Assembly: GCA_029259945.1 (NCBI GenBank) | Contig: JAJDEF010000032.1 | Coordinates: forward strand, 1-64,000 | DNA length: 64,000 nucleotides | DNA from: Planctomycetota bacterium | GTDB lineage: Bacteria; Planctomycetota; Planctomycetia; Pirellulales; Lacipirellulaceae | Direction: 5' to 3' | Part shown: one piece after another, positions 1 to 64,000 of the stretch | Layout: each line of letters opens with the position of its first letter | How positions within the stretch are numbered: position 1 is the stretch's first letter | The notes under the pieces: generated by a model | Database searches by the model: none | What the model saw: the letters and a program-made list of their open reading frames with translations, nothing else | What the model was told of the DNA's origin: nothing | Translations under genes and position numbers: made by a program

Positions 1-147
1 ACTTGGTCACCCAAACAAAGTGATATTTGATGTCATAACGACTGTGCGAGCCTGTTCGATAGCTTTCCATTCCTCCAGTATAATATCCTAAAGGATTCGC
101 CTAAAGGCGAGGGTTTTAGACCCGTCGCAAGGACAATAAACGCCATT

Positions 148-1272
148 TCAATAGGTCAAACCTACGCGAAATAGCAGCGTGTCGTCTGGCTCGATGTCTG
201 GGGTGGCGCTGTCGAATTCAAAATTTCGAGCAAAGACATAGCCAAACTCGTATCGGCAACTCAGCCCGCCTACGATGTTGCGTTCGTAGCCAGCCAATAC
301 GCGGTAATCAGAGTAGATGATTATATCCTGCGCTTTCGTCGACGGCCGTTCGATCGACCACAGGCCACTTCCGAATTCACCCCCCACGTAAAACCAACGT
401 TCGTCGCCGCTGCCGGGAATGCCGCCGGGCAGTCGCCACGCAATACGGGGGCGCGGGAAGATAAATTCCCATTTGACGTCCGGAGACGGTTGGTGAATCA
501 CACCACCTATCGGCAGCACCGAAACGCCAGCCCGATTATAATATCCAACGCCAAACACCCATTTTGTGCCTGGAGTGGTTTCGTAAACCACAAGGCCTCG
601 TCCCGTGACGCGAAACGCATCGCCATTGCCTTGCTCGAAATCGCTGTAGTAACCAAGCGTGACAGCCACATCCATGGCCCAAGGCCCTCCGCCAAATTTA
701 CGCAGATGGCGGAACTCAAACGAGCTGTCGTAAACACGGTCGGGCAAGTCCGCGCCTACGGGAGCATCCAAAAAATGCACACCGAATTGCGGGGTAATAA
801 GCAACGGTGTGTCGCGACGGAAAAACGGGAACCCAAACACGATTCCTGTTTCTAAATCGCCCCAACCTAGATTGTCACCATCCAGTTGCGGCAACCAAGT
901 TCCTGTAAAAAATAGCTTTTGAAAGATCCCGTTGCGTGCCCCGGGCGGGACCTGGGGCTCCGTCGCTTTAGTGAATTCGTCCGCGTTGAGTACGGCATTC
1001 GGGGTCAGTGTCGCGACACGAAGCGAACTATCAAGTGGAGGAGAGAACTGCTTGCCTTGGGTGGTTGGTGCCACGGGCCCAGTAAACAACACGCTTGGCT
1101 GATAAGGAACCCCTTCAGAAACCACCTGACCACCCCATTGCTGAGTCGGAGGGGTCGCGATGAATTGGGGCTGTGTGCTTGGAGCTGCATGCACTGCGGT
1201 GACTGCAAACAATCGCAGAACCATCAACCAGCTAAAGCAGTGAAAAAGCAAGGGCTTAAGCAAACGGTTCAA
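148..1272 (-). CDS. Putative outer-membrane beta-barrel protein, paralogue 1
   Basis: A 374-residue exported protein of unknown function. Residues 1-29 form a signal peptide (basic start, hydrophobic core, cleavage near VHA/APS). The mature part is rich in aromatic and glycine residues in alternating strand-like segments and ends in FRVGLTY, the terminal aromatic pattern of outer-membrane barrels. It shares blocks with the next gene upstream (DTPLLITP, LPDRVYD, the RGL and LPIGG/LPAGG segments), so the two are tandem paralogues. Its ATG overlaps the stop of that gene by four bases (ATGA), which suggests translational coupling. It may belong to a planctomycete barrel family such as DUF6268, but I cannot confirm the family. 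The barrel assignment is inference from sequence pattern. Confidence 0.7.
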   Translation of the reverse strand: MNRLLKPLLFHCFSWLMVLRLFAVTAVHAAPSTQPQFIATPPTQQWGGQVVSEGVPYQPSVLFTGPVAPTTQGKQFSPPLDSSLRVATLTPNAVLNADEFTKATEPQVPPGARNGIFQKLFFTGTWLPQLDGDNLGWGDLETGIVFGFPFFRRDTPLLITPQFGVHFLDAPVGADLPDRVYDSSFEFRHLRKFGGGPWAMDVAVTLGYYSDFEQGNGDAFRVTGRGLVVYETTPGTKWVFGVGYYNRAGVSVLPIGGVIHQPSPDVKWEFIFPRPRIAWRLPGGIPGSGDERWFYVGGEFGSGLWSIERPSTKAQDIIIYSDYRVLAGYERNIVGGLSCRYEFGYVFARNFEFDSATPDIEPDDTLLFRVGLTY

Positions 1273-2447
1273 AAAGAGACCCCTGCGCGAAGCATAATGC
1301 TATCGTCCAGTTTGAGTTTTGGCGGCAACACTGTCTTGCCGTACACAATTTCACGATCAAAGACATAGCCGACCTCAAAGTGGCCGCGTGCTTGGGTTTG
1401 AGTTTCCCACTCGAATCCGAAAAGTATTCGAATGTCGTTGTAATCAATATCGTCGGGAGCACCAGCGGCAACCCCTGCCGGATCGCGCTCGACGGTCCAG
1501 CGGCCGCCGCCATACTCCCCAGCAACGTAAACCCACCACTGACTCGAACCGACATTAATCGAGCGCTTACGGATTTTGGGGTTAGGAAATACAAGATACG
1601 CATCCCACTCGCTGCTCGGATGCCAATGGACACCACCTGCCGGGAGCAACTTGATACGATTGCGGTCGAGATACCACACCCCAACAAGAACATCAAACTG
1701 AGGAGAAATGGCAAGCACCCCCAGACCTCGTCCCAAGATGCGAATTGAATCCGAATTCAATTCGTTGAAGTCGGTCCAGACACCGGTTCGCAAACCAAGA
1801 TCAGCGTGAAACCAATCGGTCAGCCGTGGATGCCAAGCACCATCGACATAGGCGTCGTAAACCCGCGGGGGCAAGTCGCCTCCAGCCGAGGGGCCATCAA
1901 ACCAATTGAAGGCAAATCCAGGAGTAATTAAAAGAGGCGTATCGGGATTATAAAAAATCGGCACGCCGAAGGTGACGGCAAGTTCGGTGCGGTTGATACC
2001 TAGTGTCTCTGGGTCACTATCGCCCCATATCCAGGTCTGCTCGAAGCTGATTTCTTGCAAAAATCGTTGAAGACGGGCAACCGACCCATCAGAATTTTGA
2101 TACTGATAGGCACCCGATTCCCACTGATAGGGGAGACCGCTTGGGAATAGCGAACCACCTTGTTGCGGCACCCCTGGCGTCGCAGGAGGAGCAAATTGCG
2201 GGGTGATGGGGGGAGTGACATTGGGAGCCAGGTTGTACGGCACATCAGGAGGTGGAGTGCCGAGCAGAGGATTGCCGTAGGGATCGAAGTTCGGCAACGA
2301 CGGCACCGGAGTCGGTGGGATGACCGGCGTCGGGGTTCCATAGCTGGGCGCAGCCGAAGGAAACTGCACACGCTGGGCGACGAGCGACTCACCAAAGATC
2401 GCCCAACTTATGACTGCCAACAGAAATAGGAACATTCGCCGGAACAC
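1269..2447 (-). CDS. Putative outer-membrane beta-barrel protein, paralogue 2
   Basis: A 392-residue exported protein. A signal peptide (residues 1-25, ending SLVAQ) is followed by a proline-rich linker of about 70 residues with many P, T and N (roughly residues 30-100). A barrel-like domain follows, containing DTPLLITPGF, DLPPRVYDAY and a C-terminal LRAGVSF with terminal Phe. It is the first gene of a two-gene unit with its paralogue, overlapping by four bases. The proline-rich linker is absent from the downstream copy, so the two proteins probably differ in how they sit at the envelope. Function is unknown; outer-membrane location is inferred from the signal peptide and the C-terminal aromatic. 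Confidence 0.7.
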   Translation of the reverse strand: MFRRMFLFLLAVISWAIFGESLVAQRVQFPSAAPSYGTPTPVIPPTPVPSLPNFDPYGNPLLGTPPPDVPYNLAPNVTPPITPQFAPPATPGVPQQGGSLFPSGLPYQWESGAYQYQNSDGSVARLQRFLQEISFEQTWIWGDSDPETLGINRTELAVTFGVPIFYNPDTPLLITPGFAFNWFDGPSAGGDLPPRVYDAYVDGAWHPRLTDWFHADLGLRTGVWTDFNELNSDSIRILGRGLGVLAISPQFDVLVGVWYLDRNRIKLLPAGGVHWHPSSEWDAYLVFPNPKIRKRSINVGSSQWWVYVAGEYGGGRWTVERDPAGVAAGAPDDIDYNDIRILFGFEWETQTQARGHFEVGYVFDREIVYGKTVLPPKLKLDDSIMLRAGVSF

Positions 2448-2594
2448 AGCTTGCCTCGAATAGCAAAAGTCGTAGTGCGGGGAAGCAACGATTGCGAGGC
2501 AGTTAGTACTAATTCAGCCCCAAGGTGTCAAGCTCGCTCGGCTGCTAGCACTTCGACGGCCACCATGGGTTGTGATCCAAGAGCAAACCCGACA

Positions 2595-3779
2595 CTACCC
2601 ATTCGCTGGCAAATGCGGTGGCTTCGGCATGCTAGCGTGGGCAGCGTCTTTGCGGCGTCGGGTATGGGTTGGCCGTTGTACACGACGCTGACTACGACTA
2701 CGCAAGGCGACTAAGCAGATTTCTCGACCGTTGGATGCCAACTGGCGGGTACGAACGTCGCGATAACCCCAACTGCGAACACGTTCGATATAGCCTGGAA
2801 GCTGTGCTGCTAGCTTCCAATCCGTGAATTTTAGGGTGAGCAACAACCCTCGAACGGCAGTCGCTTTGTTCGAGACGATATCTTCAACAGCATCAAGTGT
2901 ATAAGTGGGAGTGACGTTCATATCGGCAGCAAGCCAACGGACTCCGTGCAATTGTCGACGCGACACCTCAGCAGAACGTCGACGCAAGTGCTGAAAATTG
3001 GGATGCTCGTTCACTTCAAGCTCAACTTCCGCCGGGTCGACGCCCAGGACGCGAGCCCCCCGGTCGAGCAAGGCTTGTGCTGCCCCGCCTGGGGCGCAAC
3101 CCAACTCAAGGCAGAGATCGCCCTTTAAGATCGGCAATGCAGACCATTCGAGCGATTCGGCCATTTTGAGATAGGCTCGACTCACTGCGTGCTCGGGCAA
3201 ATCGAGTGGCGGTACTCCGCCTGGCCAGCAGTCGAAGCGCCGGGTTGTGCGATGGCAGCCGATCCACCACTCGTTGGGTTCGACCAGAACCACGTCAAGC
3301 ACCCAGCCATTCCGGCGACTCGGTGGTCGCGGGACGGCTGGCATGGGGTGCAACGATTCGATGGGTGAGCGCTCGCGAATCACCCGCTCTACCTCTTGAG
3401 CTAAGAGCGTCTGCCCTGGCTCAAATCCGCGGGTGCCCGACAACTTGGCATCACGTTGCCAAGTGTGAATGTCAGCAAACCCCTCAGACGCAACTAACTG
3501 TTTAATAGCCGGAGTTTCCCAAACCTGCGCAGCCAACTCGCCTGTTTTCGAGCCCACCAACTTTCCTAACGAAAAACCGTAGGCCCGTGCAAACGTCGAA
3601 GGCAATTGAAATTGCTCGGGCTGCTGACAGGGCTCGCCCAGTTTGAAGGTAACAAACCCTGGTCGCGAAAAAGCAAGGCGTGCATCCGCAAGCCGAGCAG
3701 CAATTTCCTGCTTGAGCACCTGCTCTGCACCACGCTGGCAAACGGTAAAGATAAACTGAGGGGGCCAATCGTTGGACAT
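2595..3779 (-). CDS. rlmM: RlmM-like 23S rRNA 2'-O-methyltransferase
   Basis: A 394-residue SAM-dependent RNA methyltransferase resembling RlmM, which 2'-O-methylates C2498 of 23S rRNA in E. coli. The N-terminal 150 residues look THUMP-like. The Rossmann domain carries the SAM loop LELGCAPGGAAQALL (about residues 224-238) and GVDPAEV after it. The catalytic set of this family is visible as K205 (AYLKMAE), D286 (AADMN) and K317 (LTLKFTDW). A basic C-terminal tail (RSRSQRR and onward, about 40 residues) extends beyond the E. coli protein and could bind RNA. The family is clear. The exact target nucleotide is transferred from E. coli and remains inference. Confidence 0.8.
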   Translation of the reverse strand: MSNDWPPQFIFTVCQRGAEQVLKQEIAARLADARLAFSRPGFVTFKLGEPCQQPEQFQLPSTFARAYGFSLGKLVGSKTGELAAQVWETPAIKQLVASEGFADIHTWQRDAKLSGTRGFEPGQTLLAQEVERVIRERSPIESLHPMPAVPRPPSRRNGWVLDVVLVEPNEWWIGCHRTTRRFDCWPGGVPPLDLPEHAVSRAYLKMAESLEWSALPILKGDLCLELGCAPGGAAQALLDRGARVLGVDPAEVELEVNEHPNFQHLRRRSAEVSRRQLHGVRWLAADMNVTPTYTLDAVEDIVSNKATAVRGLLLTLKFTDWKLAAQLPGYIERVRSWGYRDVRTRQLASNGREICLVALRSRSQRRVQRPTHTRRRKDAAHASMPKPPHLPANG

Positions 3780-3912
3780 GCAGGTGGTTCGCTAGGATAG
3801 AACTTGGTTCGTTACTCCCAGTGTAACACGCGGCTACCGCCTATCGATAGCTGGTGCCCCAATGTGGACGAGGGAATCAACCCATCCATTACCTAAGCAC
3901 TGGCAAGTAATA

Positions 3913-6213
3913 TCATTTCCCCACGGGCCGAATTGGGCTGTGGGAAAGCACAAAACGTTTTTCGCCGGCGGTGGCAAACTGTACGGTTGCCCGGCGGTTA
4001 TGGCCCGAACCCGAGAGAGCGACAATCTTTCCCAGGCCGTGCTGCGGGTGAGAGACGGCCATGCCCTGGGCGAACACGTTGGGCGAAACCGGCTTTTGAG
4101 ACTCAGTGGTTGCCCCTGCCAGTTGGGCGGCTGTGGTGACTTGGGCGGCTGCTATCTGCAAACTAGGTGTGTCCGACTCTTCGTCATCGGGTGGCTCAAC
4201 GACAAATCCATCGTTCTGGGCTTCTAGTGCCACTGGATCGAACGCGAGGTCATCGTCCCAGGTAGACTCATCCCAACCGCCATCGTCCTTTGAATTCTGA
4301 GTAAGCTCGAGTTCTTCTCGCGGCATTTCAAGCAGAAACGAACTGGGGACGGTGCGACGTCGTTGCCCACGAAAATCGCGGTGCGCGGCGTAGCTAAGCT
4401 GCAAGTGTTTTTCCGCACGAGTGATACCCACGAATGCCAATCGCCGTTCCTCTTCGAGTTGCGATTCATCGCTGGTACTACGCTCGTGCGGCAACAGTCC
4501 GTGCTCGACTGCGATGAGATAAACTGACGGAAATTCTAAGCCCTTGGCGGCATGCAGCGTCATCAGCGTCACTTTTTCGGTCTCGGTCTCCCAGCCATCG
4601 GTCTCTCCGGTGAGCCAAGCATTTTCTAAATAGGTTTCTAAATGACCGCCCCCCGGATTTTTCTCGTCGAACTGCCGTGCGTCGGTGAGCAGCTCTTCGA
4701 TATTCGCCAGTCGATTCAAGTCTTCTTCGGAGTCCCCTTCTTCGAGGTGCTCGTGATAACCCGACTCGCTCAGGATGGTGCCAAGAATCTCTTCGACGTC
4801 GCCTGCCGCAAGTTGGCTCAGCTTGTCAGCCAAAGAGACATAGACGGCCACTTTTTTAGCCGAGCGTACAGCCAGACCTTCGACCTGAACCGCCTCGCGC
4901 GCTGCATCCAGTAGCGAAAGGCCATGGCGGTAGGCATGCTGGGTGAGCCGATCGATCGTCTTACGACCGATGCCACGGGCAGGCGTGTTAATGGTGCGAA
5001 GCACCGCCTGATCGTCGCGAGGGTTGTTGATTAATTGGCAATAGGCCAGCACATCTTTGATTTCTTTACGTTGGTAAAACTCTTGGCCACGGATAATCTG
5101 GTAAGGGACACCCGCTTGGCGCAACGCGCTTTCGAGCACACGCGAAAGCGCGTTAACGCGGTAGAAAATGGCAAAGTCGCTCGCCTGGTGCCTGCCTGCC
5201 GCAATCGCTTCGGCAATTTGCGCTGCAATTCCTTCCGCTTCATCATCTTGATTGGCATACTCGACCAGGCGGACGGCGTTGCCTTCGTCGTTGTCGGTGA
5301 ACAATGCTTTTTTCTTGCGTCGCAAATTATGAGCGATGAGCTGATCGGCCACGCGTAGAATGCGTTTTGTGCTTCGATAGTTCCGCTCGAGCCGAACGAC
5401 TTTGACTTCTGGGTAGTCGGTCTCAAACTGTAAGATGTTATTGATGTCAGCCCCGCGCCAGCCATAAATCGATTGGTCGGGGTCGCCCGTCACCGCCAAG
5501 TTGGGATAGTCAACCGACAAGGCGCGAAGCAACACATATTGAACATGGTTGGTGTCTTGGTATTCATCGACAAGGATGTATCGAAATCGTTCGTCGAGCG
5601 TCGCGCGGACTTCTGCATTCTGATAAAGCAGTTGAGCGATGTGAAGAAGCAGGTCGTCGAAATCGACGGCCGAAGAGGCGAGTAGCCGCGCTTGATACGC
5701 GGGATAGATTTCAGCGACAATTTGGCTGAGCGGGCTTCCAGGTCGTGGTTCATATTTGTCGGCGGTGATTAATTTATTCTTGGCGGCACTAATGGCGTGG
5801 GCGATGCGATCGGGCGTGTAGTGCATCGTCTTGAAGTTGCCCGTATCGATCAATCGAGCCAGGGTCTGCTTGGCGTCTTTCGTATCGTATATCGTAAAAT
5901 TGGGCGTCAACCCGACGTATTCGGCGTAGTGCCGCAACAGGCGGGCACCGAAGCGGTGAAAAGTGCTGACCCAAACCGGTTCTCCCGGCACCAACTGCTC
6001 GACGCGCGCGTGCATCTCGTCGGCAGCTTTATTCGTGAACGTGAGCGCAAGGATATTCGAAGCTGCAACACCCGCTTGTCGCATGTGCGCAATACGATGG
6101 GTAACGACCCGCGTCTTGCCGCTCCCAGGGCCTGCTAGCACAAGCATCGGGCCATCGACGTGGCGAACCGCCTCGCATTGTGCTTCGTTGAGAGATTCGA
6201 AAAGTGGATCCAC
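3913..6213 (-). CDS. pcrA: ATP-dependent DNA helicase, PcrA/UvrD family
   Basis: A 766-residue superfamily 1A 3'-5' helicase acting in nucleotide excision and mismatch repair and in clearing recombination intermediates. Visible motifs are Walker A GPGSGKTR (28-35), the motif II region VDEYQDTN, motif III GDPDQSIYGWRGAD, motif IV RLERNYRS and motif V/VI with LMTLHAAKGLEFPSV and VGITRAEK. A linker rich in Asp and Glu follows. The last 55 residues (GMAVSHPQHGLGKIVAL and onward) match the Tudor-like C-terminal domain through which PcrA/UvrD contacts RNA polymerase. The length is normal for the family. It is alone on its strand between rlmM and a divergent small gene. The choice between the names pcrA and uvrD is arbitrary. 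Confidence 0.93.
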   Translation of the reverse strand: MDPLFESLNEAQCEAVRHVDGPMLVLAGPGSGKTRVVTHRIAHMRQAGVAASNILALTFTNKAADEMHARVEQLVPGEPVWVSTFHRFGARLLRHYAEYVGLTPNFTIYDTKDAKQTLARLIDTGNFKTMHYTPDRIAHAISAAKNKLITADKYEPRPGSPLSQIVAEIYPAYQARLLASSAVDFDDLLLHIAQLLYQNAEVRATLDERFRYILVDEYQDTNHVQYVLLRALSVDYPNLAVTGDPDQSIYGWRGADINNILQFETDYPEVKVVRLERNYRSTKRILRVADQLIAHNLRRKKKALFTDNDEGNAVRLVEYANQDDEAEGIAAQIAEAIAAGRHQASDFAIFYRVNALSRVLESALRQAGVPYQIIRGQEFYQRKEIKDVLAYCQLINNPRDDQAVLRTINTPARGIGRKTIDRLTQHAYRHGLSLLDAAREAVQVEGLAVRSAKKVAVYVSLADKLSQLAAGDVEEILGTILSESGYHEHLEEGDSEEDLNRLANIEELLTDARQFDEKNPGGGHLETYLENAWLTGETDGWETETEKVTLMTLHAAKGLEFPSVYLIAVEHGLLPHERSTSDESQLEEERRLAFVGITRAEKHLQLSYAAHRDFRGQRRRTVPSSFLLEMPREELELTQNSKDDGGWDESTWDDDLAFDPVALEAQNDGFVVEPPDDEESDTPSLQIAAAQVTTAAQLAGATTESQKPVSPNVFAQGMAVSHPQHGLGKIVALSGSGHNRRATVQFATAGEKRFVLSHSPIRPVGK

Positions 6214-6365
6214 GAACGATCAAGCTTTCTCTGGCTATCAAACACGATACGGTAAAAATACCGCACTCAAAAGTATCCAGTGTATCCTATGCCCAGGCCG
6301 TTTGTCGCGCCAATGACAGCAGATAGGAGGAGTTGCAAAAAATCTCACCAGTTCGCCATTTTTCT

Positions 6366-6395
6366 TTGCTGAAAAATGGCGGAAGTTGCTATACT
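6366..6395 (+). promoter_or_regulatory. Candidate sigma-70-type promoter of the alpha-CTD gene
   Basis: A -35-like TTGCTG and a -10 TATACT are separated by 18 bases, about 105 bases upstream of the alpha-CTD start codon. The 5' leader that follows contains a short hairpin (7-bp stem GGTCGAG/CTCGACC, 6451-6473) just before the ribosome binding site. This is a consensus match only, with no experimental support. Confidence 0.45.
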
Positions 6396-6500
6396 CCCAA
6401 CCAGATTGATACGCAATTTGCGTCCCAGGGTTGGGAAAGAACATTTCGAAGGTCGAGCCGGTCAAACTCGACCCTCACTCAGTAAGGGAAGGAGCCCACC

Positions 6501-6767
6501 ATGACACGCGTTCCAATTAATCAAGCCGAACTGGCCAACCAAGGAATGCAAGAGCGTCTAGAGATGAGCACTGCCGAGATCGGCTTAGCCGTGCGAACAA
6601 CCAACTGTCTCGAAGATCGCGGCATTTTCACCGTCAACGATCTTTTGCATTGCACCCGCGAAGATCTGCTAAGCATTTCGAACTTCGGAGAGAAAACTCT
6701 CGACGAGGTTTACAAGTCGCTGGAGAAAATCGGTTTTAATCGCCCCCAGCGCAACGTCCCTCGCTAG
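6501..6767 (+). CDS. Stand-alone RNA polymerase alpha C-terminal-domain protein
   Basis: An 88-residue protein consisting almost entirely of an RNA polymerase alpha-CTD (residues about 22-80). In E. coli alpha, DNA contacts with the UP element and activators use R265, N268, G296, K298, S299 and E302. The equivalents here are R32, N35, G63, K65, T66 and E69 (in AVRTTNCLED and NFGEKTLDEV), so the DNA-binding face is preserved. There is no alpha N-terminal (assembly) domain. The start has a strong AAGGAG at 6489-6494. It has its own promoter and a good terminator, so it is monocistronic. The helix-hairpin-helix fold could let it bind DNA independently or act as a decoy for alpha partners; that role is inference. 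Confidence 0.85.
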   Translation: MTRVPINQAELANQGMQERLEMSTAEIGLAVRTTNCLEDRGIFTVNDLLHCTREDLLSISNFGEKTLDEVYKSLEKIGFNRPQRNVPR

Positions 6768-6798
6768 ATCGATTTTTCGGCGAGGTAGCTCGCGAATC

Positions 6799-6831
6799 GT
6801 AGGGTGGGTGCAGCGGAGCGAAACCCACCGG
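6799..6831. repeat. Short palindromic repeat with GGTGGGT/ACCCACC arms
   Basis: GGTGGGT (6803-6809) and ACCCACC (6823-6829) form arms around GCAGCGGAGCGAA. This resembles a short intergenic palindrome common in environmental bacterial genomes. It lies directly downstream of the alpha-CTD gene, ahead of its terminator. Confidence 0.5.
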
Positions 6832-6949
6832 AATTCGAATTAAGGTGCGTTCCTTGGGGGCAGTAAGTTACTGCTAACTCTAACCTTGAAACCATAAATC
6901 GCACGCACCGTTTTTTAACGACCACAGACCCTGCGACTGCTACCACACC

Positions 6950-6979
6950 AGGCCGTGCATATTGCACGGCCTTTTTTTG
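6950..6979 (+). terminator. Rho-independent terminator of the alpha-CTD gene
   Basis: A perfect stem GGCCGTGCA/TGCACGGCC with a three-base loop is followed at once by seven T. It lies about 180 bases after the stop codon and faces the plus strand. Confidence 0.85.
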
Positions 6980-7388
6980 TGAGAAGGTAGGGGGAATGGT
7001 TGCTAGCCTTAAATTCTGCGCGAACGTTTCATTTGTTCATCACGTAAGGTACTCGAGGTTGAGTATCTCAAACGGCGCTGATGTATTTTGGCATCATTCG
7101 CCGCTTGGCTGCAGGGCTGCAGATTTTAGGCTAGAATTGACCAATAAGGGGATGCTTCTCTCTGCCGGCGGCACATTTCGCCAGCAGAGACAGCGGCCGC
7201 CCCAGGTGCCTGGATCACTTTTCCAGCCATCTTTTCCTAAGTCGCAAACTCTCCCCAAATTGAATTCGTCACCAAATTTGGTTTCGAAGACAGAAAATCA
7301 TTGCCAAGAGTGGTGGTGGGAGATTAAACCTGTATTAGTGGGGGCGAGTAGGCTCCCCGTTCCTTTTTGCTTAACGAGATGATCAATC
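6980..7388. other. Gene-free leader region before the secreted Tyr-rich protein
   Basis: About 410 bases without a supported gene. It contains a small palindromic CTGCAGGGCTGCAG near 7110. It presumably holds the promoter and leader of the gene starting at 7389. I see no convincing -35/-10 pair or riboswitch. Confidence 0.4.
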
Positions 7389-8303
7389 ATGAAATCTTTT
7401 TCGATGCGTTTTGTCTTGGCTGGACTCGTGGTAACCGCGCTCACCGTGATGTCGATGAAAATGACCCGCGCGCAATGCTCGACTTGTCCAGCTCCGACCG
7501 TGGCCTATCAGCCGGTGGTTGCTCAAACGACAGTCGCCTATCGGCCTTACACCGCTTGGTATCCAGGAAAGCTTTTTGATCAGATGCGTCTGCGCCGATA
7601 CGGAGTCACGACTGCTGCCGCAACGCCCACCTACACCACTTCGTACGCACCCTACACCGCCGGGTATGCCCCGTATACGGCAGCCTATCAGCCGTATGTG
7701 ACGTCGTATGCTCCGTTAGGGCGAAGAATGGTAGCAAGGCCAATCCTACAAACCTCGTACTACGTTCCTGCTGTCGCAGGCAACCATTGTTCGACTTGCA
7801 CACAAACGGTGGCTCGCCAAGTCGTGTTGCATCCCGTGGTTGCCTCTTGCTGTCATGCAGGATGCACCGGCTGCTCAGCTTGTTCGACTGGCGTAAGCCA
7901 AGCGTCGTACACCCAGCCCGCCTGCTCGAATTGTGCCGGTGGAGCAGCCGCGCCTAGTTACACAGCACCTCAAGGCGCAGCAACGGTCGGACCGAACACT
8001 GGGCAACCCGCACTAGGCCCCAACGAACAAGTTCCCACCCAATCGAACTACCCCTCGCTGAAGCCAACACCCGCCCCGGTTCCAGAAAGCAGTGCTCCAG
8101 AAGCGGCTCCTGCTGATTCCAACACATTGCTCGAAGCGCCACGGCTATTAGATCCTCGCGATCGCACGGCTAGCCGCCCCAGTGTGGATGTTTGGAATGC
8201 CGTCTACAGCCAGCCTGTCACTCGCCAAGCGGTTTCGCAAACGAGCTACAAGCCAACAAACACTGATGCCGATGGCTGGAGTTCGGTACCTAGCAACCGC
8301 TAG
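7389..8303 (+). CDS. Secreted Tyr/Pro/Cys-rich repeat protein
   Basis: A 304-residue exported protein with no recognised domain. Residues 1-28 are a signal peptide (MKSF, hydrophobic core, cleavage near TRA/QC). The mature N-terminal half carries degenerate repeats of the type SYAPYTAGYAPYTAAYQPY (about residues 78-108). The middle has paired cysteines (CSTC near the start, CSTC, CCHAGC, CSAC, CSNC), arranged as CxxC units that could form disulfides or bind metal. The C-terminal third is rich in P, A, S and T. It is monocistronic with its own terminator. The composition suggests a structural surface or periplasmic component. Function is unknown. Confidence 0.75.
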   Translation: MKSFSMRFVLAGLVVTALTVMSMKMTRAQCSTCPAPTVAYQPVVAQTTVAYRPYTAWYPGKLFDQMRLRRYGVTTAAATPTYTTSYAPYTAGYAPYTAAYQPYVTSYAPLGRRMVARPILQTSYYVPAVAGNHCSTCTQTVARQVVLHPVVASCCHAGCTGCSACSTGVSQASYTQPACSNCAGGAAAPSYTAPQGAATVGPNTGQPALGPNEQVPTQSNYPSLKPTPAPVPESSAPEAAPADSNTLLEAPRLLDPRDRTASRPSVDVWNAVYSQPVTRQAVSQTSYKPTNTDADGWSSVPSNR

Positions 8304-8331
8304 CTCAGACTAAAAGCAACTTAGCTGACCC

Positions 8332-8371
8332 AATGCCCTTGCCGTCTACGGATGGTGAGGGCATTTTTTTG
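8332..8371 (+). terminator. Rho-independent terminator of the secreted Tyr-rich protein
   Basis: A 12-bp stem (AATGCCCTTGCC pairing with GGTGAGGGCATT, two G-T wobbles) with a ten-base loop is followed by a run of seven T. It begins 28 bases after the stop codon. Confidence 0.85.
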
Positions 8372-8385
8372 TAGAAATAAATTAA

Positions 8386-8462
8386 ACCGCAGAGAACGCA
8401 GAGTCGCGTAGAGAAAGTCCTGTTTTAAAAATCCCCTCTGCGCTCTCTGCGTCCTCTGCGGT
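8386..8462. repeat. Inverted-repeat element of the CAGAG family, copy 1
   Basis: ACCGCAGAGAACGCAGAG at the left end and the reverse complement of ACCGCAGAGGACGCAGAG at the right end give near-identical 18-base inverted termini around a 40-base core. It resembles the elements at 15606-15689 and 17801-17850. No coding capacity. Confidence 0.65.
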
Positions 8463-8480
8463 AAAAAAATGATTGTCAAG

Positions 8481-9686
8481 TTAGCTGGGGCGCCTTCGCT
8501 GTATCAACATGCCCACGCTGGCCAGTGCTCCTAATAGCAGCGTGCTTGGCTCAGGCACAGACGCAATAGCAGGGGACAGTGGCCCTGTGTAATTTTGCTG
8601 CCAAAGCAGAAAATCTCCCCCGTCGGTGTCTCCATCCCCATCAGCGTCGCCGCTGCTATTCACGCCAAAACCTGTTGAGAATGTCGCAAGATCGATAGCA
8701 TCGACATCGCCATCCTGGTCAAAATCACCCGGCGAAAAAGTGGGCGCCACGACCGTCCAACCAATGTCGGTTAGGGCAGCGGCATCAAGATCGGTTAACC
8801 GTTTCCGACCCCCCGAAGTGAGCGTGGGGTCCATCGCGGCTTCCTGAGATACGGCGGTTCCCAACACAACGCTCGTGGTTCCTTCCGCCCAATGCCCCGA
8901 ACAAGTCCCGCTGCAATCCAGCGGCACCGGGCCACCATGTTCGCTAACAGCAGCGGTGCCGAAAAATGAAGTACCGCTCACCAAGCTGTTCCACTCCGCA
9001 GCAGTGCCTAATCCCAACGAATGGCCAAATTCGTGAATCGCGGTCGAAAAAAAGTCGCTTTCGCCTGCCGAAGGTGATGTCAAATGATCGAAGTGCCAGT
9101 TCGTACCCGCATCGTTATCAAACGAAATCACTCCACCCCAATTGGCAAAACCAGTCGCTTCACCTCGTGTCGACACAGCGTCAGAAAAAGCATCGGAAAT
9201 AGCGTTAATCTGATTGATCTCTCCTTGAGTAAATCCTCCGGAAGGATTACTCGACCAACCCCACCCTCCCGGACCTCCAACACCCAACGTGCTGCCCGCC
9301 AAGCTCCGGGCCCCCACATAAATTCGGTACTCATCGCTAGCGATGGTCTCGTCGAACAGCGTAGTACTCGCGCCAGTGCCGGGGTTCGTAAAACTTGCTT
9401 GCCACTGCCAAGTGACCACCCCATCAAAATCTGAACTGTGAAAATCGGCGGGCGTCTGGATCGTAGACAATGTGTCCGTCAGCAACGTGGAGTAAAAGCC
9501 CGCGACTGCTTCTAACGACGCACGGGCTTGAATACCTGCCGCTGCTCCGTCAGGGTTGCCCGCCCCAAAAAAGTTGGCAGAGTCAAAAGAATAATCGATC
9601 GAAACCGTTACCGCTTTCGTCCGATCGGCTGTCAGTACAGCAAAGGCGAACACCCCGGCCAACAATAATCGAAAAAAACACTGCAT
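8481..9686 (-). CDS. PEP-CTERM protein with matrixin-like metalloprotease motif and dockerin-like tail
   Basis: A 401-residue exported protein. Residues 1-25 are a signal peptide. The central domain contains AIHEFGHSLGLG (HEFGH at 218-222), the zinc motif HExxH of matrixin-like proteases, and a later AMDP (284-287) resembling a Met-turn. The usual third histidine of HExxHxxGxxH is not at the expected place (Thr instead), so activity is uncertain. Residues 319-365 hold two Ca-binding DxDxDxD-type segments (DFDQDGDVDAIDL and DADGDGDTDGGDF), as in dockerin type I repeats. Residues 377-401 are a PEP-CTERM signal (VPEPS, hydrophobic helix, RRR), which marks export and sorting by an exosortase. No exosortase gene lies in this window. 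Confidence 0.85.
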   Translation of the reverse strand: MQCFFRLLLAGVFAFAVLTADRTKAVTVSIDYSFDSANFFGAGNPDGAAAGIQARASLEAVAGFYSTLLTDTLSTIQTPADFHSSDFDGVVTWQWQASFTNPGTGASTTLFDETIASDEYRIYVGARSLAGSTLGVGGPGGWGWSSNPSGGFTQGEINQINAISDAFSDAVSTRGEATGFANWGGVISFDNDAGTNWHFDHLTSPSAGESDFFSTAIHEFGHSLGLGTAAEWNSLVSGTSFFGTAAVSEHGGPVPLDCSGTCSGHWAEGTTSVVLGTAVSQEAAMDPTLTSGGRKRLTDLDAAALTDIGWTVVAPTFSPGDFDQDGDVDAIDLATFSTGFGVNSSGDADGDGDTDGGDFLLWQQNYTGPLSPAIASVPEPSTLLLGALASVGMLIQRRRPS

Positions 9687-9787
9687 CGCCTTCTCCCTAT
9701 CTCCTGGATAAACCCGACAAAAATCCTAACGGTTTCGTGAACAATACACGGTACTACAGTCTAACGAGAAATGCCCCAAATCCCTAG

Positions 9788-9862
9788 AGACGGTTTCAAA
9801 ACTCTAAAAATGCATCCCAGGGCCGAAGGTTTTCGGGCCGAATGTGGGTTTTGAAACCGTCT
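9788..9862. repeat. Long inverted repeat downstream of the pyrimidine phosphorylase gene
   Basis: AGACGGTTTCAAAAC (9788-9802) and its exact reverse complement GTTTTGAAACCGTCT (9848-9862) flank an inner GGCCGAA/TTCGGGCC hairpin. It lies just beyond the stop of the minus-strand gene ending at 9888, so it may act as a structured 3' end, though no T-run follows. Confidence 0.6.
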
Positions 9863-9887
9863 ATGAGGCTTTCAGGGCTACTCGTTT

Positions 9888-11171
9888 TTACCCAACACGC
9901 TCCAAAATCAACGGCCCAACAGTTGGCCGTTCATCGGCAATTTGAATCGCCGCAGCCAATCGTTCTCTCCCTTCCTCGGCAAACAAATTGTCAGCAAAAA
10001 CATGGGCCAGAGGTTGGTTCGCATCGACCCGATCGCCCAAACGGACGAGCATCTCAAAACCGGTCGAATGATCTAACGCATCGTCCAGTTGTTGACGACC
10101 GCCACGCATGCCAATCACCGCTTGACCAAGAAGCTCGGCATCGATCGCAGCAACAAATCCCGGTCGGCTTGCCAATACTTCGCTGCCTACGGCAACGGTA
10201 CGCGGGGCGTCGAGATCGCCACCTTGGGCGGCTACCATCTTCGCAAATTTCTCTCGTGCTGCGCCTGTGTCAATTGTCTTTTGCAACTGCTCACGAGCTT
10301 TTTCGGCAGTCTCAGCACGCCCGGTAGAAATCAGCAGCTCCACGCCCAGGGCAACCGTTACTTCCATGAGATCAGGCGGCCCGTTGCCTTCCAACGCTGC
10401 AACCGACTCGTCCACTTCGACCGCGTTGCCGACAAGGCGACCCAACGGTTGATTCATGTCGGTGAGCAGCGCCGTGGCTGGCACTCCCATGCGTCGGCCT
10501 GTCTCGACCATCGACTGGGCCAATTCCCGAGCTGACTCGACCGTTTTCATAAACGCACCGCTACCAAACTTGACGTCAAGCACCAATGCATCCAGCCCTT
10601 CGGCCAGTTTTTTGCTCATGATGCTGGCTGCAATCAGCGGAATCGAAGGCACCGTGGCAGTCACGTCACGCAACGCATAAAGTTTTCGATCCGCAGGAAC
10701 CAGATCGGCCGTCGCGCCGGTGATTACGCAACCCACCGAGACAACAACCTTTCGCATCGCATCCAGCGACAAATCCGTACGAAAACCGCGAATCGATTCC
10801 AGCTTATCGAGCGTCCCCCCCGTGGCGCCAAGCCCACGGCCCGAAATCATCGGAACTTGTAAATCGCAACAAGCCAACATCGGCGCAAGCACTAACGAAA
10901 CCTTGTCACCAATCCCGCCGGTTGAGTGTTTGTCGACCAGCGGCGAGCAGCCTTCATCCCACGCCAGTCGCACCCCGGAAGCCAACATGCAATCGGTCAG
11001 CGCCGCCGTTTCGCGGGGCGTCATCCCGCGCAAGTAAATCGCCATCGCTATGGCCGACATCTGATAGTCCGCAATTTCACCAGCGACATAACCATCTACA
11101 AACTCGCCGATCTCGTTATCGGTAAGCTCACCCCCATCACGTTTCTTGGAAATTATCCAGACAGGATTCAT
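9888..11171 (-). CDS. deoA: Pyrimidine-nucleoside / thymidine phosphorylase
   Basis: A 427-residue enzyme that phosphorolyses thymidine, deoxyuridine or uridine to the base plus (deoxy)ribose-1-phosphate. Family motifs are the N-terminal KRDGGELTDNEI, the helix with AIYLRGMTPRETAALT, the phosphate-binding VDKHSTGGIGDKVSL and the signature SGRGLGATGGTLDKLES. The length matches the family (430-440). It overlaps the upstream purine nucleoside phosphorylase gene by four bases (ATGA), so the two are translationally coupled. With deoC nearby it supplies deoxyribose catabolism. Whether it is strictly a thymidine phosphorylase or a broader pyrimidine enzyme (pdp) cannot be told from sequence alone. 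Confidence 0.92.
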   Translation of the reverse strand: MNPVWIISKKRDGGELTDNEIGEFVDGYVAGEIADYQMSAIAMAIYLRGMTPRETAALTDCMLASGVRLAWDEGCSPLVDKHSTGGIGDKVSLVLAPMLACCDLQVPMISGRGLGATGGTLDKLESIRGFRTDLSLDAMRKVVVSVGCVITGATADLVPADRKLYALRDVTATVPSIPLIAASIMSKKLAEGLDALVLDVKFGSGAFMKTVESARELAQSMVETGRRMGVPATALLTDMNQPLGRLVGNAVEVDESVAALEGNGPPDLMEVTVALGVELLISTGRAETAEKAREQLQKTIDTGAAREKFAKMVAAQGGDLDAPRTVAVGSEVLASRPGFVAAIDAELLGQAVIGMRGGRQQLDDALDHSTGFEMLVRLGDRVDANQPLAHVFADNLFAEEGRERLAAAIQIADERPTVGPLILERVG

Positions 11172-11989
11172 AGTGACCCCACCACCCCGCGTACGATAGG
11201 TTTGAGCTTCTCGACCGCAGCCTCCGCAGCAACAACCACATCGTGCCCCGTGGTCTCGCTGAGCGCATCAGGCAAACCAATGTTGGTAATAATCGAAAGC
11301 CCCAACACACGCATGCCCGCGTGACGGGCAGCAAGAACTTCGGGAACCGTCGACATACCGACGGCATCGGCACCAAGACGCCTCAGCATGCGATATTCGG
11401 CACGAGTTTCATAGGTCGGCCCAAGCATCGAAGCATAAACCCCCTGGTGCAACCGAAAGCCTTCTCGTCGAGCGACCGAAATGGCAACCTTGGCAAGTCG
11501 CAAACTATAGGGTTGCGACATATCGGGGAATCTTGGCCCCAGTTGCTCATCGTTCACCCCAACCAAAGGATTGGCAAACATGAAGTTGATCTGATCTTCG
11601 ATCAGCATCACGTCCCCGACCGCATACGCAGGATTCAAGCCGCCTGCTGCATTCAAGATGATAAGCGTTTCAACGCCGAGCTGCTGCATCAACCGCACCG
11701 GCAAAGCAGCCTGCTGTGGCGAGCACCCTTGATAAAGATGAAAACGTCCCTGAAAGGCAATCAACGGCACCCCTTCGAGCTGCCCACAGACCAAGCGACC
11801 TCGATGCCCCGCAGCCATCTCCCCCGAAAATAACGGGAGGTCGGCATAGTCGAGGGTAGTCTCGATGGCAATCTGCTCAGCGAGACTTCCCAACCCAGTG
11901 CCAAGAATCACCCCCACCTGCGGCACCACCGGCCAATGCCGTGCGACGATTTTAGCAGTCGATTCAATTTGTGAAGCTATCTCAGGCAT
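11168..11989 (-). CDS. punA: Purine nucleoside phosphorylase, trimeric type, copy 1
   Basis: A 273-residue enzyme releasing guanine or hypoxanthine from (deoxy)nucleosides. It has the trimeric PNP motifs VILGTGLGSLAEQI, the phosphate and ribose site GRFHLYQG, LNAAGGLNP, the base-site Glu in GPTYETRAEY, the signature VGMSTVPEV and the base-site Asn in LSIITNIGLPDA (equivalent of human N243). These residues predict normal 6-oxopurine specificity. It is coupled to the downstream pyrimidine phosphorylase by a four-base overlap. A second, diverged copy lies 670 bases upstream, separated by a toxin-antitoxin-like pair. Confidence 0.92.
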   Translation of the reverse strand: MPEIASQIESTAKIVARHWPVVPQVGVILGTGLGSLAEQIAIETTLDYADLPLFSGEMAAGHRGRLVCGQLEGVPLIAFQGRFHLYQGCSPQQAALPVRLMQQLGVETLIILNAAGGLNPAYAVGDVMLIEDQINFMFANPLVGVNDEQLGPRFPDMSQPYSLRLAKVAISVARREGFRLHQGVYASMLGPTYETRAEYRMLRRLGADAVGMSTVPEVLAARHAGMRVLGLSIITNIGLPDALSETTGHDVVVAAEAAVEKLKPIVRGVVGSL

Positions 11990-12002
11990 AATAAGACGCG
12001 AA

Positions 12003-12344
12003 CTACTTGCCCAACTTTAGTTCTAATTTTACGCCTAACGCCGAGGCATATCGCATGAGCGTTCGCACCGTCGGATTCGGAATTTCGTCGTTTTCCAGCT
12101 TGCTGATTGCCTCACGTCCAATGCCCGACCGGTTGCGAATGTCTGCAAGACTCAGGCCTTGCCGTTCACGTTCAGCCTTGAGTTGGTTCAGTGCCTTGCG
12201 AGATGCTTCGTGTGCTTCAAAGACAACACGCCCCTCGGCAATGATAGCTTCCTTGTCCGCTCCAACAGCAGCAAGTTCCCGCTTGTAGATAGCCCGCTCT
12301 GAAGCTGTAGACTTCTTGTAAACTCGTTTTGCTTTTTTGGCCAT
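12003..12344 (-). CDS. XRE-family HTH protein, likely antitoxin
   Basis: A 113-residue protein with a basic N-terminus (MAKKAKRVYKK) and a C-terminal Cro/CI-type helix-turn-helix (about residues 55-108: RERQGLSLADIRNRSGIGREAISKLENDEIPNPTVRTLMRYASALG). The C-terminal position of the HTH after a linker is typical of HigA-like and related antitoxins. Its ATG overlaps the stop of the upstream small gene (TAATG), an arrangement common in toxin-antitoxin operons. It probably represses its own operon. The toxin-antitoxin role is inferred from size, order and overlap. Confidence 0.75.
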   Translation of the reverse strand: MAKKAKRVYKKSTASERAIYKRELAAVGADKEAIIAEGRVVFEAHEASRKALNQLKAERERQGLSLADIRNRSGIGREAISKLENDEIPNPTVRTLMRYASALGVKLELKLGK

Positions 12345-12580
12345 TATTCCACCTCATAGGCTGTTATGGGGAGAAATTCATCGTCGTCAAGTTCTTTGTA
12401 GACACATGCCAAGTTTCGGCCATCTTCGGTTACGCCAAATGCAATTGGGCAGCCGGATGAACGGCTGACACCAACTGATAAAGGCTCGCAAACGATCGCC
12501 TCAAAATCATTTTGAGTCACCCCATTTTCAGCGAGATGCTTGACGTTGTCTTCCGTCCAGATAAAGAAATAGTAAGGCAT
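12344..12580 (-). CDS. Small BrnT/RelE-like protein, likely toxin
   Basis: A 78-residue protein. The pattern is an N-terminal WTEDNVKHLAENGVTQNDFEAIV helix, then strands with SRSSGCPIAFGVTEDGRNLACVY and a final strand PITAYEVE. This resembles small BrnT or DUF4258-like toxins found next to HTH antitoxins. It lies first in a two-gene unit and overlaps the HTH gene by one base. The pair sits between the two purine nucleoside phosphorylase genes and looks inserted into the salvage cluster. No catalytic residue can be assigned. Confidence 0.65.
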   Translation of the reverse strand: MPYYFFIWTEDNVKHLAENGVTQNDFEAIVCEPLSVGVSRSSGCPIAFGVTEDGRNLACVYKELDDDEFLPITAYEVE

Positions 12581-12661
12581 GTGGCTAAAAGAAGTGTTGC
12601 ATTAAATTATAACACCTGCGAACCGGGATGCAACAGCAAAAAGTGGTTCCTGGACGGACTT

Positions 12662-13495
12662 TCAAGACCTACTGGCTTCGTGGGCCAAGATGCCCAGCAC
12701 CAAAGCCCTCAGCTTAGGCTCAGCCCCATTGGCAATCGCGATGATCTCTTCGACGACCGCCGGCTTCAGCGAATCAGGCAGACACATGTCGGTAATCACC
12801 GAAACACCAAAAACACGCATCTCGCTATGGACGGCAACAATCACCTCGGGCACGGTCGACATCCCAACGACATCGGCACCAATCGTTCGCAAGAACCGAT
12901 ATTCCGCACGGGTTTCAAGATTCGGCCCCGTCACAGCAACCATCACACCGCGATGCGCCACGAAATCTTCTCGACGAGCAATGTGTAAGCCCACGTCGAT
13001 CAGTTCAGGCGTGTAAGGAGCACTCATATCCGGAAAACGCACACCAAGCCGCTCGTCGTTGATGCCTACCAACGGATTGTCGCCCATCAAGTTAATATGA
13101 TCGTCGACAATCATCACGTCGCCTGACCGATGCAATGGATTCATGCCGCCCACCGCCTGGGTCACAATCATTAGCTCTGCCCCCAGCGCCTTCATCACTC
13201 GAACTGGCAACGTAATTTGATCGAGCGGGTAGCCTTCGTATTGATGAAACCGACCTTCCATCGCCATGATCGGCAAACCCTCAAGCCGTCCACAGATAAG
13301 CCGCCCTGCGTGGCCGACCGACGTCGATTGAGGAAAGTGGGGGATCTTCTCGTAGTCGATCGCAACCGCCGACTCAATTTGCTCCGCCAAACCGCCCAAT
13401 CCCGTGCCGAGAATGATGCCTGCGCGAGGCACCTCCGACCACTGTTCGCGAATAAAATCCGCAGCCGCTTGGACTTGATCATAGAGTTCTAACAT
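12662..13495 (-). CDS. Purine nucleoside phosphorylase, copy 2, altered base site
   Basis: A 277-residue paralogue of the PNP encoded at 11168-11989. It keeps ILGTGLGGLAEQI, GRFHQYEG, the base-site Glu (GPNLETRAEY) and VGMSTVPEV. It differs at positions that set specificity: TQAVGGMNP replaces LNAAGGLNP, NLETRAEY replaces TYETRAEY, and VSVITDMCLPDS has Asp where copy 1 has the base-site Asn (human N243). In human PNP the N243D change is known to raise use of 6-aminopurine nucleosides, and MTA phosphorylases carry Asp here. I therefore infer a different substrate, possibly adenosine or a related nucleoside. Confidence 0.85.
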   Translation of the reverse strand: MLELYDQVQAAADFIREQWSEVPRAGIILGTGLGGLAEQIESAVAIDYEKIPHFPQSTSVGHAGRLICGRLEGLPIMAMEGRFHQYEGYPLDQITLPVRVMKALGAELMIVTQAVGGMNPLHRSGDVMIVDDHINLMGDNPLVGINDERLGVRFPDMSAPYTPELIDVGLHIARREDFVAHRGVMVAVTGPNLETRAEYRFLRTIGADVVGMSTVPEVIVAVHSEMRVFGVSVITDMCLPDSLKPAVVEEIIAIANGAEPKLRALVLGILAHEASRS

Positions 13496-13602
13496 CGTGT
13501 TTTATTCTTTTCCTATTGGCCACGTTTTAGAATCTTACTCTGCGTGATAATTTTTTACTTCCGCCGGATGAAATGTCACGTTTTTCTGGATATTAGTTAT
13601 CA

Positions 13603-13630
13603 ATTTTCCTTTGCGCCTTTGCGAGAGACT
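13603..13630. repeat. Degenerate TTTGCG repeat fragment
   Basis: TTTTCCTTTGCGCCTTTGCG and following bases match the degenerate half of a short repeat commonly dispersed in environmental bacterial genomes, of the same general style as the CAGAG elements here. It lies just downstream of the deoC stop and has no inverted partner. Confidence 0.35.
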
Positions 13631-13639
13631 TACTTTCTG

Positions 13640-14347
13640 TCACTTGTTCTCATCACCACACTCGCCCATCGCAATCGCCTTGGTGCTGCTTGTGCCAAGT
13701 CGCGTAGCCCCCAAGGCAACAAAACGCTCGGCATCGGCAAACGAACGGATGCCCCCCGAGGCTTTCACCTGCACCTGGTCGCCCGTATTTGCAACCATCA
13801 GACGAATATCATCTTCGGTGGCCCCGGTGCTGGTCAATGTCCCGTCGGCACCTTTTACAAAACCAAATCCGGTCGAGGTTTTCACAAAAGCAGCGCCAGC
13901 CTGCTCGCTCAGCTCACAGAGGCGAATTTTCAATGCATCGTCCGGCAACAACCCTGTCTCGAAAATAACCTTGGTGATGGCCCCGCAACTGCGGGCAGCC
14001 TCGACCACCGCATAAATGTCGTCCCCCACTTGCTGCCACTGTTCGGCCAATACGCAACCCAAATTCACCACCATGTCGACTTCGCGCGCCCCCGCTTCGC
14101 AGGCGACCTGCGTCTCGCAAACCTTAGCAGCCGTCGTGGTCCCACCGTGCGGAAATCCAATCACCGTGCTCGGCATTACCTTCGAGCCTGCCAGTAGTTC
14201 GCTGGCCAGATGCACCATCGATGGTTTGACGCACACACTCGCTACCCCTAGCTCGACACACAGGAGGCAATCCTCACGTAAATCGTCGGCCGTCTGCGTC
14301 GGGTGCAAAACCGCGTGGTCAATCATCGACACAATAGACATCGTCAT
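13640..14347 (-). CDS. deoC: Deoxyribose-phosphate aldolase
   Basis: A 235-residue class I aldolase cleaving 2-deoxyribose-5-phosphate into glyceraldehyde-3-phosphate and acetaldehyde. The Schiff-base lysine is K156 in FVKTSTGFG; the proton-relay residues appear as D91 (EVDMVVN) and the lysine in VQVKASGGIRSF; TKVIFETG is also conserved. The length is normal. It completes the pathway from the deoxyribose phosphate released by the phosphorylases in the same cluster. No phosphopentomutase gene lies in the window, so deoxyribose-1-phosphate isomerisation must be encoded elsewhere. Confidence 0.93.
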   Translation of the reverse strand: MTMSIVSMIDHAVLHPTQTADDLREDCLLCVELGVASVCVKPSMVHLASELLAGSKVMPSTVIGFPHGGTTTAAKVCETQVACEAGAREVDMVVNLGCVLAEQWQQVGDDIYAVVEAARSCGAITKVIFETGLLPDDALKIRLCELSEQAGAAFVKTSTGFGFVKGADGTLTSTGATEDDIRLMVANTGDQVQVKASGGIRSFADAERFVALGATRLGTSSTKAIAMGECGDENK

Positions 14348-14447
14348 ATCCTAAGTGATTAGCGCGCAGGTAACCTAAGGGCGACCAACAACACAACGCG
14401 AAATACGGCTGCTCTCACTTGGAATGCACGAGAAGCCCTTGGCAATT

Positions 14448-15461
14448 CTAAGGCAACACCTCTTGCCCCGCCATGGTCACCAGGGCCACAAAAGCGTTCG
14501 CATCCATGCTCTCCGAATAGAACCCGACACTCCCGTCGGCGGAAGAAATGTTGATGCCTCCCACATGAAAACCAAACGGCTTGTTCACGTTATTGCAGTT
14601 TATTAGCTGCGAACTACCACAAAAGTCGTTGATCGTCATCCAAGTCCGCTGGCTCGCCCAACGAAAGCGACTGTTCCTGCTCCGGTCTTCCTCACCATTA
14701 AAAAATCGGGTTTCCTTCACGCCATCAAATGTCCCCGTGTAAAACCCAAACATAAACGGCTTAGCGACCGCCTCAAAGTACATCCCCGTATTAGAAAGCC
14801 CGTCGGTCACTTGTCCCGCTCGTACTCTGCGGCGATCCGTTTTGGCGGAATCCTCCATGTTGAGTTTGTCTTCCTGCAACAAGCCACGCCAAATAGGCTC
14901 GTCTTCGCCAATCCCTCCATGCGCATCAATCATGCCACTCACTAGCAGGTCTTTTAGTCCCGAACTACTCACGTCAACTCGAATCGCGCCGATGTAGTCG
15001 GTCGCATGCCGCAAGGGCTGATAGACAGGCGACGAAGGGCAGATGAGTATCCCGCCAATATCTTGCTTCGTATACGCTTCGTTGTCGTAAGGCGAGGTCG
15101 CGTTCCAGTCCCAATCGAAATCGATCACACTAAACTTATTGCCTTGCTCAAAATAGGGCAACAAAAAAGAAAGACCATTATGGCGCGCCAGCGGTGGCTT
15201 TTCTCCACTCGCGAGTCCGCCACTCGGATTCACACGCTCCTGCGCTGCCGGCGCAAAATAGCCCTGACTCGATTCAAAATTGAGTGCCGCCAGCGCAAGA
15301 TTTTTTAGATTGACCACACACTGGGTCCGTCGAGCAGCTTCACGCGCCGCTTGCACCGCCGGAAGTAACAATGCAACAAGAATGCCGATGATCGCGATCA
15401 CGACCAGCAGTTCAATCAGCGTAAACGCCAAACGACCAAATGCGCTTTGCCGAGAATGCAT
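14448..15461 (-). CDS. DUF1559 protein with type IV pilin-like N-terminus
   Basis: A 337-residue member of the DUF1559 family, which is greatly expanded in planctomycetes. The N-terminus has a prepilin signal ([20 protein letters not shown]) for cleavage by a prepilin peptidase and methylation of the new N-terminal residue, followed by [12 protein letters not shown]. The C-terminal part has the family's [16 protein letters not shown] segment (the DG motif). I chose the ATG at 15461 because it places the prepilin motif about 12 residues in; a longer reading upstream adds an unrelated hydrophobic stretch. It is probably part of a pseudopilin-like surface apparatus, with the specific role unknown. 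It interrupts an otherwise metabolic cluster. Confidence 0.9.
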
Positions 15462-15605
15462 AGATGCCAACTCGTTGAAAGGAGGAGCAAACGCACACAA
15501 GACTAGTGATGATACACCCAATAAGAAAAAATAGCCAGAAGCCGGTGCCCATTGCAAGGTGAACTGCAAAGTCGCAATTGTATAAAATAAAACAAAATTA
15601 ATTGA

Positions 15606-15689
15606 ACCACAGAGGGCACAGAGAACACCGAGAAAAGCTTAGTTCCAGGCCCTCTGTGCTGCTCTGTGCTGCTCTGTGTCCTCTGTGGT
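15606..15689. repeat. Inverted-repeat element of the CAGAG family, copy 2
   Basis: ACCACAGAGGGCACAGAGA on the left matches the reverse complement of the right end (ACCACAGAGGACACAGAGC). The right arm contains extra direct copies of GCTCTGTGCT. It is followed at about 15704 by CCTTTTGATTGATC, a flank also seen after the degenerate copy near 60350, so the repeat unit may extend past the inverted termini. Confidence 0.6.
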
Positions 15690-15807
15690 AAATTTTTTTC
15701 CTGCCTTTTGATTGATCGTGCCGACTTTGCAGTCGTCCTGCGCCCATTGCGGTTCTGCTGCGCGAGAAAACCACTCCCTTCGTGGTGAGTACAAAACCGT
15801 CGCACTT

Positions 15808-16581
15808 TCAATACTGAAAATGCTTAATCTTCTCGCCCTTCTCTTCGATCTCGGTCAGCGATTCGATGCCAATCTCCAAATGCACGTCCGCCCAGTTTTG
15901 ACTCACCTGGGCATCGCTTTTCAGCGTTTTTATCCCCTCATGCGTCATCGGCAAATCCGAGACCAACAGCAGTGCTCCACGGGCGATTTCGTTTTTATGG
16001 CCGACCACAAAAATCGTCGCCGCTTCCATGTCGATGGCGATCGGCGTGTATTCACGAAGTCGCAACTTAAATTCCTCGTCATGCTCCCACACCCGCCGGT
16101 TAGTCGTGTAAACCACCCCGGAGCGGTAATCAAGATTTCGCTCCACCAATTTTTCAGAAACAAACTTATGCAACTTAAAAGAGGGCAGCGCAGGCACCTT
16201 TTGCGGCAAATAGTCGTCGGAGGTTCCTTCGCCGCGAATCGCTCCGATGGGCAAAATAAAATTGCCGATTTCGGTCGTCCGTTTCAAACCACCGCATTTC
16301 CCAAGAAAAAGAACCGCCTTCGGGTGGTAGGCCGTCAACAAATCCATCACCGTCGCGGCATTAGGCGAACCAATTCCAAAATTGATGATCGTCAGCCCAT
16401 CGCGATTCGTCGCCGCCTGCATCGGGTGATCTTCACCATAAACATCGCAGCCAAACTTCTCGGCAAATTTCTGCACGTAATTCCGAAAGTTGGTCAGCAA
16501 CACGTAATCGCCAAACGCTTCGATCGGCATCCCCGTATAACGGGGCAACCAGTTCTGGGCGAGATCGTACTTAGTAACCAT
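15808..16581 (-). CDS. amn: AMP nucleosidase
   Basis: A 257-residue enzyme hydrolysing AMP to adenine and ribose-5-phosphate. It belongs to the short form of AMP nucleosidase related to nucleoside phosphorylases and lacks the large N-terminal domain of E. coli Amn. Motifs: INFGIGSPNAATVMDLL (phosphate and substrate loop), LFLGKCGGLK, YTTNRRVWEHDE, the ribose-binding AIDMEAATIF and the catalytic Asp region LLVSDLPMTHEG. It lies in the salvage cluster; the adenine produced could feed the adenine deaminase at 29338. Confidence 0.92.
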   Translation of the reverse strand: MVTKYDLAQNWLPRYTGMPIEAFGDYVLLTNFRNYVQKFAEKFGCDVYGEDHPMQAATNRDGLTIINFGIGSPNAATVMDLLTAYHPKAVLFLGKCGGLKRTTEIGNFILPIGAIRGEGTSDDYLPQKVPALPSFKLHKFVSEKLVERNLDYRSGVVYTTNRRVWEHDEEFKLRLREYTPIAIDMEAATIFVVGHKNEIARGALLLVSDLPMTHEGIKTLKSDAQVSQNWADVHLEIGIESLTEIEEKGEKIKHFQY

Positions 16582-16641
16582 AAGAAAAACCGCTTGAAAG
16601 GGAGAAGGGAGCTTCAGAATACACCCCGACCGACAACAAAC

Positions 16642-16669
16642 ATAGCCCGGCCATCCTGGCCGGAATCAT
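16642..16669. repeat. Dispersed GCCCGGCCATCCTGGCCGG repeat, copy 1
   Basis: TAGCCCGGCCATCCTGGCCG contains a palindromic GGCCATCCTGGCC core. Close copies lie at 17256-17285, 58646-58668 (reverse) and 60271-60294 (reverse), all intergenic. Confidence 0.6.
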
Positions 16670-16689
16670 TACATCCGTACCCTCGATAC

Positions 16690-17163
16690 CTAATACGAAC
16701 GTCGATCATCATTTTCGAGCCACTCGGCAAATAGCTGACGGCATTCGTCCGTTCGCACCTCGCCCTGCAACCGTACGCGACTACCGCCCGCTTGCAACAA
16801 TTCAGAGGCCGACAACGACAGCTCATTAAATCCCGCCGACGCCGCATCAGCTATGGTCGCCCCGTAGTAAACCGTATCGACTCGCGCCCAATGAAGGGCT
16901 GCCATACACATGGGGCACGGCTCGCAAGTGGTGGCCACCATCGCACCCGACAAAAAAATGTCTCCGGTCGCTTTGCACGCCTCCCGAATGGCATTCACTT
17001 CGGCATGCGCCGTGATATCCGTCGAAAGCACCACTGTATTATGAGCCCGTGCAACTATCTTGTCGCCGATCGCAATCGCGCAGCCAAAAGGGCTCTGCCC
17101 ACAAGAAACCCCCTCGCGGCAAGACTCAATCGCAATTTGCATAAGATCAGCAGGTTTAATCAT
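16690..17163 (-). CDS. Nucleoside/base deaminase, guanine deaminase-like
   Basis: A 157-residue zinc-dependent deaminase of the cytidine deaminase fold. The zinc site is visible as HAEVNAI (H53, catalytic E55) and TCEPCPMC (C83, C86). The segment YYGATIADAASAGFNEL resembles the B. subtilis-type guanine deaminase rather than tRNA-specific TadA. Guanine deaminase converts guanine to xanthine, which would fit the nearby purine phosphorylases and AMP nucleosidase. I took the ATG at 17163; upstream GTG and TTG codons are alternatives. Specificity is inference. Confidence 0.8.
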   Translation of the reverse strand: MIKPADLMQIAIESCREGVSCGQSPFGCAIAIGDKIVARAHNTVVLSTDITAHAEVNAIREACKATGDIFLSGAMVATTCEPCPMCMAALHWARVDTVYYGATIADAASAGFNELSLSASELLQAGGSRVRLQGEVRTDECRQLFAEWLENDDRRSY

Positions 17164-17255
17164 CACACGGTGCAAGAGAGGAAGGCAAAGTCAAAAAACC
17201 AAGCCGTCCAAGCTACCAGAATCAACCCACCCAAAGCTACAACACTCAGCGCCCC

Positions 17256-17285
17256 CATAGCCCGGCCATCCTGGCCTGAAATCAC
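17256..17285. repeat. Dispersed CCATCCTGG repeat, copy 2
   Basis: CATAGCCCGGCCATCCTGGC followed by CTGAAATCAC is nearly identical to the copy at 16642-16669, 610 bases away, on the other side of the deaminase gene. Confidence 0.6.
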
Positions 17286-17565
17286 AAACGCCCCCACCCC
17301 CACTCAAAACTTTGGCTACCCGGTATCTGGAAAGTGGCCTCCGATGCGAACCGTGCAGATGCCCAAGGGCAAGCGGGGTTCCTTACGTCCGAAACAGCAC
17401 CGGATGAGCCACTGGTCATGGTAGAAAACAACAGCCAAAAAAGCAAACAACCTCCGCGCCCTCCGCAGCAAATCCACCCGGCCAAATTTAATGATGGAAA
17501 CCACCCACCAATACAAGACAATAGCCCTTACCTTCCGTTCTTTGGAAATCTAACGAAGCCCCGCT

Positions 17566-17599
<34 letters not shown>

Positions 17600-17800
17600 G
17601 CGGTACCGGGGTTCCACCGCTAGACAAGTCGTAGCTATCTGCAAGATACAAGGGTAGGTGGTTCTGTCGGCGGTGGATGGTGATTACCGAGAGAGCAGAT
17701 CCCGGCGGGTTCACCTACCTTTTGCGGATGGCCAAACGTTCTGATTAAAATTAGCGCCGATTAGCGAAGATAAGTGTTTCCCCGTTTATCGAAAAATTTT

Positions 17801-17850
17801 TAGCCACCGAGATCACAAAGTCTCTGAGTTCTCTGTGAACTCTGTGGCTA
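17801..17850. repeat. Inverted-repeat element of the CAGAG family, copy 3
   Basis: TAGCCACCGAGATCACAAAG (17801-17820) matches the reverse complement of the right end TAGCCACAGAGTTCACAGAG at 17 of 20 positions. It has almost no internal spacer, unlike copies 1 and 2. Confidence 0.6.
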
Positions 17851-17891
17851 GAATAGCAGTCACCTTTTTTAACAATAAAGTCACCACATTT

Positions 17892-18134
17892 GGACAAAAT
17901 ACGACAAAACCCCACCGACTTTTGTCCAAGCCAAATCTCGCAAAACCTAACATTGAAACGTTTAAGAAAATATCAGCGGACAAATCGACCGAGTTTTGTC
18001 CGCAAAACCCCCAAACAGCCCTATTCGTGCCAAAACTCACTCCCACAAAAATAGAAAACCCCTATAAAAGAGCTACCAAACACCAACCACACCCAACAGT
18101 TTTGTCCATTTTGTCCAAGAACAGCCTGACAAAA
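17892..18134. repeat. Cluster of TTTTGTCC/GGACAAAA motifs
   Basis: At least eight matches to TTTTGTC(C) or its complement lie in about 240 bases: GGACAAAA at 17892, GACAAAA at 17902, TTTTGTCC at 17920, GGACAAA near 17979, TTTTGTCC at 17994, TTTTGTCC at 18100 and 18109, and GACAAAA near 18128. They occur in both orientations and are irregularly spaced, ending about 45 bases before the trmL start. Confidence 0.65.
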
Positions 18135-18176
18135 CTCCCAACACATCAACAATCATAAATCAAACATCCCACAGCC

Positions 18177-18662
18177 ATGGCATACGACCCCCGATTACAC
18201 ATCGTGCTTTTTCAGCCCGAGATTCCCTACAACACCGGCAGCGTCGGACGCACCTGCGTCGCCGTCGGAGCCAAGCTATGGCTCGTGCGACCACTGGGTT
18301 TCCGAGTCGACGACTATCACCTCCGCCGTGCCGGGCTCGACTACTGGCAACATCTCGAGTGGCAAGCCGTCGACGACTGGCCGACGCTCGCCGAGCAGCT
18401 TTCAGGTCAACAATTCTGGTATTTCAGCAAAAAAGCGACACGGTCTTACGTCGATGTGCAGCTACGACGGGGCGATGTCCTGGTATTCGGCTCAGAATCG
18501 CAGGGATTGCCTGACTCAATACTGGCCGAGCAGCCGGATCGATGCCTACGGATTCCCACGCGAGACGACGTCCGAAGCCTCAATTTGTCGAATTCCGTCG
18601 CTGTGGCCGCCTATGAGGCCCTACGCCAGTCTGGCGATTTGGCCAATAGACTGCACCTATAA
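18177..18662 (+). CDS. trmL: tRNA (cytidine/uridine-34-2'-O)-methyltransferase
   Basis: A 161-residue SPOUT-class enzyme methylating the wobble nucleotide of certain leucine tRNAs. Motifs: PEIPYNTGSVGRTCVA (motif 1), VLVFGSESQGLPDSIL (motif 2) and the knot region IPTRDDVRSLNLSNSVAVAAYEALRQ (motif 3). The length matches TrmL (about 155-160). It begins directly after the G-poor TTTTGTCC region, so that region may carry its promoter or regulatory sites. Confidence 0.93.
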   Translation: MAYDPRLHIVLFQPEIPYNTGSVGRTCVAVGAKLWLVRPLGFRVDDYHLRRAGLDYWQHLEWQAVDDWPTLAEQLSGQQFWYFSKKATRSYVDVQLRRGDVLVFGSESQGLPDSILAEQPDRCLRIPTRDDVRSLNLSNSVAVAAYEALRQSGDLANRLHL

Positions 18663-18917
18663 AATAAGGCAATCACGCTTCTCCTTGAGAAAAATCAGCC
18701 TAGGAAAGCCAAATTCCCCCATTTTGCTATCCACCCCTACTGCACGACCCGCCCACTTAGGCACTTCCTTGATCCTCAGAGAGAGACCACCCGATACGGA
18801 TTTTAGGAGTGTCTAGGCCATGAAACTTTCGAGTAGAATGGCCGTGGCAAATTGCAAGAATTGACGACGAGCGGGGAACTAGTCACGATGGTGCATTCTC
18901 TTCGAGGGACAACGGCA

Positions 18918-19796
18918 ATGACATTAGTGAGTGGCTTTGAAAAAATTGTTCGGCAGGACGAGCCGCTTGACGAGCGTACTTGGCTAAAGCTGGGTGGGGT
19001 GGCGTCGTTCTATGCCGAGCCCAAGTCGGTGGACGAACTGGCTGCCCTAGTCCGACGTTGTTGCGACGAGGGAGTCCCGATCCGAGTTCTTGGCAGCGGT
19101 TCCAATGTTCTGGTCCGCGACGAGGGCGTCTCTGGCATGGTGGTGAGCCTTTCGGGAGTTGGCTTTACCGATATCCAAATCCGCGGCAACCGCCTAGTTG
19201 CCGGGGGTGGTGCGAAGCTGGCACATGCGATTAGCGAGACTGTCCGCTCTGGACTGGCAGGCCTAGAACCGTTGGTCGGCATCCCGGGCACCATAGGTGG
19301 TGCCCTGCATGGAAATTCTGGTAGTCGCGGTGGCGACATTGGCCAATGGGCTTGCCGAGCAACCGTGATGACCCGTTCGGGCGAGATACTGCAGCGAGAT
19401 CGAGAGGACTTGGTTTTCGCTTATCGTCAAAGCAGCCTTGATGAGCTTGTTATTCTCAGCGCCGAATTTTTGCTGGAAGATGAAGATCCCGAACTGCTCA
19501 CCAAACGAATGCAAAAGCAGTGGATCGTCAAGAAAGCTGGCCAGCCGCTTTCCCATCAAAATGTCGCCAATGTCTTCAAAAACCCGCGCGGCATGAGCGC
19601 TGGAATGCTGATCGATCAGGCAGGGCTCAAGGGAACCCGAGTGGGCGGCGTCGAAGTGAGTCAACAACATGCCAACTTCATCGTGGCCGCCGAGGGTGCA
19701 ACCAGTCAGGATGTCTTGCGATTGATCGACATCATTCGCAGCCGAGTTGCCGAGCGATTGGGCGTCGAGTTAGAAACCGAGCTTGAAATCTGGTAG
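18918..19796 (+). CDS. murB: UDP-N-acetylenolpyruvoylglucosamine reductase
   Basis: About 292 residues; an FAD enzyme making UDP-N-acetylmuramate in peptidoglycan synthesis. Visible: TWLKLGGVASFYAEP, the FAD loop VLGSGSNVLVRDEGVSG, VGIPGTIGGALHGNSG, the catalytic serine segment QPLSHQNVANVFKNP and the C-terminal GTRVGGVEVSQQHANFIVA. It is the short (type II) form. I chose the ATG at 18918 preceded by GAGGGA; an in-frame ATG at 18888 and a TTG at 18852 are alternatives. The next gene starts 45 bases after the stop and looks like ftsQ, preserving the common murB-ftsQ order. Confidence 0.92.
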   Translation: MTLVSGFEKIVRQDEPLDERTWLKLGGVASFYAEPKSVDELAALVRRCCDEGVPIRVLGSGSNVLVRDEGVSGMVVSLSGVGFTDIQIRGNRLVAGGGAKLAHAISETVRSGLAGLEPLVGIPGTIGGALHGNSGSRGGDIGQWACRATVMTRSGEILQRDREDLVFAYRQSSLDELVILSAEFLLEDEDPELLTKRMQKQWIVKKAGQPLSHQNVANVFKNPRGMSAGMLIDQAGLKGTRVGGVEVSQQHANFIVAAEGATSQDVLRLIDIIRSRVAERLGVELETELEIW

Positions 19797-19841
19797 CCCA
19801 GCGGTTTGTTTCCATTAAGAGCAGCGCACGGAGGTGTTGCA

Positions 19842-20819
19842 GTGGCACGGATTACAAAAAAACAACGTCCCAAATCAGACGAAATCCCCTCGAAGAGCTT
19901 TCTAGCTCGGGCAAGGTTAAAACTGCTCCAGCAAACGCGAGTGGTGGCTGCCTTGGTGGTGGTGCTCCTATTGGGCTGGGCAATGCAGCTTGTCTGGCAA
20001 CAAGTTTCCCCGGCGATTATCCACCGGGATCGGTACTTGCTCACCGCCGACCGCATTACCACGACCCCTTTGCCTGAGTGGATTACCGCAGACGTACGGA
20101 CTGAGGTAGTACACAACTCCGCGCTCGACCGACGCTTGTCGGTTCTCGACGATGCCTTTGTGAATGTGGTACGAGACGCTTTTGTTTTGCATCCTTGGGT
20201 AAAGTCGGTCGACCGAATTATCAAAAGTTACCCGCCCAAAGTGCATGTCGAGCTGACTTTTCGACGACCTGTGGCCGTGGTCGAGCTAGGCGGGCCCCAA
20301 GGAGTTGAGCTGATTCCCGTCGATCCACTGGGGGTGCAGCTGCCTGCCGCCGATGTGCCAGAGATTCGTAAACGCTATCTCCCACGAATTGGCGGGATTA
20401 TCGGTCGCCCACCTGTCGGGCAGCAATGGACCGACCCGCGTGTTGCGGGGGCGGCTGCTTTGGCGGATAAACTGTCGGACGAATGGGAGTCGCTGCACTT
20501 GGTCGATATCTTGCCTTCAGCGCGTCCAGAGATTCAGGACGACCATCGCTATTTTGTGTTTGATTTGATCACCAGCGGAGGCACCAGAATCGTCTGGGGG
20601 GCTGCTCAAAATGCGGACCTGCCCGGGGAAGATTCCTTCCAAGCCAAGCTCGGACGTCTGCGAAAGTGTGCCAATGAACGCGGGCCGTTAGATTCAGTAC
20701 GAGGGCCTGCAGTCGTCGACGTTCGCAAAGAACTGGCCATCACCCCGAGAACGGTCAAGAAAACACCGACACCACGAACGGTGAAGAAAGGCTCTGCCCC
20801 CAGCGAAATCGTGAAATGA
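19842..20819 (+). CDS. FtsQ-like POTRA membrane protein
   Basis: About 325 residues, starting at GTG 19842 with a good GGAGGT at 19830-19835. A short basic cytoplasmic segment precedes one membrane span (VVAALVVVLLLGWAMQLVW). The periplasmic part resembles the FtsQ POTRA and beta regions: FVLHPWVKSVDRIIKSYPPKVHVELTFRRPVAVVEL, then a VDPLGVQLP segment corresponding to the conserved D-x-x-G of FtsQ. The C-terminus is basic with repeated TPRTVKK. Location directly after murB supports an FtsQ/DivIB relationship. Planctomycetes lack FtsZ, so its partners and role are uncertain. Confidence 0.65.
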   Translation: MARITKKQRPKSDEIPSKSFLARARLKLLQQTRVVAALVVVLLLGWAMQLVWQQVSPAIIHRDRYLLTADRITTTPLPEWITADVRTEVVHNSALDRRLSVLDDAFVNVVRDAFVLHPWVKSVDRIIKSYPPKVHVELTFRRPVAVVELGGPQGVELIPVDPLGVQLPAADVPEIRKRYLPRIGGIIGRPPVGQQWTDPRVAGAAALADKLSDEWESLHLVDILPSARPEIQDDHRYFVFDLITSGGTRIVWGAAQNADLPGEDSFQAKLGRLRKCANERGPLDSVRGPAVVDVRKELAITPRTVKKTPTPRTVKKGSAPSEIVK

Positions 20820-20841
20820 CCACGAAAGGTGGAGATGCGAA

Positions 20842-21084
20842 CTAAGAACGATCGCCACTGACGCTTGGCGATTGGGCCGTCTCGAGCGAGCAACTTTCGA
20901 CTTTGAGCAACCGGTCTTGCTCTTCCTGTCGGAGTTTTTCGGCCAACTCCTCTCGAATCACAGCCATTTCAGTAGGAGCATCGATACCAATACGTACCCC
21001 GCCACTACCGATCTTGACCACAGTAATCGCGATCTTGTCGCCAATGAAAATGCGCTCGCCAACTTTTCGGGACACCACCAACAC
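20842..21084 (-). CDS. csrA: Carbon storage regulator CsrA
   Basis: An 80-residue post-transcriptional regulator that binds GGA motifs in mRNA leaders. I place the start at GTG 21084, giving the classic N-terminus (V)LVVSRKVGERIFIGDKI and a GGGAG upstream; the longer frame adds an untypical extension. The core continues with ITVVKIGSGGVRIGIDAP, then AVIREEL. The tail after residue 55 is longer than in E. coli (61 residues in total) and is acidic and Ser-rich. It converges with the ftsQ-like gene, with only 22 bases between the stop codons. Confidence 0.93.
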   Translation of the reverse strand: MLVVSRKVGERIFIGDKIAITVVKIGSGGVRIGIDAPTEMAVIREELAEKLRQEEQDRLLKVESCSLETAQSPSVSGDRS

Positions 21085-21363
21085 GTCGTGAACTCCCTTT
21101 CTCATCGCTGTGGCCAAATAGCCGCGATCGAAACCTACACAATCAGCCAGTCGACAACACCTACTGGCCAGACTCCACTTAGGGTAACGTTAGTGATACC
21201 GAGTTCTGATTGCAAGCAACCTAGCTAGCAAAAAAGCTGAGAATTCCGCAAAATAATGGCGATTTAGGTAGTTGGCGAATCCTGGAAATACAGCAATAGG
21301 GGGATATGGCCCAAAAAGTAGCTGATTTGCCAGACGTGCTAGAAGCAATAAGGGTCGGAGCAT

Positions 21364-22308
21364 ATGGCACTAGAAAACGAACTCATAGCTTGGCTCAAAG
21401 AGAACCTCCCCAAAAGTTCTCGTATGCAGATCAACTTGGGAGACGATGCTGCAGTCTTTCGTTGTCTGTCTGGAAGTCACGCTGTTGTAACGACCGACAT
21501 GCTGACCGACGGCGTCGACTTTTTGCTCGACGAAGTCGATCCTCAGCAGGTTGGGCACAAGTCTCTCGGTGTGAATCTCAGTGATTTAGCAGCGATGGCC
21601 GCTCGACCGGTGGCCGTGTTTGTCTCGTTGGTTTTGCCCCGGCAGGGGACAGCTAGCCTTTCGCCCTTACAGTTGGCGATTGAAATGTACCGTGGAATGT
21701 TGCCGCTGGCAGAGAAATTTGAGGTGGTAATCGCAGGTGGCGATACCAATGCTTGGGAAGGGCCCTTGGCGGTGAGTATTACCGCCATTGGTGAAACAAC
21801 CGCACAAGGGCCACTCACACGGCCTGGGGGACAGGTGGGCGATCAGCTGTTAGTTACGGGTCAGTTGGGGGGGAGCATTCTCGGACGGCATCTGGCGGTC
21901 GAACCACGAGTTAACGAGGCACTCAAGCTTCATCAACGCTACGAGCTGACTGCTGGAATAGACATCTCTGATGGATTAACTCTTGACGTGTCGAGGTTGG
22001 CCGCTGCGAGTGGTATGGGAGCAGTTCTCGATCTGGCTGCGATCCCCATCACCGAGGATGCCCATCGGTTGAGCGAACAGGATGGGCGGTCGCCCTTGGA
22101 ACACGCGTTGTCGGATGGTGAAGACTTTGAACTCGTGCTGACAGCGTCAGCCGAAGTGGCGGCAGAAATTATCGCAGATCAGCCACTTGATATTCCTGTG
22201 ACTCGCATCGGCGAACTTGTCGAGACACCGGGGCTCTGGCAGGCCGACGCCACTGGCAAGCGTCTGCCACTGGTGCCACAAGGCTTTGAGCATCAAGGCA
22301 ACGAATGA
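21364..22308 (+). CDS. thiL: Thiamine-monophosphate kinase
   Basis: A 314-residue kinase that phosphorylates thiamine monophosphate to thiamine pyrophosphate. Family motifs are LGDDAAVF, VVTTDMLTDGVDFLL, LGVNLSDLAAMAARPVA, VIAGGDTNAWEGPL and the late IDISDGLTLDVSRLA and DGEDFELVL. The length is typical. Its stop overlaps the start of tsaE by four bases (ATGA), so the two genes form an operon. I saw no thiamine pyrophosphate riboswitch in the roughly 280 bases upstream. Confidence 0.93.
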   Translation: MALENELIAWLKENLPKSSRMQINLGDDAAVFRCLSGSHAVVTTDMLTDGVDFLLDEVDPQQVGHKSLGVNLSDLAAMAARPVAVFVSLVLPRQGTASLSPLQLAIEMYRGMLPLAEKFEVVIAGGDTNAWEGPLAVSITAIGETTAQGPLTRPGGQVGDQLLVTGQLGGSILGRHLAVEPRVNEALKLHQRYELTAGIDISDGLTLDVSRLAAASGMGAVLDLAAIPITEDAHRLSEQDGRSPLEHALSDGEDFELVLTASAEVAAEIIADQPLDIPVTRIGELVETPGLWQADATGKRLPLVPQGFEHQGNE

Positions 22309-22790
22309 CCGAGTTTCGTTATATCTCTGAGGATGAGAGCGCCACCGATCGCCTAGGGCAATGGTTAGCCGACGTGTTGCCCAGCGGCATGGTCGTGGCC
22401 CTCTGCGGCACGTTAGGAGCCGGGAAAACAAGGTTGGTTCAAAGCGTAGCCGTTGCCCTGGGCGTATCTCCCGATGCCGTTACCAGCCCCACGTTTATGC
22501 TCATTAACGAATATACAAGCGGATGTCGACCAATTTACCATTTCGACACGTACCGCCTGCATGACGAGGATGAGTTCCTCGAATTGGGGCCTGAAGAGTA
22601 TTTTGATCGCGACGGGTTAACCTTCGTAGAATGGGCCGACCGGGTCGAACAATGTCTGCCCCCCGACTATTTGAAGGTGCAAATCGAGGTACTGGGCGAA
22701 TATCGTCGTGAGTTTGCGGTGACCGCTAGTTCACCAACGGCGAATCGCATCGTGGAACAATTGATCGCGAAGGCCGCTTCTAAAGAATGA
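22305..22790 (+). CDS. tsaE: tRNA threonylcarbamoyladenosine biosynthesis ATPase TsaE
   Basis: A 161-residue P-loop ATPase needed with TsaB, TsaC and TsaD for the t6A37 modification of ANN-reading tRNAs. Walker A is GTLGAGKTRLV (about 36-46). Other family blocks are AVTSPTFMLINEY, IYHFDTYRL and LTFVEWADRV. It overlaps thiL by four bases and converges with hslU; the two coding regions overlap by 11 bases at their 3' ends. Confidence 0.93.
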   Translation: MTEFRYISEDESATDRLGQWLADVLPSGMVVALCGTLGAGKTRLVQSVAVALGVSPDAVTSPTFMLINEYTSGCRPIYHFDTYRLHDEDEFLELGPEEYFDRDGLTFVEWADRVEQCLPPDYLKVQIEVLGEYRREFAVTASSPTANRIVEQLIAKAASKE

Positions 22791-24126
22791 ATTTGCTGAG
22801 ATCTTCGTCTTTGGCGATATCTTCGAGCCGCTCGCGAACGTAGGCCGCATTGATCTCTACGTGGCCCATCTTCATGTCCGGTGCCTCGAAGCTGAGTTCC
22901 TCTAATAAGCGTTCCATGATGGTCTGGAGGCGTCGGGCACCGATGTTCTGGGTCGACTGATTCACTTGGTTGGCGTAGGTCGCCAGCGCCTCGATAGCAT
23001 CCTCTTTGAACTCTATGCGGATGCCCTCGGTCTGCATTAGTGCCACATATTGCTTAGTCAACGCATTACGTGGCTCGTCCAGGATTCGAACAAAATCGTC
23101 TTTGGTCAGATCATCGAGTTCCACACGAATTGGGAATCGCCCTTGAAGCTCAGGCATCAAATCGCTTGGATTGGTCGAATGAAAAGCACCTGCGGCGACG
23201 AATAAAATGTGATCGGTGTGAACATAGCCATAACGGGTTTGAACCGTGGTACCTTCGACGATCGGCAGCAGGTCGCGCTGCACTCCCTGACGAGAAACGT
23301 CGGCACCCCGTCCACCTTCGGTAGCAACTACTTTGTCGATTTCGTCGATGAAAATGATGCCGGTGTCCTCAGCCAATTCGACAGCTAAGGCGTTGACCTT
23401 TTCTTGGTTGATGAGCGTTTCGCACTCTTGGTCGAATAAAACCTTGCGAGCTTCTGCGACCGTGAGTTCTCGGCTGATGACGTTCTTCGGCAGAATTTTT
23501 TCAAGCATCCCTTGCATGTCGAAGTCGAGCCCTTCGCCACCTGGGCCCCCCATGCCTGGGATCATCATGGCTTGTGCTTTTTGCTCGATCGAAATTTCTA
23601 CCTTACGGTCTTCCAGTTCACCGTTGACGAGCATCGCTCTCATTTTTTCTCGGGTACGTTCGTAGCGTTCCGGCGATTCACTGGTATCGACACCCACGTC
23701 AAACGACGTCGGGGCGGGGGCCAGCATGTCGACCAGTCGATCGGTCACTCGTCGTTCGGCTTCTTTTTTGACGTTTGCCAACTCGCGTTCGCGAACCAAG
23801 CTGATCGCATGTTCGACCAATTCGCGGATCATGCTCTCGACATCACGGCCATAGTAGCCAACTTCGGTGTATTTAGAGGCTTCGACCTTGATGAACGGTG
23901 CCCCGGTTAGCTTCGCAAGTCGGCGAGCGATTTCGGTTTTGCCGACGCCGGTTGGGCCGATCATCAGAATGTTCTTCGGGGCGACTTCTTTGCGAAATTC
24001 ATCGTCGAGTTGCTGTCGACGCCACCGGTTGCGGATGGCGATCGCCACTGCACGTTTCGCGTCGGCTTGGCCTACGATGTGTCGGTCGAGCTCTGCGACA
24101 ATTTCTCGGGGAGTCAGATTTTTCAC
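22780..24126 (-). CDS. hslU: HslU, ATPase subunit of the HslUV protease
   Basis: About 448 residues, an AAA+ unfoldase feeding substrates to HslV. Walker A is GPTGVGKTEIA after NILMIGP; Walker B is GIIFIDEIDKV; the pore loop (GYYGRDV) and the C-terminal sensor 2 region (IGARRLQTIMERLLEE) are present. The C-terminus DEDLSKFIL matches the HslU tail that activates HslV. I placed the start at GTG 24126 (V)KNLTPREIVAELDRHIVGQ, which gives the family's usual N-terminus and length; the open frame continues to a TTG at 24204. It follows hslV directly. Confidence 0.95.
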   Translation of the reverse strand: MKNLTPREIVAELDRHIVGQADAKRAVAIAIRNRWRRQQLDDEFRKEVAPKNILMIGPTGVGKTEIARRLAKLTGAPFIKVEASKYTEVGYYGRDVESMIRELVEHAISLVRERELANVKKEAERRVTDRLVDMLAPAPTSFDVGVDTSESPERYERTREKMRAMLVNGELEDRKVEISIEQKAQAMMIPGMGGPGGEGLDFDMQGMLEKILPKNVISRELTVAEARKVLFDQECETLINQEKVNALAVELAEDTGIIFIDEIDKVVATEGGRGADVSRQGVQRDLLPIVEGTTVQTRYGYVHTDHILFVAAGAFHSTNPSDLMPELQGRFPIRVELDDLTKDDFVRILDEPRNALTKQYVALMQTEGIRIEFKEDAIEALATYANQVNQSTQNIGARRLQTIMERLLEELSFEAPDMKMGHVEINAAYVRERLEDIAKDEDLSKFIL

Positions 24127-24204
24127 AGTGAAGACTTTCGGCGGGCGGCTAGCAAAAAAAGATAGAGCCGGTAAATGATGTTGAAATTTGAGGTAATCTG
24201 GCAA

Positions 24205-24744
24205 CTAGGCTTCTTGCAGCTCTTCGATGACCAGATTTTGATTGGAATAGACACAGATGTCCCCCGCTATTTCAAGCGACTTGCGAACGATCTCAGCAGC
24301 TGAGAACGAGGTATTGGCTACCAACGCCCTCGCGGCTGACAAGGCGTAGTTGCCACCCGAGCCAATCCCCAGAATGCCGTCGCTAGGTTGAATCACGTCC
24401 CCGGTGCCAGAAACTAACAGCGTATGTTCGTCGTTGACCACGGCCACCAGTGCTTCGAGTCGGCGGAGCACACGGTCGGTACGCCATTCTTTGGCCAATT
24501 CGGTCGCCGCCCGAGGCAGGTTGGCTGGGTAATCCTTAAGCTTTGCTTCCAGCCGTTCCATCAGAGCAAAGGCATCGGCTGCCGCCCCTGCAAAACCAAC
24601 CAGGACGCGGTCGTTCATCAGACGGCGTATTTTTACGGCATCCGACTTCACGACGGTTTGTCCCATGGTGACTTGTCCGTCGCCTCCCATGGCCACTTGG
24701 CCGTTGTGGCGAACCGTGAGTATCGTAGTCGAGCGAGTTTTCAT
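24205..24744 (-). CDS. hslV: HslV, peptidase subunit of the HslUV protease
   Basis: About 179 residues, an N-terminal-nucleophile threonine peptidase. From the ATG at 24744 the protein begins [16 protein letters not shown]. The catalytic threonine aligns with the first T of STT (residue 6), so a short propeptide must be removed, unlike E. coli HslV where Thr follows Met. Conserved blocks: [32 protein letters not shown] and [16 protein letters not shown]. It lies directly upstream of hslU, as in most bacteria. Confidence 0.95.
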
Positions 24745-24823
24745 AATGTGAACGTTTCGGGGAAGATCTTCTGGTAAACGGCCCATTCTCGCGAACCATC
24801 AGTCGGGCGACTAGGGGGTAGGG

Positions 24824-25012
24824 CTAAGACGGTTCTCGATTTGATAGCTTCTTTGCTTCGCACAACCATTTTTTTCGGTTGGCGACGCGCCCACATTTTT
24901 TGCATACGTGGGTTGGCTGCGAGACAATCGACTCCAGTAGGTCGAAATGTTCCTTGAGCTGAGAGTGCGACCACTCGCAAAGCTCTTTCTTCACCTCAGC
25001 TTTGTTAGCCAC
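24824..25012 (-). CDS. Small protein with CxxC zinc-ribbon-like motif
   Basis: About 62 residues starting at GTG 25012 (VANKAEVKKEL), with AGGAAA upstream. It contains a short helical region (CEWSHSQLKEHFDLLESIV) and then THVCKKCGRVANRKKWLCEAKKL, where CxxC and a later Cys could bind zinc together with His. I do not recognise the family. Its position 80 bases upstream of hslV in the same direction suggests possible co-transcription. It may bind nucleic acid or protein, but no function can be assigned. Confidence 0.55.
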   Translation of the reverse strand: MANKAEVKKELCEWSHSQLKEHFDLLESIVSQPTHVCKKCGRVANRKKWLCEAKKLSNREPS

Positions 25013-25117
25013 GGTCAGTCGTTTCCTGGTGAATTGTAAACGGGCACTGGGATTCAAGGAGCCTTGGGCGTACTATGGGGCGTTCTCCGCCTCAAAATTG
25101 TGCCCAGGTCAATCTTG

Positions 25118-25738
25118 ATGAATGTTTCGCTTTCAGGCAATAGCCCTGAGCAACCGGCTGGGTTGCCTCGAAGTCCCGAATTGATGCGGCGCGAGGATAC
25201 GGCGCTGTTGATCGTTGACGTACAGGAACGCCTGATTGTCGTCGAGCCCGGCAACAAACGAATTGTATGGAATATCAGGCGGTTGCTTGACGGGGCTAAG
25301 GTGCTGGGAGTCAAAGCCTATGCAACCGAGCAGTGCCCCGAGAAATTGGGGCCAACGGTCGCTCCACTGGCCGAGCGATTAGAAACCCACTCGGCTAGCA
25401 AATTGTCGTTTAGCTGCAACGAATGTGCCGAAATGTTTTCTGAATGGCGCAAAGCAGGTATCCAACGTGTCCTGGTTTGCGGCATTGAAACCCACGTTTG
25501 TATTCAGCAAACGGTTCTCGACTTATTGGCAGCGGGCTATCAGATCCTGCTGGCCGTCGATGCCGTGGGGGCCCGCCACTCGATTGACCATGAAATCGCC
25601 TTGCGACGGATGGAAGCGTCGGGGGCATTGCTGACAACCACCGAGGCAGCCCTATTCGAATGGTGTGCGCGTGCGGGAACTGCGGAATTTAAGGAAATCA
25701 GTGCCTTGGCCAAGGAATTGCCGCCCGCCGAAGATTGA
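25118..25738 (+). CDS. Isochorismatase-family cysteine hydrolase
   Basis: A 206-residue hydrolase of the isochorismatase-like superfamily. The catalytic triad is visible: D34 in ALLIVDVQERL, K95 in SASKLSFSC and nucleophile C128 in CGIETHVCIQQT (with the cis-peptide-type GIETH). I took the ATG at 25118, preceded by AGG; the open frame begins at 25064. The family includes nicotinamidases and ureido- or carbamoyl-hydrolases. The active site supports hydrolysis of an amide-type substrate, but substrate choice cannot be told. Confidence 0.85.
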   Translation: MNVSLSGNSPEQPAGLPRSPELMRREDTALLIVDVQERLIVVEPGNKRIVWNIRRLLDGAKVLGVKAYATEQCPEKLGPTVAPLAERLETHSASKLSFSCNECAEMFSEWRKAGIQRVLVCGIETHVCIQQTVLDLLAAGYQILLAVDAVGARHSIDHEIALRRMEASGALLTTTEAALFEWCARAGTAEFKEISALAKELPPAED

Positions 25739-25761
25739 GGTTTTCGGCCTGCGAAGGGGGA

Positions 25762-26586
25762 TTACCAGTGCGCTGCTTCCTCGCCATCAAGTCGTAGTGT
25801 TAAGCATTTGGCACTGCCACCCGCTTTGACGAACTCGCCCAGAGGGGTCGCGATTGGCGAGTAGCCTGCCTGTCGAAGTTGTTCGTGGAGCAACGGACAG
25901 CCGCTGTTGGTAATCACCGTACGGCCAACGACCACCGCATTGCAGGCAAAGCTACGGGCCTCGCTTTCATCGACCGGGATCAGGTGCGAGACATGTTCGG
26001 CCAGTACACGTCGGCCATAGTCGTCGAAAGCGCCGGGAAAATAAATGGCTTCATCCTCGACAAGTGGGCAGAAGCACGTATCGAGGTGATAGTAGTAGGG
26101 GTCGACCAACTCCAGTGGCAAAACTCGTATGCCAAGAAGTTCACCGATTTGTTGATGCCCACCGGCGTCGCTGCGAAGACGATAGCCCGCGAATAGGGTT
26201 TCGCCGCAGAATAATGCATCGCCCGCCCCTTCAAACGAAAAGTCGCTTGGGGTATCGAACACCTGAAGGCCGTGGTTCGCCAGCCAGCGACGAAAGTGGG
26301 GTTCTTCGCCCTGGCGTTGCTCGTGTTTGAATCGGGCAAGAATCGCTTTTTGCTGGTAGATGATTGCCGCGTTGGCAGTAAATACGAGGTCAGGAAGCCC
26401 TGAGACTGGGGGTAATTCGGAGATGCCGGCCCCTGCTTCGATTAAACACTCGCGAAGAGCCTGCCACTGCCGGAGAGCCACGGCATGGTCTGCTTGTTTT
26501 TCGGTGCTCATCCAGGGATTGATCTCATACTCGATGCCATAGTAATCGGGCGGGCACATCAAGATGTGGGGAGCTGATTTGCTCAT
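25762..26586 (-). CDS. ArgZ-type arginine dihydrolase (amidinotransferase fold)
   Basis: A 274-residue enzyme with the amidinotransferase (guanidine-modifying) fold. It matches the N-terminal domain of cyanobacterial ArgZ/AgrE, which converts arginine to ornithine, CO2 and ammonia: CPPDYYGIEYEINPWM, LVFTANAAI (N71), FSFEGAGDAL (E119), YYYHLDTCFCPL (H167) and KAGGSAKCLTLRL (C261). E119, H167 and C261 form the catalytic set. DDAH-like enzymes share the fold, but INPWM and HLDTCFCPL point to the ArgZ group. It sits 27 bases after an ornithine-cyclodeaminase-like gene, so the pair may mimic the fused cyanobacterial enzyme. The function is inference from the family. Confidence 0.78.
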   Translation of the reverse strand: MSKSAPHILMCPPDYYGIEYEINPWMSTEKQADHAVALRQWQALRECLIEAGAGISELPPVSGLPDLVFTANAAIIYQQKAILARFKHEQRQGEEPHFRRWLANHGLQVFDTPSDFSFEGAGDALFCGETLFAGYRLRSDAGGHQQIGELLGIRVLPLELVDPYYYHLDTCFCPLVEDEAIYFPGAFDDYGRRVLAEHVSHLIPVDESEARSFACNAVVVGRTVITNSGCPLLHEQLRQAGYSPIATPLGEFVKAGGSAKCLTLRLDGEEAAHW

Positions 26587-26613
26587 ACTGCTATGAAACG
26601 CTACGGAGGCGGT

Positions 26614-27900
26614 CTAGGTGGAGTGTTCGGATTGTTCCAGGCGGCGTATTTCGGCAAGTAGCGATCGCAGGAAAGGTTCGACGTCGGTTACTAGGCCCAC
26701 CGTCTGGAAGCTGCCGCGGTCGCTGAGCTTGATGACAGTGGAAGGGTTGATGTCGACGCAGACCACGTTGACCCAAGCCGGGAGCAGATTGCCGACGGCA
26801 ATGGAATGCAAGGTTGTGGCAATCATCAAACAGAAAGTCACATCTCCAATGCTGGCACGCATGCGACCCTGGTTTTCTAACGCATCGGTGACGACGTCGG
26901 GCAAAGGGCCATCGTCGCGGATGCTGCCGGCCAATTGAAATTCGATCTTATTTTTGACGCATTCGTACATAATGCCCGACTGGAGAATGTCTTGCTCAAC
27001 CGCATTGGCGATTGACCCCGCTCGACGAATACGATTGATAGCGCGGAGGTGGTGTTCGTGCCCAGCATCGACAAGGTCTCCTTGATCGACGTTCACGCCT
27101 AGACTGGTGCCGAAAAGTGATTGCTCGATATCGTGGGTAGCCAGGGCGTTACCGGCAAAAAGTTTGTGAACGTAGCCGTCGCGTATTAGATCGCAAATAA
27201 GGCTGCCGCTACCCGTATGGACGATGGCTGGGCCTCCGACCAATAGCGTTTTGCCGCTTCCTGCACGATTGTCGAATAATTGTCGCGCGATTTGGCGAAT
27301 CATCACGCCTTTGGGCTTTTCTGTCGATACAGGACTGCTCATAAACCCGAATGCATGGTCTTGTTCTGTGCGCTCCAGCGGAAAAACGCGTGTGCCACTG
27401 TGGCCCACGACAATGGGCATTCCTTGTTGGACGTCTGACATAGCGATGCAACGCGCCTGGCTCGTGTTTGGGTCGACCGTAATGCCGCAATCCATTTCTT
27501 GATGTGCCACGGCATGCCAAGTGTCGTTTCGCTTAATTTCAGTGCGCTGATTGGTGGTGCTGTAAAACCCTTCTGGGAAAGCGCCATCGACGTCGGCTAC
27601 GACGAGCTCGCAATCGCAACTCGAGGTCACCGTCGCCCCGTGATCGGAAACTTGGGCCACTATTTTTTGCAAGGCAACGTCATTCTCGGCGCGAATTTCG
27701 ATGACTGCGGAGCTAGGGTCGGTGCGATTTTGTCCTACCGTGATATGCTTGATTTGAAAGGATCCGCCTGCGGTGGTAATGCAGTCGAGCACCTTGGGCA
27801 AAATAAGGCTGTCGATAATGTGACCACGGACTTCGACCTCTTCGAGGCACGAATGTGCCTCTGGCGAATTATTATTAGTGTCGAGGTGCTTAGCAGCCAT
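26614..27900 (-). CDS. LOR/SDH-domain ornithine cyclodeaminase-like protein
   Basis: A 428-residue protein matching the LOR/SDH conserved domain (TIGR00300 type) that forms the C-terminal half of cyanobacterial AgrE and the archaeal-type ornithine cyclodeaminase, an NAD-dependent enzyme converting ornithine to proline and ammonia. Recognisable blocks: VEVRGHIIDSLILPKVLD near the start, KTLLVGGPAIVHTGSG (nucleotide-binding loop), KLFAGNALATHDIEQSLFGTSLG, HLRAINRIRRAGSIANAVEQ and IMYECVKNKIEFQLAGSIRDDGPLPD. It is upstream of the ArgZ-like gene on the same strand with 27 bases between them. I infer an arginine-to-proline route. Confidence 0.78.
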   Translation of the reverse strand: MAAKHLDTNNNSPEAHSCLEEVEVRGHIIDSLILPKVLDCITTAGGSFQIKHITVGQNRTDPSSAVIEIRAENDVALQKIVAQVSDHGATVTSSCDCELVVADVDGAFPEGFYSTTNQRTEIKRNDTWHAVAHQEMDCGITVDPNTSQARCIAMSDVQQGMPIVVGHSGTRVFPLERTEQDHAFGFMSSPVSTEKPKGVMIRQIARQLFDNRAGSGKTLLVGGPAIVHTGSGSLICDLIRDGYVHKLFAGNALATHDIEQSLFGTSLGVNVDQGDLVDAGHEHHLRAINRIRRAGSIANAVEQDILQSGIMYECVKNKIEFQLAGSIRDDGPLPDVVTDALENQGRMRASIGDVTFCLMIATTLHSIAVGNLLPAWVNVVCVDINPSTVIKLSDRGSFQTVGLVTDVEPFLRSLLAEIRRLEQSEHST

Positions 27901-28199
27901 TTGGAGGTGCCTCTGGGGATGGGAGAGTGCAAGAGTTGATCTCGGCAGTACAATGGGGAGATGCCAAGGAATTCTATCTCCTGCGTATTATTCTGCGGAG
28001 ACCGACTTTTCCGGAGGAATACGCGAAATTGAGTGCTCAGACTTCAAGAACTGGGCCCTTGTCACTCTAGCGAGCCTTTTCGGAACTGGGTATTGGCCGT
28101 ATATTGCGGGTAGTGAAGGGCGGCCTAGCCGTCTTGATTCACCGATAATCTAACATGCCGCCGTCATGAGCGAGCTGGCACTTATTTTTAGAAGAGACT

Positions 28200-29297
28200 A
28201 TGGGCGAAAACGAATCAAAATCTCCGTGGGACAATTTAGCCGGGGAGCTTGGAGCAGAACCTGCCGCTGAGTCCTTTGAGCGTCAACAGGCTCCGGCAAC
28301 GGAGATCGAGCCGGCCAAATCTGAGGTGAAAGAGGAATCTGCGGTGCCTCGAAAAGCGTTACCAAGTGCATGGAATGCTTTAGCAAGCGCGTTCGGCTTG
28401 AAAGCGGGAGACGTGCCTGACAAGAAAGTCGAGGTCTCGGGCGAAGCTGCTTCAGCAGCCAAGGTAGAGGCCTCAGAAGATAGTGTTGAGGCCGCTGCAA
28501 GCAGCGAAGAAGGTTCCGCAGAGCCGTTGCCAGACGAAATCGATCAGGCGATGAGCGAGGAGGATTGGTCTGAGAGTGAGGTATCGGGAGAAGCTACAAG
28601 TGAGGAGGAGCCCGAAGAAGCCGACACGGGGATCTCGGGGGAAGCCGCACGAAACGCATTCGATGCACTATTTTCTGCCAGCGGTTCAGCATGGGCCAGC
28701 CCCGCACCGAAACCGGATAGCAAAGAGCCGCTAGAAGACCAAACTAAATCTTCGGAGCTTGATGCCGAAGTTGTTGAACAGGCTGAAGAGACTTCTGAGG
28801 GGGAGGACGAAGAATCTCGTCCACGTCGGCGCAGGCCGCGTCGTCGGCGTCGAGGACGCGGGGGCCGCAAGCCTGCTGAAGATACGGTTGCTTCGGGTGA
28901 CGAAGAAGAAAACGTAGCTGACCAAGAGGGTGAAAATCTCTCAGAAGAGGTATCTACCGATAAAGAGGAAGAGAAGGAAGAAAGACCGCGTCGACGTCGA
29001 TCGCGTCGACGTCCCAAACGCTCGTCTACGAACAGTGACCCTACCTCCGACGTGAAAGCCACCGACGACGTAGACAGTGAGCTTGATGACGAGCTTGGTG
29101 ACGGCGAAGATGATGGAGACGATCGCGACGGGACACGATCCCGTTCCAGTCATCGCAATCTTCCAACTTGGTCAGAAGCGATAGGCGAGATTGTCGATTC
29201 TAATCTGGCTCAGCGTAGCCAATCGCCTAGTAAGCCAAGCACTTCGCGTGGGCGCGGTCGTGGCCGTGGTGGGCGAGGCCGCAGCAAGAAAACTTGA
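28200..29297 (+). CDS. Low-complexity acidic protein with arginine-rich and WxxLA repeats
   Basis: A 365-residue protein without a recognised domain, mostly disordered by composition. Three short motifs repeat: SPWDNLAGELG (8-18), SAWNALASAFG (56-66) and NAFDALFSASG (152-162), each followed by acidic low-complexity sequence. Three arginine/glycine-rich blocks follow: RPRRRRPRRRRRGRGGRK (207-224), RPRRRRSRRRPKR (262-274) and RGRGRGRGGRGRSKK at the C-terminus. The C-terminal LPTWSEAIGEIVDSNLAQR (321-339) looks like a structured motif. Together these suggest an RNA- or DNA-binding scaffold with partner-binding motifs. Adenine deaminase starts 41 bases downstream. Function unknown. Confidence 0.7.
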   Translation: MGENESKSPWDNLAGELGAEPAAESFERQQAPATEIEPAKSEVKEESAVPRKALPSAWNALASAFGLKAGDVPDKKVEVSGEAASAAKVEASEDSVEAAASSEEGSAEPLPDEIDQAMSEEDWSESEVSGEATSEEEPEEADTGISGEAARNAFDALFSASGSAWASPAPKPDSKEPLEDQTKSSELDAEVVEQAEETSEGEDEESRPRRRRPRRRRRGRGGRKPAEDTVASGDEEENVADQEGENLSEEVSTDKEEEKEERPRRRRSRRRPKRSSTNSDPTSDVKATDDVDSELDDELGDGEDDGDDRDGTRSRSSHRNLPTWSEAIGEIVDSNLAQRSQSPSKPSTSRGRGRGRGGRGRSKKT

Positions 29298-29337
29298 TGC
29301 GACGTTTTCTAAGATCGCTAGTGGAAGAGGGCAATTC

Positions 29338-30978
29338 ATGACGGTTCGCTCGCAGCGAGTTGTGGGGAACGTGGTGGACGTGCCTGGCCGGCGAGTGTTT
29401 GCTGCTGAGGTTCATATTGCAGATGGCCGTATTGCAGCTATCAAGCCGGTAGATTCTCAGCCTCAAACCTATCTGTTGCCGGGATTTATCGACGCCCACG
29501 TGCATGTGGAAAGCTCGATGCTGGTGCCCAGCGAATTTGCACGTATAGCGGTTACGCACGGCACCGTGGCGACGGTGAGCGATCCTCACGAAATCGGCAA
29601 CGTGTTAGGAGTGTCAGGCGTCGAGTATATGCTCGACAATGCAGGCGAGTCGCCCTTTAAGTTCTATTTTGGCGCGCCTTCGTGTGTCCCAGCGACCACG
29701 TTCGAGACGTCAGGCGCCGAGATAACCGTTGACGAAGTTAAGCTACTGCTGGACGACCCTCGGATTCTGTATCTCAGCGAGATGATGAATTTTCCCGGGG
29801 TGTTGAATGGTGCTCCAGATTGCATGGAGAAGATCGCCGCAGCTTTGCAGCGAGGAAAACCGGTCGATGGGCATGCACCCGGGTTACGTGGTGAAGAGGC
29901 GGCCCGATACATTGCCGCTGGTATTACGACCGACCACGAGTGTTTTACCAAGGAAGAGGCGTTCGACAAGCTTGCAGCAGGGGCCAAAATATCAATACGT
30001 GAAGGTTCTGCGGCTCGCAACTTCGACGCGCTGGTTGCGCTAATCGGCGAGCATCCGCTGCAGACGATGCTTTGCAGCGACGATAAGCATCCCGACGAAT
30101 TGTTGACTGGGCATATCAATGTTTTGGTACGTCGCGCGGTTGAGCGAGGTATCGATGTCTACGATGTCTTGCAGGCGGCATGTCTTAACCCGATCGAGCA
30201 TTATGCTCTCGACGTTGGAAGACTGCGTGTTGGCGACCCCGCCGATTTTATCGAAGTCGACTCGTTGGAAAAATTCGGTGTGCTGCGAACGTGGATTGAT
30301 GGCGAAGTCGTAGCGGAACGAGGAGTCACAACGATCCCTCGTGTCGAGCCAACCGTAGTGAATCGCTTTAAAGCCACTTTGGTCGAGCCGGCTCAGTTGG
30401 CTGTTCAGCATGACGAAGGGATGTTGCAGGTTATCGAGGCACTCGATGGGCAGCTGATTACCAACCGGCTCTCGTTGCAGCCCAAAGTGGTTAATGATGA
30501 GGTTGTCAGCGATGTGGATCGTGACCTCTTAAAGATGGTGGTCGTTAACCGTTATCAAGCCGCACCGCCTGCGATTGCATTTATTCAGAATTTTGGCTTG
30601 AAGCACGGCGCAATGGCCTCTAGCGTCGCGCACGATTCACATAATGTGATTGCAGTCGGGGTGAGTGACGAGGATTTAGCATCAGCAATCAACGCCGTGA
30701 TGGAAAGCGGGGGCGGGCTCAGCGCAGTTTACTCAGCCGAAAACGTGCGAGAAGTGCTTCCGTTGCCAGTCGCAGGGTTAATGGCCACAGGCACCTGCGT
30801 GGAAGTGGCGGCTGCTTATCAAAAGCTAGATGCTGCTGTGAAAGGCTGGGGCTCAAGCTTACGCGCACCCTACATGACGCTATCGTTTATGGCGTTGTTG
30901 GTGATCCCGGAATTGAAGCTCAGCGATCAGGGGCTCTTTGATGGCAAGAGGTTTGAATTCACCCCGTTGCATGCGTAA
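29338..30978 (+). CDS. ade: Adenine deaminase
   Basis: A 546-residue amidohydrolase converting adenine to hypoxanthine and ammonia. Motifs: LLPGFIDAHVHVESSM (metal ligands), THGTVATVSDPHEIGNVLG, PFKFYFGAPSCVPATTFETSG, VDGHAPGLRGEEAARYIAAGITTDHE, and the C-terminal QNFGLKHGAMASSVAHDSHNVIAVG. The length matches bacterial Ade. The start at ATG 29338 has AGAGGG upstream. It could take adenine from the AMP nucleosidase of the salvage cluster about 13 kb away. It may be co-transcribed with the preceding low-complexity protein. Confidence 0.94.
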   Translation: MTVRSQRVVGNVVDVPGRRVFAAEVHIADGRIAAIKPVDSQPQTYLLPGFIDAHVHVESSMLVPSEFARIAVTHGTVATVSDPHEIGNVLGVSGVEYMLDNAGESPFKFYFGAPSCVPATTFETSGAEITVDEVKLLLDDPRILYLSEMMNFPGVLNGAPDCMEKIAAALQRGKPVDGHAPGLRGEEAARYIAAGITTDHECFTKEEAFDKLAAGAKISIREGSAARNFDALVALIGEHPLQTMLCSDDKHPDELLTGHINVLVRRAVERGIDVYDVLQAACLNPIEHYALDVGRLRVGDPADFIEVDSLEKFGVLRTWIDGEVVAERGVTTIPRVEPTVVNRFKATLVEPAQLAVQHDEGMLQVIEALDGQLITNRLSLQPKVVNDEVVSDVDRDLLKMVVVNRYQAAPPAIAFIQNFGLKHGAMASSVAHDSHNVIAVGVSDEDLASAINAVMESGGGLSAVYSAENVREVLPLPVAGLMATGTCVEVAAAYQKLDAAVKGWGSSLRAPYMTLSFMALLVIPELKLSDQGLFDGKRFEFTPLHA

Positions 30979-31034
30979 TATTTTTAAAGCAAATCGCAGA
31001 CGCACCGTTTATTAAGCTACTTAGGTTTCTAGTG

Positions 31035-32075
31035 ATGTTTCTCTCGCAGCGAATTCGATTGAAAGCCCTTGCCCAGCTTTGCCACCGTTTGGCGACCGCA
31101 ACCGGTGCGGGCATCGACGATCGAAAGATCTGGAGCGAGGAAGCAGAAAGGGGCACGCGTGGGCAGCGTCGTGTGGTGGCATTGATTCGCGATCAGTTGG
31201 CCAACAGAAAGTCGCTCACCGAAGCGCTGCCGGCCACGGGAAATTACTTCCCGCCTCTGTTTTGTCAGATGGTCGAAGTTGGAGAGAAGAGCGGACAGCT
31301 TGATGGAACCTACAAACGCTTGGCCAGCCATTATGATCGGACGATGAAAGCTCGGCGAGAATTTCTTGGCCAGCTCAGTTGGCCCATGCTTCAACTAGCG
31401 AGTTCTTTGCTGGTGATAGGCTTATTGATCTGGATCATGGGAATGATGCCCATCAACCGTGGTGCAGCCGGAGCGCAGGGCGACATTCTTGGCTTTGGTT
31501 TAATGGGCACCTCTGGGCTCATCGTGTATGTCAATTTTCTTGTTGTCTTAGGCATTGCGGGGTTGCTCGTTATCGAGGCGGCTCGTCGTGGAATTGGTTG
31601 GACACGCTCGTTGCAGCGGATGGTGATCCAACTCCCTGTGGTTGGTGGGGCACTGAAAACGCTTGCTCTGTCGCGTTTTACCTGGGCACTACAGTTGGTG
31701 CTCGATACACCGATGGATTTACGCCGTGCATTACCTCTGGCGCTAGAGGCCGCTGGCAACGACTACTACGCCCGCCATGGCGATGCAGTCGCAAACCGAA
31801 TTGAGCTTGGGGAGACGATCCATACCTCACTGGCCGTGACAGGGGCGTTTCCTACGGAATTGCTCGATACCATAGCTGTCGGTGAACAAAGTGGCCGACT
31901 TGTAGAAACGATGGGACATCTGTCAGCAGAGTACCAACAGCGTGCAACGTCGGCGATTTCGTTGCTTGCTCAGGTGGCTGGCTACGCAGTCTGGTTACTC
32001 ATCAGCGCTTGCATTATTGGGCTGATTTTTCGGATATTCTCGTTCTACACCGACACGCTGAATAGTGTTCTGTAA
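31035..32075 (+). CDS. GspF/PilC-like inner-membrane protein, orphan
   Basis: About 346 residues with two type II secretion F domains. The first carries LCHRLATATGAGIDD and FPPLFCQMVEVGEKSGQLDGTYKRLASHY; the second, LSRFTWALQLVLDTPMDLRRALPLALEAAGN and ELLDTIAVGEQSGRLVETMGHLSAEYQQRA. Three membrane spans are visible (about 120-140, 165-185 and 315-335). Such proteins form the platform of type II secretion or type IV pilus machines. No partner ATPase or secretin lies nearby. An alternative GTG start lies three bases upstream. Confidence 0.82.
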   Translation: MFLSQRIRLKALAQLCHRLATATGAGIDDRKIWSEEAERGTRGQRRVVALIRDQLANRKSLTEALPATGNYFPPLFCQMVEVGEKSGQLDGTYKRLASHYDRTMKARREFLGQLSWPMLQLASSLLVIGLLIWIMGMMPINRGAAGAQGDILGFGLMGTSGLIVYVNFLVVLGIAGLLVIEAARRGIGWTRSLQRMVIQLPVVGGALKTLALSRFTWALQLVLDTPMDLRRALPLALEAAGNDYYARHGDAVANRIELGETIHTSLAVTGAFPTELLDTIAVGEQSGRLVETMGHLSAEYQQRATSAISLLAQVAGYAVWLLISACIIGLIFRIFSFYTDTLNSVL

Positions 32076-32084
32076 CGTGCAAGG

Positions 32085-32879
32085 TCAGCGCAACGATTGC
32101 AAATGCTCGATAAGTGCAAGTTCTGGGCCTGCAAGTCGTTTATTAATTCTTATGCTGAGCGAGTCCGCAATGCCATCTTGGCTTAGGTCGTTTAGATAGT
32201 CGGTCAACAGGGCAGCTTTGTCATCATTCGATTCGAGAAGAAAATAGACCCATGCCCAAGCTTCGGCATAATCTGCTTGAGTCATGTCGGCCGCAACGTT
32301 GAGTTGCTCGAGCCGTGAGATATCGGGCTTCCAATTTTCTAGGTCGATTTTGGCGACGAGGTGATCGATGTGTGCCTGATTAACGCCCCGTTTAGCTCGA
32401 CCTACCTCGAAATACTCGGCAAGTCCCTCGTCTAGCCAAAGTGGCAAATTGGGAATTGCCGCGTGTAGGTAGCCGTGTGAGGTTTCGTGGCGTAGATCCT
32501 CAGCCACATGATCGCCCCAGTGGGCATAGACAGCGAGCTCGATATCCGTCTCGACGAAAATGGCACGACGGCCGGCGAAGCTGGGGAAACGTTGTTCTAA
32601 AAAATCGTAGTAAGATTGATCATTGGAGAAGAGATAGACGTGAATTGGCTCGTCGGTTGCCGACAGCTTAAGCTTCTCGCTCATCACCCCGCGTTGGCTG
32701 GTGAGTTCCTCAACCAGCCGATGACGTTCTGGCAGCGAAAAATCGCTATGGATGATTAGTTGATCTCGCACCAACTGGTGAGCAAAAGGGGATGGCACAG
32801 CCGTAGCGCGAAACGACTGACAGCCGCTGAGAAGCACGATCAGAAAAAGTCCGATTGAATAAAAGCAAAGCAGTCGCAT
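32085..32879 (-). CDS. Lipoprotein with HExxH motif, DUF1570-like peptidase
   Basis: A 264-residue lipoprotein (signal peptide with lipobox LLSGC, Cys at about 20). It contains AEDLRHETSHGYLHAAIPNLPLWLDEGLAEYFEVG, an HExxH zinc motif followed by the WLDEGLAEYF pattern of DUF1570 and related peptidase-MA-like proteins common in planctomycetes. The glutamate in DEGLAEYF is the likely third zinc ligand. Its C-terminus converges on the gspF-like gene (10 bases apart). It probably acts in the periplasm or at the outer membrane; substrate unknown. Confidence 0.75.
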   Translation of the reverse strand: MRLLCFYSIGLFLIVLLSGCQSFRATAVPSPFAHQLVRDQLIIHSDFSLPERHRLVEELTSQRGVMSEKLKLSATDEPIHVYLFSNDQSYYDFLEQRFPSFAGRRAIFVETDIELAVYAHWGDHVAEDLRHETSHGYLHAAIPNLPLWLDEGLAEYFEVGRAKRGVNQAHIDHLVAKIDLENWKPDISRLEQLNVAADMTQADYAEAWAWVYFLLESNDDKAALLTDYLNDLSQDGIADSLSIRINKRLAGPELALIEHLQSLR

Positions 32880-33324
32880 GGGCCCAACCGTCGGGGAGGA
32901 ATGAAGCGGGACATTCTAGCGAGAGTGCCGCTAGGGGCGAAGGGCAAACCAGATGAAATTCGCATTGAAAGCGTTCTTCGGGAAAGTTAGTGGCCAGGAA
33001 CAAGAAGAAACCACAGATGAACACGGATGGACGCAGATATTTAAGAAACGAACTCACACAGCAAACGCATCTGTCTGTGAATGATATCAGAATTCAATTT
33101 GCCTGAAACAAAAAACTACCCTCGGACAATCCCAAAAGAGCTGAGTAAATAGATGATAATTTTGCCTTCTCGTCATTATTGCAAGTGTAAATATTGGTGA
33201 TGGGACGATCCGTGTTTATCTGTGTTCATCCGTGGCTAATTACTGCCCTAAGTAATAGCAATCGCTGGCCAAGTTCCTAAACCCATGAGCTTAGCCACTA
33301 AAAGTCCAGTAGAGACCAAAAAGG
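32880..33324. other. Gene-free region holding an inverted-repeat element
   Basis: About 445 bases with no supported gene. The main content is the CACAGAT inverted-repeat element at 33010-33240. No terminator with a T-run was seen. Confidence 0.5.
33010..33240. repeat. Imperfect inverted-repeat element, CACAGAT family
   Basis: The left end CCACAGATGAACACGGATGG (from 33011) matches the reverse complement of the right end, CCACGGATGAACACAGATAA (ending about 33237), over about 28 bases. The enclosed 170 bases have no open frame of note. A related half-copy lies at 61091-61118. It resembles dispersed non-coding repeats of environmental bacteria. Confidence 0.6.
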
Positions 33325-34464
33325 TTAGGTAGCTTTGCCGGCTATCAGCGCATCGAGTTCGCACTTTAGCTTGGGTAAGATCTCGTCATAAGAATATTGA
33401 CCCAGGGGGTCGCCGCCGCGTTTTAGGTTGACGTGGGTGGGGCCGCACCAGAGGCCGAGATCGGCGTCGTCGGTTTCGCCTGGGCCGTTGACTCGGCAAC
33501 CCATGACGGCGATGGTGATCGACTGCTCGGCTGCATAACGGGTCATCTCCTTGACTTGCTCCGCTAGCTCGATAAAGGCTTCATTCTCGACGCGAGAGCA
33601 GCTTGGGCAACTGATGATATTCAAAGTGTCAAGGCCATAGTCGACCACCGACCGGACACGGCCGTTGGCAATGTCGTCGAGGATTTGTCGGCCCGCTTCG
33701 ATCTCTTCGGGCTTACGGGCATTGGCTACAGTAAGCGAAACGCGGATCGTATCACCGAGGCCGCGACTAATGAGCTGTTCGAATGCGATGCGTGTTTTGA
33801 TGATCCCGTCTGGTGGCATGCCTGCTTCGGTCACACCGAGGTGCAGAGGCACGTCGGGACGCTGTTCGGCAAAGCGCTGATTGACTTCAACCACCTTTTT
33901 CGGGTCGGAGTCCTTCAGCGAGACGCAGTATCGCGTAAAGCCAAGCTCGTCGAGAGTTTGGCAGTGCTCGAGCGCGCTGTCGAGCATCGGGCTGATCGAA
34001 TCGTCGGCTGCATAGTGGGCTTTTTTCTCGGGGTCGACACTGCCGCAATTGACTCCGATCCGCATCGCGCAGTCGTTATCCGCGGCGACGGCAGCTAGAA
34101 ATTTCACTTTCTCTTGCCAAGGTTTCTCACGTTCGTGATGGTAAAGATGCCCCGGGTTATAGCGAAGCTTGTCGACATGGGGTGCGACGATTTCGGCGAG
34201 TCGGTAATTTTCTTGGAGATCGACCACGAGGTTTGCTTTGGTTTGCTTACGAATTTCGGCCAGCGATTGCGCATCGTTGGTACTGTCGACAGCGACACGC
34301 ACGACGTCTGCACCGGCAGCGTGTAATGCGTTGATTTGCTCGACGGTTGCATCGATATCTTGCGTGTGGGTCGCCGTCATGCTCTGGACGGCAATCGGTT
34401 GCGCGCTGCCGATGGTCACTGAGCCAATGCGAACAGCGCGGGTTGGGTTTCGTGCGATGTTCAA
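33325..34464 (-). CDS. ispG: 4-hydroxy-3-methylbut-2-enyl diphosphate synthase
   Basis: A 379-residue Fe-S enzyme of the non-mevalonate isoprenoid pathway, converting MEcPP to HMBPP. It shows the N-terminal [20 protein letters not shown], the TIM-barrel blocks and the cluster ligands in [10 protein letters not shown] and GCRVNGPGE (three Cys plus the Glu equivalent to E. coli). The length matches the short bacterial form rather than the longer three-domain form. It ends a run of co-directional genes: rimO, pgsA, a CPBP protease, ispG. Confidence 0.95.
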
Positions 34465-34538
34465 AACGTGAAACTCTCCTCCAAGACGGGCCTAGTTTTT
34501 ACCATAGTTAATCGCTGACATTGCTTTTGAGCAGTTTC

Positions 34539-35489
34539 TTAGCGGATTTGCAACCACAGGAGGCTCATGGAATAGGCGTTGAATAGGGCGTGTGCGGTGA
34601 TGCAGGGGACGAGTCGGTGGGTGCGTTGGTAGAGGTAACCGAGGACGATGCCGAACAGAACGAGTGAAATCGGCGCAACCCCATGCCCCACATGTGCTAA
34701 TCCAAAGGCCAAGCTGCTGATGAACAGGGGCATCCAGCCGTGGGGCAGTAAGCCTACACGGTGCTCAGTGATGGCATCATGGTTGATTGCCGGTTGGGTG
34801 AGGCCCCCTTCTTGTAGTTCGACAGGCAGTATGGGTTGCTCTGTAGCTTCTTGGATGCCAAATATTTCGTCTTCTCGTCGTTCAAGCCAACCTTGCAGAA
34901 GCAACCGAAAGGTGAACTCTTCGAATAATGGGGCAGCGATTACCGCCATCACCGCACCTGCGAGTAAAATCTGAGGTGATCGGTGCTGGATGATCTGCTC
35001 GATGAGTTGGTGCTCTTGTTCCGGTTGCAAGATTGCGGTCAGAATAAACTGAACGGAGTAGATTGGCAAAAGTGAAACCAGGCAAGCAAAAGCACCAAGG
35101 CCGATATCCTGAACGAATTGCCGTGGGGAGGTGGGTAGGCCTAGGTCTCGCTTCGTTGCACCACAGACCTTGGCCATCCAAGGCATTGCCAAAGCCACAA
35201 AGCCAACGGTGACTAGCGAGAAGACCAACCCGTCGAACATAAATTCGGCGGGATCAATTTCTGCTTCGGCAGTGGTATCAGCAATAAACAACTGGAGGAA
35301 TGGAGCAATCACACAGTAGAGCGGAACAACAATGGCGATGGCTCCCCACGGGACACGCTGCCTGGGTTCCCTGGCGAGCAACGGCTTGCCGCTAGCACGC
35401 TGAAAGTTGGCTACAAGAATGGCCAGAAAACTTAAAGTGAGAGCGATGACAATCGTGGCTGTCGCAGACGCATTTATGGCTTCGTCCAT
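34539..35489 (-). CDS. CPBP-family intramembrane metalloprotease
   Basis: A 316-residue membrane protein of the CPBP (Rce1-like, ABI) family. Motifs: EEFTFRLLLQGWLERREDE (EExxxR, about 200), LAFGLAHVGHGVAP (FxxxH) and HALFNAYSM (HxxxN), which form the glutamate-histidine active site. At least six membrane spans can be seen. An insertion of about 45 hydrophilic residues lies between motif 1 and motif 2. It belongs to the run rimO-pgsA-CPBP-ispG. Substrate unknown. Confidence 0.88.
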   Translation of the reverse strand: MDEAINASATATIVIALTLSFLAILVANFQRASGKPLLAREPRQRVPWGAIAIVVPLYCVIAPFLQLFIADTTAEAEIDPAEFMFDGLVFSLVTVGFVALAMPWMAKVCGATKRDLGLPTSPRQFVQDIGLGAFACLVSLLPIYSVQFILTAILQPEQEHQLIEQIIQHRSPQILLAGAVMAVIAAPLFEEFTFRLLLQGWLERREDEIFGIQEATEQPILPVELQEGGLTQPAINHDAITEHRVGLLPHGWMPLFISSLAFGLAHVGHGVAPISLVLFGIVLGYLYQRTHRLVPCITAHALFNAYSMSLLWLQIR

Positions 35490-35539
35490 CGGCGGCTCAA
35501 ATTTTAGGGCTGGAGAAAAATATCCAGGTAATTTTGGGA

Positions 35540-36163
35540 CTACTCAGCAGCGGTGAAAATCTTGATAGAAGCGAGTATGTAAGAAACCCCCGAATAGATT
35601 GTCAGCAGCACGGCAGCCCACGCGACGATGACCAATCCCGAAGACATCCAAGTGGGAGGAACCGTTTGCCAGGTGTTTGCTGCTTGGTCGACATAAGTGA
35701 GCTGGACGATGCTCCAGACGGCAGCAACGCATTGCAGCGCCATTTTCCATTTACCTACCCATTTGGCCGAGAAATCGCCCCCCTGTTGTTCGACAAAGGT
35801 GCGTAGCGCAGTGACAAGCAATTCGCGACCCACAATCACGACGGCCATCCAAGGCGCAATTCCTGAAGGAGCGATGCCATTGCTAAGCTGTGGAACCGCA
35901 GAAAGTAAAATAAAGGTGCCGCAGATGAATAGTTTGTCGGCGAAGGGATCGAGGACACGTCCAAGCTGAGTGATTTGGCTATACTTGCGAGCCCAATAGC
36001 CATCGAGCCAGTCGGTGCCTGCGGTGATGAGAAACAGCAGGAAGCTAATTCGGTAGTACCCTAGCGCAAGGAAAATGAATAACACCACGGAGAGTACAAT
36101 ACGCGCCAACGTGAGCTGGTTGGGCACGTTGAGAACTCGCGCGGAAGTGGTCGATTCTGACAT
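35540..36163 (-). CDS. pgsA: CDP-diacylglycerol-glycerol-3-phosphate phosphatidyltransferase
   Basis: A 207-residue integral membrane enzyme that makes phosphatidylglycerophosphate from CDP-diacylglycerol. The CDP-alcohol phosphatidyltransferase motif DG-x2-AR-x8-G-x3-D-x3-D is intact in DGYWARKYSQITQLGRVLDP followed by FAD. Preceding NQLTLARIVLS is the usual N-terminal segment. Several membrane spans surround it. The gene starts 24 bases after the rimO stop, so co-transcription is likely. Confidence 0.93.
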   Translation of the reverse strand: MSESTTSARVLNVPNQLTLARIVLSVVLFIFLALGYYRISFLLFLITAGTDWLDGYWARKYSQITQLGRVLDPFADKLFICGTFILLSAVPQLSNGIAPSGIAPWMAVVIVGRELLVTALRTFVEQQGGDFSAKWVGKWKMALQCVAAVWSIVQLTYVDQAANTWQTVPPTWMSSGLVIVAWAAVLLTIYSGVSYILASIKIFTAAE

Positions 36164-36187
36164 GGGAGGAGAGTTTTGAGCTGTTCG

Positions 36188-37576
36188 TTAGCGAGGTTCA
36201 CCACAAGCGACGCCGATGAGGTCGTAGTCTCGGCGTGCCACGATTTCACATGGTACCAGTCTTCCGGGAGAAATTCCTACCCCTGTTCCGGTAACGTAGA
36301 CGACGCCATCGACATCGGGGGCGTCTGCGTAAGAGCGGCCGATCCATGCATCGGCTTGGCCCTCGACGGCAGTATCGATAATCACATCCAACTGACGACC
36401 GATTTGGGCGTCGTTCCAAGCAAATACCAACGCTTGTTGCTCGGCCATCAGCCGATCTCGACGGCTGTTCATGACCTCGTCAGGCACATGGTCGGGTAGC
36501 TTGGCGGCAGGAGTGTCTGGCTCGTGCGAGTAGGTAAAGACGCCTAGCCGCTCGAATTTTTGTTCTCGGACAAAGCCGACTAATTCTTCAAATTGCTCGT
36601 CGGTTTCGCCTGGGAAGCCAGTGATAAAGGTGGTACGCATGACCAAATTGGGAATGCCGACACGCAATTGCTCTAGCAAGGCTTCGGTTTCAGCGCGATT
36701 TACTCGGCGCTGCATCCGACGGAGCATCGTGTCGTTGGCGTGCTGCAAAGGAATGTCGAGATAAGGAATGATCCGCTGACTACCGCCAATCACGTCAATT
36801 AAGGGTTGGTCGATGTACATCGGATAAAAATACATCAGGCGAATCCAGTCGAGCCCTTCGACTTGATCGAGTTCCTGGAGCAACTCAGCGAGGCGAGGTT
36901 TTCCATACAAGTCCATGCCGTAGTAGGTGGTGTCTTGGGCAACGATCACCAGTTCGCGGACGCCATCGGCGGCTAATTCTTTTGCCTCGGCAATAACTTC
37001 TTCCATTGGTTTTGTAGCATGCTTGCCACGCATTTTTGGAATCGCGCAGAAGGTACAGAGTCGATCACAACCTTCTGAGATTTTCAGAAAAGCAAAATGT
37101 TTGGGCGTGATTCGAAAACGCGAGGTATCGGGCAGTGGATGCGTTGGAGCAGGCTGAAAGACCGTGCGCTGTTCCTGAAGCCCTCCGAGAATACGATCGG
37201 CAACTTTAGTGACTTCCTCTCGACCAAAAACACCGACAAGCTGGTCGATCTCTGGACGATCTTCCAGCAGTTGCTCTTTCTGACGCTCGGCGAGGCAGCC
37301 CGAGACAATCACTCCGCGCAAGTCGCCGCGGCGTTTGAGTTCGAGCATCTCGTCGATCATGGAAAACGATTCTTGCCGGGCCTGCTCGATGAAGCCACAC
37401 GTATTGACGATCGCAAAATCGGCACCGGCCGCCTGATCGACTAGTTGGTAGCCGTCCAGTTGCAACATGCCGAGCATCCGCTCGCTGTCGACGGTGTTTT
37501 TAGGGCAACCGAGACTGATAAAGGCATAGTTGCCCTTGGAATCAGCACGTTTGTTATTGGTAGAGTAGTCATACAC
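36188..37576 (-). CDS. rimO: Ribosomal protein S12 methylthiotransferase
   Basis: About 462 residues, a radical SAM enzyme adding a methylthio group to an aspartate of ribosomal protein S12. N-terminal UPF0004 domain: FISLGCPKNTVDSERML; radical SAM motif CDRLCTFCAIPKMRG (CxxxCxxC); C-terminal TRAM domain ending near GYVTGTG-like residues. I chose the GTG at 37576 (VYDYSTNNKRADSKGN) because the frame extends only to a TTG at 37642. The MiaB-like relatives differ in the segment after CxxxCxxC; SLGCPKN is typical of RimO. Confidence 0.92.
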   Translation of the reverse strand: MYDYSTNNKRADSKGNYAFISLGCPKNTVDSERMLGMLQLDGYQLVDQAAGADFAIVNTCGFIEQARQESFSMIDEMLELKRRGDLRGVIVSGCLAERQKEQLLEDRPEIDQLVGVFGREEVTKVADRILGGLQEQRTVFQPAPTHPLPDTSRFRITPKHFAFLKISEGCDRLCTFCAIPKMRGKHATKPMEEVIAEAKELAADGVRELVIVAQDTTYYGMDLYGKPRLAELLQELDQVEGLDWIRLMYFYPMYIDQPLIDVIGGSQRIIPYLDIPLQHANDTMLRRMQRRVNRAETEALLEQLRVGIPNLVMRTTFITGFPGETDEQFEELVGFVREQKFERLGVFTYSHEPDTPAAKLPDHVPDEVMNSRRDRLMAEQQALVFAWNDAQIGRQLDVIIDTAVEGQADAWIGRSYADAPDVDGVVYVTGTGVGISPGRLVPCEIVARRDYDLIGVACGEPR

Positions 37577-37794
37577 GAGTGAGAAGCAACTGAAGAACGA
37601 AGTGGAGGGCGTGGTTGCCAGGGCTAAGGCGCTTGGCAGCAAAGCTCATCATAGCCGATGGCACCCGCAATGACGACGGGTAAGCTGCACAGGCGTGTTG
37701 GGTAGGAGATATCGCTGGATTTTGTTCTTGCAATAGTACAGCCCATTAAGTAGTGTACTTATGTATACTTTCCGATATTAGAGGTCGATGCCCA

Positions 37795-38538
37795 GTGTTA
37801 AGCGAAATTCCAGGGGAGCAGTTTGCGAATGTTTTGGAAGACTGCGCACGGGAAGTTTTGGCCGAGGGGGCAGTCGAGGGGCCGCCGGTCGACGCCATTC
37901 GCGTTGCTCGACGGTTGCAATTGGTCGTAGCGCGCGATTCGTCGATGGACGAGCGGGCTCGCTATGTGCGAATTGGAGAAAGGGGTCGTGGAGGACGCGG
38001 AACTATCTTGTTAGCCGAAGATCCTCGCGCAGAACGGCGCCAATGGGCGGTCGCTCATGAGTTGGGGGAGTATGCTGCTCACCGTGTGTTTGCAGTGTTA
38101 GGGATTTCGGTGGCAGACATTCCGCCCTCAGGGCGTGAGGTGGTTGCCAATCGCTTGGCGAGCTGTCTGTTGTTGCCTCGCGAGTGGTTTGCAGCTGATG
38201 GCATGGATCTAAATTGGGATCTTTATGAGCTGAAAAGTCGATACAGCACGGCAAGCCATGAATTGATTGCTCGGCGGATGCTGGAGATGTCGCCGCCGGT
38301 GATGCTGACGGTATTCGACCAAGGTCGCATGACGTGGCGGCGGAGCAACATGTTGAGGCGTCCCCCAAGAATGACTCCGCCCGAAGAGAGCACTTGGCGA
38401 GTGGCTTTTGATGGTGGACAGTCTGCTGAATTTTCTGAGGCTTGCTTGCCTGAGGGGATTGCTGAAATACGGTGTTGGCCAATTCACGAGCCCGGCTGGC
38501 AACGCGAAATTTTGCGAACGGCGTTAGAAGATTGGTAA
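37795..38538 (+). CDS. ImmA/IrrE-family metallo-endopeptidase
   Basis: A 247-residue protein with an IrrE/ImmA-type peptidase domain: AVAHELGEYAAHRVF (HExxH with the later His) and EVVANRLASCLLLPREWF (the conserved N-x-FAxxLLxP-like segment). Start GTG at 37795 has AGAGG upstream; a GTG at 37753 is possible. Such proteins cleave regulators of mobile elements or stress responses. Unlike many family members it has no HTH domain. It is divergently arranged with rimO. The nearby HTH-PTS IIA gene could be a partner, but nothing shows it. Confidence 0.85.
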   Translation: MLSEIPGEQFANVLEDCAREVLAEGAVEGPPVDAIRVARRLQLVVARDSSMDERARYVRIGERGRGGRGTILLAEDPRAERRQWAVAHELGEYAAHRVFAVLGISVADIPPSGREVVANRLASCLLLPREWFAADGMDLNWDLYELKSRYSTASHELIARRMLEMSPPVMLTVFDQGRMTWRRSNMLRRPPRMTPPEESTWRVAFDGGQSAEFSEACLPEGIAEIRCWPIHEPGWQREILRTALEDW

Positions 38539-38553
38539 TGCCTGTGTTTATTT

Positions 38554-39402
38554 TTAGCGTAGTTCGGCGATAATTTCATCAACGATGTAGGGTTTGCCAA
38601 AAACGGCTGAGGCCCCTGCTGCACGGATTTGCTCGACGTGTTCAATACGTGGGAAATCGAGCAGAGCCACGACCTTGCCGCCTTGATTTCGAACGCGGTC
38701 GCAAAAATTAGTGAGGCGGGTAAGTTCCTTCTTGCTGAGCTGGCCGCCGTCCCAAATGCCAGCGGCTACATCTGGCGGGAGATTTGCTGAATCGCCGTGG
38801 CCAGCCCAAGTGGAATTGATTCCTGTGTTGGCTAAGGCCGCTGAGAGCGATTCGAATACAGAAAAATCTTCGGCGTCAACCACAATGGTTCCGAGAGGTT
38901 GCTGCGGCGTCGAGGGTGCAGCGGCCAGATAGCGACCCGCTTGCGGATGGTCTAACGGCAGCGACCAAGGAGGGCAGATGCCGTCGGTCAAATTCTGCTG
39001 CGCCGCTCGCCACCAAGCGGCAAATTCATACCAGTAGAGCCGAAGCGTGCCATGCGGCGGCGAGCCGGTCCGCATTTCCCCCTCACACCAAGTGCCCGCG
39101 ATGACAATGATGCGCGAAAGCGGGGCTAATTCGCTGAGTTGGTTGGCGTCGCGTTGGAGATATTCTCCAGGGGTTGATTGGGCGAGGAGGATCAACTCGG
39201 GAGGTGCATTGCTGCGAAGGAAATCGATTGCCGTAGGGATATCGGCGACAGATTGCCAAGATTCCTTGCTGCTGACTTCGGTGATTGCGGAGGCGAATTC
39301 ATGTTCATGCCAATCGCCCACGGAAAGCACACTGACGAGTGCGTCTGAAGCAGGGCTAAGCTTGCTGTCGGTACTTGCTAAATTGGCAGAGGGATAGGGC
39401 AT
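38554..39402 (-). CDS. Receiver-like protein of unknown function
   Basis: A 282-residue protein that I do not recognise as a named family. Two alpha/beta parts can be seen: residues 1-120 with ALVSVLSVGDW, PPELILLAQSTPGEY and SRIIVIAGTWCEG, and residues 170-282 with GTIVVDAEDFSVFESLSAALANTG, GKVVALLDFPRIEHVEQI and AAGASAVFGKPYIVDEIIAELR. The FGKPYIVDEI end resembles the K-P-F/Y motif of response regulator receivers, but no aspartate phosphorylation site is evident. I infer a degenerate double receiver. It lies 28 bases downstream of the HTH-PTS IIA gene and probably shares its operon. Confidence 0.6.
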   Translation of the reverse strand: MPYPSANLASTDSKLSPASDALVSVLSVGDWHEHEFASAITEVSSKESWQSVADIPTAIDFLRSNAPPELILLAQSTPGEYLQRDANQLSELAPLSRIIVIAGTWCEGEMRTGSPPHGTLRLYWYEFAAWWRAAQQNLTDGICPPWSLPLDHPQAGRYLAAAPSTPQQPLGTIVVDAEDFSVFESLSAALANTGINSTWAGHGDSANLPPDVAAGIWDGGQLSKKELTRLTNFCDRVRNQGGKVVALLDFPRIEHVEQIRAAGASAVFGKPYIVDEIIAELR

Positions 39403-39430
39403 GCTGACGAGTCAATATTCTGAAGGATCG

Positions 39431-40138
39431 CTATTCCGTAATTTCTTCGTCGCGGCTTGTGATGAGCCGGTGAGCCTCGATGGCATCTGCTGACGATCGT
39501 AAGCTGGCAAGCCAATCGGGATCGTTGATCATGCGACTTAGTCGGGCAAGTATACGAAGGTGTTGGTGGTCGTCGGTTGCGCAGATCAAAAAAAACACAT
39601 CGGTGAGGCCGCTGGTTCCGCCGAATGGGATTCCCTGCCCCGTTATTCCAAGAGCAAGGATGGATTCACCCAGGATGGATGATTGTGGCCGACGAGGATG
39701 GAGTAAGGCAACTCCAATGTCGAGGGCAGTCGGGTGAATGGCTTCACGTGCGGTGACCGCCTCGGCCATTTTTTCTGGATCCCACAGCATGCCTGTGTTG
39801 GCAGCTAGCTCGCACATGCTTGAAATGACGCTCGCTCGAGTGCGTGCGAGAAGTGGGGTCGCGATGGCTTCGACAGGCAACAACGTTGCGATTTGGATTT
39901 CTTGACTGTCGCGGGATTTAGCGCGCTCGAGGTTGGTTTCCATTTTCGCGAGCTGGATATCGTCAGAGGCGCCAATCCGATCTTCAAGCCAGTGGTGGAT
40001 TTCTGCGCGAGAAAAACGCCATTGTCCACCGACTCGACGACCGGGCAGCTTGTCGCGTTCGGCGAGTTTGGTGATTTGCGCAGGCAGCATGTGCAAGTAA
40101 GTTGCCAAACTGCTGATGTCAAAGTTGTCGTCTGCCAC
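39431..40138 (-). CDS. HTH plus PTS IIA (fructose/mannitol type) regulator
   Basis: A 235-residue fusion. The N-terminus (about 8-52) is an excisionase/MerR-like helix-turn-helix: ISSLATYLHMLPAQITKLAERDKLPGRRVGGQWRFSRAEIHHWL. The C-terminal two thirds are a PTS EIIA domain of the fructose/mannitol type, with the phosphorylatable histidine in GVALLHPRRP (H147). PtsN-type proteins regulate rather than transport; here phosphorylation by the PTS could control DNA binding. The gene precedes the receiver-like gene. No other PTS component (EI, HPr) lies in the window. Confidence 0.85.
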   Translation of the reverse strand: MADDNFDISSLATYLHMLPAQITKLAERDKLPGRRVGGQWRFSRAEIHHWLEDRIGASDDIQLAKMETNLERAKSRDSQEIQIATLLPVEAIATPLLARTRASVISSMCELAANTGMLWDPEKMAEAVTAREAIHPTALDIGVALLHPRRPQSSILGESILALGITGQGIPFGGTSGLTDVFFLICATDDHQHLRILARLSRMINDPDWLASLRSSADAIEAHRLITSRDEEITE

Positions 40139-40482
40139 TAGAAAAACTTTAAGAAAGGAAAAATTAGATTTGCCGACCGCCGAATGCTAGCACTCGACGG
40201 GTCTCGCCATTGTCGCGAGAAATGGGGGGGGCTGTCCAGTTCTTTTCTGCTCAAGCTGGCTGTGGGTGGTGAGTGTTTGGTAATCCGCCTTGACATGATT
40301 TCGCTAAATCAACACAATCTCGCACGCTCATGGTGAAGGAACTCCCCCAGAGATTCCTTTCACACTAGTGGGAGCATTTCGCAAGCGAAAACGGATTTTC
40401 GCACAGCGATTCAACAGAGACTGGCGATGCTCAACCCCCGCAATTGGTTGACGACTGCCACAACCAGGCAAGGAGGCCTGGC
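40139..40482. other. 344-base gene-free region before the Mur-ligase-like gene
   Basis: No open frame with support and no clear repeat. It separates divergent transcription units (HTH-PTS IIA on minus, Mur-like on plus) and should hold both promoters. I could not pick a convincing -35/-10 pair. Confidence 0.4.
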
Positions 40483-41946
40483 ATGTTGTGCCCAAATGAA
40501 CAATCGATTGGGGTATCGCTCGCCGAGCTATTTCCTGAAGCCACCCGAACTGGGGCTGGTCGTGTGATGGCCACCTCTTGCTGTACCGACTGGCGTCAAC
40601 TCGAGCCGGGTGATGTCTATGTCGCTTTGCCTGATTCAGGCGACGGCACCACGGACGGTCACGAGCATGCTCGTCGAGCCGCTTCGCACGGCGCGATTGC
40701 TATCGTGTGTGAACAGCCAGTGCCCGTGTTTGATGTGCCAACCTATTTAGTGCCAGACAGTCGTGTCGCGTTGGGCGAACTGTCGCAAGCCTTGGTCGGC
40801 AATCCGTCGAATACGATCTCAGTGATCGCCGTGACTGGCAGTCATGGAAAGTCAACAACCATCGCATTGCTAGAATCGATTTTTTCAGCGGCTGGCAAAC
40901 ATTGCGGAACGATGAGTAGCCTGGGTTGCTACGACGGAATGAGTCATAGCGCCGGGATCAGCAACTCTCCTTCAGCCCCCGCGATTGCAGAACGGCTTGC
41001 TCGCATGGAGGCAGCCGGGTGTACGCACGCATTGCTCGAAGTATCGAGTCGAGCGATCAGCCAAGCTCGTCTTGCAGGAATAAACTTGGATTCGGTGAGT
41101 GTGACAAACGTCACCTCTGCTCACCTCGACTTACACAATTCGCTGGTGACATATCGCGAGGTTCAACGCCGTGTGTTGGATTATCTGTCGCCGGGCGGTG
41201 TAGTAACTTTGAATGCCGACGATCCGGAATGCGTCAAGTGGCTTGATGAGGTTCAGGGGCCTGTGTTGACGTGGGGATTGGGTGATCAAGCTGAAATCAC
41301 TGCCCAGGTCGTGCAACAATTTGCGAACGAGCAGGTTTTTGTTCTCTCTGCTGGTGACGAGTCGGCGGCCGTGCGTAGCTCGATGGTGGGTGATCACCAT
41401 GTTTCCAACTGTTTAGCAGCAGCCACGGTGGCTATGACCTACGGCATCGACTTGCAGACAATTGCTGCCGGGATTGAAGCGGTCGATCGTTTGTCCGGTC
41501 GGATGGAGCGAATTGATTGTGGACAGGGTTTTCCTGTTTACGTCGATGCGGCAGATACACCCGATGCGTTGCGAGCCAGCTTACGAACGGCTCGTCAATT
41601 GGCTCAAGGTCGTGTGATTTGTGTACTGGGCCCTATGGCGGGCCATTCAGCTTCCGTCGACTACACGCTGAGGCATATTGTCAGTCGCATGACTGATTTA
41701 GCGATTGCTTCGAGGCCACTTGGCAATGGAGATGACGAACAACTTGACTCGGCCCCGATCGAGATTATTGCAGATCGAGGCGAAGCAATTGCCTATGCGG
41801 TTGCGATTGCAGAACCGGGAGATGTCGTGGTCATTGCTGGAAGCCAACCTCGTCCGATACCAATCTTTGGTGAATCAGGCGATGCACAGCTTGCTCGGCA
41901 ATTGCTTTATAGCCGCAATGAGTCAGCAATTCGCTTAGCCGCTTAG
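40483..41946 (+). CDS. Degenerate MurE-like Mur ligase family protein
   Basis: A 487-residue protein with the Mur ligase fold, closest in layout to MurE. The start has an ideal AAGGAGG. The ATP loop is present as AVTGSHGKSTT (K123) instead of TGTNGKTTT. Residues needed in MurE are altered: EVSSRAI (R190 for the His of EVSSHAL), TSAHLD (A213 for the Asp of TRDHLD), REVQ (Q228 for the carbamylated Lys), VDAADTPDAL (D358 for the His of VDYAHTPDAL), and no DNPR motif. It is probably not an active tripeptide synthetase, so it may be a diverged or regulatory paralogue. It precedes a MurF-tail-like gene and murG. Confidence 0.8.
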   Translation: MLCPNEQSIGVSLAELFPEATRTGAGRVMATSCCTDWRQLEPGDVYVALPDSGDGTTDGHEHARRAASHGAIAIVCEQPVPVFDVPTYLVPDSRVALGELSQALVGNPSNTISVIAVTGSHGKSTTIALLESIFSAAGKHCGTMSSLGCYDGMSHSAGISNSPSAPAIAERLARMEAAGCTHALLEVSSRAISQARLAGINLDSVSVTNVTSAHLDLHNSLVTYREVQRRVLDYLSPGGVVTLNADDPECVKWLDEVQGPVLTWGLGDQAEITAQVVQQFANEQVFVLSAGDESAAVRSSMVGDHHVSNCLAAATVAMTYGIDLQTIAAGIEAVDRLSGRMERIDCGQGFPVYVDAADTPDALRASLRTARQLAQGRVICVLGPMAGHSASVDYTLRHIVSRMTDLAIASRPLGNGDDEQLDSAPIEIIADRGEAIAYAVAIAEPGDVVVIAGSQPRPIPIFGESGDAQLARQLLYSRNESAIRLAA

Positions 41947-42024
41947 AAAAATACTACTTAGCGAAAACCATAAAGTCGTCGGCAAATAAGAGTTTAGATA
42001 ACACGAAGATTGGATACAGAAAAC

Positions 42025-42561
42025 ATGGACTGGACTGATACCCTGATGCTCGACTCGAAGAGTAGTCACTCGGATGGGAGAAATCGTTTGCCGGCGGTGA
42101 CCACGCAGGGTAATGCGACCCATGCTCTCTCTGCTCGGTTGATTGCCGTGCAAGGTATTTCGTTGCTTTATGTTGAGGGGACGACGAGAGAGGAAATTTC
42201 AACGGCCCTAGAACTGTTGCGCGGATTTAGAGCCACCGGACGCCGCGTCGTTCTTTGTGATACAGCGAATATGGTTGCGGGGCGCCCCCTCGGACGCGAA
42301 ATTGTCGAATCGGGAGCCGTCTCTGCGGTCATAAGTTGTGGCGGGTGTGGGCGTGATTTAGCGATTGGTGCTCGCGATGCCGGACTCGATTTATCGAGCG
42401 TGGTGGTTTGTCGCAACTCGTCTGCCGCTTGCGAACTGCTCGCCTGCCGACTAGCACCAGGCGACACGGCCCTTGTATGGGGAGTAGGACAACGTGAGTG
42501 CAATCAGATAGTTGCCCGGCTAGAACAGCGTTTCGCATCGTCATCTGCTGCGGCAGCCTGA
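42025..42561 (+). CDS. Stand-alone MurF C-terminal-domain-like protein
   Basis: A 178-residue protein whose core (about 45-170) resembles the C-terminal domain of Mur ligases, above all MurF: GISLLYVEGTTREEISTALELLRGF, GRRVVLCDTANMVAGRPLGREIVESG, AVISCGGCGRDLAIGARDAG, SSAACELLACRLAPGDTALVWGV and NQIVARLEQRF. In MurF the same order appears as a LGDMLELG segment, then GE, and GDVVLVKGS. There is no ATP-binding central domain. It starts at ATG 42025, 78 bases after the MurE-like gene. It could be a relic of murF, or the missing partner for the degenerate MurE-like protein. The fold assignment is inference. Confidence 0.6.
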   Translation: MDWTDTLMLDSKSSHSDGRNRLPAVTTQGNATHALSARLIAVQGISLLYVEGTTREEISTALELLRGFRATGRRVVLCDTANMVAGRPLGREIVESGAVSAVISCGGCGRDLAIGARDAGLDLSSVVVCRNSSAACELLACRLAPGDTALVWGVGQRECNQIVARLEQRFASSSAAAA

Positions 42562-42738
42562 TCGTTCAGAAGTATTTTTAAGAAATGGAAAGAATAAGAT
42601 ACAACGAGGTTTCATCGTTGGTTTGTCGGATTGCGGGGTCTGACATTCCGCCCTCCCTGGGGTAGGAGCACAATAGCTTGCCGAAAGCAGCTTCTGGGTC
42701 AGCTGCTTTGGCGAGTGCTTCACGATGAAGCTTATGTC

Positions 42739-42777
42739 TGAGCGCCGGGGTGACATTTATGTCACCCCGGTGTCTCA
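42739..42777. repeat. Long perfect palindrome upstream of murG
   Basis: CCGGGGTGACA (42745-42755) and TGTCACCCCGG (42760-42770) form a perfect 11-bp stem with loop TTTA, extended by flanking CTGAG/CTCAG arms. There is no T-run after it. It lies about 75 bases before the murG start codon and could be an operator or an RNA hairpin in the murG leader. Confidence 0.65.
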
Positions 42778-42851
42778 GCGGATACAAAAGCCTGCGTGTG
42801 ATACCGCTGAATTCTCGGCAAGCCGGGCTTTGCTGCAAAGGAGTTTCCCGC

Positions 42852-44018
42852 ATGTCTGCTGCCCCTCATATTCTATTTGCCGGTGGTGGAGCAGCTGGAC
42901 ATCTGTTTCCTGGAATCGCTGTCGCATCGCATTTGTCACAGAAAATGCCTGAGGCACAAATTACGTTCGCTGGTCCCGGTCGGGCTAGCGAGAAGTATGC
43001 GGTGCGATCGGCCGGATATCACTACACGTCGATTCCAGCTCAGCCTGTACCACAGAATCCGCTTCAAGCTTTTCGATTTGTTACCGATAATGTCGCAGGA
43101 TACTGCGCTGCTAAGTGGATGTTGCGAGAAAAGCAGATTTCCTTGGTGGTCGGTTTAGGAGGATTTACTAGCACAGCAGTGGTGAGAGCCGCAGCGGCGC
43201 GAGACATTCCCTTTCTTTTGCTTGAGCAAAACGCAATTCCAAGTCGCACAACCCGTTGGATGTCGTCTGCATCAGCTAGGGTTTGCGCAGGCTACAAAGA
43301 AGTGAAGCCCCACCTTTCTATGGAGTCGCCAGTTGCTGTCACTGGTAATCCTGTACGCCCTGATTTCGAGCAACTCTATGAGCGCACCCATGCTTCCAGT
43401 CGGTCGTCCGAAGCGGCGACGATTCCGTTTTCTCAAGGCAATCAATCCCGACAAAAACGGGTGGTCATCCTTGGGGGTGCTGGTGGAGCTCGCTCTCTCA
43501 ACGAATCGATGCCTAAAGCGTTAAAACAACTTGGTAAGGTGATCAACGATTGGCAAGTAATCCACCAAACGGGCGAAGGTCAGCTACAGGAAACGGAGAG
43601 TCGTTACCGCCAGTACGGTGTTGATGCGATTGCAGTGGCGTTTATTGACGAAATCGCCTCAGTTCTATTTGCTAGCGACGTAGTGATATGTCGCGCTGGC
43701 GGGACTACCTTGGCTGAACTTGCACTTGCAGGAGTGCCCGCGATTTTGGTGCCTTATCCGTTGGCGATCGACGACCATCAAATTGCAAATGCCAAAGTGG
43801 TCGCCTCAGCAGGTGCTTGCCGATTGATTGATGAAACCTCGCAGTCGTTAGATAGGGCCCTAGCGACAGAGCTGAGCACACTGCTTGCCGATGAACACTT
43901 GCGAAGTGAAATGAACCAGAAAATGCAACGACTGGCACAGCCCCACGCTTCGGCGGATATCGCCGCGATGATTCAAGAGACACTCTGCGGCTCGCAAAGC
44001 AATCGGCTTGCTGCGTAG
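42852..44018 (+). CDS. murG: UDP-GlcNAc:undecaprenyl-PP-MurNAc-pentapeptide transferase MurG
   Basis: A 388-residue GT28 glycosyltransferase making lipid II at the inner face of the membrane. Start ATG 42852 with AAAGGAG upstream. Motifs: ILFAGGGAAGHLFPGIAVA, VVGLGGFTS, VVILGGAGGARSLNE and the UDP-GlcNAc site CRAGGTTLAELALAGVPAILVPYPLAIDDHQIANA. An insertion after NPVRPDFEQLYERTHASSR, about 20 residues, is typical of some lineages. It follows a degenerate Mur-ligase-like pair, while the other genes of a dcw cluster are absent. It is apparently functional. Confidence 0.94.
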   Translation: MSAAPHILFAGGGAAGHLFPGIAVASHLSQKMPEAQITFAGPGRASEKYAVRSAGYHYTSIPAQPVPQNPLQAFRFVTDNVAGYCAAKWMLREKQISLVVGLGGFTSTAVVRAAAARDIPFLLLEQNAIPSRTTRWMSSASARVCAGYKEVKPHLSMESPVAVTGNPVRPDFEQLYERTHASSRSSEAATIPFSQGNQSRQKRVVILGGAGGARSLNESMPKALKQLGKVINDWQVIHQTGEGQLQETESRYRQYGVDAIAVAFIDEIASVLFASDVVICRAGGTTLAELALAGVPAILVPYPLAIDDHQIANAKVVASAGACRLIDETSQSLDRALATELSTLLADEHLRSEMNQKMQRLAQPHASADIAAMIQETLCGSQSNRLAA

Positions 44019-44019
44019 C

Positions 44020-45111
44020 CTATCTCGGCTCGGGGATTTTTTGGACGGTACCGGGGGCAACCGCTTGGTGGCTTAGTGAACTTTCGAGTGCGGCGAAACA
44101 AAGTTCTAAGCTGGAGAGATTGTTTCGAGCGCTATGCGAGGGCTGACGTTTTTCTTCGATAGCACAAAGAAGTTCGCCCATCGTGCCGTGAAAACCATCG
44201 GGAAACCATGTGCCCTCGAGTTTTGGCGAGACGGTGCCTTTCTCCGTGATAATTTCGATTTGTTGATTGTCGGAGTCGGTGCCAGAACTACGGACGATAC
44301 CACGGCTGCCGCTGATCAAAACCTGGTCCCAGTTACCGTTTGGCACATAGGCGTCGAAAACTAGCGATGCTTGAGCGCTGGTATATTCAACGAAGGCTTG
44401 CGCGATCAAAGGCGGCATCATGCCTTGTTTTGCTGCTTGGGTCGCCGAGGCGTAGACCCTTTGCGCGGTTTGGCTCACCATGATCGTCGAAAGAAAATCG
44501 AACCAGTGGATGGCAAAGTCATAGAGAATCAAGTGGTAGATTTTCTCGAACTCGGTGCCTCGTGTCCAACTGTGGTCCCAATGGACGCCACAATGAACCC
44601 CGACCACGTCACCGATCAATCCAGCTCGTACGACCTCTCGTAAGTAGCTAAAGTGAGGAGCCCAACGTCCATTTTGGTTGATTGCGAGTAACACCCCTTG
44701 CTGGTCCGCTAAATCAGCAAGGCGTTTCCCTTCATTAATATCTAAGACAAATGGTTTTTGGCTAAGGGCATGTTTACCGGCCCGAAGCGCATCTTCGGTG
44801 ATCGGCGAGCGAACCTCTGGGTGCGTGGCGATGTCGATCACTTCGATGTCATCGATTTTTAGCAGGTCGCTACGGTCGGTGAAAACTTTGGCGTCGGGGT
44901 AGAATTTATCACGACGTTTTTCTGCGTTTTCGAGTTTTGGATCGCAGAAAGCGGCAACTTGGTATCCGGCGGCTTTGTAGGCTTGCAAATGATAGTCGGT
45001 GATTTCGCCACAACCGATCAGGCCAATTTTTGGCCGATAGTTTTTCGGGTCGCGTGGCATGTACGGCAAATCAGGAAATGCGATTTGCTTTGATTTGGTT
45101 TTTTGCGACAT
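44020..45111 (-). CDS. Gfo/Idh/MocA-family oxidoreductase
   Basis: A 363-residue NAD(P)-dependent oxidoreductase. The Rossmann loop IGLIGCGEITDYHLQAYKAAG (28-48) and the conserved SQKPFVLDINEGKRLADLA (equivalent to EKP) are visible; the C-terminal domain contains HCGVHWDHSWTRG. Planctomycetes carry many such genes, often for sugar or inositol derivatives. The nearest genes give no metabolic clue. It converges with murG, only one base apart. Substrate unknown. Confidence 0.88.
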   Translation of the reverse strand: MSQKTKSKQIAFPDLPYMPRDPKNYRPKIGLIGCGEITDYHLQAYKAAGYQVAAFCDPKLENAEKRRDKFYPDAKVFTDRSDLLKIDDIEVIDIATHPEVRSPITEDALRAGKHALSQKPFVLDINEGKRLADLADQQGVLLAINQNGRWAPHFSYLREVVRAGLIGDVVGVHCGVHWDHSWTRGTEFEKIYHLILYDFAIHWFDFLSTIMVSQTAQRVYASATQAAKQGMMPPLIAQAFVEYTSAQASLVFDAYVPNGNWDQVLISGSRGIVRSSGTDSDNQQIEIITEKGTVSPKLEGTWFPDGFHGTMGELLCAIEEKRQPSHSARNNLSSLELCFAALESSLSHQAVAPGTVQKIPEPR

Positions 45112-45346
45112 GGCGTTTGTATATGGGTAGACGAAAAATGAAACATGCTCTGGCTACGAAGTGGCCAGGGTAGCAAGTTGCTGGGGCGTTTGTCACGGGC
45201 AAGCAGTAGATCAGACGTATTGTCTGGGTCGTTAGAGGAAGGAAGACAAACTCTCGGCGACCTAAGGCTTGCAAAACTGTGGTAAATCGCTAACGTAGAC
45301 TGCTTGAAATGACGCCCCCACCCATAGTAGCACCGATACTAGTATT

Positions 45347-45733
45347 ATGGCGAAAACCGAAGAAAACAGCAGTAAACGGATTTTGTTAGTCGACGACGAT
45401 GCCGAAATCATCGAATCGCTTCGACTGGCATTGGAAGCCCACGGATACGAAGTGCTGATCGCCCGCGATGGCAATCAGGGGCTGGCTTTGATCGAGCGGG
45501 AAGCACCCGATTTGGTGATTCTCGATATGATGATGCCCAAGCGAAGTGGTTTCTTGGTGCTTGAACGCCTGAAACGGATGGGCGAAAAGAAGCAACGCAT
45601 CATCATGATCACCGCCAACGAGGGGGCCCGCCACAAATCGTATGCCGAGATGCTCGGCGTCGACGATTACATCCGCAAGCCATTCCCCATGGATCGTCTG
45701 GTCCAGAGCGTAAAGCGGCTGACCGGGGAGTGA
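45347..45733 (+). CDS. Single-domain response regulator (receiver)
   Basis: A 128-residue CheY-like receiver with no output domain. Acidic pocket residues D16-D17, phosphoacceptor D60 (LVILDMMMP), T89 (ITANEG) and K111 (IRKPF) are present. The protein ends directly after the receiver. No histidine kinase lies in the window, so its partner is unknown. Stand-alone receivers may act as phosphate sinks or bind target proteins. Confidence 0.9.
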   Translation: MAKTEENSSKRILLVDDDAEIIESLRLALEAHGYEVLIARDGNQGLALIEREAPDLVILDMMMPKRSGFLVLERLKRMGEKKQRIIMITANEGARHKSYAEMLGVDDYIRKPFPMDRLVQSVKRLTGE

Positions 45734-45773
45734 GAGGGCAAGCCTTTTTAACGTTCACTTGCGTTAGCGGCTG

Positions 45774-46001
45774 TCAGAACACGTCTACTGCTTCATACAC
45801 TTTCCCATGCTGCCTGAGCCACTCGATCTGGCCTTGCTTAGCCCGCTCTTCAATCTCTCGCAATAATTGCACCGATTCAGACTCGTAGCACGGTTCACTT
45901 GGATCGTCGGTTGGGATGACCGCTTCGACTTCAACAGCAACAACATAGCGGTCGGTGTGAACCCAACGAAGACGCTTGATTCGTTTTCCAGCAATTCGCA
46001 T
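45774..46001 (-). CDS. Small protein paired with a DUF4258-like gene, possible antitoxin
   Basis: A 75-residue protein starting at ATG 46001 with GAGG about 6-9 bases upstream (TGAGGTAAAC). It has a short N-terminal strand region (MRIAGKRIKRLRWVHTDRYVVAVEVEAVI) and a helical C-terminus (VQLLREIEERAKQGQIEWLRQHGK). I do not recognise it. Only seven bases separate it from the preceding DUF4258-like gene, so the two are co-transcribed, in the arrangement of small toxin-antitoxin pairs. Confidence 0.5.
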   Translation of the reverse strand: MRIAGKRIKRLRWVHTDRYVVAVEVEAVIPTDDPSEPCYESESVQLLREIEERAKQGQIEWLRQHGKVYEAVDVF

Positions 46002-46008
46002 GTTTACC

Positions 46009-46290
46009 TCAGTCAAAGAAATGCACTGTGACCAGCTTCGCTACGCCGCTTTGAGACAAGTAAGACCAGACAGCCTTAAATTCAGTGCCATCTGGCAAGC
46101 TCTCAGTTACCTCGACTGTTGGGTTGGGTTCTGCATTAGGGAACTCTTGGATTAGTTTCCCTTCGTTGAGGCTTGCTACAACCTGCCACTCAAGTATACC
46201 TCGTTTTTCGAGCCGTTCCACTGCATGTTGGCCAACAAGATACTTTTCGGCCGTAACGAGTCGTTGAATCGTCTCAAATATCTGTCCCAT
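46009..46290 (-). CDS. DUF4258-like small protein, possible toxin
   Basis: A 93-residue protein from ATG 46290 (MGQIFETIQRLVTAEKYLVGQHAVERLEKRGILEW). The HAVERLEKRGILEWQVVASL segment and later PDGTEFKAVWSY with strands to VTVHFFD resemble DUF4258 proteins, which are related to RelE/BrnT-type toxins. It is followed by a 75-residue gene in the same direction. No nuclease residues can be named. The toxin role is inference. Confidence 0.6.
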   Translation of the reverse strand: MGQIFETIQRLVTAEKYLVGQHAVERLEKRGILEWQVVASLNEGKLIQEFPNAEPNPTVEVTESLPDGTEFKAVWSYLSQSGVAKLVTVHFFD

Positions 46291-46388
46291 TGCTAATCTC
46301 GTACCTTCATAGCGAGAGGATGGCATAGGAGGTATTTCGCCCGCAATGTGTCCAGATTTTTTGTCGCCCGTTCTGTTGCAGCATTATA

Positions 46389-46790
46389 TCATTCCAGCCA
46401 GTCATCGAGGTTTGGCTCATTCACTTGGCGAATTTTTTTGAAACCTCTCTGGACATTGAGCGCATTGGCCTTCGAGTCATGCCGGTAAATATGCCGAAAC
46501 AATCCTTCAAGTTCCACAATTTCTTCGTCCCTAATATTTTCCCAGACTTCAAATACCGAACAATGAGACCAAAAGCCAACTTTTTGCTTTCTATGTCCAC
46601 GGAGCCTCCTGCGAACGCCTCCCTCTCCAGCTTTGGTCATTCCCACATAAACAACGTCGTATTTATCGATTTTAGGGCGATACTTGTAAAGGACATAGAT
46701 GCCGCGAACTCCTCGTGGAAATTGGAGAACATCCTCGACCGGAACATATTCGATACAACGTTTAATAAGCCGTAATGCACTTTGATCCAT
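46389..46790 (-). CDS. GIY-YIG nuclease-like protein
   Basis: A 133-residue protein with the GIY-YIG fold: RGIYVLYKYRPKIDKYDVVYVGMTKAGEGGVRRRLRGHR, where GIYVLYK, YVGMT and the Arg in RRLRGH are the recognisable parts. The later ELEGLFRHIYRH carries the Glu expected of the fold's metal site. It is a stand-alone domain. It sits in a small accessory patch with the DUF4258-like pair. Such domains occur in repair and homing enzymes, but the partner is unknown. Confidence 0.75.
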   Translation of the reverse strand: MDQSALRLIKRCIEYVPVEDVLQFPRGVRGIYVLYKYRPKIDKYDVVYVGMTKAGEGGVRRRLRGHRKQKVGFWSHCSVFEVWENIRDEEIVELEGLFRHIYRHDSKANALNVQRGFKKIRQVNEPNLDDWLE

Positions 46791-46817
46791 GTTGTCTCTC
46801 GAAGCTCTATACGGTGC

Positions 46818-47561
46818 TTACTTCAACGCAATCGCCCTCGCCAACGGCTGTAGGATCGCCTCGATGACATAGTTCTCGATGATGTCGTGAGAGATTTCCT
46901 GGAGGCGGTCGAGTGTTTCTACGTAGGTTTGGCCAGCGGGCAGACTGCCGTATTGGCGCGCGGTGACGTAAACGCTGAGTTGCTCTTCTTGGTATTCGCC
47001 GGTGCGTATTTGGTAAGCGCTGGTACGCGGCTCAATGCTCAGTCGACATTGCAGTCGACATTCTTCGTCGAAGGCGAAGGTGATGTTGGGTTCGTTGTTG
47101 ATGATGGTCGCCCCAGGCAGACTCGAGAAGCGATCCAGAGCAGGGCAAATCCCCAAAGCTTCGGCAATGAGCTGATTGTGGTTGCCACGGTAATTAAAAT
47201 CGAAGCCAAACAAAAGATCGAGTGCCTCGCAGTCGAGTGCGCTGATCGATAAAGCGTAGGGAGCAATTTCTAGGGCTTGTCGATGTTGCTCGACAGCCGC
47301 TTCGACGGATTCAGGATTCACGTAGCCCGAGCAGACCCGCTGGGGCTCCACGGTACACCACCGATAGTTACCACGATCTTTGTCTTCTTCGAGAATGAAG
47401 CTCCCTTTTTCACGCGAATAAAAATTCCGCATTTCGGGATAATGCTTTTGCATTTGCTCGAAAAAGTGAAGGACGGTCTCTCGGCTACTCGGAAGCTCCA
47501 TCTCGGTACTGAGATTCATATTGACGTAAAAATCGTCGGAAAGCGAACTATAGGAATTCAT
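46818..47561 (-). CDS. Conserved-looking protein of unknown function
   Basis: A 247-residue, cytoplasmic-looking protein (no signal peptide, no membrane span). It is acidic and aromatic-rich, with long alternating strands (GNYRWCTVEPQRVCSGY, YALSISALDCEALDLLFGFDFNYRGNHNQL, NEPNITFAFDEECRLQCRLSIEPRTSAYQIRTGEY). The strand-rich middle and a C-terminal helix suggest an alpha/beta domain that could oligomerise. I recognise no motif and no family. It is transcribed in the same direction as the GIY-YIG gene 28 bases downstream. Confidence 0.6.
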   Translation of the reverse strand: MNSYSSLSDDFYVNMNLSTEMELPSSRETVLHFFEQMQKHYPEMRNFYSREKGSFILEEDKDRGNYRWCTVEPQRVCSGYVNPESVEAAVEQHRQALEIAPYALSISALDCEALDLLFGFDFNYRGNHNQLIAEALGICPALDRFSSLPGATIINNEPNITFAFDEECRLQCRLSIEPRTSAYQIRTGEYQEEQLSVYVTARQYGSLPAGQTYVETLDRLQEISHDIIENYVIEAILQPLARAIALK

Positions 47562-47785
47562 CGTTAGAAGATTGCCTCTTAGCAGTACGGCAGATAGGAA
47601 AACATAAAAGAAGTAAGATGATGACCTCAGTATATCGCTTTACCGAAAAGAGTGTCAAAGCTTCGGCGAAAAGAAATTCAAAGATAAGCCTTGCTACGGC
47701 GGTTTCGCTTGCCATTCGGGTAAGCAGTGGTAGACTGGTTGAAACGAATTCTGTACCGTTGAGGTAGTTTCTCGGGGAAAACATT

Positions 47786-48319
47786 TTGGACGCCCTTGCT
47801 TTCAAAACCGCCCTAGGTTACATGGCGTTTGCACGAAATTTTGACGTGCTGCTAGCAATTACCTTTGGCCATCGAACTCAGCTTGCCGCGACCAAGGCTC
47901 TCAACGCTCGTCTCGATGCCAACTTGCTCTGTGATTTTATCAACGACCCTACCGAAGACGCGCTCGTTGAACGATTGCACGGTTTCGCTGCCGGTAGGCT
48001 GACTCGCTTTGACGATGTGCCCGTCGATATGTCGTCTCGCACCATGTTTCAGCGCAAGGTGTTGGAAGCCTGCCGTGCGATTCCTGCGGGCGACACCCGC
48101 ACCTACGGTGAATTGGCAGCGGACGCTGGCTACCCAGGTGCAGCCCGCGCAGTGGGTAGCGCGATGGCAAACAATCGAACGCCGCTAATTATCCCCTGCC
48201 ATCGAGTCGTGCTAGCGTCGGGCGCAGCAGGGAAATTTTCTGCCCCTCAAGGTGAAGTCATGCGACGACGCCTGTTAGAGCTTGAAAAACCTCAGCGATG
48301 CTCTCTTGCTAAAAAATAG
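47786..48319 (+). CDS. ogt: Methylated-DNA-protein cysteine methyltransferase
   Basis: About 177 residues of the MGMT/Ogt repair family that removes alkyl groups from O6-guanine. C-terminal domain blocks: MFQRKVLEACRAIPAGDTRTYGELA, AARAVGSAMANNRTPLIIPCHRVVLASG (with the acceptor cysteine in PCHRV) and GKFSAPQGEVMRRRLLELE. The N-terminal part (LGYMAFARNFDVLLAITFGH) is a plausible match to the short N-domain. I kept the TTG at 47786 because the first strand is needed for the fold; the ATG at 47822 is an alternative. Confidence 0.9.
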   Translation: MDALAFKTALGYMAFARNFDVLLAITFGHRTQLAATKALNARLDANLLCDFINDPTEDALVERLHGFAAGRLTRFDDVPVDMSSRTMFQRKVLEACRAIPAGDTRTYGELAADAGYPGAARAVGSAMANNRTPLIIPCHRVVLASGAAGKFSAPQGEVMRRRLLELEKPQRCSLAKK

Positions 48320-48534
48320 CTTTGCCCGTGCGATTCCGGCACTTTCTATTCAAGGACTGCATGCAGTTAAGTGTTAGGCAGATGCAGTAAAATTGCGAGT
48401 TTAGGTAAACTTTGCGGCCTCGGGTCGTCGACTTGTGGTAACGGATGTGCCGTTTGTAGCGGTTATGCGCGCGCTCAACGGGGAGTTGGGCTTCTACTTT
48501 TTCTTCCCCAAACAATTAGCTAGGTTGAATTTGC

Positions 48535-51500
48535 ATGACTCGCGCGGTCCTTAAGAACCCGTACTTGGTAATCGTGTTGTCGCTGGCCATTTTGGTGCTG
48601 GGTGTCTACACGTATCCAAAAATCCCAAAGGACCTGCTGCCGATTTTCGAGACCTCCGCGGTGCAGATTGTCACTTTCTATCCCGGGATGCCGCCCGAGA
48701 TTATGGAAAAAGACATCATGAGCCGCATGCAGCGGTGGACTGGTCAGTCGGTAGGCATCGAGCATCAAGAAGCCAAGGCGATGACCGGCGTGTGCATCGT
48801 CAAAGACTTTTTCCGTGAGGGGATTTCGCTCGATACGGCAATGGCACAGACGACCAGCTATGCCATGAGCGACATGTTTTACCTACCGCCCGGTACGATT
48901 CCGCCCATGTTGATGCCGATCGACCCGACGGCTTCGTTGCCGTTGTGTTTGGTCGTGGTCGATAGTCCAGGGATGAACGAGCAGCAGCTCTACGACATTG
49001 CGTACTACGAATTGCGAAATAAGTTGCAATCCATTCAAGGAGTGATTTCGCCAGCCGTTTTCGGCGGCAAGCTACGCCGCATTTACGCTTACATGGATCC
49101 GCGTAAGCTCGAAGCATATGGCCTGACATTGATGGACGTTCAGCATCAGCTCTCGAAATACAATGTGCTGATCCCCGCTGGAAATATGAAAGTCGGACAA
49201 AAAGATTTTCAGCTTTTCACCAACGCCGTGCCAGAAACAATCGAAGATTTGAACGATTCGATCATCAAAACGGTCGATGGCGTGCCAGTAAAAATCTCCG
49301 ACATCGGACGCGTCGAAAACTCGTCGCAGATTCAATCGAACATTGTCCGAATCAATGGTGGCAGAAAGGCGTATATCCCCATTTATCGTCAGCCGGGAGC
49401 GAACTCGATTGAGATTGTGCAGACGATTCAGAAAAACCTAACCAACATTCTCGCACGGCTTAAAAACGAACGAGCTGGGGATGTGGGCATGGACGAGCTC
49501 GTGCTGTCGGTGGCGATGGATCAGTCGGGCCCCGTGAAGCAGAGTATCGCTGGATTGCAATTTGCGGCAGGACTCGGCGGATTGCTAGCGGGAATTGTCG
49601 TGCTTGTATTTCTGCGCAGTATCACTTCGACATTAATCGTGGTGGTGGTGATTCCACTCGCGATACTCGCGGCAATCGTGGGAATGTATTTTACGGGAAA
49701 TACTGTCAACGCGATGACCCTTGGAGGGTTAGCGTTAGCGATCGGTATTTTGGTCGATCAGTCGATTGTGGTTCTTGAAAACATCGTGCGGCATGTGCGG
49801 ATGGGTAAAGAGCCACCACAGGCAGCGCTCGATGGAACCCAAGAAGTGGTGATGCCAATTTTCATTTCGACCGTGACGTTTGCCGTGGTGTTTTTCCCCA
49901 CGGTTTTTCTAAGCGGCTTGGCATCGTACCTGTTTACCCCCTTGGCGTTAGCAACGATTATCGCGATTTTGTTTTCCTTTGTGCTGTCCATCACGTTGGT
50001 GCCAGCCTATTGTGCTAAGTTTCTCCGTGTCGAGGCGCCGGAATCGACGGCCGAGGTGCATGGCCCGTGGACCAACGCCTTTGGCAACGTGGTTGCCGGT
50101 TGTCTGAAAATCCGATGGCTGATTGCACTCGGGGCAGCGGGCTTGTTTGCCGTCGCCGCCTTTTTGGCTACGCAGATGGGACAAGAGCTAATTCCACCGA
50201 TCGACGCAGGGCAGTTTACGGTTTATGTCCGTATGCCTTCGGGCACAAATATCGACGTGACCGAAAGTGAAATCCAAAATATCGAACAAGCGATTATCGA
50301 AGAGACAGGCGAACCTGACCCGAGCTTTGCATTGGGTGTAGAAAAGATTGCCGGTTCTGATCTGCAGATTCTCATCTCCAACATCGGAGTTTTGAACGAT
50401 TGGCCAGCGGCCTACACGCCGAATATCGGGCCGGGCGATGCGTTTATGTTGGTTCAGCTCAAAGGAAAGTCAGGGCGACCTGGGGCTTTTGACTATGTCG
50501 AGCGATTGCGACAAAAACTCAACGAGCGATTTCCTCAGGTCGAGTTCGCTTTCGATACGGGCGGAATGTTGACTAGCGCTCTTAATATGGGCGAACCGTC
50601 CCCCATTCATCTCCAAGTGAGCGGGGCAAAGCTCGAGGAAATGCGCGAAATTTCTGAGCACGTCGAGGCCGCTATTAATTCGGTACCTGGGACCGTGGAC
50701 GTTCGCATCGCTCAGCGGTTAGATTATCCGACGCTCACCATCACGATGAATCGTGATAAGGCGGCTCGCATGGGGCTCACTCCAGAAGACGTCATGCAGA
50801 ATCTCGTGTCGGCCACGAACAGCTCCGTGGGTTTCGATCCCGCGTTCTGGGTGGATAAATCGAAGGGCAATCACTACTTCATCGGTGTGCAATATCCCGA
50901 AGAGTTGCTAACCAACCTAGAGACGATTCGAAATATCCCAGTTGGCATGGTCGAGGGAATACCCGTTCGGCTGCGTAACATTGCTGAGATCCATCGGGCA
51001 GAAGGCCCCGGCGTGGTGAACCATCGCAACATTACTCGCGTGATGGATATCTATGCGAATGTAGGACGCGGGTACGATGCAGGCACGATCATGACTGCGA
51101 TTGAATCACGGCTACTGACCGAGGGCAACCCGTTGGGGGCTTCGTTAGATCACGATGATCGCGGCGAAGTCTATCGATTGGCCAACTACCCAGGAACCGC
51201 ACTGCGATCGCAAGGTGAAGTAAAAGAAATGCGAAAATCGTTCTCGCAATTTACCGCCGGATTTGTCATTGCCGCGGTGCTGGTGTATCTGGTGATGGTT
51301 GCGCAATTCCGAAGTTTTGTCGATCCATTTATTATCCTACTGACGGTGCCGTTGGGCTTTGTTGGTGTGGTAGCGATGCTGATGCTAACCGGCTCAAATC
51401 TCTCGATCATGTCAGCGATGGGCATCATTATGATGGTGGGTATCGTCGTCGAATACTCGATCGTGCTGGTTGACTTTGCCAATCACCGTTTGGCAGAGGG

Positions 51501-51756
51501 GCTCGGCGTGAAGGAAGCAATCATTGACGCCGCAAAGGTTCGCGCAAGGCCCATTTTGATGACGTCTCTCACCACTTGGTTAGCGTTGCTGCCCATGGCC
51601 ATCGGTGGTTTTGGAGGGGAAGCCAACGCACCGCTTGCGCGAGCAATTATCGGTGGTGTGATTGCGGCAACGGTCTTGTCGTTGCTAGTCGTGCCGTGCT
51701 TGTACGTCATCTTCAAGCGACCACCGAAGGAACAGACACATTGGGCAACTACTTAA
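48535..51756 (+). CDS. RND-family efflux transporter permease
   Basis: A 1073-residue inner-membrane proton-driven pump of the AcrB/MdtB type. Twelve spans are implied; the N-terminal TM1 (LVIVLSLAILVLGVY) and the repeats ALAIGILVDQSIVVLEN and GIIMMVGIVVEYSIVLVDFANHR lie in TM4 and TM10-11. In AcrB the proton relay uses adjacent Asp407-Asp408 (DD); here the first Asp is kept and the second is Gln (VDQS). It heads an operon with a membrane-fusion lipoprotein and an outer-membrane TolC-type factor. The pump's substrate is unknown. Confidence 0.93.
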   Translation: MTRAVLKNPYLVIVLSLAILVLGVYTYPKIPKDLLPIFETSAVQIVTFYPGMPPEIMEKDIMSRMQRWTGQSVGIEHQEAKAMTGVCIVKDFFREGISLDTAMAQTTSYAMSDMFYLPPGTIPPMLMPIDPTASLPLCLVVVDSPGMNEQQLYDIAYYELRNKLQSIQGVISPAVFGGKLRRIYAYMDPRKLEAYGLTLMDVQHQLSKYNVLIPAGNMKVGQKDFQLFTNAVPETIEDLNDSIIKTVDGVPVKISDIGRVENSSQIQSNIVRINGGRKAYIPIYRQPGANSIEIVQTIQKNLTNILARLKNERAGDVGMDELVLSVAMDQSGPVKQSIAGLQFAAGLGGLLAGIVVLVFLRSITSTLIVVVVIPLAILAAIVGMYFTGNTVNAMTLGGLALAIGILVDQSIVVLENIVRHVRMGKEPPQAALDGTQEVVMPIFISTVTFAVVFFPTVFLSGLASYLFTPLALATIIAILFSFVLSITLVPAYCAKFLRVEAPESTAEVHGPWTNAFGNVVAGCLKIRWLIALGAAGLFAVAAFLATQMGQELIPPIDAGQFTVYVRMPSGTNIDVTESEIQNIEQAIIEETGEPDPSFALGVEKIAGSDLQILISNIGVLNDWPAAYTPNIGPGDAFMLVQLKGKSGRPGAFDYVERLRQKLNERFPQVEFAFDTGGMLTSALNMGEPSPIHLQVSGAKLEEMREISEHVEAAINSVPGTVDVRIAQRLDYPTLTITMNRDKAARMGLTPEDVMQNLVSATNSSVGFDPAFWVDKSKGNHYFIGVQYPEELLTNLETIRNIPVGMVEGIPVRLRNIAEIHRAEGPGVVNHRNITRVMDIYANVGRGYDAGTIMTAIESRLLTEGNPLGASLDHDDRGEVYRLANYPGTALRSQGEVKEMRKSFSQFTAGFVIAAVLVYLVMVAQFRSFVDPFIILLTVPLGFVGVVAMLMLTGSNLSIMSAMGIIMMVGIVVEYSIVLVDFANHRLAEGLGVKEAIIDAAKVRARPILMTSLTTWLALLPMAIGGFGGEANAPLARAIIGGVIAATVLSLLVVPCLYVIFKRPPKEQTHWATT

Positions 51757-51818
51757 TCGCGTCAGATTAAACAGAGTGAACGGCAATAGAGATTGTCGAT
51801 CTCCAAAGGGAATGAAAA

Positions 51819-53102
51819 ATGATTCAAAATACAACGATTCACCGCCACTATTGGATGGCAGTTGCATCGATGGCCCTGTTGATGGCTATTGCCGTCGGTT
51901 GCCAGCGTACAGCACCGCCGGTGAAAAGTGCCGATGCCGCAGAGAAAAAACCTGCCAAAGTATTAGTCGGCATTGCGAGAGAAAAAACGCTTCGTCAAAC
52001 CATCGACCTGCCGGCTGTCGTCGAAAGTGACGAAACAGCAATGCTGATGACCAGGGTCGAGGCTTATGTCGGGGAGGTACTAGTCGACATTGGCGATGAA
52101 GTACAAAAAGGGCAAGTGCTGATCCGACTCGATGCACCAGAACTCTTGCACCAGGCTGCCGAGCAACGGGCGATGATTGGTCAGCTTGAGGCAGATGGAC
52201 AAGTGCTCCTCGCCGAGGTGGCAGCTGCGCGTACTCAACTCGACGTGGTAAGGGCAAAATTGCGGCTGAAAAATTCTGAGCGAGACCGTCTGGAACGTCT
52301 AGTCAACACCGGAGCGATTGAAAGGCAGCGTCTCGAAGAAGCCGAGTCGTCGGCTCAGTCGGTTGCTGCCACGCTGGCTCGGTATGAGAATGGTTTGCAG
52401 GTTGCCCAGGCAAAACTGCTCAAAGGCAAATCCGAGATGGCAGTTGCCGAGAGTAAACTTCAGGCGGCGGAAGCACTTGCCAGCTACTTAGAGATTAAGG
52501 CACCGTTCTCGGGTGTGGTCGCTCGGCGAGATGTCGATTCCGGTAATTTGGTTCGCCCCGCAAATCAAGGCAAGGGTTCAAAGCCGTTGCTGGTGATCGA
52601 AAAGCTCGATCGTCTGCGTGCCATTATGCACGCAACCTCCGATGTTGCCGGCCAACTTTCAGTCGGTGATCAGGTAACGTTCTTGTCAGATGACAAGCCA
52701 AATAACCCCATTCATGCGGAGATATCTCGCACCTCGGGATCGTATGATGAGAGAACCCGCATGATGCGTGCGGAAATTGACATCGATAATTCGCCAGACT
52801 CAGCGACCGGGCAGCGCCCGATGCGCTCAGGCAGTTACGGTTCTGCAAAAATTGTATTACGAGAAGAAACCCTGCCTGTGGTTCCTGAGTCGGCTTTGCT
52901 TCATCGCAACGGGGTGACTTCGGTAGTCGTGATCCGAAACGAGGTTTGTCAAATTACGCCCGTCGAAATTGCGATGGAGAGCGAAGGCTTGGTCGGTATT
53001 CGTTCGGGAGTTGGGAACGGCGACTTAGTGGTTTTTGAAAATCCTGACGCGATTCAGCCAGGCCAAACCCTTTTGCGTAGCCAAACGGAGTTAGTTCCCT
53101 AG
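51819..53102 (+). CDS. RND efflux membrane-fusion (periplasmic adaptor) lipoprotein
   Basis: A 427-residue adaptor protein. A signal peptide ends in the lipobox AVGCQRT, so it is a lipoprotein. It has the lipoyl-like half (EAYVGEVLVDIGDEVQKGQVLIRLD), a coiled-coil hairpin (LEADGQVLLAEVAAARTQLD through LQAAEALASYLE) and the second half (IKAPFSGVVARRDVDSG), then the beta-barrel and membrane-proximal domains. It bridges the pump and the TolC-type channel. It follows the permease after 62 bases. Confidence 0.92.
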   Translation: MIQNTTIHRHYWMAVASMALLMAIAVGCQRTAPPVKSADAAEKKPAKVLVGIAREKTLRQTIDLPAVVESDETAMLMTRVEAYVGEVLVDIGDEVQKGQVLIRLDAPELLHQAAEQRAMIGQLEADGQVLLAEVAAARTQLDVVRAKLRLKNSERDRLERLVNTGAIERQRLEEAESSAQSVAATLARYENGLQVAQAKLLKGKSEMAVAESKLQAAEALASYLEIKAPFSGVVARRDVDSGNLVRPANQGKGSKPLLVIEKLDRLRAIMHATSDVAGQLSVGDQVTFLSDDKPNNPIHAEISRTSGSYDERTRMMRAEIDIDNSPDSATGQRPMRSGSYGSAKIVLREETLPVVPESALLHRNGVTSVVVIRNEVCQITPVEIAMESEGLVGIRSGVGNGDLVVFENPDAIQPGQTLLRSQTELVP

Positions 53103-53166
53103 AGTAAGTCATTTTTTAGCCCAGCCAAGAACCTTGCTAGTTTGCCCGATCAAGGAAGATCGAACC

Positions 53167-54789
53167 ATGTTTACGAAATTCACAGCCACGTGGCGACAAC
53201 TATCGACCTGTCTGGCGCTGTCCCTTTCGGGTTGTATCTCGACGGGAGCAAAAGTTGCCGAGCTTGACGATCCCTTTCTGCCAGTGAAGCCTGCGGTTGT
53301 CTCAATTGAAAAAGAAGCTATCAAGTCCGTGACGACAACCTCATCGACACAGCCTGTGAACTTAGCCACCATCGAAGACGATCAGAGCAATTCGGATGTT
53401 GAGCAAGTTAGTCATCAAGCCCCGCTTTCGCTATCGCCATCAAATGTAGATATTTCAGACCGAGTTTTCCCAATCGACTTGGCCAATTCCTTGGGCTTAG
53501 GCGGTGCAGACAACCTCCAAGTACGGCTTGCGCGAACTCGACTTTTTCAGGCGCAGGCAAAACATTTTGCGGCCAAGACCTTGTGGTTGCCTTCGATTCG
53601 GTTTGGAGTGGGATACAACAAACACGATGGCCGACTGCAATCGACCCTTGGTGATGTGATTGAAGCCGATCGAAATTCGTTGTTCTACGGAGGTGGTCTG
53701 GGCTTGGGTGGGGCTCCGCTAGCGGGCGGGGCAGGTGGCCCTCCTCGACTGATGGTCAATCTGTCGCTCGCCGATGCCTATTTCAAGCCACTTGCTGCCT
53801 GCCAGGAAGTGGCTGCCAGTGGGGCTGCCGAGCGTATCGCAACGAACGATTCGTTGGCGAACATCGCTATTGGCTATCATAGTCTCGTCGAATCACACGG
53901 TTTATTGGCCAACGCGAATGCCGCTCGAGATTTGACCCAAAACATGCTGCAATTAGTCGAGAGTTTCGAGCGAGAAGGATTTAGTTCGAAAACTGAAGTC
54001 CTACGAGCGAAAACAGCTCTGACCGAGTGGCAACGCAAAGTCTCGGATGTTCAGCGCAAGACCGTTGTTCGTAGCGCAGAACTTGCCCGACAACTACGAT
54101 TGCCACCGCAGGTGCAACTTGTGCCAGTCGAGGAGTTTGTCGTGCCGGTTGATTTTGTCGACACCTCGTTGGAAGTGGACGGGATGATCGCCCTCGCATG
54201 GCAAGGGCGCCCCGAAATTGCCCAATATGCAGCTAGACGCGAGGCGGCCTGCTTTCGTGTTCAAGAAGAAAAGTGGCGGCCCTGGATTCCTAATGTCCAA
54301 GTCGGTGCAAGCGCCGGTGGGTTCGGCGGTGGTCCCTCCACCGCATTTCCTTCAGCGGCGAGTCGTAGTGATGTCGATGTACTCGCCGTCTGGGAATGGC
54401 AAAATATGGGCTTAGGCAACGTGGCGTTGCAGCGTCAGCGTCGAGGCCAATTGCATGAACGCGTGTTAGATATCGAGGTAATGCGCGATCAGATTGCCTC
54501 AGAAGTCGTGGCGATCTCAGCAGATGTTGCGAGCTACCGCCAGCAAGTGGAATTAGCCCGCGAATCCATCGACGCGGCTCAGGAAAGCTACCAGCTCAAC
54601 GAACAGCGAATTCGCGCCAACGAAGGCTTGCCTATCGAATTGCTGCAATCAATCTCTGCATTAGCCGATGCGCGAGACGCCTACACCGAGGCAGTCGCAA
54701 ACTACAATCGCGCCCAATATCGCCTTCTCCGAGCGATGGGCAACCCTGCCGGTGTTCCTGCTGGAAGTGAAAAGATTGTCAGTAAGTGA
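53167..54789 (+). CDS. TolC-family outer-membrane efflux protein
   Basis: A 540-residue outer-membrane factor from ATG 53167. Its signal peptide ends in SLSGC, so it is probably a lipoprotein. Two OEP repeats are seen: the first around NSLANIAIGYHSLVESHGLLANA and SFEREGFSSKTEVLRAKTALTEWQR, and the second near DVASYRQQVELARESIDAAQESYQLNEQRI and LLQSISALADARDAYTEAVANYNRAQYRLLRAMG. An N-terminal stretch of about 100 residues (SLSPSNVDISDR) is low-complexity. It completes a three-gene efflux operon. Confidence 0.92.
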   Translation: MFTKFTATWRQLSTCLALSLSGCISTGAKVAELDDPFLPVKPAVVSIEKEAIKSVTTTSSTQPVNLATIEDDQSNSDVEQVSHQAPLSLSPSNVDISDRVFPIDLANSLGLGGADNLQVRLARTRLFQAQAKHFAAKTLWLPSIRFGVGYNKHDGRLQSTLGDVIEADRNSLFYGGGLGLGGAPLAGGAGGPPRLMVNLSLADAYFKPLAACQEVAASGAAERIATNDSLANIAIGYHSLVESHGLLANANAARDLTQNMLQLVESFEREGFSSKTEVLRAKTALTEWQRKVSDVQRKTVVRSAELARQLRLPPQVQLVPVEEFVVPVDFVDTSLEVDGMIALAWQGRPEIAQYAARREAACFRVQEEKWRPWIPNVQVGASAGGFGGGPSTAFPSAASRSDVDVLAVWEWQNMGLGNVALQRQRRGQLHERVLDIEVMRDQIASEVVAISADVASYRQQVELARESIDAAQESYQLNEQRIRANEGLPIELLQSISALADARDAYTEAVANYNRAQYRLLRAMGNPAGVPAGSEKIVSK

Positions 54790-54939
54790 TCCTGGTTTTT
54801 TTTTCAGCGAAGTTTTCTCTCCTCGTTCGGCTTTTACACTTTACATGGGCAGTACGACGGCACCTTCCAGGAGTCGTTAAACTTTACGCGACCCCAGCCT
54901 TTGTAGAGTGGGCAAAGTAGAAAAATGCAAAAATCACAC

Positions 54940-56946
54940 TCAGGCCAGTCCTATCATTGCTGCCGTTTGATAGGTCACCAGTGCCGCGACGTAAGCTAGG
55001 GCGGACATGTAGCCTAGTTGCAGTAGAGCCCAGTTCCAGGAGCCGGTTTCTCGCCGTGTGACGACTTGCGTTGGCAGACACTGCATCGCCAGTACGTAGA
55101 AAACCAGAAGGCTCAGGCAGGCTGCGGTGGTGAAGACGGGGCGACCGTCGGCATGGGTGCTGCGGCGGAGGCGATCGATGAGCAAGCTGCCTTCTCCCGC
55201 CTGGTCTTCGCTGATGCCGTAGAGCACAGCCATCGTCGAAACGACAACTTCGCGTGCGGCAAACGAGCTAATGACACCGATGCTCATTTTCCAGTCGAAT
55301 CCTAAGGGCTCGAACACGGGCTCGACGGCTTGGCCAATCTGTCCAGCCCATGAATTTTCGAGTGCTACTTGGGCTACAAGTCGTTCCATCGCGATGGTTT
55401 CGCCGCTTGCCTCGAACGTGGCGATTTGCGATTGCACTTCAGTAGACATATCTTCGAGGGCCGTTTTTGGGTAGGTGGCGAGTACCCAAATCACAACCGA
55501 GATGACCATGATCGTGGTGCCGGCGGTTTTAACAAACGCCCACGAGCGATCGACCATCAGCAACAGCGCGTTTCGTAACGAAGGCAGTCGATAATTGGGT
55601 AGCTCGATGACCAAAGGTCGGGTGGGCCCTTTGAGCAGCGTTCGCTTAAACACCCACGCCGCGACCAGGGCCGTCACAATTCCCAAAGCATAGGCCGCAG
55701 TAAATAGCAACGATGCTTTGAGTGGATCGGTAGGAAACAACAACCCCATGACCATCGCATAGACGGGCAGTCGTGCAGAGCAGGTCATCAACGGCAGTAC
55801 AAGAATCGTTACCAGCCGATCGCGCCGGTCGTCGATCACCCGCGATGCCATGATGGCAGGGATCGCGCAGGCATGGGCTGATAACATGGGCACAAAGGCC
55901 TTGCCGGGCAAGCCCACGCGATGCATGAGTCGGTCCATCACAAACGCGGCACGAGCGAGGTAGCCAGAATCTTCGAGCAACGCCAACATGAAAAACAGCA
56001 TGCAAATTTGCGGAAGAAACACCAGCATGCCGCCTACGCCGCCGAAGATGCCATTGGTCACCAAGCTGCTGAAATCTCCGGCGGGTAGCCATTGCCCCAC
56101 CGCTTGACTGGCTAAGCCGAACCAACCATCGATCATATCCATGGGGTACTGCGCCATCCAAAAAATCACGATGAACGTCAGTACCATGATGGCGGCAAAG
56201 CAGCCTAGCCCTACCACTTTATGGGTCAGCACTCGGTCGATAGCTTCGGTGAGTCGTCCATGGGCGGCGGCATCTCCCTGCGAAGTCGCGGCGCTGACGT
56301 TTTCGGCCCAGTTGTAACGAGCACTATACTGACAACCGCTGCAAGAACTACAGGATGCCAAGTCAGGGGGCGCCGCCGGCGGACTCTTCTCGCGAACTAG
56401 TGTTTTGAGTGTTTTGCGTAGTTCCTCGATGCCACGCCCCGATCGGGCAGAGACCGCCACGACCGGGCAGCCCAGTCTTGTGCTAAGCTCTTCGAGATCG
56501 AATTGTAAGCGATGCTTCTCAGCGATATCGATCATGTTGAGCGCGACGACCGTCGGCAGGTTGAGATCGAGGATTTGGCTGGCGAGGAATAGATTGCGTT
56601 CTAGGTTGGTGGCGTCGATCACCACTAACACCGCATCGGGGCGTGACCAACCAGAAAGTTTTCCGACGAGAGCATTGACGGCAACTCGCTCGTCGGGGGT
56701 GACTGCGTCGAGTGTATACAACCCTGGCAAATCAAGAAGCGTGGCCGACTGGCCGTCAAGCGTAACCCGTCCGCGCCGATGTTCGACAGTGGTCCCAGGA
56801 AAGTTTGCTGTCTGAGCCCTTAAGCCGGTGAGTCGGTTGAAGAGAGAGGTTTTTCCAGCGTTTGGATTTCCCGCCAGGGCAATCGTCACGGACCGATTCA
56901 CCTGGGGCAAAACAGACAGGCCATTTTCATTTAGTGTCGAACTCAA
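54940..56946 (-). CDS. feoB: Ferrous iron transport protein B
   Basis: A 668-residue Fe(II) transporter with an N-terminal GTPase (G1 GNPNAGKTSLFN, 27-38; G3 DLPGL; G4 NMID) and a C-terminal membrane part with Nucleoside-recognition gates (HACAIPAIMASR and the later CLPTQVVTRRE). Between them lies a cysteine cluster ASCSSCSGC (C199, C202, C205), which is unusual and could bind iron or a partner. It is paired with feoA (12 bases upstream) behind a Fur box. It lacks a FeoC-like gene. Confidence 0.94.
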   Translation of the reverse strand: MSSTLNENGLSVLPQVNRSVTIALAGNPNAGKTSLFNRLTGLRAQTANFPGTTVEHRRGRVTLDGQSATLLDLPGLYTLDAVTPDERVAVNALVGKLSGWSRPDAVLVVIDATNLERNLFLASQILDLNLPTVVALNMIDIAEKHRLQFDLEELSTRLGCPVVAVSARSGRGIEELRKTLKTLVREKSPPAAPPDLASCSSCSGCQYSARYNWAENVSAATSQGDAAAHGRLTEAIDRVLTHKVVGLGCFAAIMVLTFIVIFWMAQYPMDMIDGWFGLASQAVGQWLPAGDFSSLVTNGIFGGVGGMLVFLPQICMLFFMLALLEDSGYLARAAFVMDRLMHRVGLPGKAFVPMLSAHACAIPAIMASRVIDDRRDRLVTILVLPLMTCSARLPVYAMVMGLLFPTDPLKASLLFTAAYALGIVTALVAAWVFKRTLLKGPTRPLVIELPNYRLPSLRNALLLMVDRSWAFVKTAGTTIMVISVVIWVLATYPKTALEDMSTEVQSQIATFEASGETIAMERLVAQVALENSWAGQIGQAVEPVFEPLGFDWKMSIGVISSFAAREVVVSTMAVLYGISEDQAGEGSLLIDRLRRSTHADGRPVFTTAACLSLLVFYVLAMQCLPTQVVTRRETGSWNWALLQLGYMSALAYVAALVTYQTAAMIGLA

Positions 56947-56958
56947 TGCGGTAGTAGC

Positions 56959-57201
56959 CTAGTATCTCTTTTTCGTTAAGACGGGCTCGACCGTTACGCC
57001 TTCTGCCAGTCGAGCCGAAAGTCCGATTCGAGCGCCTAAAATACGCACAATAAGCGGGTCGCCCGCTCGTACCAACTGCAACTGCCTTCCGACGCAAACC
57101 CCCATTGCCTTCAGCCGCGTGGCGTCCTCGTCGTCGAGTTGTAAGCCGGCGACCCTTGCGAGCGAATCGGGGGGCAGTTTTGGGAGTTGCACAGCAGTCA
57201 T
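56959..57201 (-). CDS. feoA: Ferrous iron transport protein A
   Basis: An 80-residue SH3-like protein that supports FeoB. The family pattern is visible in LPPDSLARVAGLQ, TRLKAMGVCVGRQLQLVRAGDPLIVRILGARIGLSARLAEGV. It is first in the feoAB operon, with the Fur box 33 bases upstream. Confidence 0.9.
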   Translation of the reverse strand: MTAVQLPKLPPDSLARVAGLQLDDEDATRLKAMGVCVGRQLQLVRAGDPLIVRILGARIGLSARLAEGVTVEPVLTKKRY

Positions 57202-57233
57202 CGGAATGGAGGTAAAAGCGAGGCGGCTAGTTT

Positions 57234-57252
57234 AATGAGACTCATTCTCATT
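57234..57252 (-). promoter_or_regulatory. Fur box upstream of feoAB
   Basis: AATGAG-A-CTCATT-CTCATT matches the three-hexamer Fur consensus (two inverted hexamers around one base, plus a third repeat). It lies 33 bases upstream of the feoA start and predicts iron-dependent repression of feoAB. Confidence 0.8.
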
Positions 57253-57484
57253 CCCATTTGATTCAGACTACGCTACCTCGCCCGGCTTCGCAAGGCGTAA
57301 TGCAAAGGGCTCGTCGCAATCATCGCCCCTTTCGCTCCCTGTGGCTTATGTCGATTAGGGAGGGCCCCACAGCGTGCTAGCGTAACCTATATTTTTAGCG
57401 TTGCTGATCGAAAATGCCTGCCTGTTTTTTCCGACTCTGCTTGCTTGAAAACAGTGTCTATCGAAAACGAATATGGATATCTAA

Positions 57485-58603
57485 ATGAACATCCGAGAAA
57501 TCAATTCCCTAGACGAATTAGAGGAACTCAAGCCAATCTGGCGGGAGCTTCTCCGGCAAACGCCGAAGGCCAATTTTTTTCAGTCGTTTGACTGGCTGAA
57601 AGTTTATTGGAAATACTCGAGTGGCGATCAGCGTCTGAAAACTCTGGTGATGGAAGAGCGAGGGAGCATCGTTGGCATCATGCCGCTAGTCGTTCGTCGT
57701 GAAATGACAAAGGTTGGCCCGATCCGATTTTTGACCTATCCGCTCGATTACTGGGGATCGTTCTACGGTCCTATCGGACTTTATTCCGATCAGATTTTGG
57801 CCGCTGCGTTTGGCTACCTCAGCAATTCGAGTCAGGACTACGATGTACTCGAGCTGCGGTGGATCGAAGGGGACGCCGAGATATGCAGTGAAATAGAAAC
57901 ACTCTTCGAGATTGCCAACTTTTCTCCGCAACGTAGTCGCCTCGATTCGACTGCCGTGATCGACCTTTCTGGGTCGTGGGAAGACTACTTAGCTTCGCGA
58001 ACCAGCAAATGGCGGAACAACTATCGTCGTTGGAAGCGGCAATTGAATGAACTCGGCGAGGTGCGCTATGTTCGTTTCCGTCCCGAAGCTGCAGCAGATG
58101 CCGACCCGCGGTGGGACTACTACGACGAATGTTTAAGAATCGCTGCCACGAGTTGGCAGGGCTCTTCGACCACCGGCACGACACTCACACACGAGACGGT
58201 GGCATCTTTTTTGAGAGAAACCCACGAAGTGGCTGCCCGCTGTGGTGGCGTTGATGTTAACTTGCTGTACCTTGACGATCGTGCCGTGGCTTTTGCTTAC
58301 AACTATGTTTACCAAGGTTATGTCTACGGCTTGCGAGTGGGGTTTGATCCTACCGTGCCTGCAAAAGGGGTGGGCAACCTGCTTTATGCCATGGCGATCG
58401 AAGATTCGTTCGAGCGAGGTGACTGGCGCTATGATTTCGGCCCCCGCCACTTGGAATGCAAGCGAGCCTTGTTGACCGACGTTTTGCCGGTCTCACGGAT
58501 TAGCTGCTACCGTCAGTGGTCGCTTCGCCAGCAGCTCTTACGCTGGAAACGTCAACTCGATGCTCGGTCGGACGGGGTAGCCGTTCCTGCTCGTTGCAAT
58601 TAG
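57485..58603 (+). CDS. CelD/BcsL-family GNAT acetyltransferase
   Basis: A 372-residue protein with the CelD/BcsL-type double GNAT fold. Visible blocks: FFQSFDWLKVYWKY, GIMPLVVRREM, SRTSKWRNNYRRWKRQLNELG and YQGYVYGLRVGFDPTVPAKGVGNLLYAMAIEDSFERGDWRYDFG. The family is linked to envelope or polysaccharide modification. No partner gene is adjacent. The acyl substrate is unknown. Confidence 0.82.
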   Translation: MNIREINSLDELEELKPIWRELLRQTPKANFFQSFDWLKVYWKYSSGDQRLKTLVMEERGSIVGIMPLVVRREMTKVGPIRFLTYPLDYWGSFYGPIGLYSDQILAAAFGYLSNSSQDYDVLELRWIEGDAEICSEIETLFEIANFSPQRSRLDSTAVIDLSGSWEDYLASRTSKWRNNYRRWKRQLNELGEVRYVRFRPEAAADADPRWDYYDECLRIAATSWQGSSTTGTTLTHETVASFLRETHEVAARCGGVDVNLLYLDDRAVAFAYNYVYQGYVYGLRVGFDPTVPAKGVGNLLYAMAIEDSFERGDWRYDFGPRHLECKRALLTDVLPVSRISCYRQWSLRQQLLRWKRQLDARSDGVAVPARCN

Positions 58604-58645
58604 CTAAGTGGCCACCTGCTTTTGAAGTCGGTCGGTGTATGTTTC

Positions 58646-58668
58646 GGACCAGGATGGTCCGGCTATGT
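58646..58668. repeat. Dispersed CCATCCTGG repeat, copy 3 (reverse)
   Basis: GGACCAGGATGGTCCGGCTA is the reverse complement, with one change in the core, of the repeat at 16642-16669. It lies between the acetyltransferase and the Fe-S/SCP2 gene. Confidence 0.55.
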
Positions 58669-58699
58669 GGGATTGCAAAGAGCGGCGTTGGGTTCTCGA

Positions 58700-60037
58700 T
58701 CACTGCGGGAAGCAATTTCCAAACGCGAGGAGTAGCTTCAATGGGCCATTGAGGCGTACCTTTCGCCGCAACAATGCCCAAACGATGTTTTTTTCTTTTC
58801 TCAGAAATCCGATCCATGTTTTTGCGTCTGCGGTGATTTGCAGGTCGGGCTTGCCGATGTGCCCCTCTTCGATGCGGATGGTCTTGTCACGAATCGTAAT
58901 GGTTGCCTTGTGTTCTTCTTCGCCGGTGAAACTAAAGTGGTACCGTGCGCTCAGGTTAGCAGACTTCTCTGGTTGAAAAACCAACGATGCGCCGAGCAAA
59001 AACCCTTCGATCGTGTTTGGACGCAAGGTGTTTCCGACCTGCTTGACTTGTTTATGAGGAAACCGCTTCCTAGCGTGTTCGGCAGCGTCAGAGTTATTTA
59101 GCACGTAAACCGTTTCTATCTTTTCTTGCAGTGGGCGCACATTTTCGCGTAGGTGCGCTTTCTTATCTTCTAAATAGGGGCCAATCACTTCTTCGCCGGC
59201 GGGGCAAACCGAAAGGCAGTAGGCTGCTTTGTAATTCGCTCCGAACGAAAGACTTTGCCACATCGAAGCGGATTCGGAATCGGTGACTCGGCTGCGATAG
59301 TCGATCGCTCCTTTGGCCTCAGCTACCTGCTCGGTCCAATCGGTAAAGCCCCCCATAAACTCTCGGTAATTGTGGGTATAGCAGGCTGAAAAGTTGAAAT
59401 CGCCGGTGGGCGAAATCGCCCCGACCGGGCAGGCTGCTACGCACAGTTTGCATTCTAGGCAGGGGTTGTAATCGATCGGTTGGGCCTGCTCAGATACCTC
59501 AGCGTCTACTAAAAGGGTTCCAAGCAGAATAAAGTTGCCGAATCGCGGGTGAATGACGTTTCGGTGAATTCCCATCTTGCCCAACCCGGCCGCCACGGCG
59601 ATCGGCTTGTGCGAAACCACCCAAACCTTGCCAGGAAATTTCTCCATTTCCATGGGAAAACCCATCGCAGGGTTGAGCGCCTTAACCCCTTGCTCTTCCA
59701 AGGTGCGAACTACCGCCCGCCCGATTTCATTGATTTCGTCGCCGGCGTGATGAAATTCCATGTTCGCGATCGAGCGAGCTGGTGTGCGAAGAGATTCTCG
59801 ATTCATTCGGACAATGTAGCTAACGAGGACTCGAGTACGAGGAAAAGCTTGTAAGATATCCTCCCTTTGATCGTCGACCTCTGGCCGATCGATTTTGACA
59901 ACCCCGACATCATCGCCGCCAGCATCCAGAACGAGCTTCTGCAGCCATTGGGCATCCAGGGTTTGCAAGGCCTGCGAATCTTTTGTTGCACCACCTTCGC
60001 GATACTTGATGACGGCTGGGTGTTCAGCAAGTTTCAT
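58700..60037 (-). CDS. QueG-like Fe-S reductase fused to an SCP2 domain
   Basis: A 445-residue fusion. The N-terminal two thirds resemble QueG-like iron-sulfur reductases: the substrate part up to about 190, then a 4Fe-4S site CLECKLCVAACPVG (C193, C196, C199, C203) and a second Cys group (C219, C274 and C278, in YCLSVCP). The C-terminal part (about 335-445) is an SCP2-type sterol-carrier domain with TITIRDKTIRIEEGHIGKPDLQITAD. SCP2 domains bind hydrophobic or lipid molecules, so the fusion may act on a lipid-linked substrate. It is downstream of marR on the same strand. Substrate unknown. Confidence 0.78.
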   Translation of the reverse strand: MKLAEHPAVIKYREGGATKDSQALQTLDAQWLQKLVLDAGGDDVGVVKIDRPEVDDQREDILQAFPRTRVLVSYIVRMNRESLRTPARSIANMEFHHAGDEINEIGRAVVRTLEEQGVKALNPAMGFPMEMEKFPGKVWVVSHKPIAVAAGLGKMGIHRNVIHPRFGNFILLGTLLVDAEVSEQAQPIDYNPCLECKLCVAACPVGAISPTGDFNFSACYTHNYREFMGGFTDWTEQVAEAKGAIDYRSRVTDSESASMWQSLSFGANYKAAYCLSVCPAGEEVIGPYLEDKKAHLRENVRPLQEKIETVYVLNNSDAAEHARKRFPHKQVKQVGNTLRPNTIEGFLLGASLVFQPEKSANLSARYHFSFTGEEEHKATITIRDKTIRIEEGHIGKPDLQITADAKTWIGFLRKEKNIVWALLRRKVRLNGPLKLLLAFGNCFPQ

Positions 60038-60191
60038 GTTGGTTCCCTTTCAATCTATCACGCGAGACTTTTACTTTCCGTACTCTCGCCTTGTTGAAAA
60101 AACATCTATGCCCGCAAGTCTGAGAGACATACGCTGGCAAACTCCCTCGTAACCGTTCTCCACCATAATCGTTGTCTACCGTAGCAATCGC

Positions 60192-60221
60192 GCCCCTAAG
60201 TTGCATATGCAACTTAGGGGC
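60192..60221. promoter_or_regulatory. Perfect 30-base palindrome, candidate MarR operator
   Basis: GCCCCTAAGTTGCAT followed by its exact reverse complement ATGCAACTTAGGGGC. The central TTGCATATGCAA matches the TTGTATATGCAA upstream of the marR gene (61001-61014), which suggests one MarR-type regulator recognises both. It lies 155 bases upstream of the Fe-S/SCP2 start. A terminator is less likely: no T-run follows in either direction. Confidence 0.6.
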
Positions 60222-60270
60222 AAAAAAATCCTTTTCGTATAACTGCTGTTCCGACGCGCCACTCCGGCGC

Positions 60271-60294
60271 TTCCGGCCAGGATGGTCGGGCTAT
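60271..60294. repeat. Dispersed CCATCCTGG repeat, copy 4 (reverse)
   Basis: TTCCGGCCAGGATGGTCGGG followed by CTAT is the reverse complement of the repeat at 16642-16669 with one change. Confidence 0.55.
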
Positions 60295-60312
60295 ATAGTC
60301 TTGTCGCCAACG

Positions 60313-60345
60313 GCACTCTGTGCTGCTCGGTGTCCTCAGTGACTA
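60313..60345. repeat. Degenerate CAGAG-family half-repeat
   Basis: CACTCTGTGCTGCTCGGTGT followed by CCTCAGTGAC resembles the right end of the element at 15606-15689. Both copies are followed by CCTTTGATTGATC or CCTTTTGATTGATC. No left terminus was found. Confidence 0.4.
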
Positions 60346-60455
60346 TCCTTTGATTGATCCCAGGCTTTGCAACTATACCGAGAACCCAACTTTACGTTTT
60401 TACTGTCGTGTCTGCCATCGTGCCGTTGTGGTAAAATTTTTTACTGCATCACTTG

Positions 60456-60896
60456 CTACTTTATGCGGTTGACCATTTGTTTTACCGTGGTGATTTCTTT
60501 TGTGCTTAGTAACGTCTCCACCTCTTGCTGGGCAGCCTGCCAGTCGGTCCACACTTTTTTTAACAGCGACTGGCCACGGCGAGTCACTCTCAGCAAATAG
60601 CTATTCCCTCCTTCGCCAGGCAGGAACTCTATCCAGGCATTCTCTTCCATACGTTTTACGTTCCTGCTGAGCGTCGACTTTTCGAGCGAAAGTAATCGGC
60701 CTATTTTCGAGGGCTGAATGGGGCCTCGCAGTGTGACGGCAACAAGAATGTTAAGTTGTGAAATTTTTATCTCGTGGTGGCGAATCCTGTCATCGTAAAT
60801 ACGTGATACGATGCGATTGAGCATCCTAACGCGCACACCGACACAATCATGGGCAATGGTGCGTGCAATCTCTTTCGCATCGTTTTTTGCTGGCAT
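60456..60896 (-). CDS. MarR-family transcriptional regulator
   Basis: A 146-residue regulator from ATG 60896. The winged-helix pattern is visible: RIRHHEIKISQLNILVAVTLRGPIQPSKIGRLLSLEKSTLSRNVKRMEENAWIEFLPGEGGNSYLLRVTRRGQSLLKK. The frame extends upstream to 61016, but the longer N-terminus is untypical. A palindrome of the type TTGNATATGCAA lies 105 bases upstream and another lies 3' of the gene, so autoregulation and control of the Fe-S/SCP2 gene are likely. Confidence 0.85.
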   Translation of the reverse strand: MPAKNDAKEIARTIAHDCVGVRVRMLNRIVSRIYDDRIRHHEIKISQLNILVAVTLRGPIQPSKIGRLLSLEKSTLSRNVKRMEENAWIEFLPGEGGNSYLLRVTRRGQSLLKKVWTDWQAAQQEVETLLSTKEITTVKQMVNRIK

Positions 60897-61000
60897 AATT
60901 TTTTTTGTCAGGGCGGATGAGCTTGAATTGTCATTTACGAAAAACGATTTACTACTCGTTTCGCACAAGAGCAAATCTATATCCCACATTCCAGTACTCT

Positions 61001-61014
61001 GTTGTATATGCAAC
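61001..61014. promoter_or_regulatory. Candidate MarR operator upstream of marR
   Basis: GTTGTATATGCAAC is palindromic apart from one mismatch and shares its core with the 30-base palindrome at 60192-60221. It lies 105 bases upstream of the marR start codon. Confidence 0.55.
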
Positions 61015-61090
61015 ACGAAGGCGAGTCAAGCATTTTGGTCAACTTATTTTGCTTCTTCGCGAAAAAGAGTTTGTGGGGAGGGAATAAAAA

Positions 61091-61118
61091 GCACAGATAA
61101 ACACCTATCGACGCGGAT
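61091..61118. repeat. CACAGAT-family half-repeat
   Basis: GCACAGATAAACACCTATCG followed by ACGCGGAT matches the left end of the element at 33010-33240 at most positions. No inverted partner was found nearby. Confidence 0.45.
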
Positions 61119-61223
61119 ATTCTGAAGCGTAGCGGCTATTGGCTGTTTGATGGGTGGATTTTGAACTTGCGTGAACATCGGACGAAAGCCCTTCGCCCAC
61201 GGGCTAGTCATTCTGAAAACAGC

Positions 61224-61284
61224 CGTGGGCGCTAGCGGTGGTTTTCTTTCTTGCAAAAATGCAGGGAGAACCGGGGCTAGCGCC
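61224..61284. repeat. Pair of GCTAGCG-containing short repeats
   Basis: CGTGGGCGCTAGCGG (61224-61238) and CCGGGGCTAGCGCC (61271-61284), with a related GCCCACGGGCTAG just upstream, resemble short intergenic repeats common in planctomycetes. Confidence 0.4.
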
Positions 61285-61313
61285 TTTCGGCTGATGTGTC
61301 GATGAAACAGACT

Positions 61314-61340
61314 TTCTCTGTGTCCCCTGTGGTTTTATTT
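61314..61340. repeat. Degenerate CAGAG-family half-repeat
   Basis: TTCTCTGTGTCCCCTGTGGT followed by TTTATTT resembles the right terminus of the inverted-repeat elements at 8386 and 15606, without a left end. Confidence 0.4.
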
Positions 61341-61797
61341 AATGCGGTGTGACATTGCTGTTCTCTTGCATGCTTGATGCACTCAGCTTGATTTTTTTGA
61401 GAAAACTGATAAACTTATAGAAACCTGGACGAAAGTCTGGGGTTCTAAGTTCTAGGCCAGGTGCTGGGGGCACAGGTCATTCAAAGAACGGGCTGGAAAA
61501 ATTGGGCTGGGTGACGGGGGGCAAAAGGGTCTTTCGGGGCGATTGGCTTTTTTGCAGAGGTTGCTACTCAATATGGCAAGGATAGTCGTTTCTAGGTGAG
61601 TCGTTGGTTAATTTTCGGCTAATTACTCGTTTTTTGGAATGGCTAAGCTAGGGAACAGAATTTTTCATTATTGCTTTGCGCTGGAGTTGCGCGCATTAGC
61701 AAAAGAAATGGTGTTTCACCTTGCGTGAGAGGTACGCGCTGAGTCAATCGCTAGGAATTTTTTTGGGGGCTATTACCGTGTACGGAGAACTTTTCCC

Positions 61798-63345
61798 ATG
61801 TCGAAATCGAAACGACGTCGCAAGAACAAAAATCGCGTGAATAGCAAACGAAGGGGGATGCGTTTTGAATCGTTGGAGTCGCGCACCCTACTGGCTGCCG
61901 ACTTCGCAGCAGTCGATCTCCCGTTGGTGGATATCGATCCTATAGCCCCGCCGATTTCGGTAGTGGTTGCTGAGGGAACTGAGAACAGCGACTTTATCTA
62001 TGCCTTTGTCGATCCGAACGAGACGTTGCACGTCTTTGTCAACGGCGACGAAACGACCCACGATAGCAGCCAAATAGACGGGATTGTGGTCAACGCCAAG
62101 GATGGCAATGACATCGTTTGGATGGCTCCGAGTGTGGGGCAATGGACCCAAATCCATGGTGGCGAGGGGGCTGACATCCTCTTGGGCGGTAGCGGCAACG
62201 ATACTATTCGTGGCGGCGCCGGCAACGACTGGATTATGGGCATGGGTGGTAACGACCTGCTCCTCGGTGGCGCCGGCAATGACCGCATGTATGGACAACT
62301 TGGCAACGACGCCTTACTTGGCGGAGAAGGTAACGATCAACTCCACGGCAATGCTGGCGACGACGCCATGGCGGGTGGCCAGGGAGACGATAATCTCTAC
62401 GGCGGCAACGGCAACGATTGGCTGTTCGGCGATGCCACGAACGGTGTTCCTGACAACTACTCGGGACTAGTCAATTACGCCCGTGAATACACCAACGTCA
62501 ACCACGGAAACGACCATCTTGATGGTGGTGCCGGCAACGACATCATGCTTGCAGGGAATGGGAACGACATCGCCTACGGTGGCGACGGGTCGGATATTAT
62601 TCTCGGCGGGTGGGGTAACGATGGGATACGAGGTGGCGATGGAAGAGACTTTGTGCTTGGTGGACATGGAAGCGATCACCTCGACGGTGGTAATGGGAAC
62701 GATCTGGTGATTGGTGACCCGCATGCGGCGGGTGGCGTGGATCCAGGTGATCCGCTAGAAGAACCTGACATCACTGGTGTCATTGAGCGAGACGGTCTGC
62801 TCGACGCTGATCCGATCTTCCGCAAGATCGACAGTTCAACGAATTCACCCGGCGCGGTGTTAGTCGCGGCAGTCGATGTGGTGTTTAGTTCCGATGATAC
62901 GATCTACGGCGGTGCCGGCGACGACATTCTGCTTGGAATGGCTGGCAACGACCATATCTATGGCGGACTAGGCAACGATGCTATCCATGGCGGTGTTGGT
63001 AACGACTACTTGTTTGGTGGTGCCGGCAACGATTTGATCGTAGGGGCTGCCGGGAACGACTGGATCGACGGCGGTGTTGGCAACGATCGCTTATTCGGTG
63101 GTCGTGGACGGGATTACCTTTTCGGCAGGGCTGGCAACGACCAGATCCGCGGCGGATCGGGAAATGACCTCCTACTCGGTGGCGTCGGTGACGACTCACT
63201 GCATGGCGGTTCTGGCAACGACCTTCTCGTCGGTGGTCTGGGTGCCGATAAGATTTTGGCCCTGGATGGTGAAATCGATTTTCTCGTGGTCGACGCCGAC
63301 GATGAGATCGAAGCGGACGATGAAGATGTGATTTTTAATGTTTAA
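61798..63345 (+). CDS. GGxGND-repeat calcium-binding protein with planctomycete N-terminal motif
   Basis: A 515-residue protein. The basic N-terminus RRRKNKNRVNSKRRGMRFESLESRTLLAAD carries the LEPR-XLL-like planctomycete motif (here LESRTLLA), typical of large exported proteins. From residue 115 onward there are about 30 copies of nonapeptides of the type GGxGNDxLx (for example GGAGNDWIMG and GGNGNDWLFG), the calcium-binding RTX pattern. A non-repeat insert (residues about 310-355) interrupts them. RTX repeats fold on calcium outside the cell. No type I secretion genes are nearby. Confidence 0.88.
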   Translation: MSKSKRRRKNKNRVNSKRRGMRFESLESRTLLAADFAAVDLPLVDIDPIAPPISVVVAEGTENSDFIYAFVDPNETLHVFVNGDETTHDSSQIDGIVVNAKDGNDIVWMAPSVGQWTQIHGGEGADILLGGSGNDTIRGGAGNDWIMGMGGNDLLLGGAGNDRMYGQLGNDALLGGEGNDQLHGNAGDDAMAGGQGDDNLYGGNGNDWLFGDATNGVPDNYSGLVNYAREYTNVNHGNDHLDGGAGNDIMLAGNGNDIAYGGDGSDIILGGWGNDGIRGGDGRDFVLGGHGSDHLDGGNGNDLVIGDPHAAGGVDPGDPLEEPDITGVIERDGLLDADPIFRKIDSSTNSPGAVLVAAVDVVFSSDDTIYGGAGDDILLGMAGNDHIYGGLGNDAIHGGVGNDYLFGGAGNDLIVGAAGNDWIDGGVGNDRLFGGRGRDYLFGRAGNDQIRGGSGNDLLLGGVGDDSLHGGSGNDLLVGGLGADKILALDGEIDFLVVDADDEIEADDEDVIFNV

Positions 63346-63377
63346 GGATGCGAAGACCTGAGCACTAAGTTGTGGCG

Positions 63378-63406
63378 TCCCGTCCCAAAACTACTTTGGG
63401 GCGGGA
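63378..63406. terminator. Hairpin between convergent genes, possible bidirectional terminator
   Basis: TCCCGTCCCAAA pairs with TTTGGGGCGGGA (12 bp, one G-T) around a five-base loop. It lies between the GGxGND-repeat gene and greA, which converge. A T-run is missing, so termination is uncertain. Confidence 0.45.
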
Positions 63407-63429
63407 GGTCGCACTTGTGTCGAGTCGGG

Positions 63430-63909
63430 CTACTCTTCGAAGCGAAGCTCTAGGATTTCGAAGCGATTGGTGCCGGCGGGGACTTCGATTTCTACTTTGT
63501 CGCCTACTTTTTTGCCGAGCAAGCCTCGAGCGATCGGACTGGTGATGAGAATTTTCCCGACGTCGTAGTCTTCTTCGCCAGCGCCGACGAGCGTAAATTC
63601 TTCGCTATCGCCAAAATCAAGATCCTTCACCACCACAGTGACCCCGAATACGACTTGGTCTTTCGGGAGAGTTGCGGTATCGACGATGTCGGCACGGGCT
63701 AGCTTATCTCGAAGGAGATTAATTTTTGCTTGGAGCATGCCTTGGCTTTCACGAGCACCGTGATACTCGGCGTTTTCGCTGAGATCGCCTTCGGCACGGG
63801 CAGCGGCGATTCGCTTTTCGATGACCGGCATTTGCTCGTTTTCCATGTCGTTTAACTCGACTTTAAGCTTGTCAAAGCCGGTACGGGTCATCGGAACGCG
63901 TTCAGACAT
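63430..63909 (-). CDS. greA: Transcription elongation factor GreA
   Basis: A 159-residue factor that rescues backtracked RNA polymerase. From ATG 63909 it begins [19 protein letters not shown]. The coiled-coil with the acidic tip is visible in [36 protein letters not shown], and the C-terminal FKBP-like part in [59 protein letters not shown]. The length matches the family. Confidence 0.95.
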
Positions 63910-64000
63910 CGGAAACCTCACCTACAAAACCTACGGATGCAGCAGTCATGCCGCACTACTCGGCAAACCAAACAAAACGGGTCTCCCTTGCGGAAGACCC

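Follow-up and report, generated by a model that had tools for sequence, protein, structure and literature searches.

The genes at 40483 to 44018 of the 64,000-nucleotide stretch of DNA analysed here (the window), which comes from the genome of a Bythopirellula (Lacipirellulaceae), are, with a probability of about 0.9 for collapse and selection taken together, the in-place remains of a murE-murF-mraY-murG cluster that selection has kept. The best reading of the locus is a repurposed Mur protein remnant accompanied by an independent RNA, the function of the remnant being one that we infer. Most of the peptidoglycan pathway was lost and the order murE-murF-RNA-mraY-murG collapsed in place, leaving a murE-like gene, a MurF C-terminal domain (the tail), a structured RNA and murG, with the proteins under purifying selection. 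The features discussed are the following.

18891 to 19796, forward strand: murB, another relic from the same cluster
19806 to 20819, forward strand: protein directly 3' of murB, without Pfam or NCBIfam match
40483 to 41946, forward strand: MurE-like protein of 487 aa with all three domains of the Mur ligase fold, retaining the ATP loop but not the peptidoglycan-substrate motifs
42025 to 42561, forward strand: orphan MurF C-terminal domain (tail), 178 aa, predicted structure with pLDDT 85.1
42599 to 42788, forward strand: structured RNA of about 190 nt between tail and murG, seen by covariation and a folding z-score of -8.8
42852 to 44018, forward strand: murG, 388 aa, glycosyltransferase motifs kept

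In FtsW-positive Pirellulales, murE is followed by murF (8/8 loci), then by mraY (6/6 scored) and then by murG (6/8, the other two loci ending before the murG position), and some of these clusters have flanking genes in common with the window locus. The FtsW matches of these eight loci lie on contigs other than that of murE. Among Lacipirellulaceae genomes of at least 90% completeness, the MurE-like protein and MurG are each present in all 28. They adjoin one another in 27, the exception being G005, where each stands at a contig end. Conservation of the ligase pair, which the preliminary description had proposed to examine, thus holds for the MurE-like member but extends for the tail to only 24 of the 43 family genomes; these tail carriers form one clade on the MurG tree (support 100/97). 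A frame-disrupted pseudogene is rejected on open frames and low dN/dS: frames are open in the family loci inspected, with no disrupted remnants among these relatives, and dN/dS of the locus proteins is 0.03-0.27 and once 0.40, with dS near saturation in many pairs. Together with the kept gene order, these values bear out the earlier suggestion of a changed function under selection. They also speak against functionless relics slowly decaying since peptidoglycan synthesis was lost, which we consider unlikely, even though motif erosion is graded from the FtsW-positive relatives to genus g4, MurG is gone from four family loci and peptidoglycan genes are described as already dispensable in Planctopirus in the relevant part of PMC10632474.

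The setting of the locus is a genome in which the canonical pathway (MurA, MurC, MurD, MurF, FtsW and PBPs) was not found by profile searches of the 92% complete assembly. Canonical murC, murD, murE and murF are absent from these searches, the only PF08245 matches being the MurE-like protein and FolC; the transpeptidase profile has zero matches in this genome and weak ones only in 5/43 family genomes; and FtsW/RodA is found in 0/43. MurA was not found in the window genome, where the sole EPSP-synthase protein is AroA, and neither was MraY, the sole PF00953 protein being WecA-like (131.5 bits to WecA and 59.5 bits to MraY, both under cut-off). The murB gene has Asn at the catalytic Ser/Cys column (VANVFKNP), and we suspect the protein that follows it to be FtsQ, from its place in the usual gene order and its size. 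The preliminary description had imagined a regulator of lipid II supply working beside a canonical pathway; this does not fit, because canonical Mur ligases, FtsW/RodA, transpeptidase, MurA and MraY were not found, and the separate canonical murE and murF sought as a check are absent, an outcome that the same description had counted against its own proposal.

Section 13 of PMC12283558 gives murA, murC, murD, murF, murJ and ftsW as lost in Pirellulales, and for Planctomycetia the relevant part of PMC10632474 calls murB "very conserved" and murE "semi-conserved". That peptidoglycan is nevertheless still made by enzymes evading the profiles, with the MurE-like protein as a working MurE, appears very unlikely. 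MurNAc and DAP have been reported from Rhodopirellula baltica cells (PMC4432640, in the part consulted), and profiles can overlook divergent homologues, as PF08245 did with the MurE-like proteins of g4; set against this are the missing FtsW/RodA, the scarce transpeptidase matches, a genome with AroA but no MurA, the published loss of wall genes and the disappearance of the SSH His and the DNPR motif.

The MurE-like protein itself is predicted to adopt the Mur ligase fold with high confidence (AlphaFold2 pLDDT 92.5), and Foldseek matches the model to MurE structures (best E 3.5e-38). It shares with MurE (TIGR01085) the whole three-domain fold, the ATP loop TGSHGKST (residues 118-125), the conserved Glu (E186) and the chromosomal place, and differs in falling under the family cut-off (245 vs 257.3 bits), in its lost substrate motifs and DNPR stretch, here SRPL, and in that its substrate pathway was not found. 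The SSH His is replaced by R190, the RDH Asp by A213, the carbamylated Lys by Q228 and the His of VDYAHTPDAL by D358. A kept ATP loop beside these changed residues is what had been noted from the sequence at the outset, and each is confirmed at its position; alignment error is ruled out, since the MurE of FtsW-positive Pirellulales carries H, D, K and H at these columns in 8/8 cases of the same alignment. The loss of the carbamylated Lys holds in the window but not throughout the genus, Lys standing at that column in 8/14 Bythopirellula rows, as well as in 4/7 of f15 and 3/4 of f17. Among the MurE-like proteins of FtsW-negative genomes, the ATP loop is kept in 56/60 and the SSH histidine in 1/60; genus g4 has the loop in 0/4, yet its MurE-like protein adjoins MurG.

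Such a pattern would suit a protein that in most genera has kept ATP binding but has given up joining an amino acid to UDP-MurNAc-dipeptide, a substrate for which no biosynthetic route was found. A different outcome would be a ligase acting with another amino acid and another sugar or lipid acceptor, whose product MurG, where present, glycosylates in a new peptidyl-glycolipid pathway. The full, confidently predicted fold, the widespread ATP loop, the Lys retained in f15 and f17, and the presence of a WecA-like transferase and MurG would all agree with it; A213, Q228 and D358, which replace residues at what we take to be catalytic or near-catalytic positions, and the missing loop of g4 count against it, and we regard it as rather unlikely.

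The gene after murE-like starts at ATG 42025 and not at TTG 42010, because the N-terminus M[DE]WTDT is conserved; the peptide M[DE]WTDT[LM]ML is found in most of the genus. That it resembles the C-terminal domain of MurF without the ATPase domain, as first described, is upheld: its profile scores 65-105 bits against the MurF C-terminal domain of relatives (8/8) and at most 6 bits against their MurE, with hhalign probabilities of 99.73 to MurF vs 75 to MurE, and a duplicated MurE C-terminal domain is rejected on these scores. The 78 nt from the murE-like stop to ATG 42025 hold neither the N-terminal nor the central ATPase domain of MurF. Compared with the MurF C-terminal domain (PF02875), the tail has in common the profile match to relatives and the place after murE; it differs as a free-standing gene with a new N-terminal peptide and a score below cut-off (17.4 vs 28.4 bits). 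In L181 a 388-aa frame after murE-like was considered as another MurF remnant and rejected, having no Pfam match.

The murG gene begins at ATG 42852 and not at GTG 42750, from which the extension would cross the new RNA and in G014 contains TAG. The gene had been called apparently intact; its glycosyltransferase motifs are kept, and it clears the NCBIfam TIGR01133 cut-off narrowly (251.4 vs 250.25 bits, computed on the translation beginning at 42750). A lipid I acceptor made by MraY was not found in this genome, and MurG may instead move GlcNAc to another polyprenyl-linked sugar, probably supplied by the WecA-like transferase.

We tentatively favour, at odds short of even, the view that the MurE-like protein, with the MurF C-terminal domain where present, is a non-ligating partner of MurG in a complex that would be a remnant of the MurE-MurF-MurG complex of peptidoglycan-making bacteria. 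The retention of ATP-site residues and the loss of substrate-site residues support such a complex. In Bordetella, where MurE and MurF are fused, the fusion protein has a KD of 0.57 uM for MurG (PMC6420597, in the part consulted); the present locus retains remnants of these same three proteins, which in Bordetella are active enzymes in a complete pathway. The plant protein PAP11, described below, offers a precedent for a MurE retained after the earlier Mur steps were lost. Divergence of MurE and MurG is coupled in a mirror-tree comparison (partial r 0.845), which is no evidence of contact because a neighbouring gene nearly equals it (0.789 and 0.726). Against a MurG partnership stand the four family loci without adjoining MurG, the loss of the ATP loop in g4 and the erosion of MurG motifs in g4 and g12. 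Moreover, MurG cannot be the only partner, because many other Pirellulales keep a MurE-like protein without adjoining MurG, which is present in only 67/197 genomes of the order.

Between tail and murG, the RNA comprises a closing stem P1, internal hairpins and a GC-rich 3' hairpin (42743-42772). It occurs in 58/72 loci, among them 40/41 of Lacipirellulaceae, the exception ending inside murE-like, and 8/8 FtsW-positive loci, where it lies 3' of murF and 5' of mraY. Rfam 15 gave nothing at E<=1 across 40000-44200, and at E<=10 only models far under the gathering score, mostly miRNA precursors, so that 6S, SRP or another housekeeping RNA has no Rfam support. The Rhodopirellula-1 RNA motif (in the part of PMC2864571 consulted), compared by its listing and not by sequence, is a candidate RNA listed for Planctomycetes and also for Proteobacteria. 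The RNA of the present locus has strong covariation support and would count as a new family; neither it nor the orphan MurF domain was found described in the open PMC literature searched. A genome repeat is rejected, the pre-murG hairpin being the only one of its sequence type among 11 long stems in the window; the RNA model, too, has no second main match in 400 kb of contig C15. G-U pairs are common, which disfavours a DNA operator; the 24 hairpins of this test were chosen as the best stem per upstream region and are therefore biased, and a separate test omits that hairpin. A leader of one gene is likewise disfavoured, as the downstream gene varies or is opposed (judged by open frames only).

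The RNA may be an independent non-coding RNA gene or the 3' product of a murE/murF transcript. It is unlikely that RNA and proteins are unrelated, the former a trans-acting gene held there by old neighbourhood and the latter kept separately: its near-constant presence in the family and in the FtsW-positive loci and the opposed strand of the next sizeable open frame in L079, L159 and L082 would fit this, whereas it has stayed beside MurE/MurF through rearrangements, and no sigma-70-like promoter site of its own was found in 41900-42900. A further reading, in which the MurE-like protein works with the RNA as one functional unit, already present in peptidoglycan-making Pirellulales and a reason why the protein outlives repeated wall loss, is very doubtful as a whole. 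Family loci with MurE-like and RNA but without adjoining MurG agree with it, as in G023, G029, G031 and G032 (66-89% complete; two with the tail), where MurG was not found in the downstream sequence available at the locus. Survival of this kind could be likened to that of PAP11 in plastids, the top Foldseek match of the MurE-like model (8r6s_Q, E 4.4e-39); in plants this MurE is retained without the earlier Mur steps (PMC12681378, in the part consulted). PAP11 has about 250 more N-terminal residues and is of an RNA polymerase-associated type, and the likeness drawn here is one of fold and gene retention only.

The presence of MurG in all Lacipirellulaceae genomes of at least 90% completeness qualifies the loss of murG printed for Pirellulales in section 13 of PMC12283558. 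The wider context is how Pirellulales build their envelope and divide without FtsZ and most wall genes, for which selection has kept a short list consisting of the MurE-like protein and the MurF fragment as well as MurG and MurB, together with a so far undescribed RNA, suggesting that old parts of the wall machinery have been given a new job.

By profile search, the peptidoglycan pathway is absent from the genome that holds the window (3.48 Mb in 44 contigs, 92.09% complete, 0.68% contaminated; window, contig C26:1-64000), a member of Bythopirellula, which PMC13315336 places in the family Lacipirellulaceae. The preliminary description had expected separate canonical murE and murF genes beside the pair considered here, and none was found in this genome, where the Mur ligase profile PF08245 matches only the MurE-like protein and FolC. 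The genomes compared are mostly metagenome-assembled and each gene was sought with one profile; among the 43 family genomes, FtsW/RodA was found in none and transpeptidase matches are weak and occur in five (best E 1.8e-8). PF00275 occurs in 39 of the 43, as a single match in 38 and as two pieces in G019, the protein of our genome being AroA (464.7 bits), and PF00953 occurs in 35, twice in four of them, the one in our genome being WecA-like. MurB (MurB_C) is present in 41 of the 43. PMC12283558 reports murA, C, D, F, murJ and ftsW as lost in Pirellulales and counts murG among the losses, but the latter does not hold for Lacipirellulaceae, because MurG is found in all 28 genomes that are at least 90% complete. 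Pathway absence is at odds with the published detection of MurNAc and DAP in Rhodopirellula baltica (PMC4432640), a species not identified among the searched genomes. FtsW-positive and FtsW-negative genomes occur together within five families of the order (f2, f3, f12, f16, f17), which suggests several separate losses.

Remnants of the pathway and a structured RNA lie in one group in the window:

40483-41946, forward strand: MurE-like protein
42025-42561, forward strand: tail, an orphan MurF C-terminal domain
42599-42788, forward strand: structured RNA, from alignment of loci, covariation and folding
42852-44018, forward strand: murG

The order of these genes is explained by eight reference loci from FtsW-positive Pirellulales (L149-L156), in which FtsW lies on contigs other than murE: the murE-murF-mraY-murG cluster has collapsed in place. 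Full-length murF directly follows murE in 8/8 of these loci, and mraY is the next gene in the six scored (L149, L150, L151, L153, L154, L155), in all of which murG comes after it; the sequences of L152 and L156 stop before the murG position. RimO and three more neighbours of the window locus also adjoin some FtsW-positive murE clusters. That the gene after the MurE-like one is a MurF C-terminal domain, as had been proposed, is borne out by the tail profile, which matches the MurF C-domains of 8/8 relatives and does not exceed 11.3 bits against MurE, MurC or MurD, and structure prediction (pLDDT 85.1) gives the tail the fold of a Mur ligase C-domain. Tail genes occur in 24 of the 43 family genomes, including 14/14 of the genus, and their carriers form a single clade on the MurG tree (support 100/97; L079, L063 and L066 not in the tree). 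Wherever the locus extends far enough, the Lacipirellulaceae order is MurE-like, tail (if present), RNA and MurG, with four exceptions (L066, L079, L081 and L082, from G023, G029, G031 and G032, 66-89% complete), which carry the MurE-like gene and the RNA, and in L066 and L079 the tail, with no MurG in the downstream sequence examined. Upstream of the group, at 37753-40138, lie an HTH and PTS-EIIA2 protein, a family-less protein and an IrrE-like M78 peptidase. In a comparison of 74 loci, the first has relatives in 23, the second in 32 and the third in 19, and some of these loci are FtsW-positive.

The usual place of ftsQ is after murB. At 18852-20819 of the window, murB is followed by a protein at this position, so that the contig carries, in these two genes, another relic of the division and wall cluster. 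The catalytic Ser/Cys column of MurB is occupied by Asn in the window protein; L190 and L194 have Ser there, L195 has Cys and L196 has Gln. In other lineages (f7 and f12; L165, L167, L184, L185, L186), MurE-like and MurB stay paired, murB being the next gene; in L167 the RNA sits between them.

The MurE-like, tail and MurG proteins are under selection. In 19 locus pairs (Nei-Gojobori; three gene comparisons with infinite dS excluded, many others near saturation), dN/dS is 0.05-0.26 for MurE-like, apart from one pair of genus g4 at 0.40, and 0.03-0.27 for both the tail and MurG, with 0.03-0.17 for the control gene RimO.

Two Pfam profiles recognise the MurE-like protein, PF08245 at 126.4 bits and PF02875 at 67.2 bits. 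It is predicted as a whole Mur ligase fold (pLDDT 92.5), for which the top structural matches are mycobacterial MurE and PAP11, a component of plastid RNA polymerase. The reported ATP loop (TGSHGKST) and the reported loss of the His of EVSSHAL, the Asp of TRDHLD, the carbamylated Lys, the His of VDYAHTPDAL and the DNPR motif were confirmed in full. FtsW-negative genomes supply 61 MurE-like rows, of which 60 can be scored at Lys123, Glu186 and the SSH His: ATP-loop Lys123 and Glu186 are each retained in 56/60, the SSH His in 1/60 (L079, with an intact EVSSHAL), the carbamylation Lys in 24/61 and Asp355 in 60/61. The four proteins without the ATP loop are those of the four g4 genomes (L173-L176), which PF08245 misses; they are open frames still adjoining MurG. 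Outside the family, 103 of 138 FtsW-negative genomes of the order sample have a PF08245 match at E<=1e-16, our own threshold, picked to part MurE from FolC, and 12 of the 138 keep a full-length MurF-type match, so FtsW absence does not equal pathway absence.

The structured RNA lies within the 290-nt stretch that separates the tail gene from murG. RNAalifold on 40 aligned loci gives 49 pairs, 33 changed on both sides. As the 3' hairpin had served to find loci, covariation was retested without it: 32 pairs are left, with 96.6% of cells paired and 20 pairs changed on both sides, any of five measures is reached in 0/500 shuffles, and slid versions pair 35-46%. The window sequence has a folding z-score of -8.8. 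A covariance model finds the RNA in 58/72 loci (18 of them not part of the model), with one main match per locus: 40/41 in Lacipirellulaceae, the exception (L084) stopping within the murE-like gene, 8/8 FtsW-positive and 10/23 others. Searches of Rfam gave no match at gathering score. A search of 1.31 Mb, 400 kb of it from contig C15 of our genome, gave no main match outside these loci, only complementary-strand echoes of the hairpin and a weak L161 match (E 0.004) behind the MurE-like gene of that locus. In measured loci, the RNA lies 61-444 nt downstream of the tail, MurE-like or MurF gene, save L183 (2.1 kb) and L177, where the contig starts, and 63-141 nt upstream of mraY in six FtsW-positive loci. 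The RNA is unlikely to be the leader of only one gene, since the next sizeable open frame is on the opposite strand in L079, L159 and L082.

MurE-like and tail would act as partners of MurG, because the substrate side is lost while fold and ATP loop are kept and because MurE-MurF-MurG contact is known (PMC6420597); MurG would use another lipid-linked acceptor. The MurE-like gene is, however, found without MurG in the four family loci, and without MurG beside it elsewhere in Pirellulales. This indicates a separate role for the MurE-like protein and makes the partnership with MurG less likely. As plant PAP11 demonstrates (PMC12681378), a MurE can acquire a different function once the earlier Mur steps are gone.
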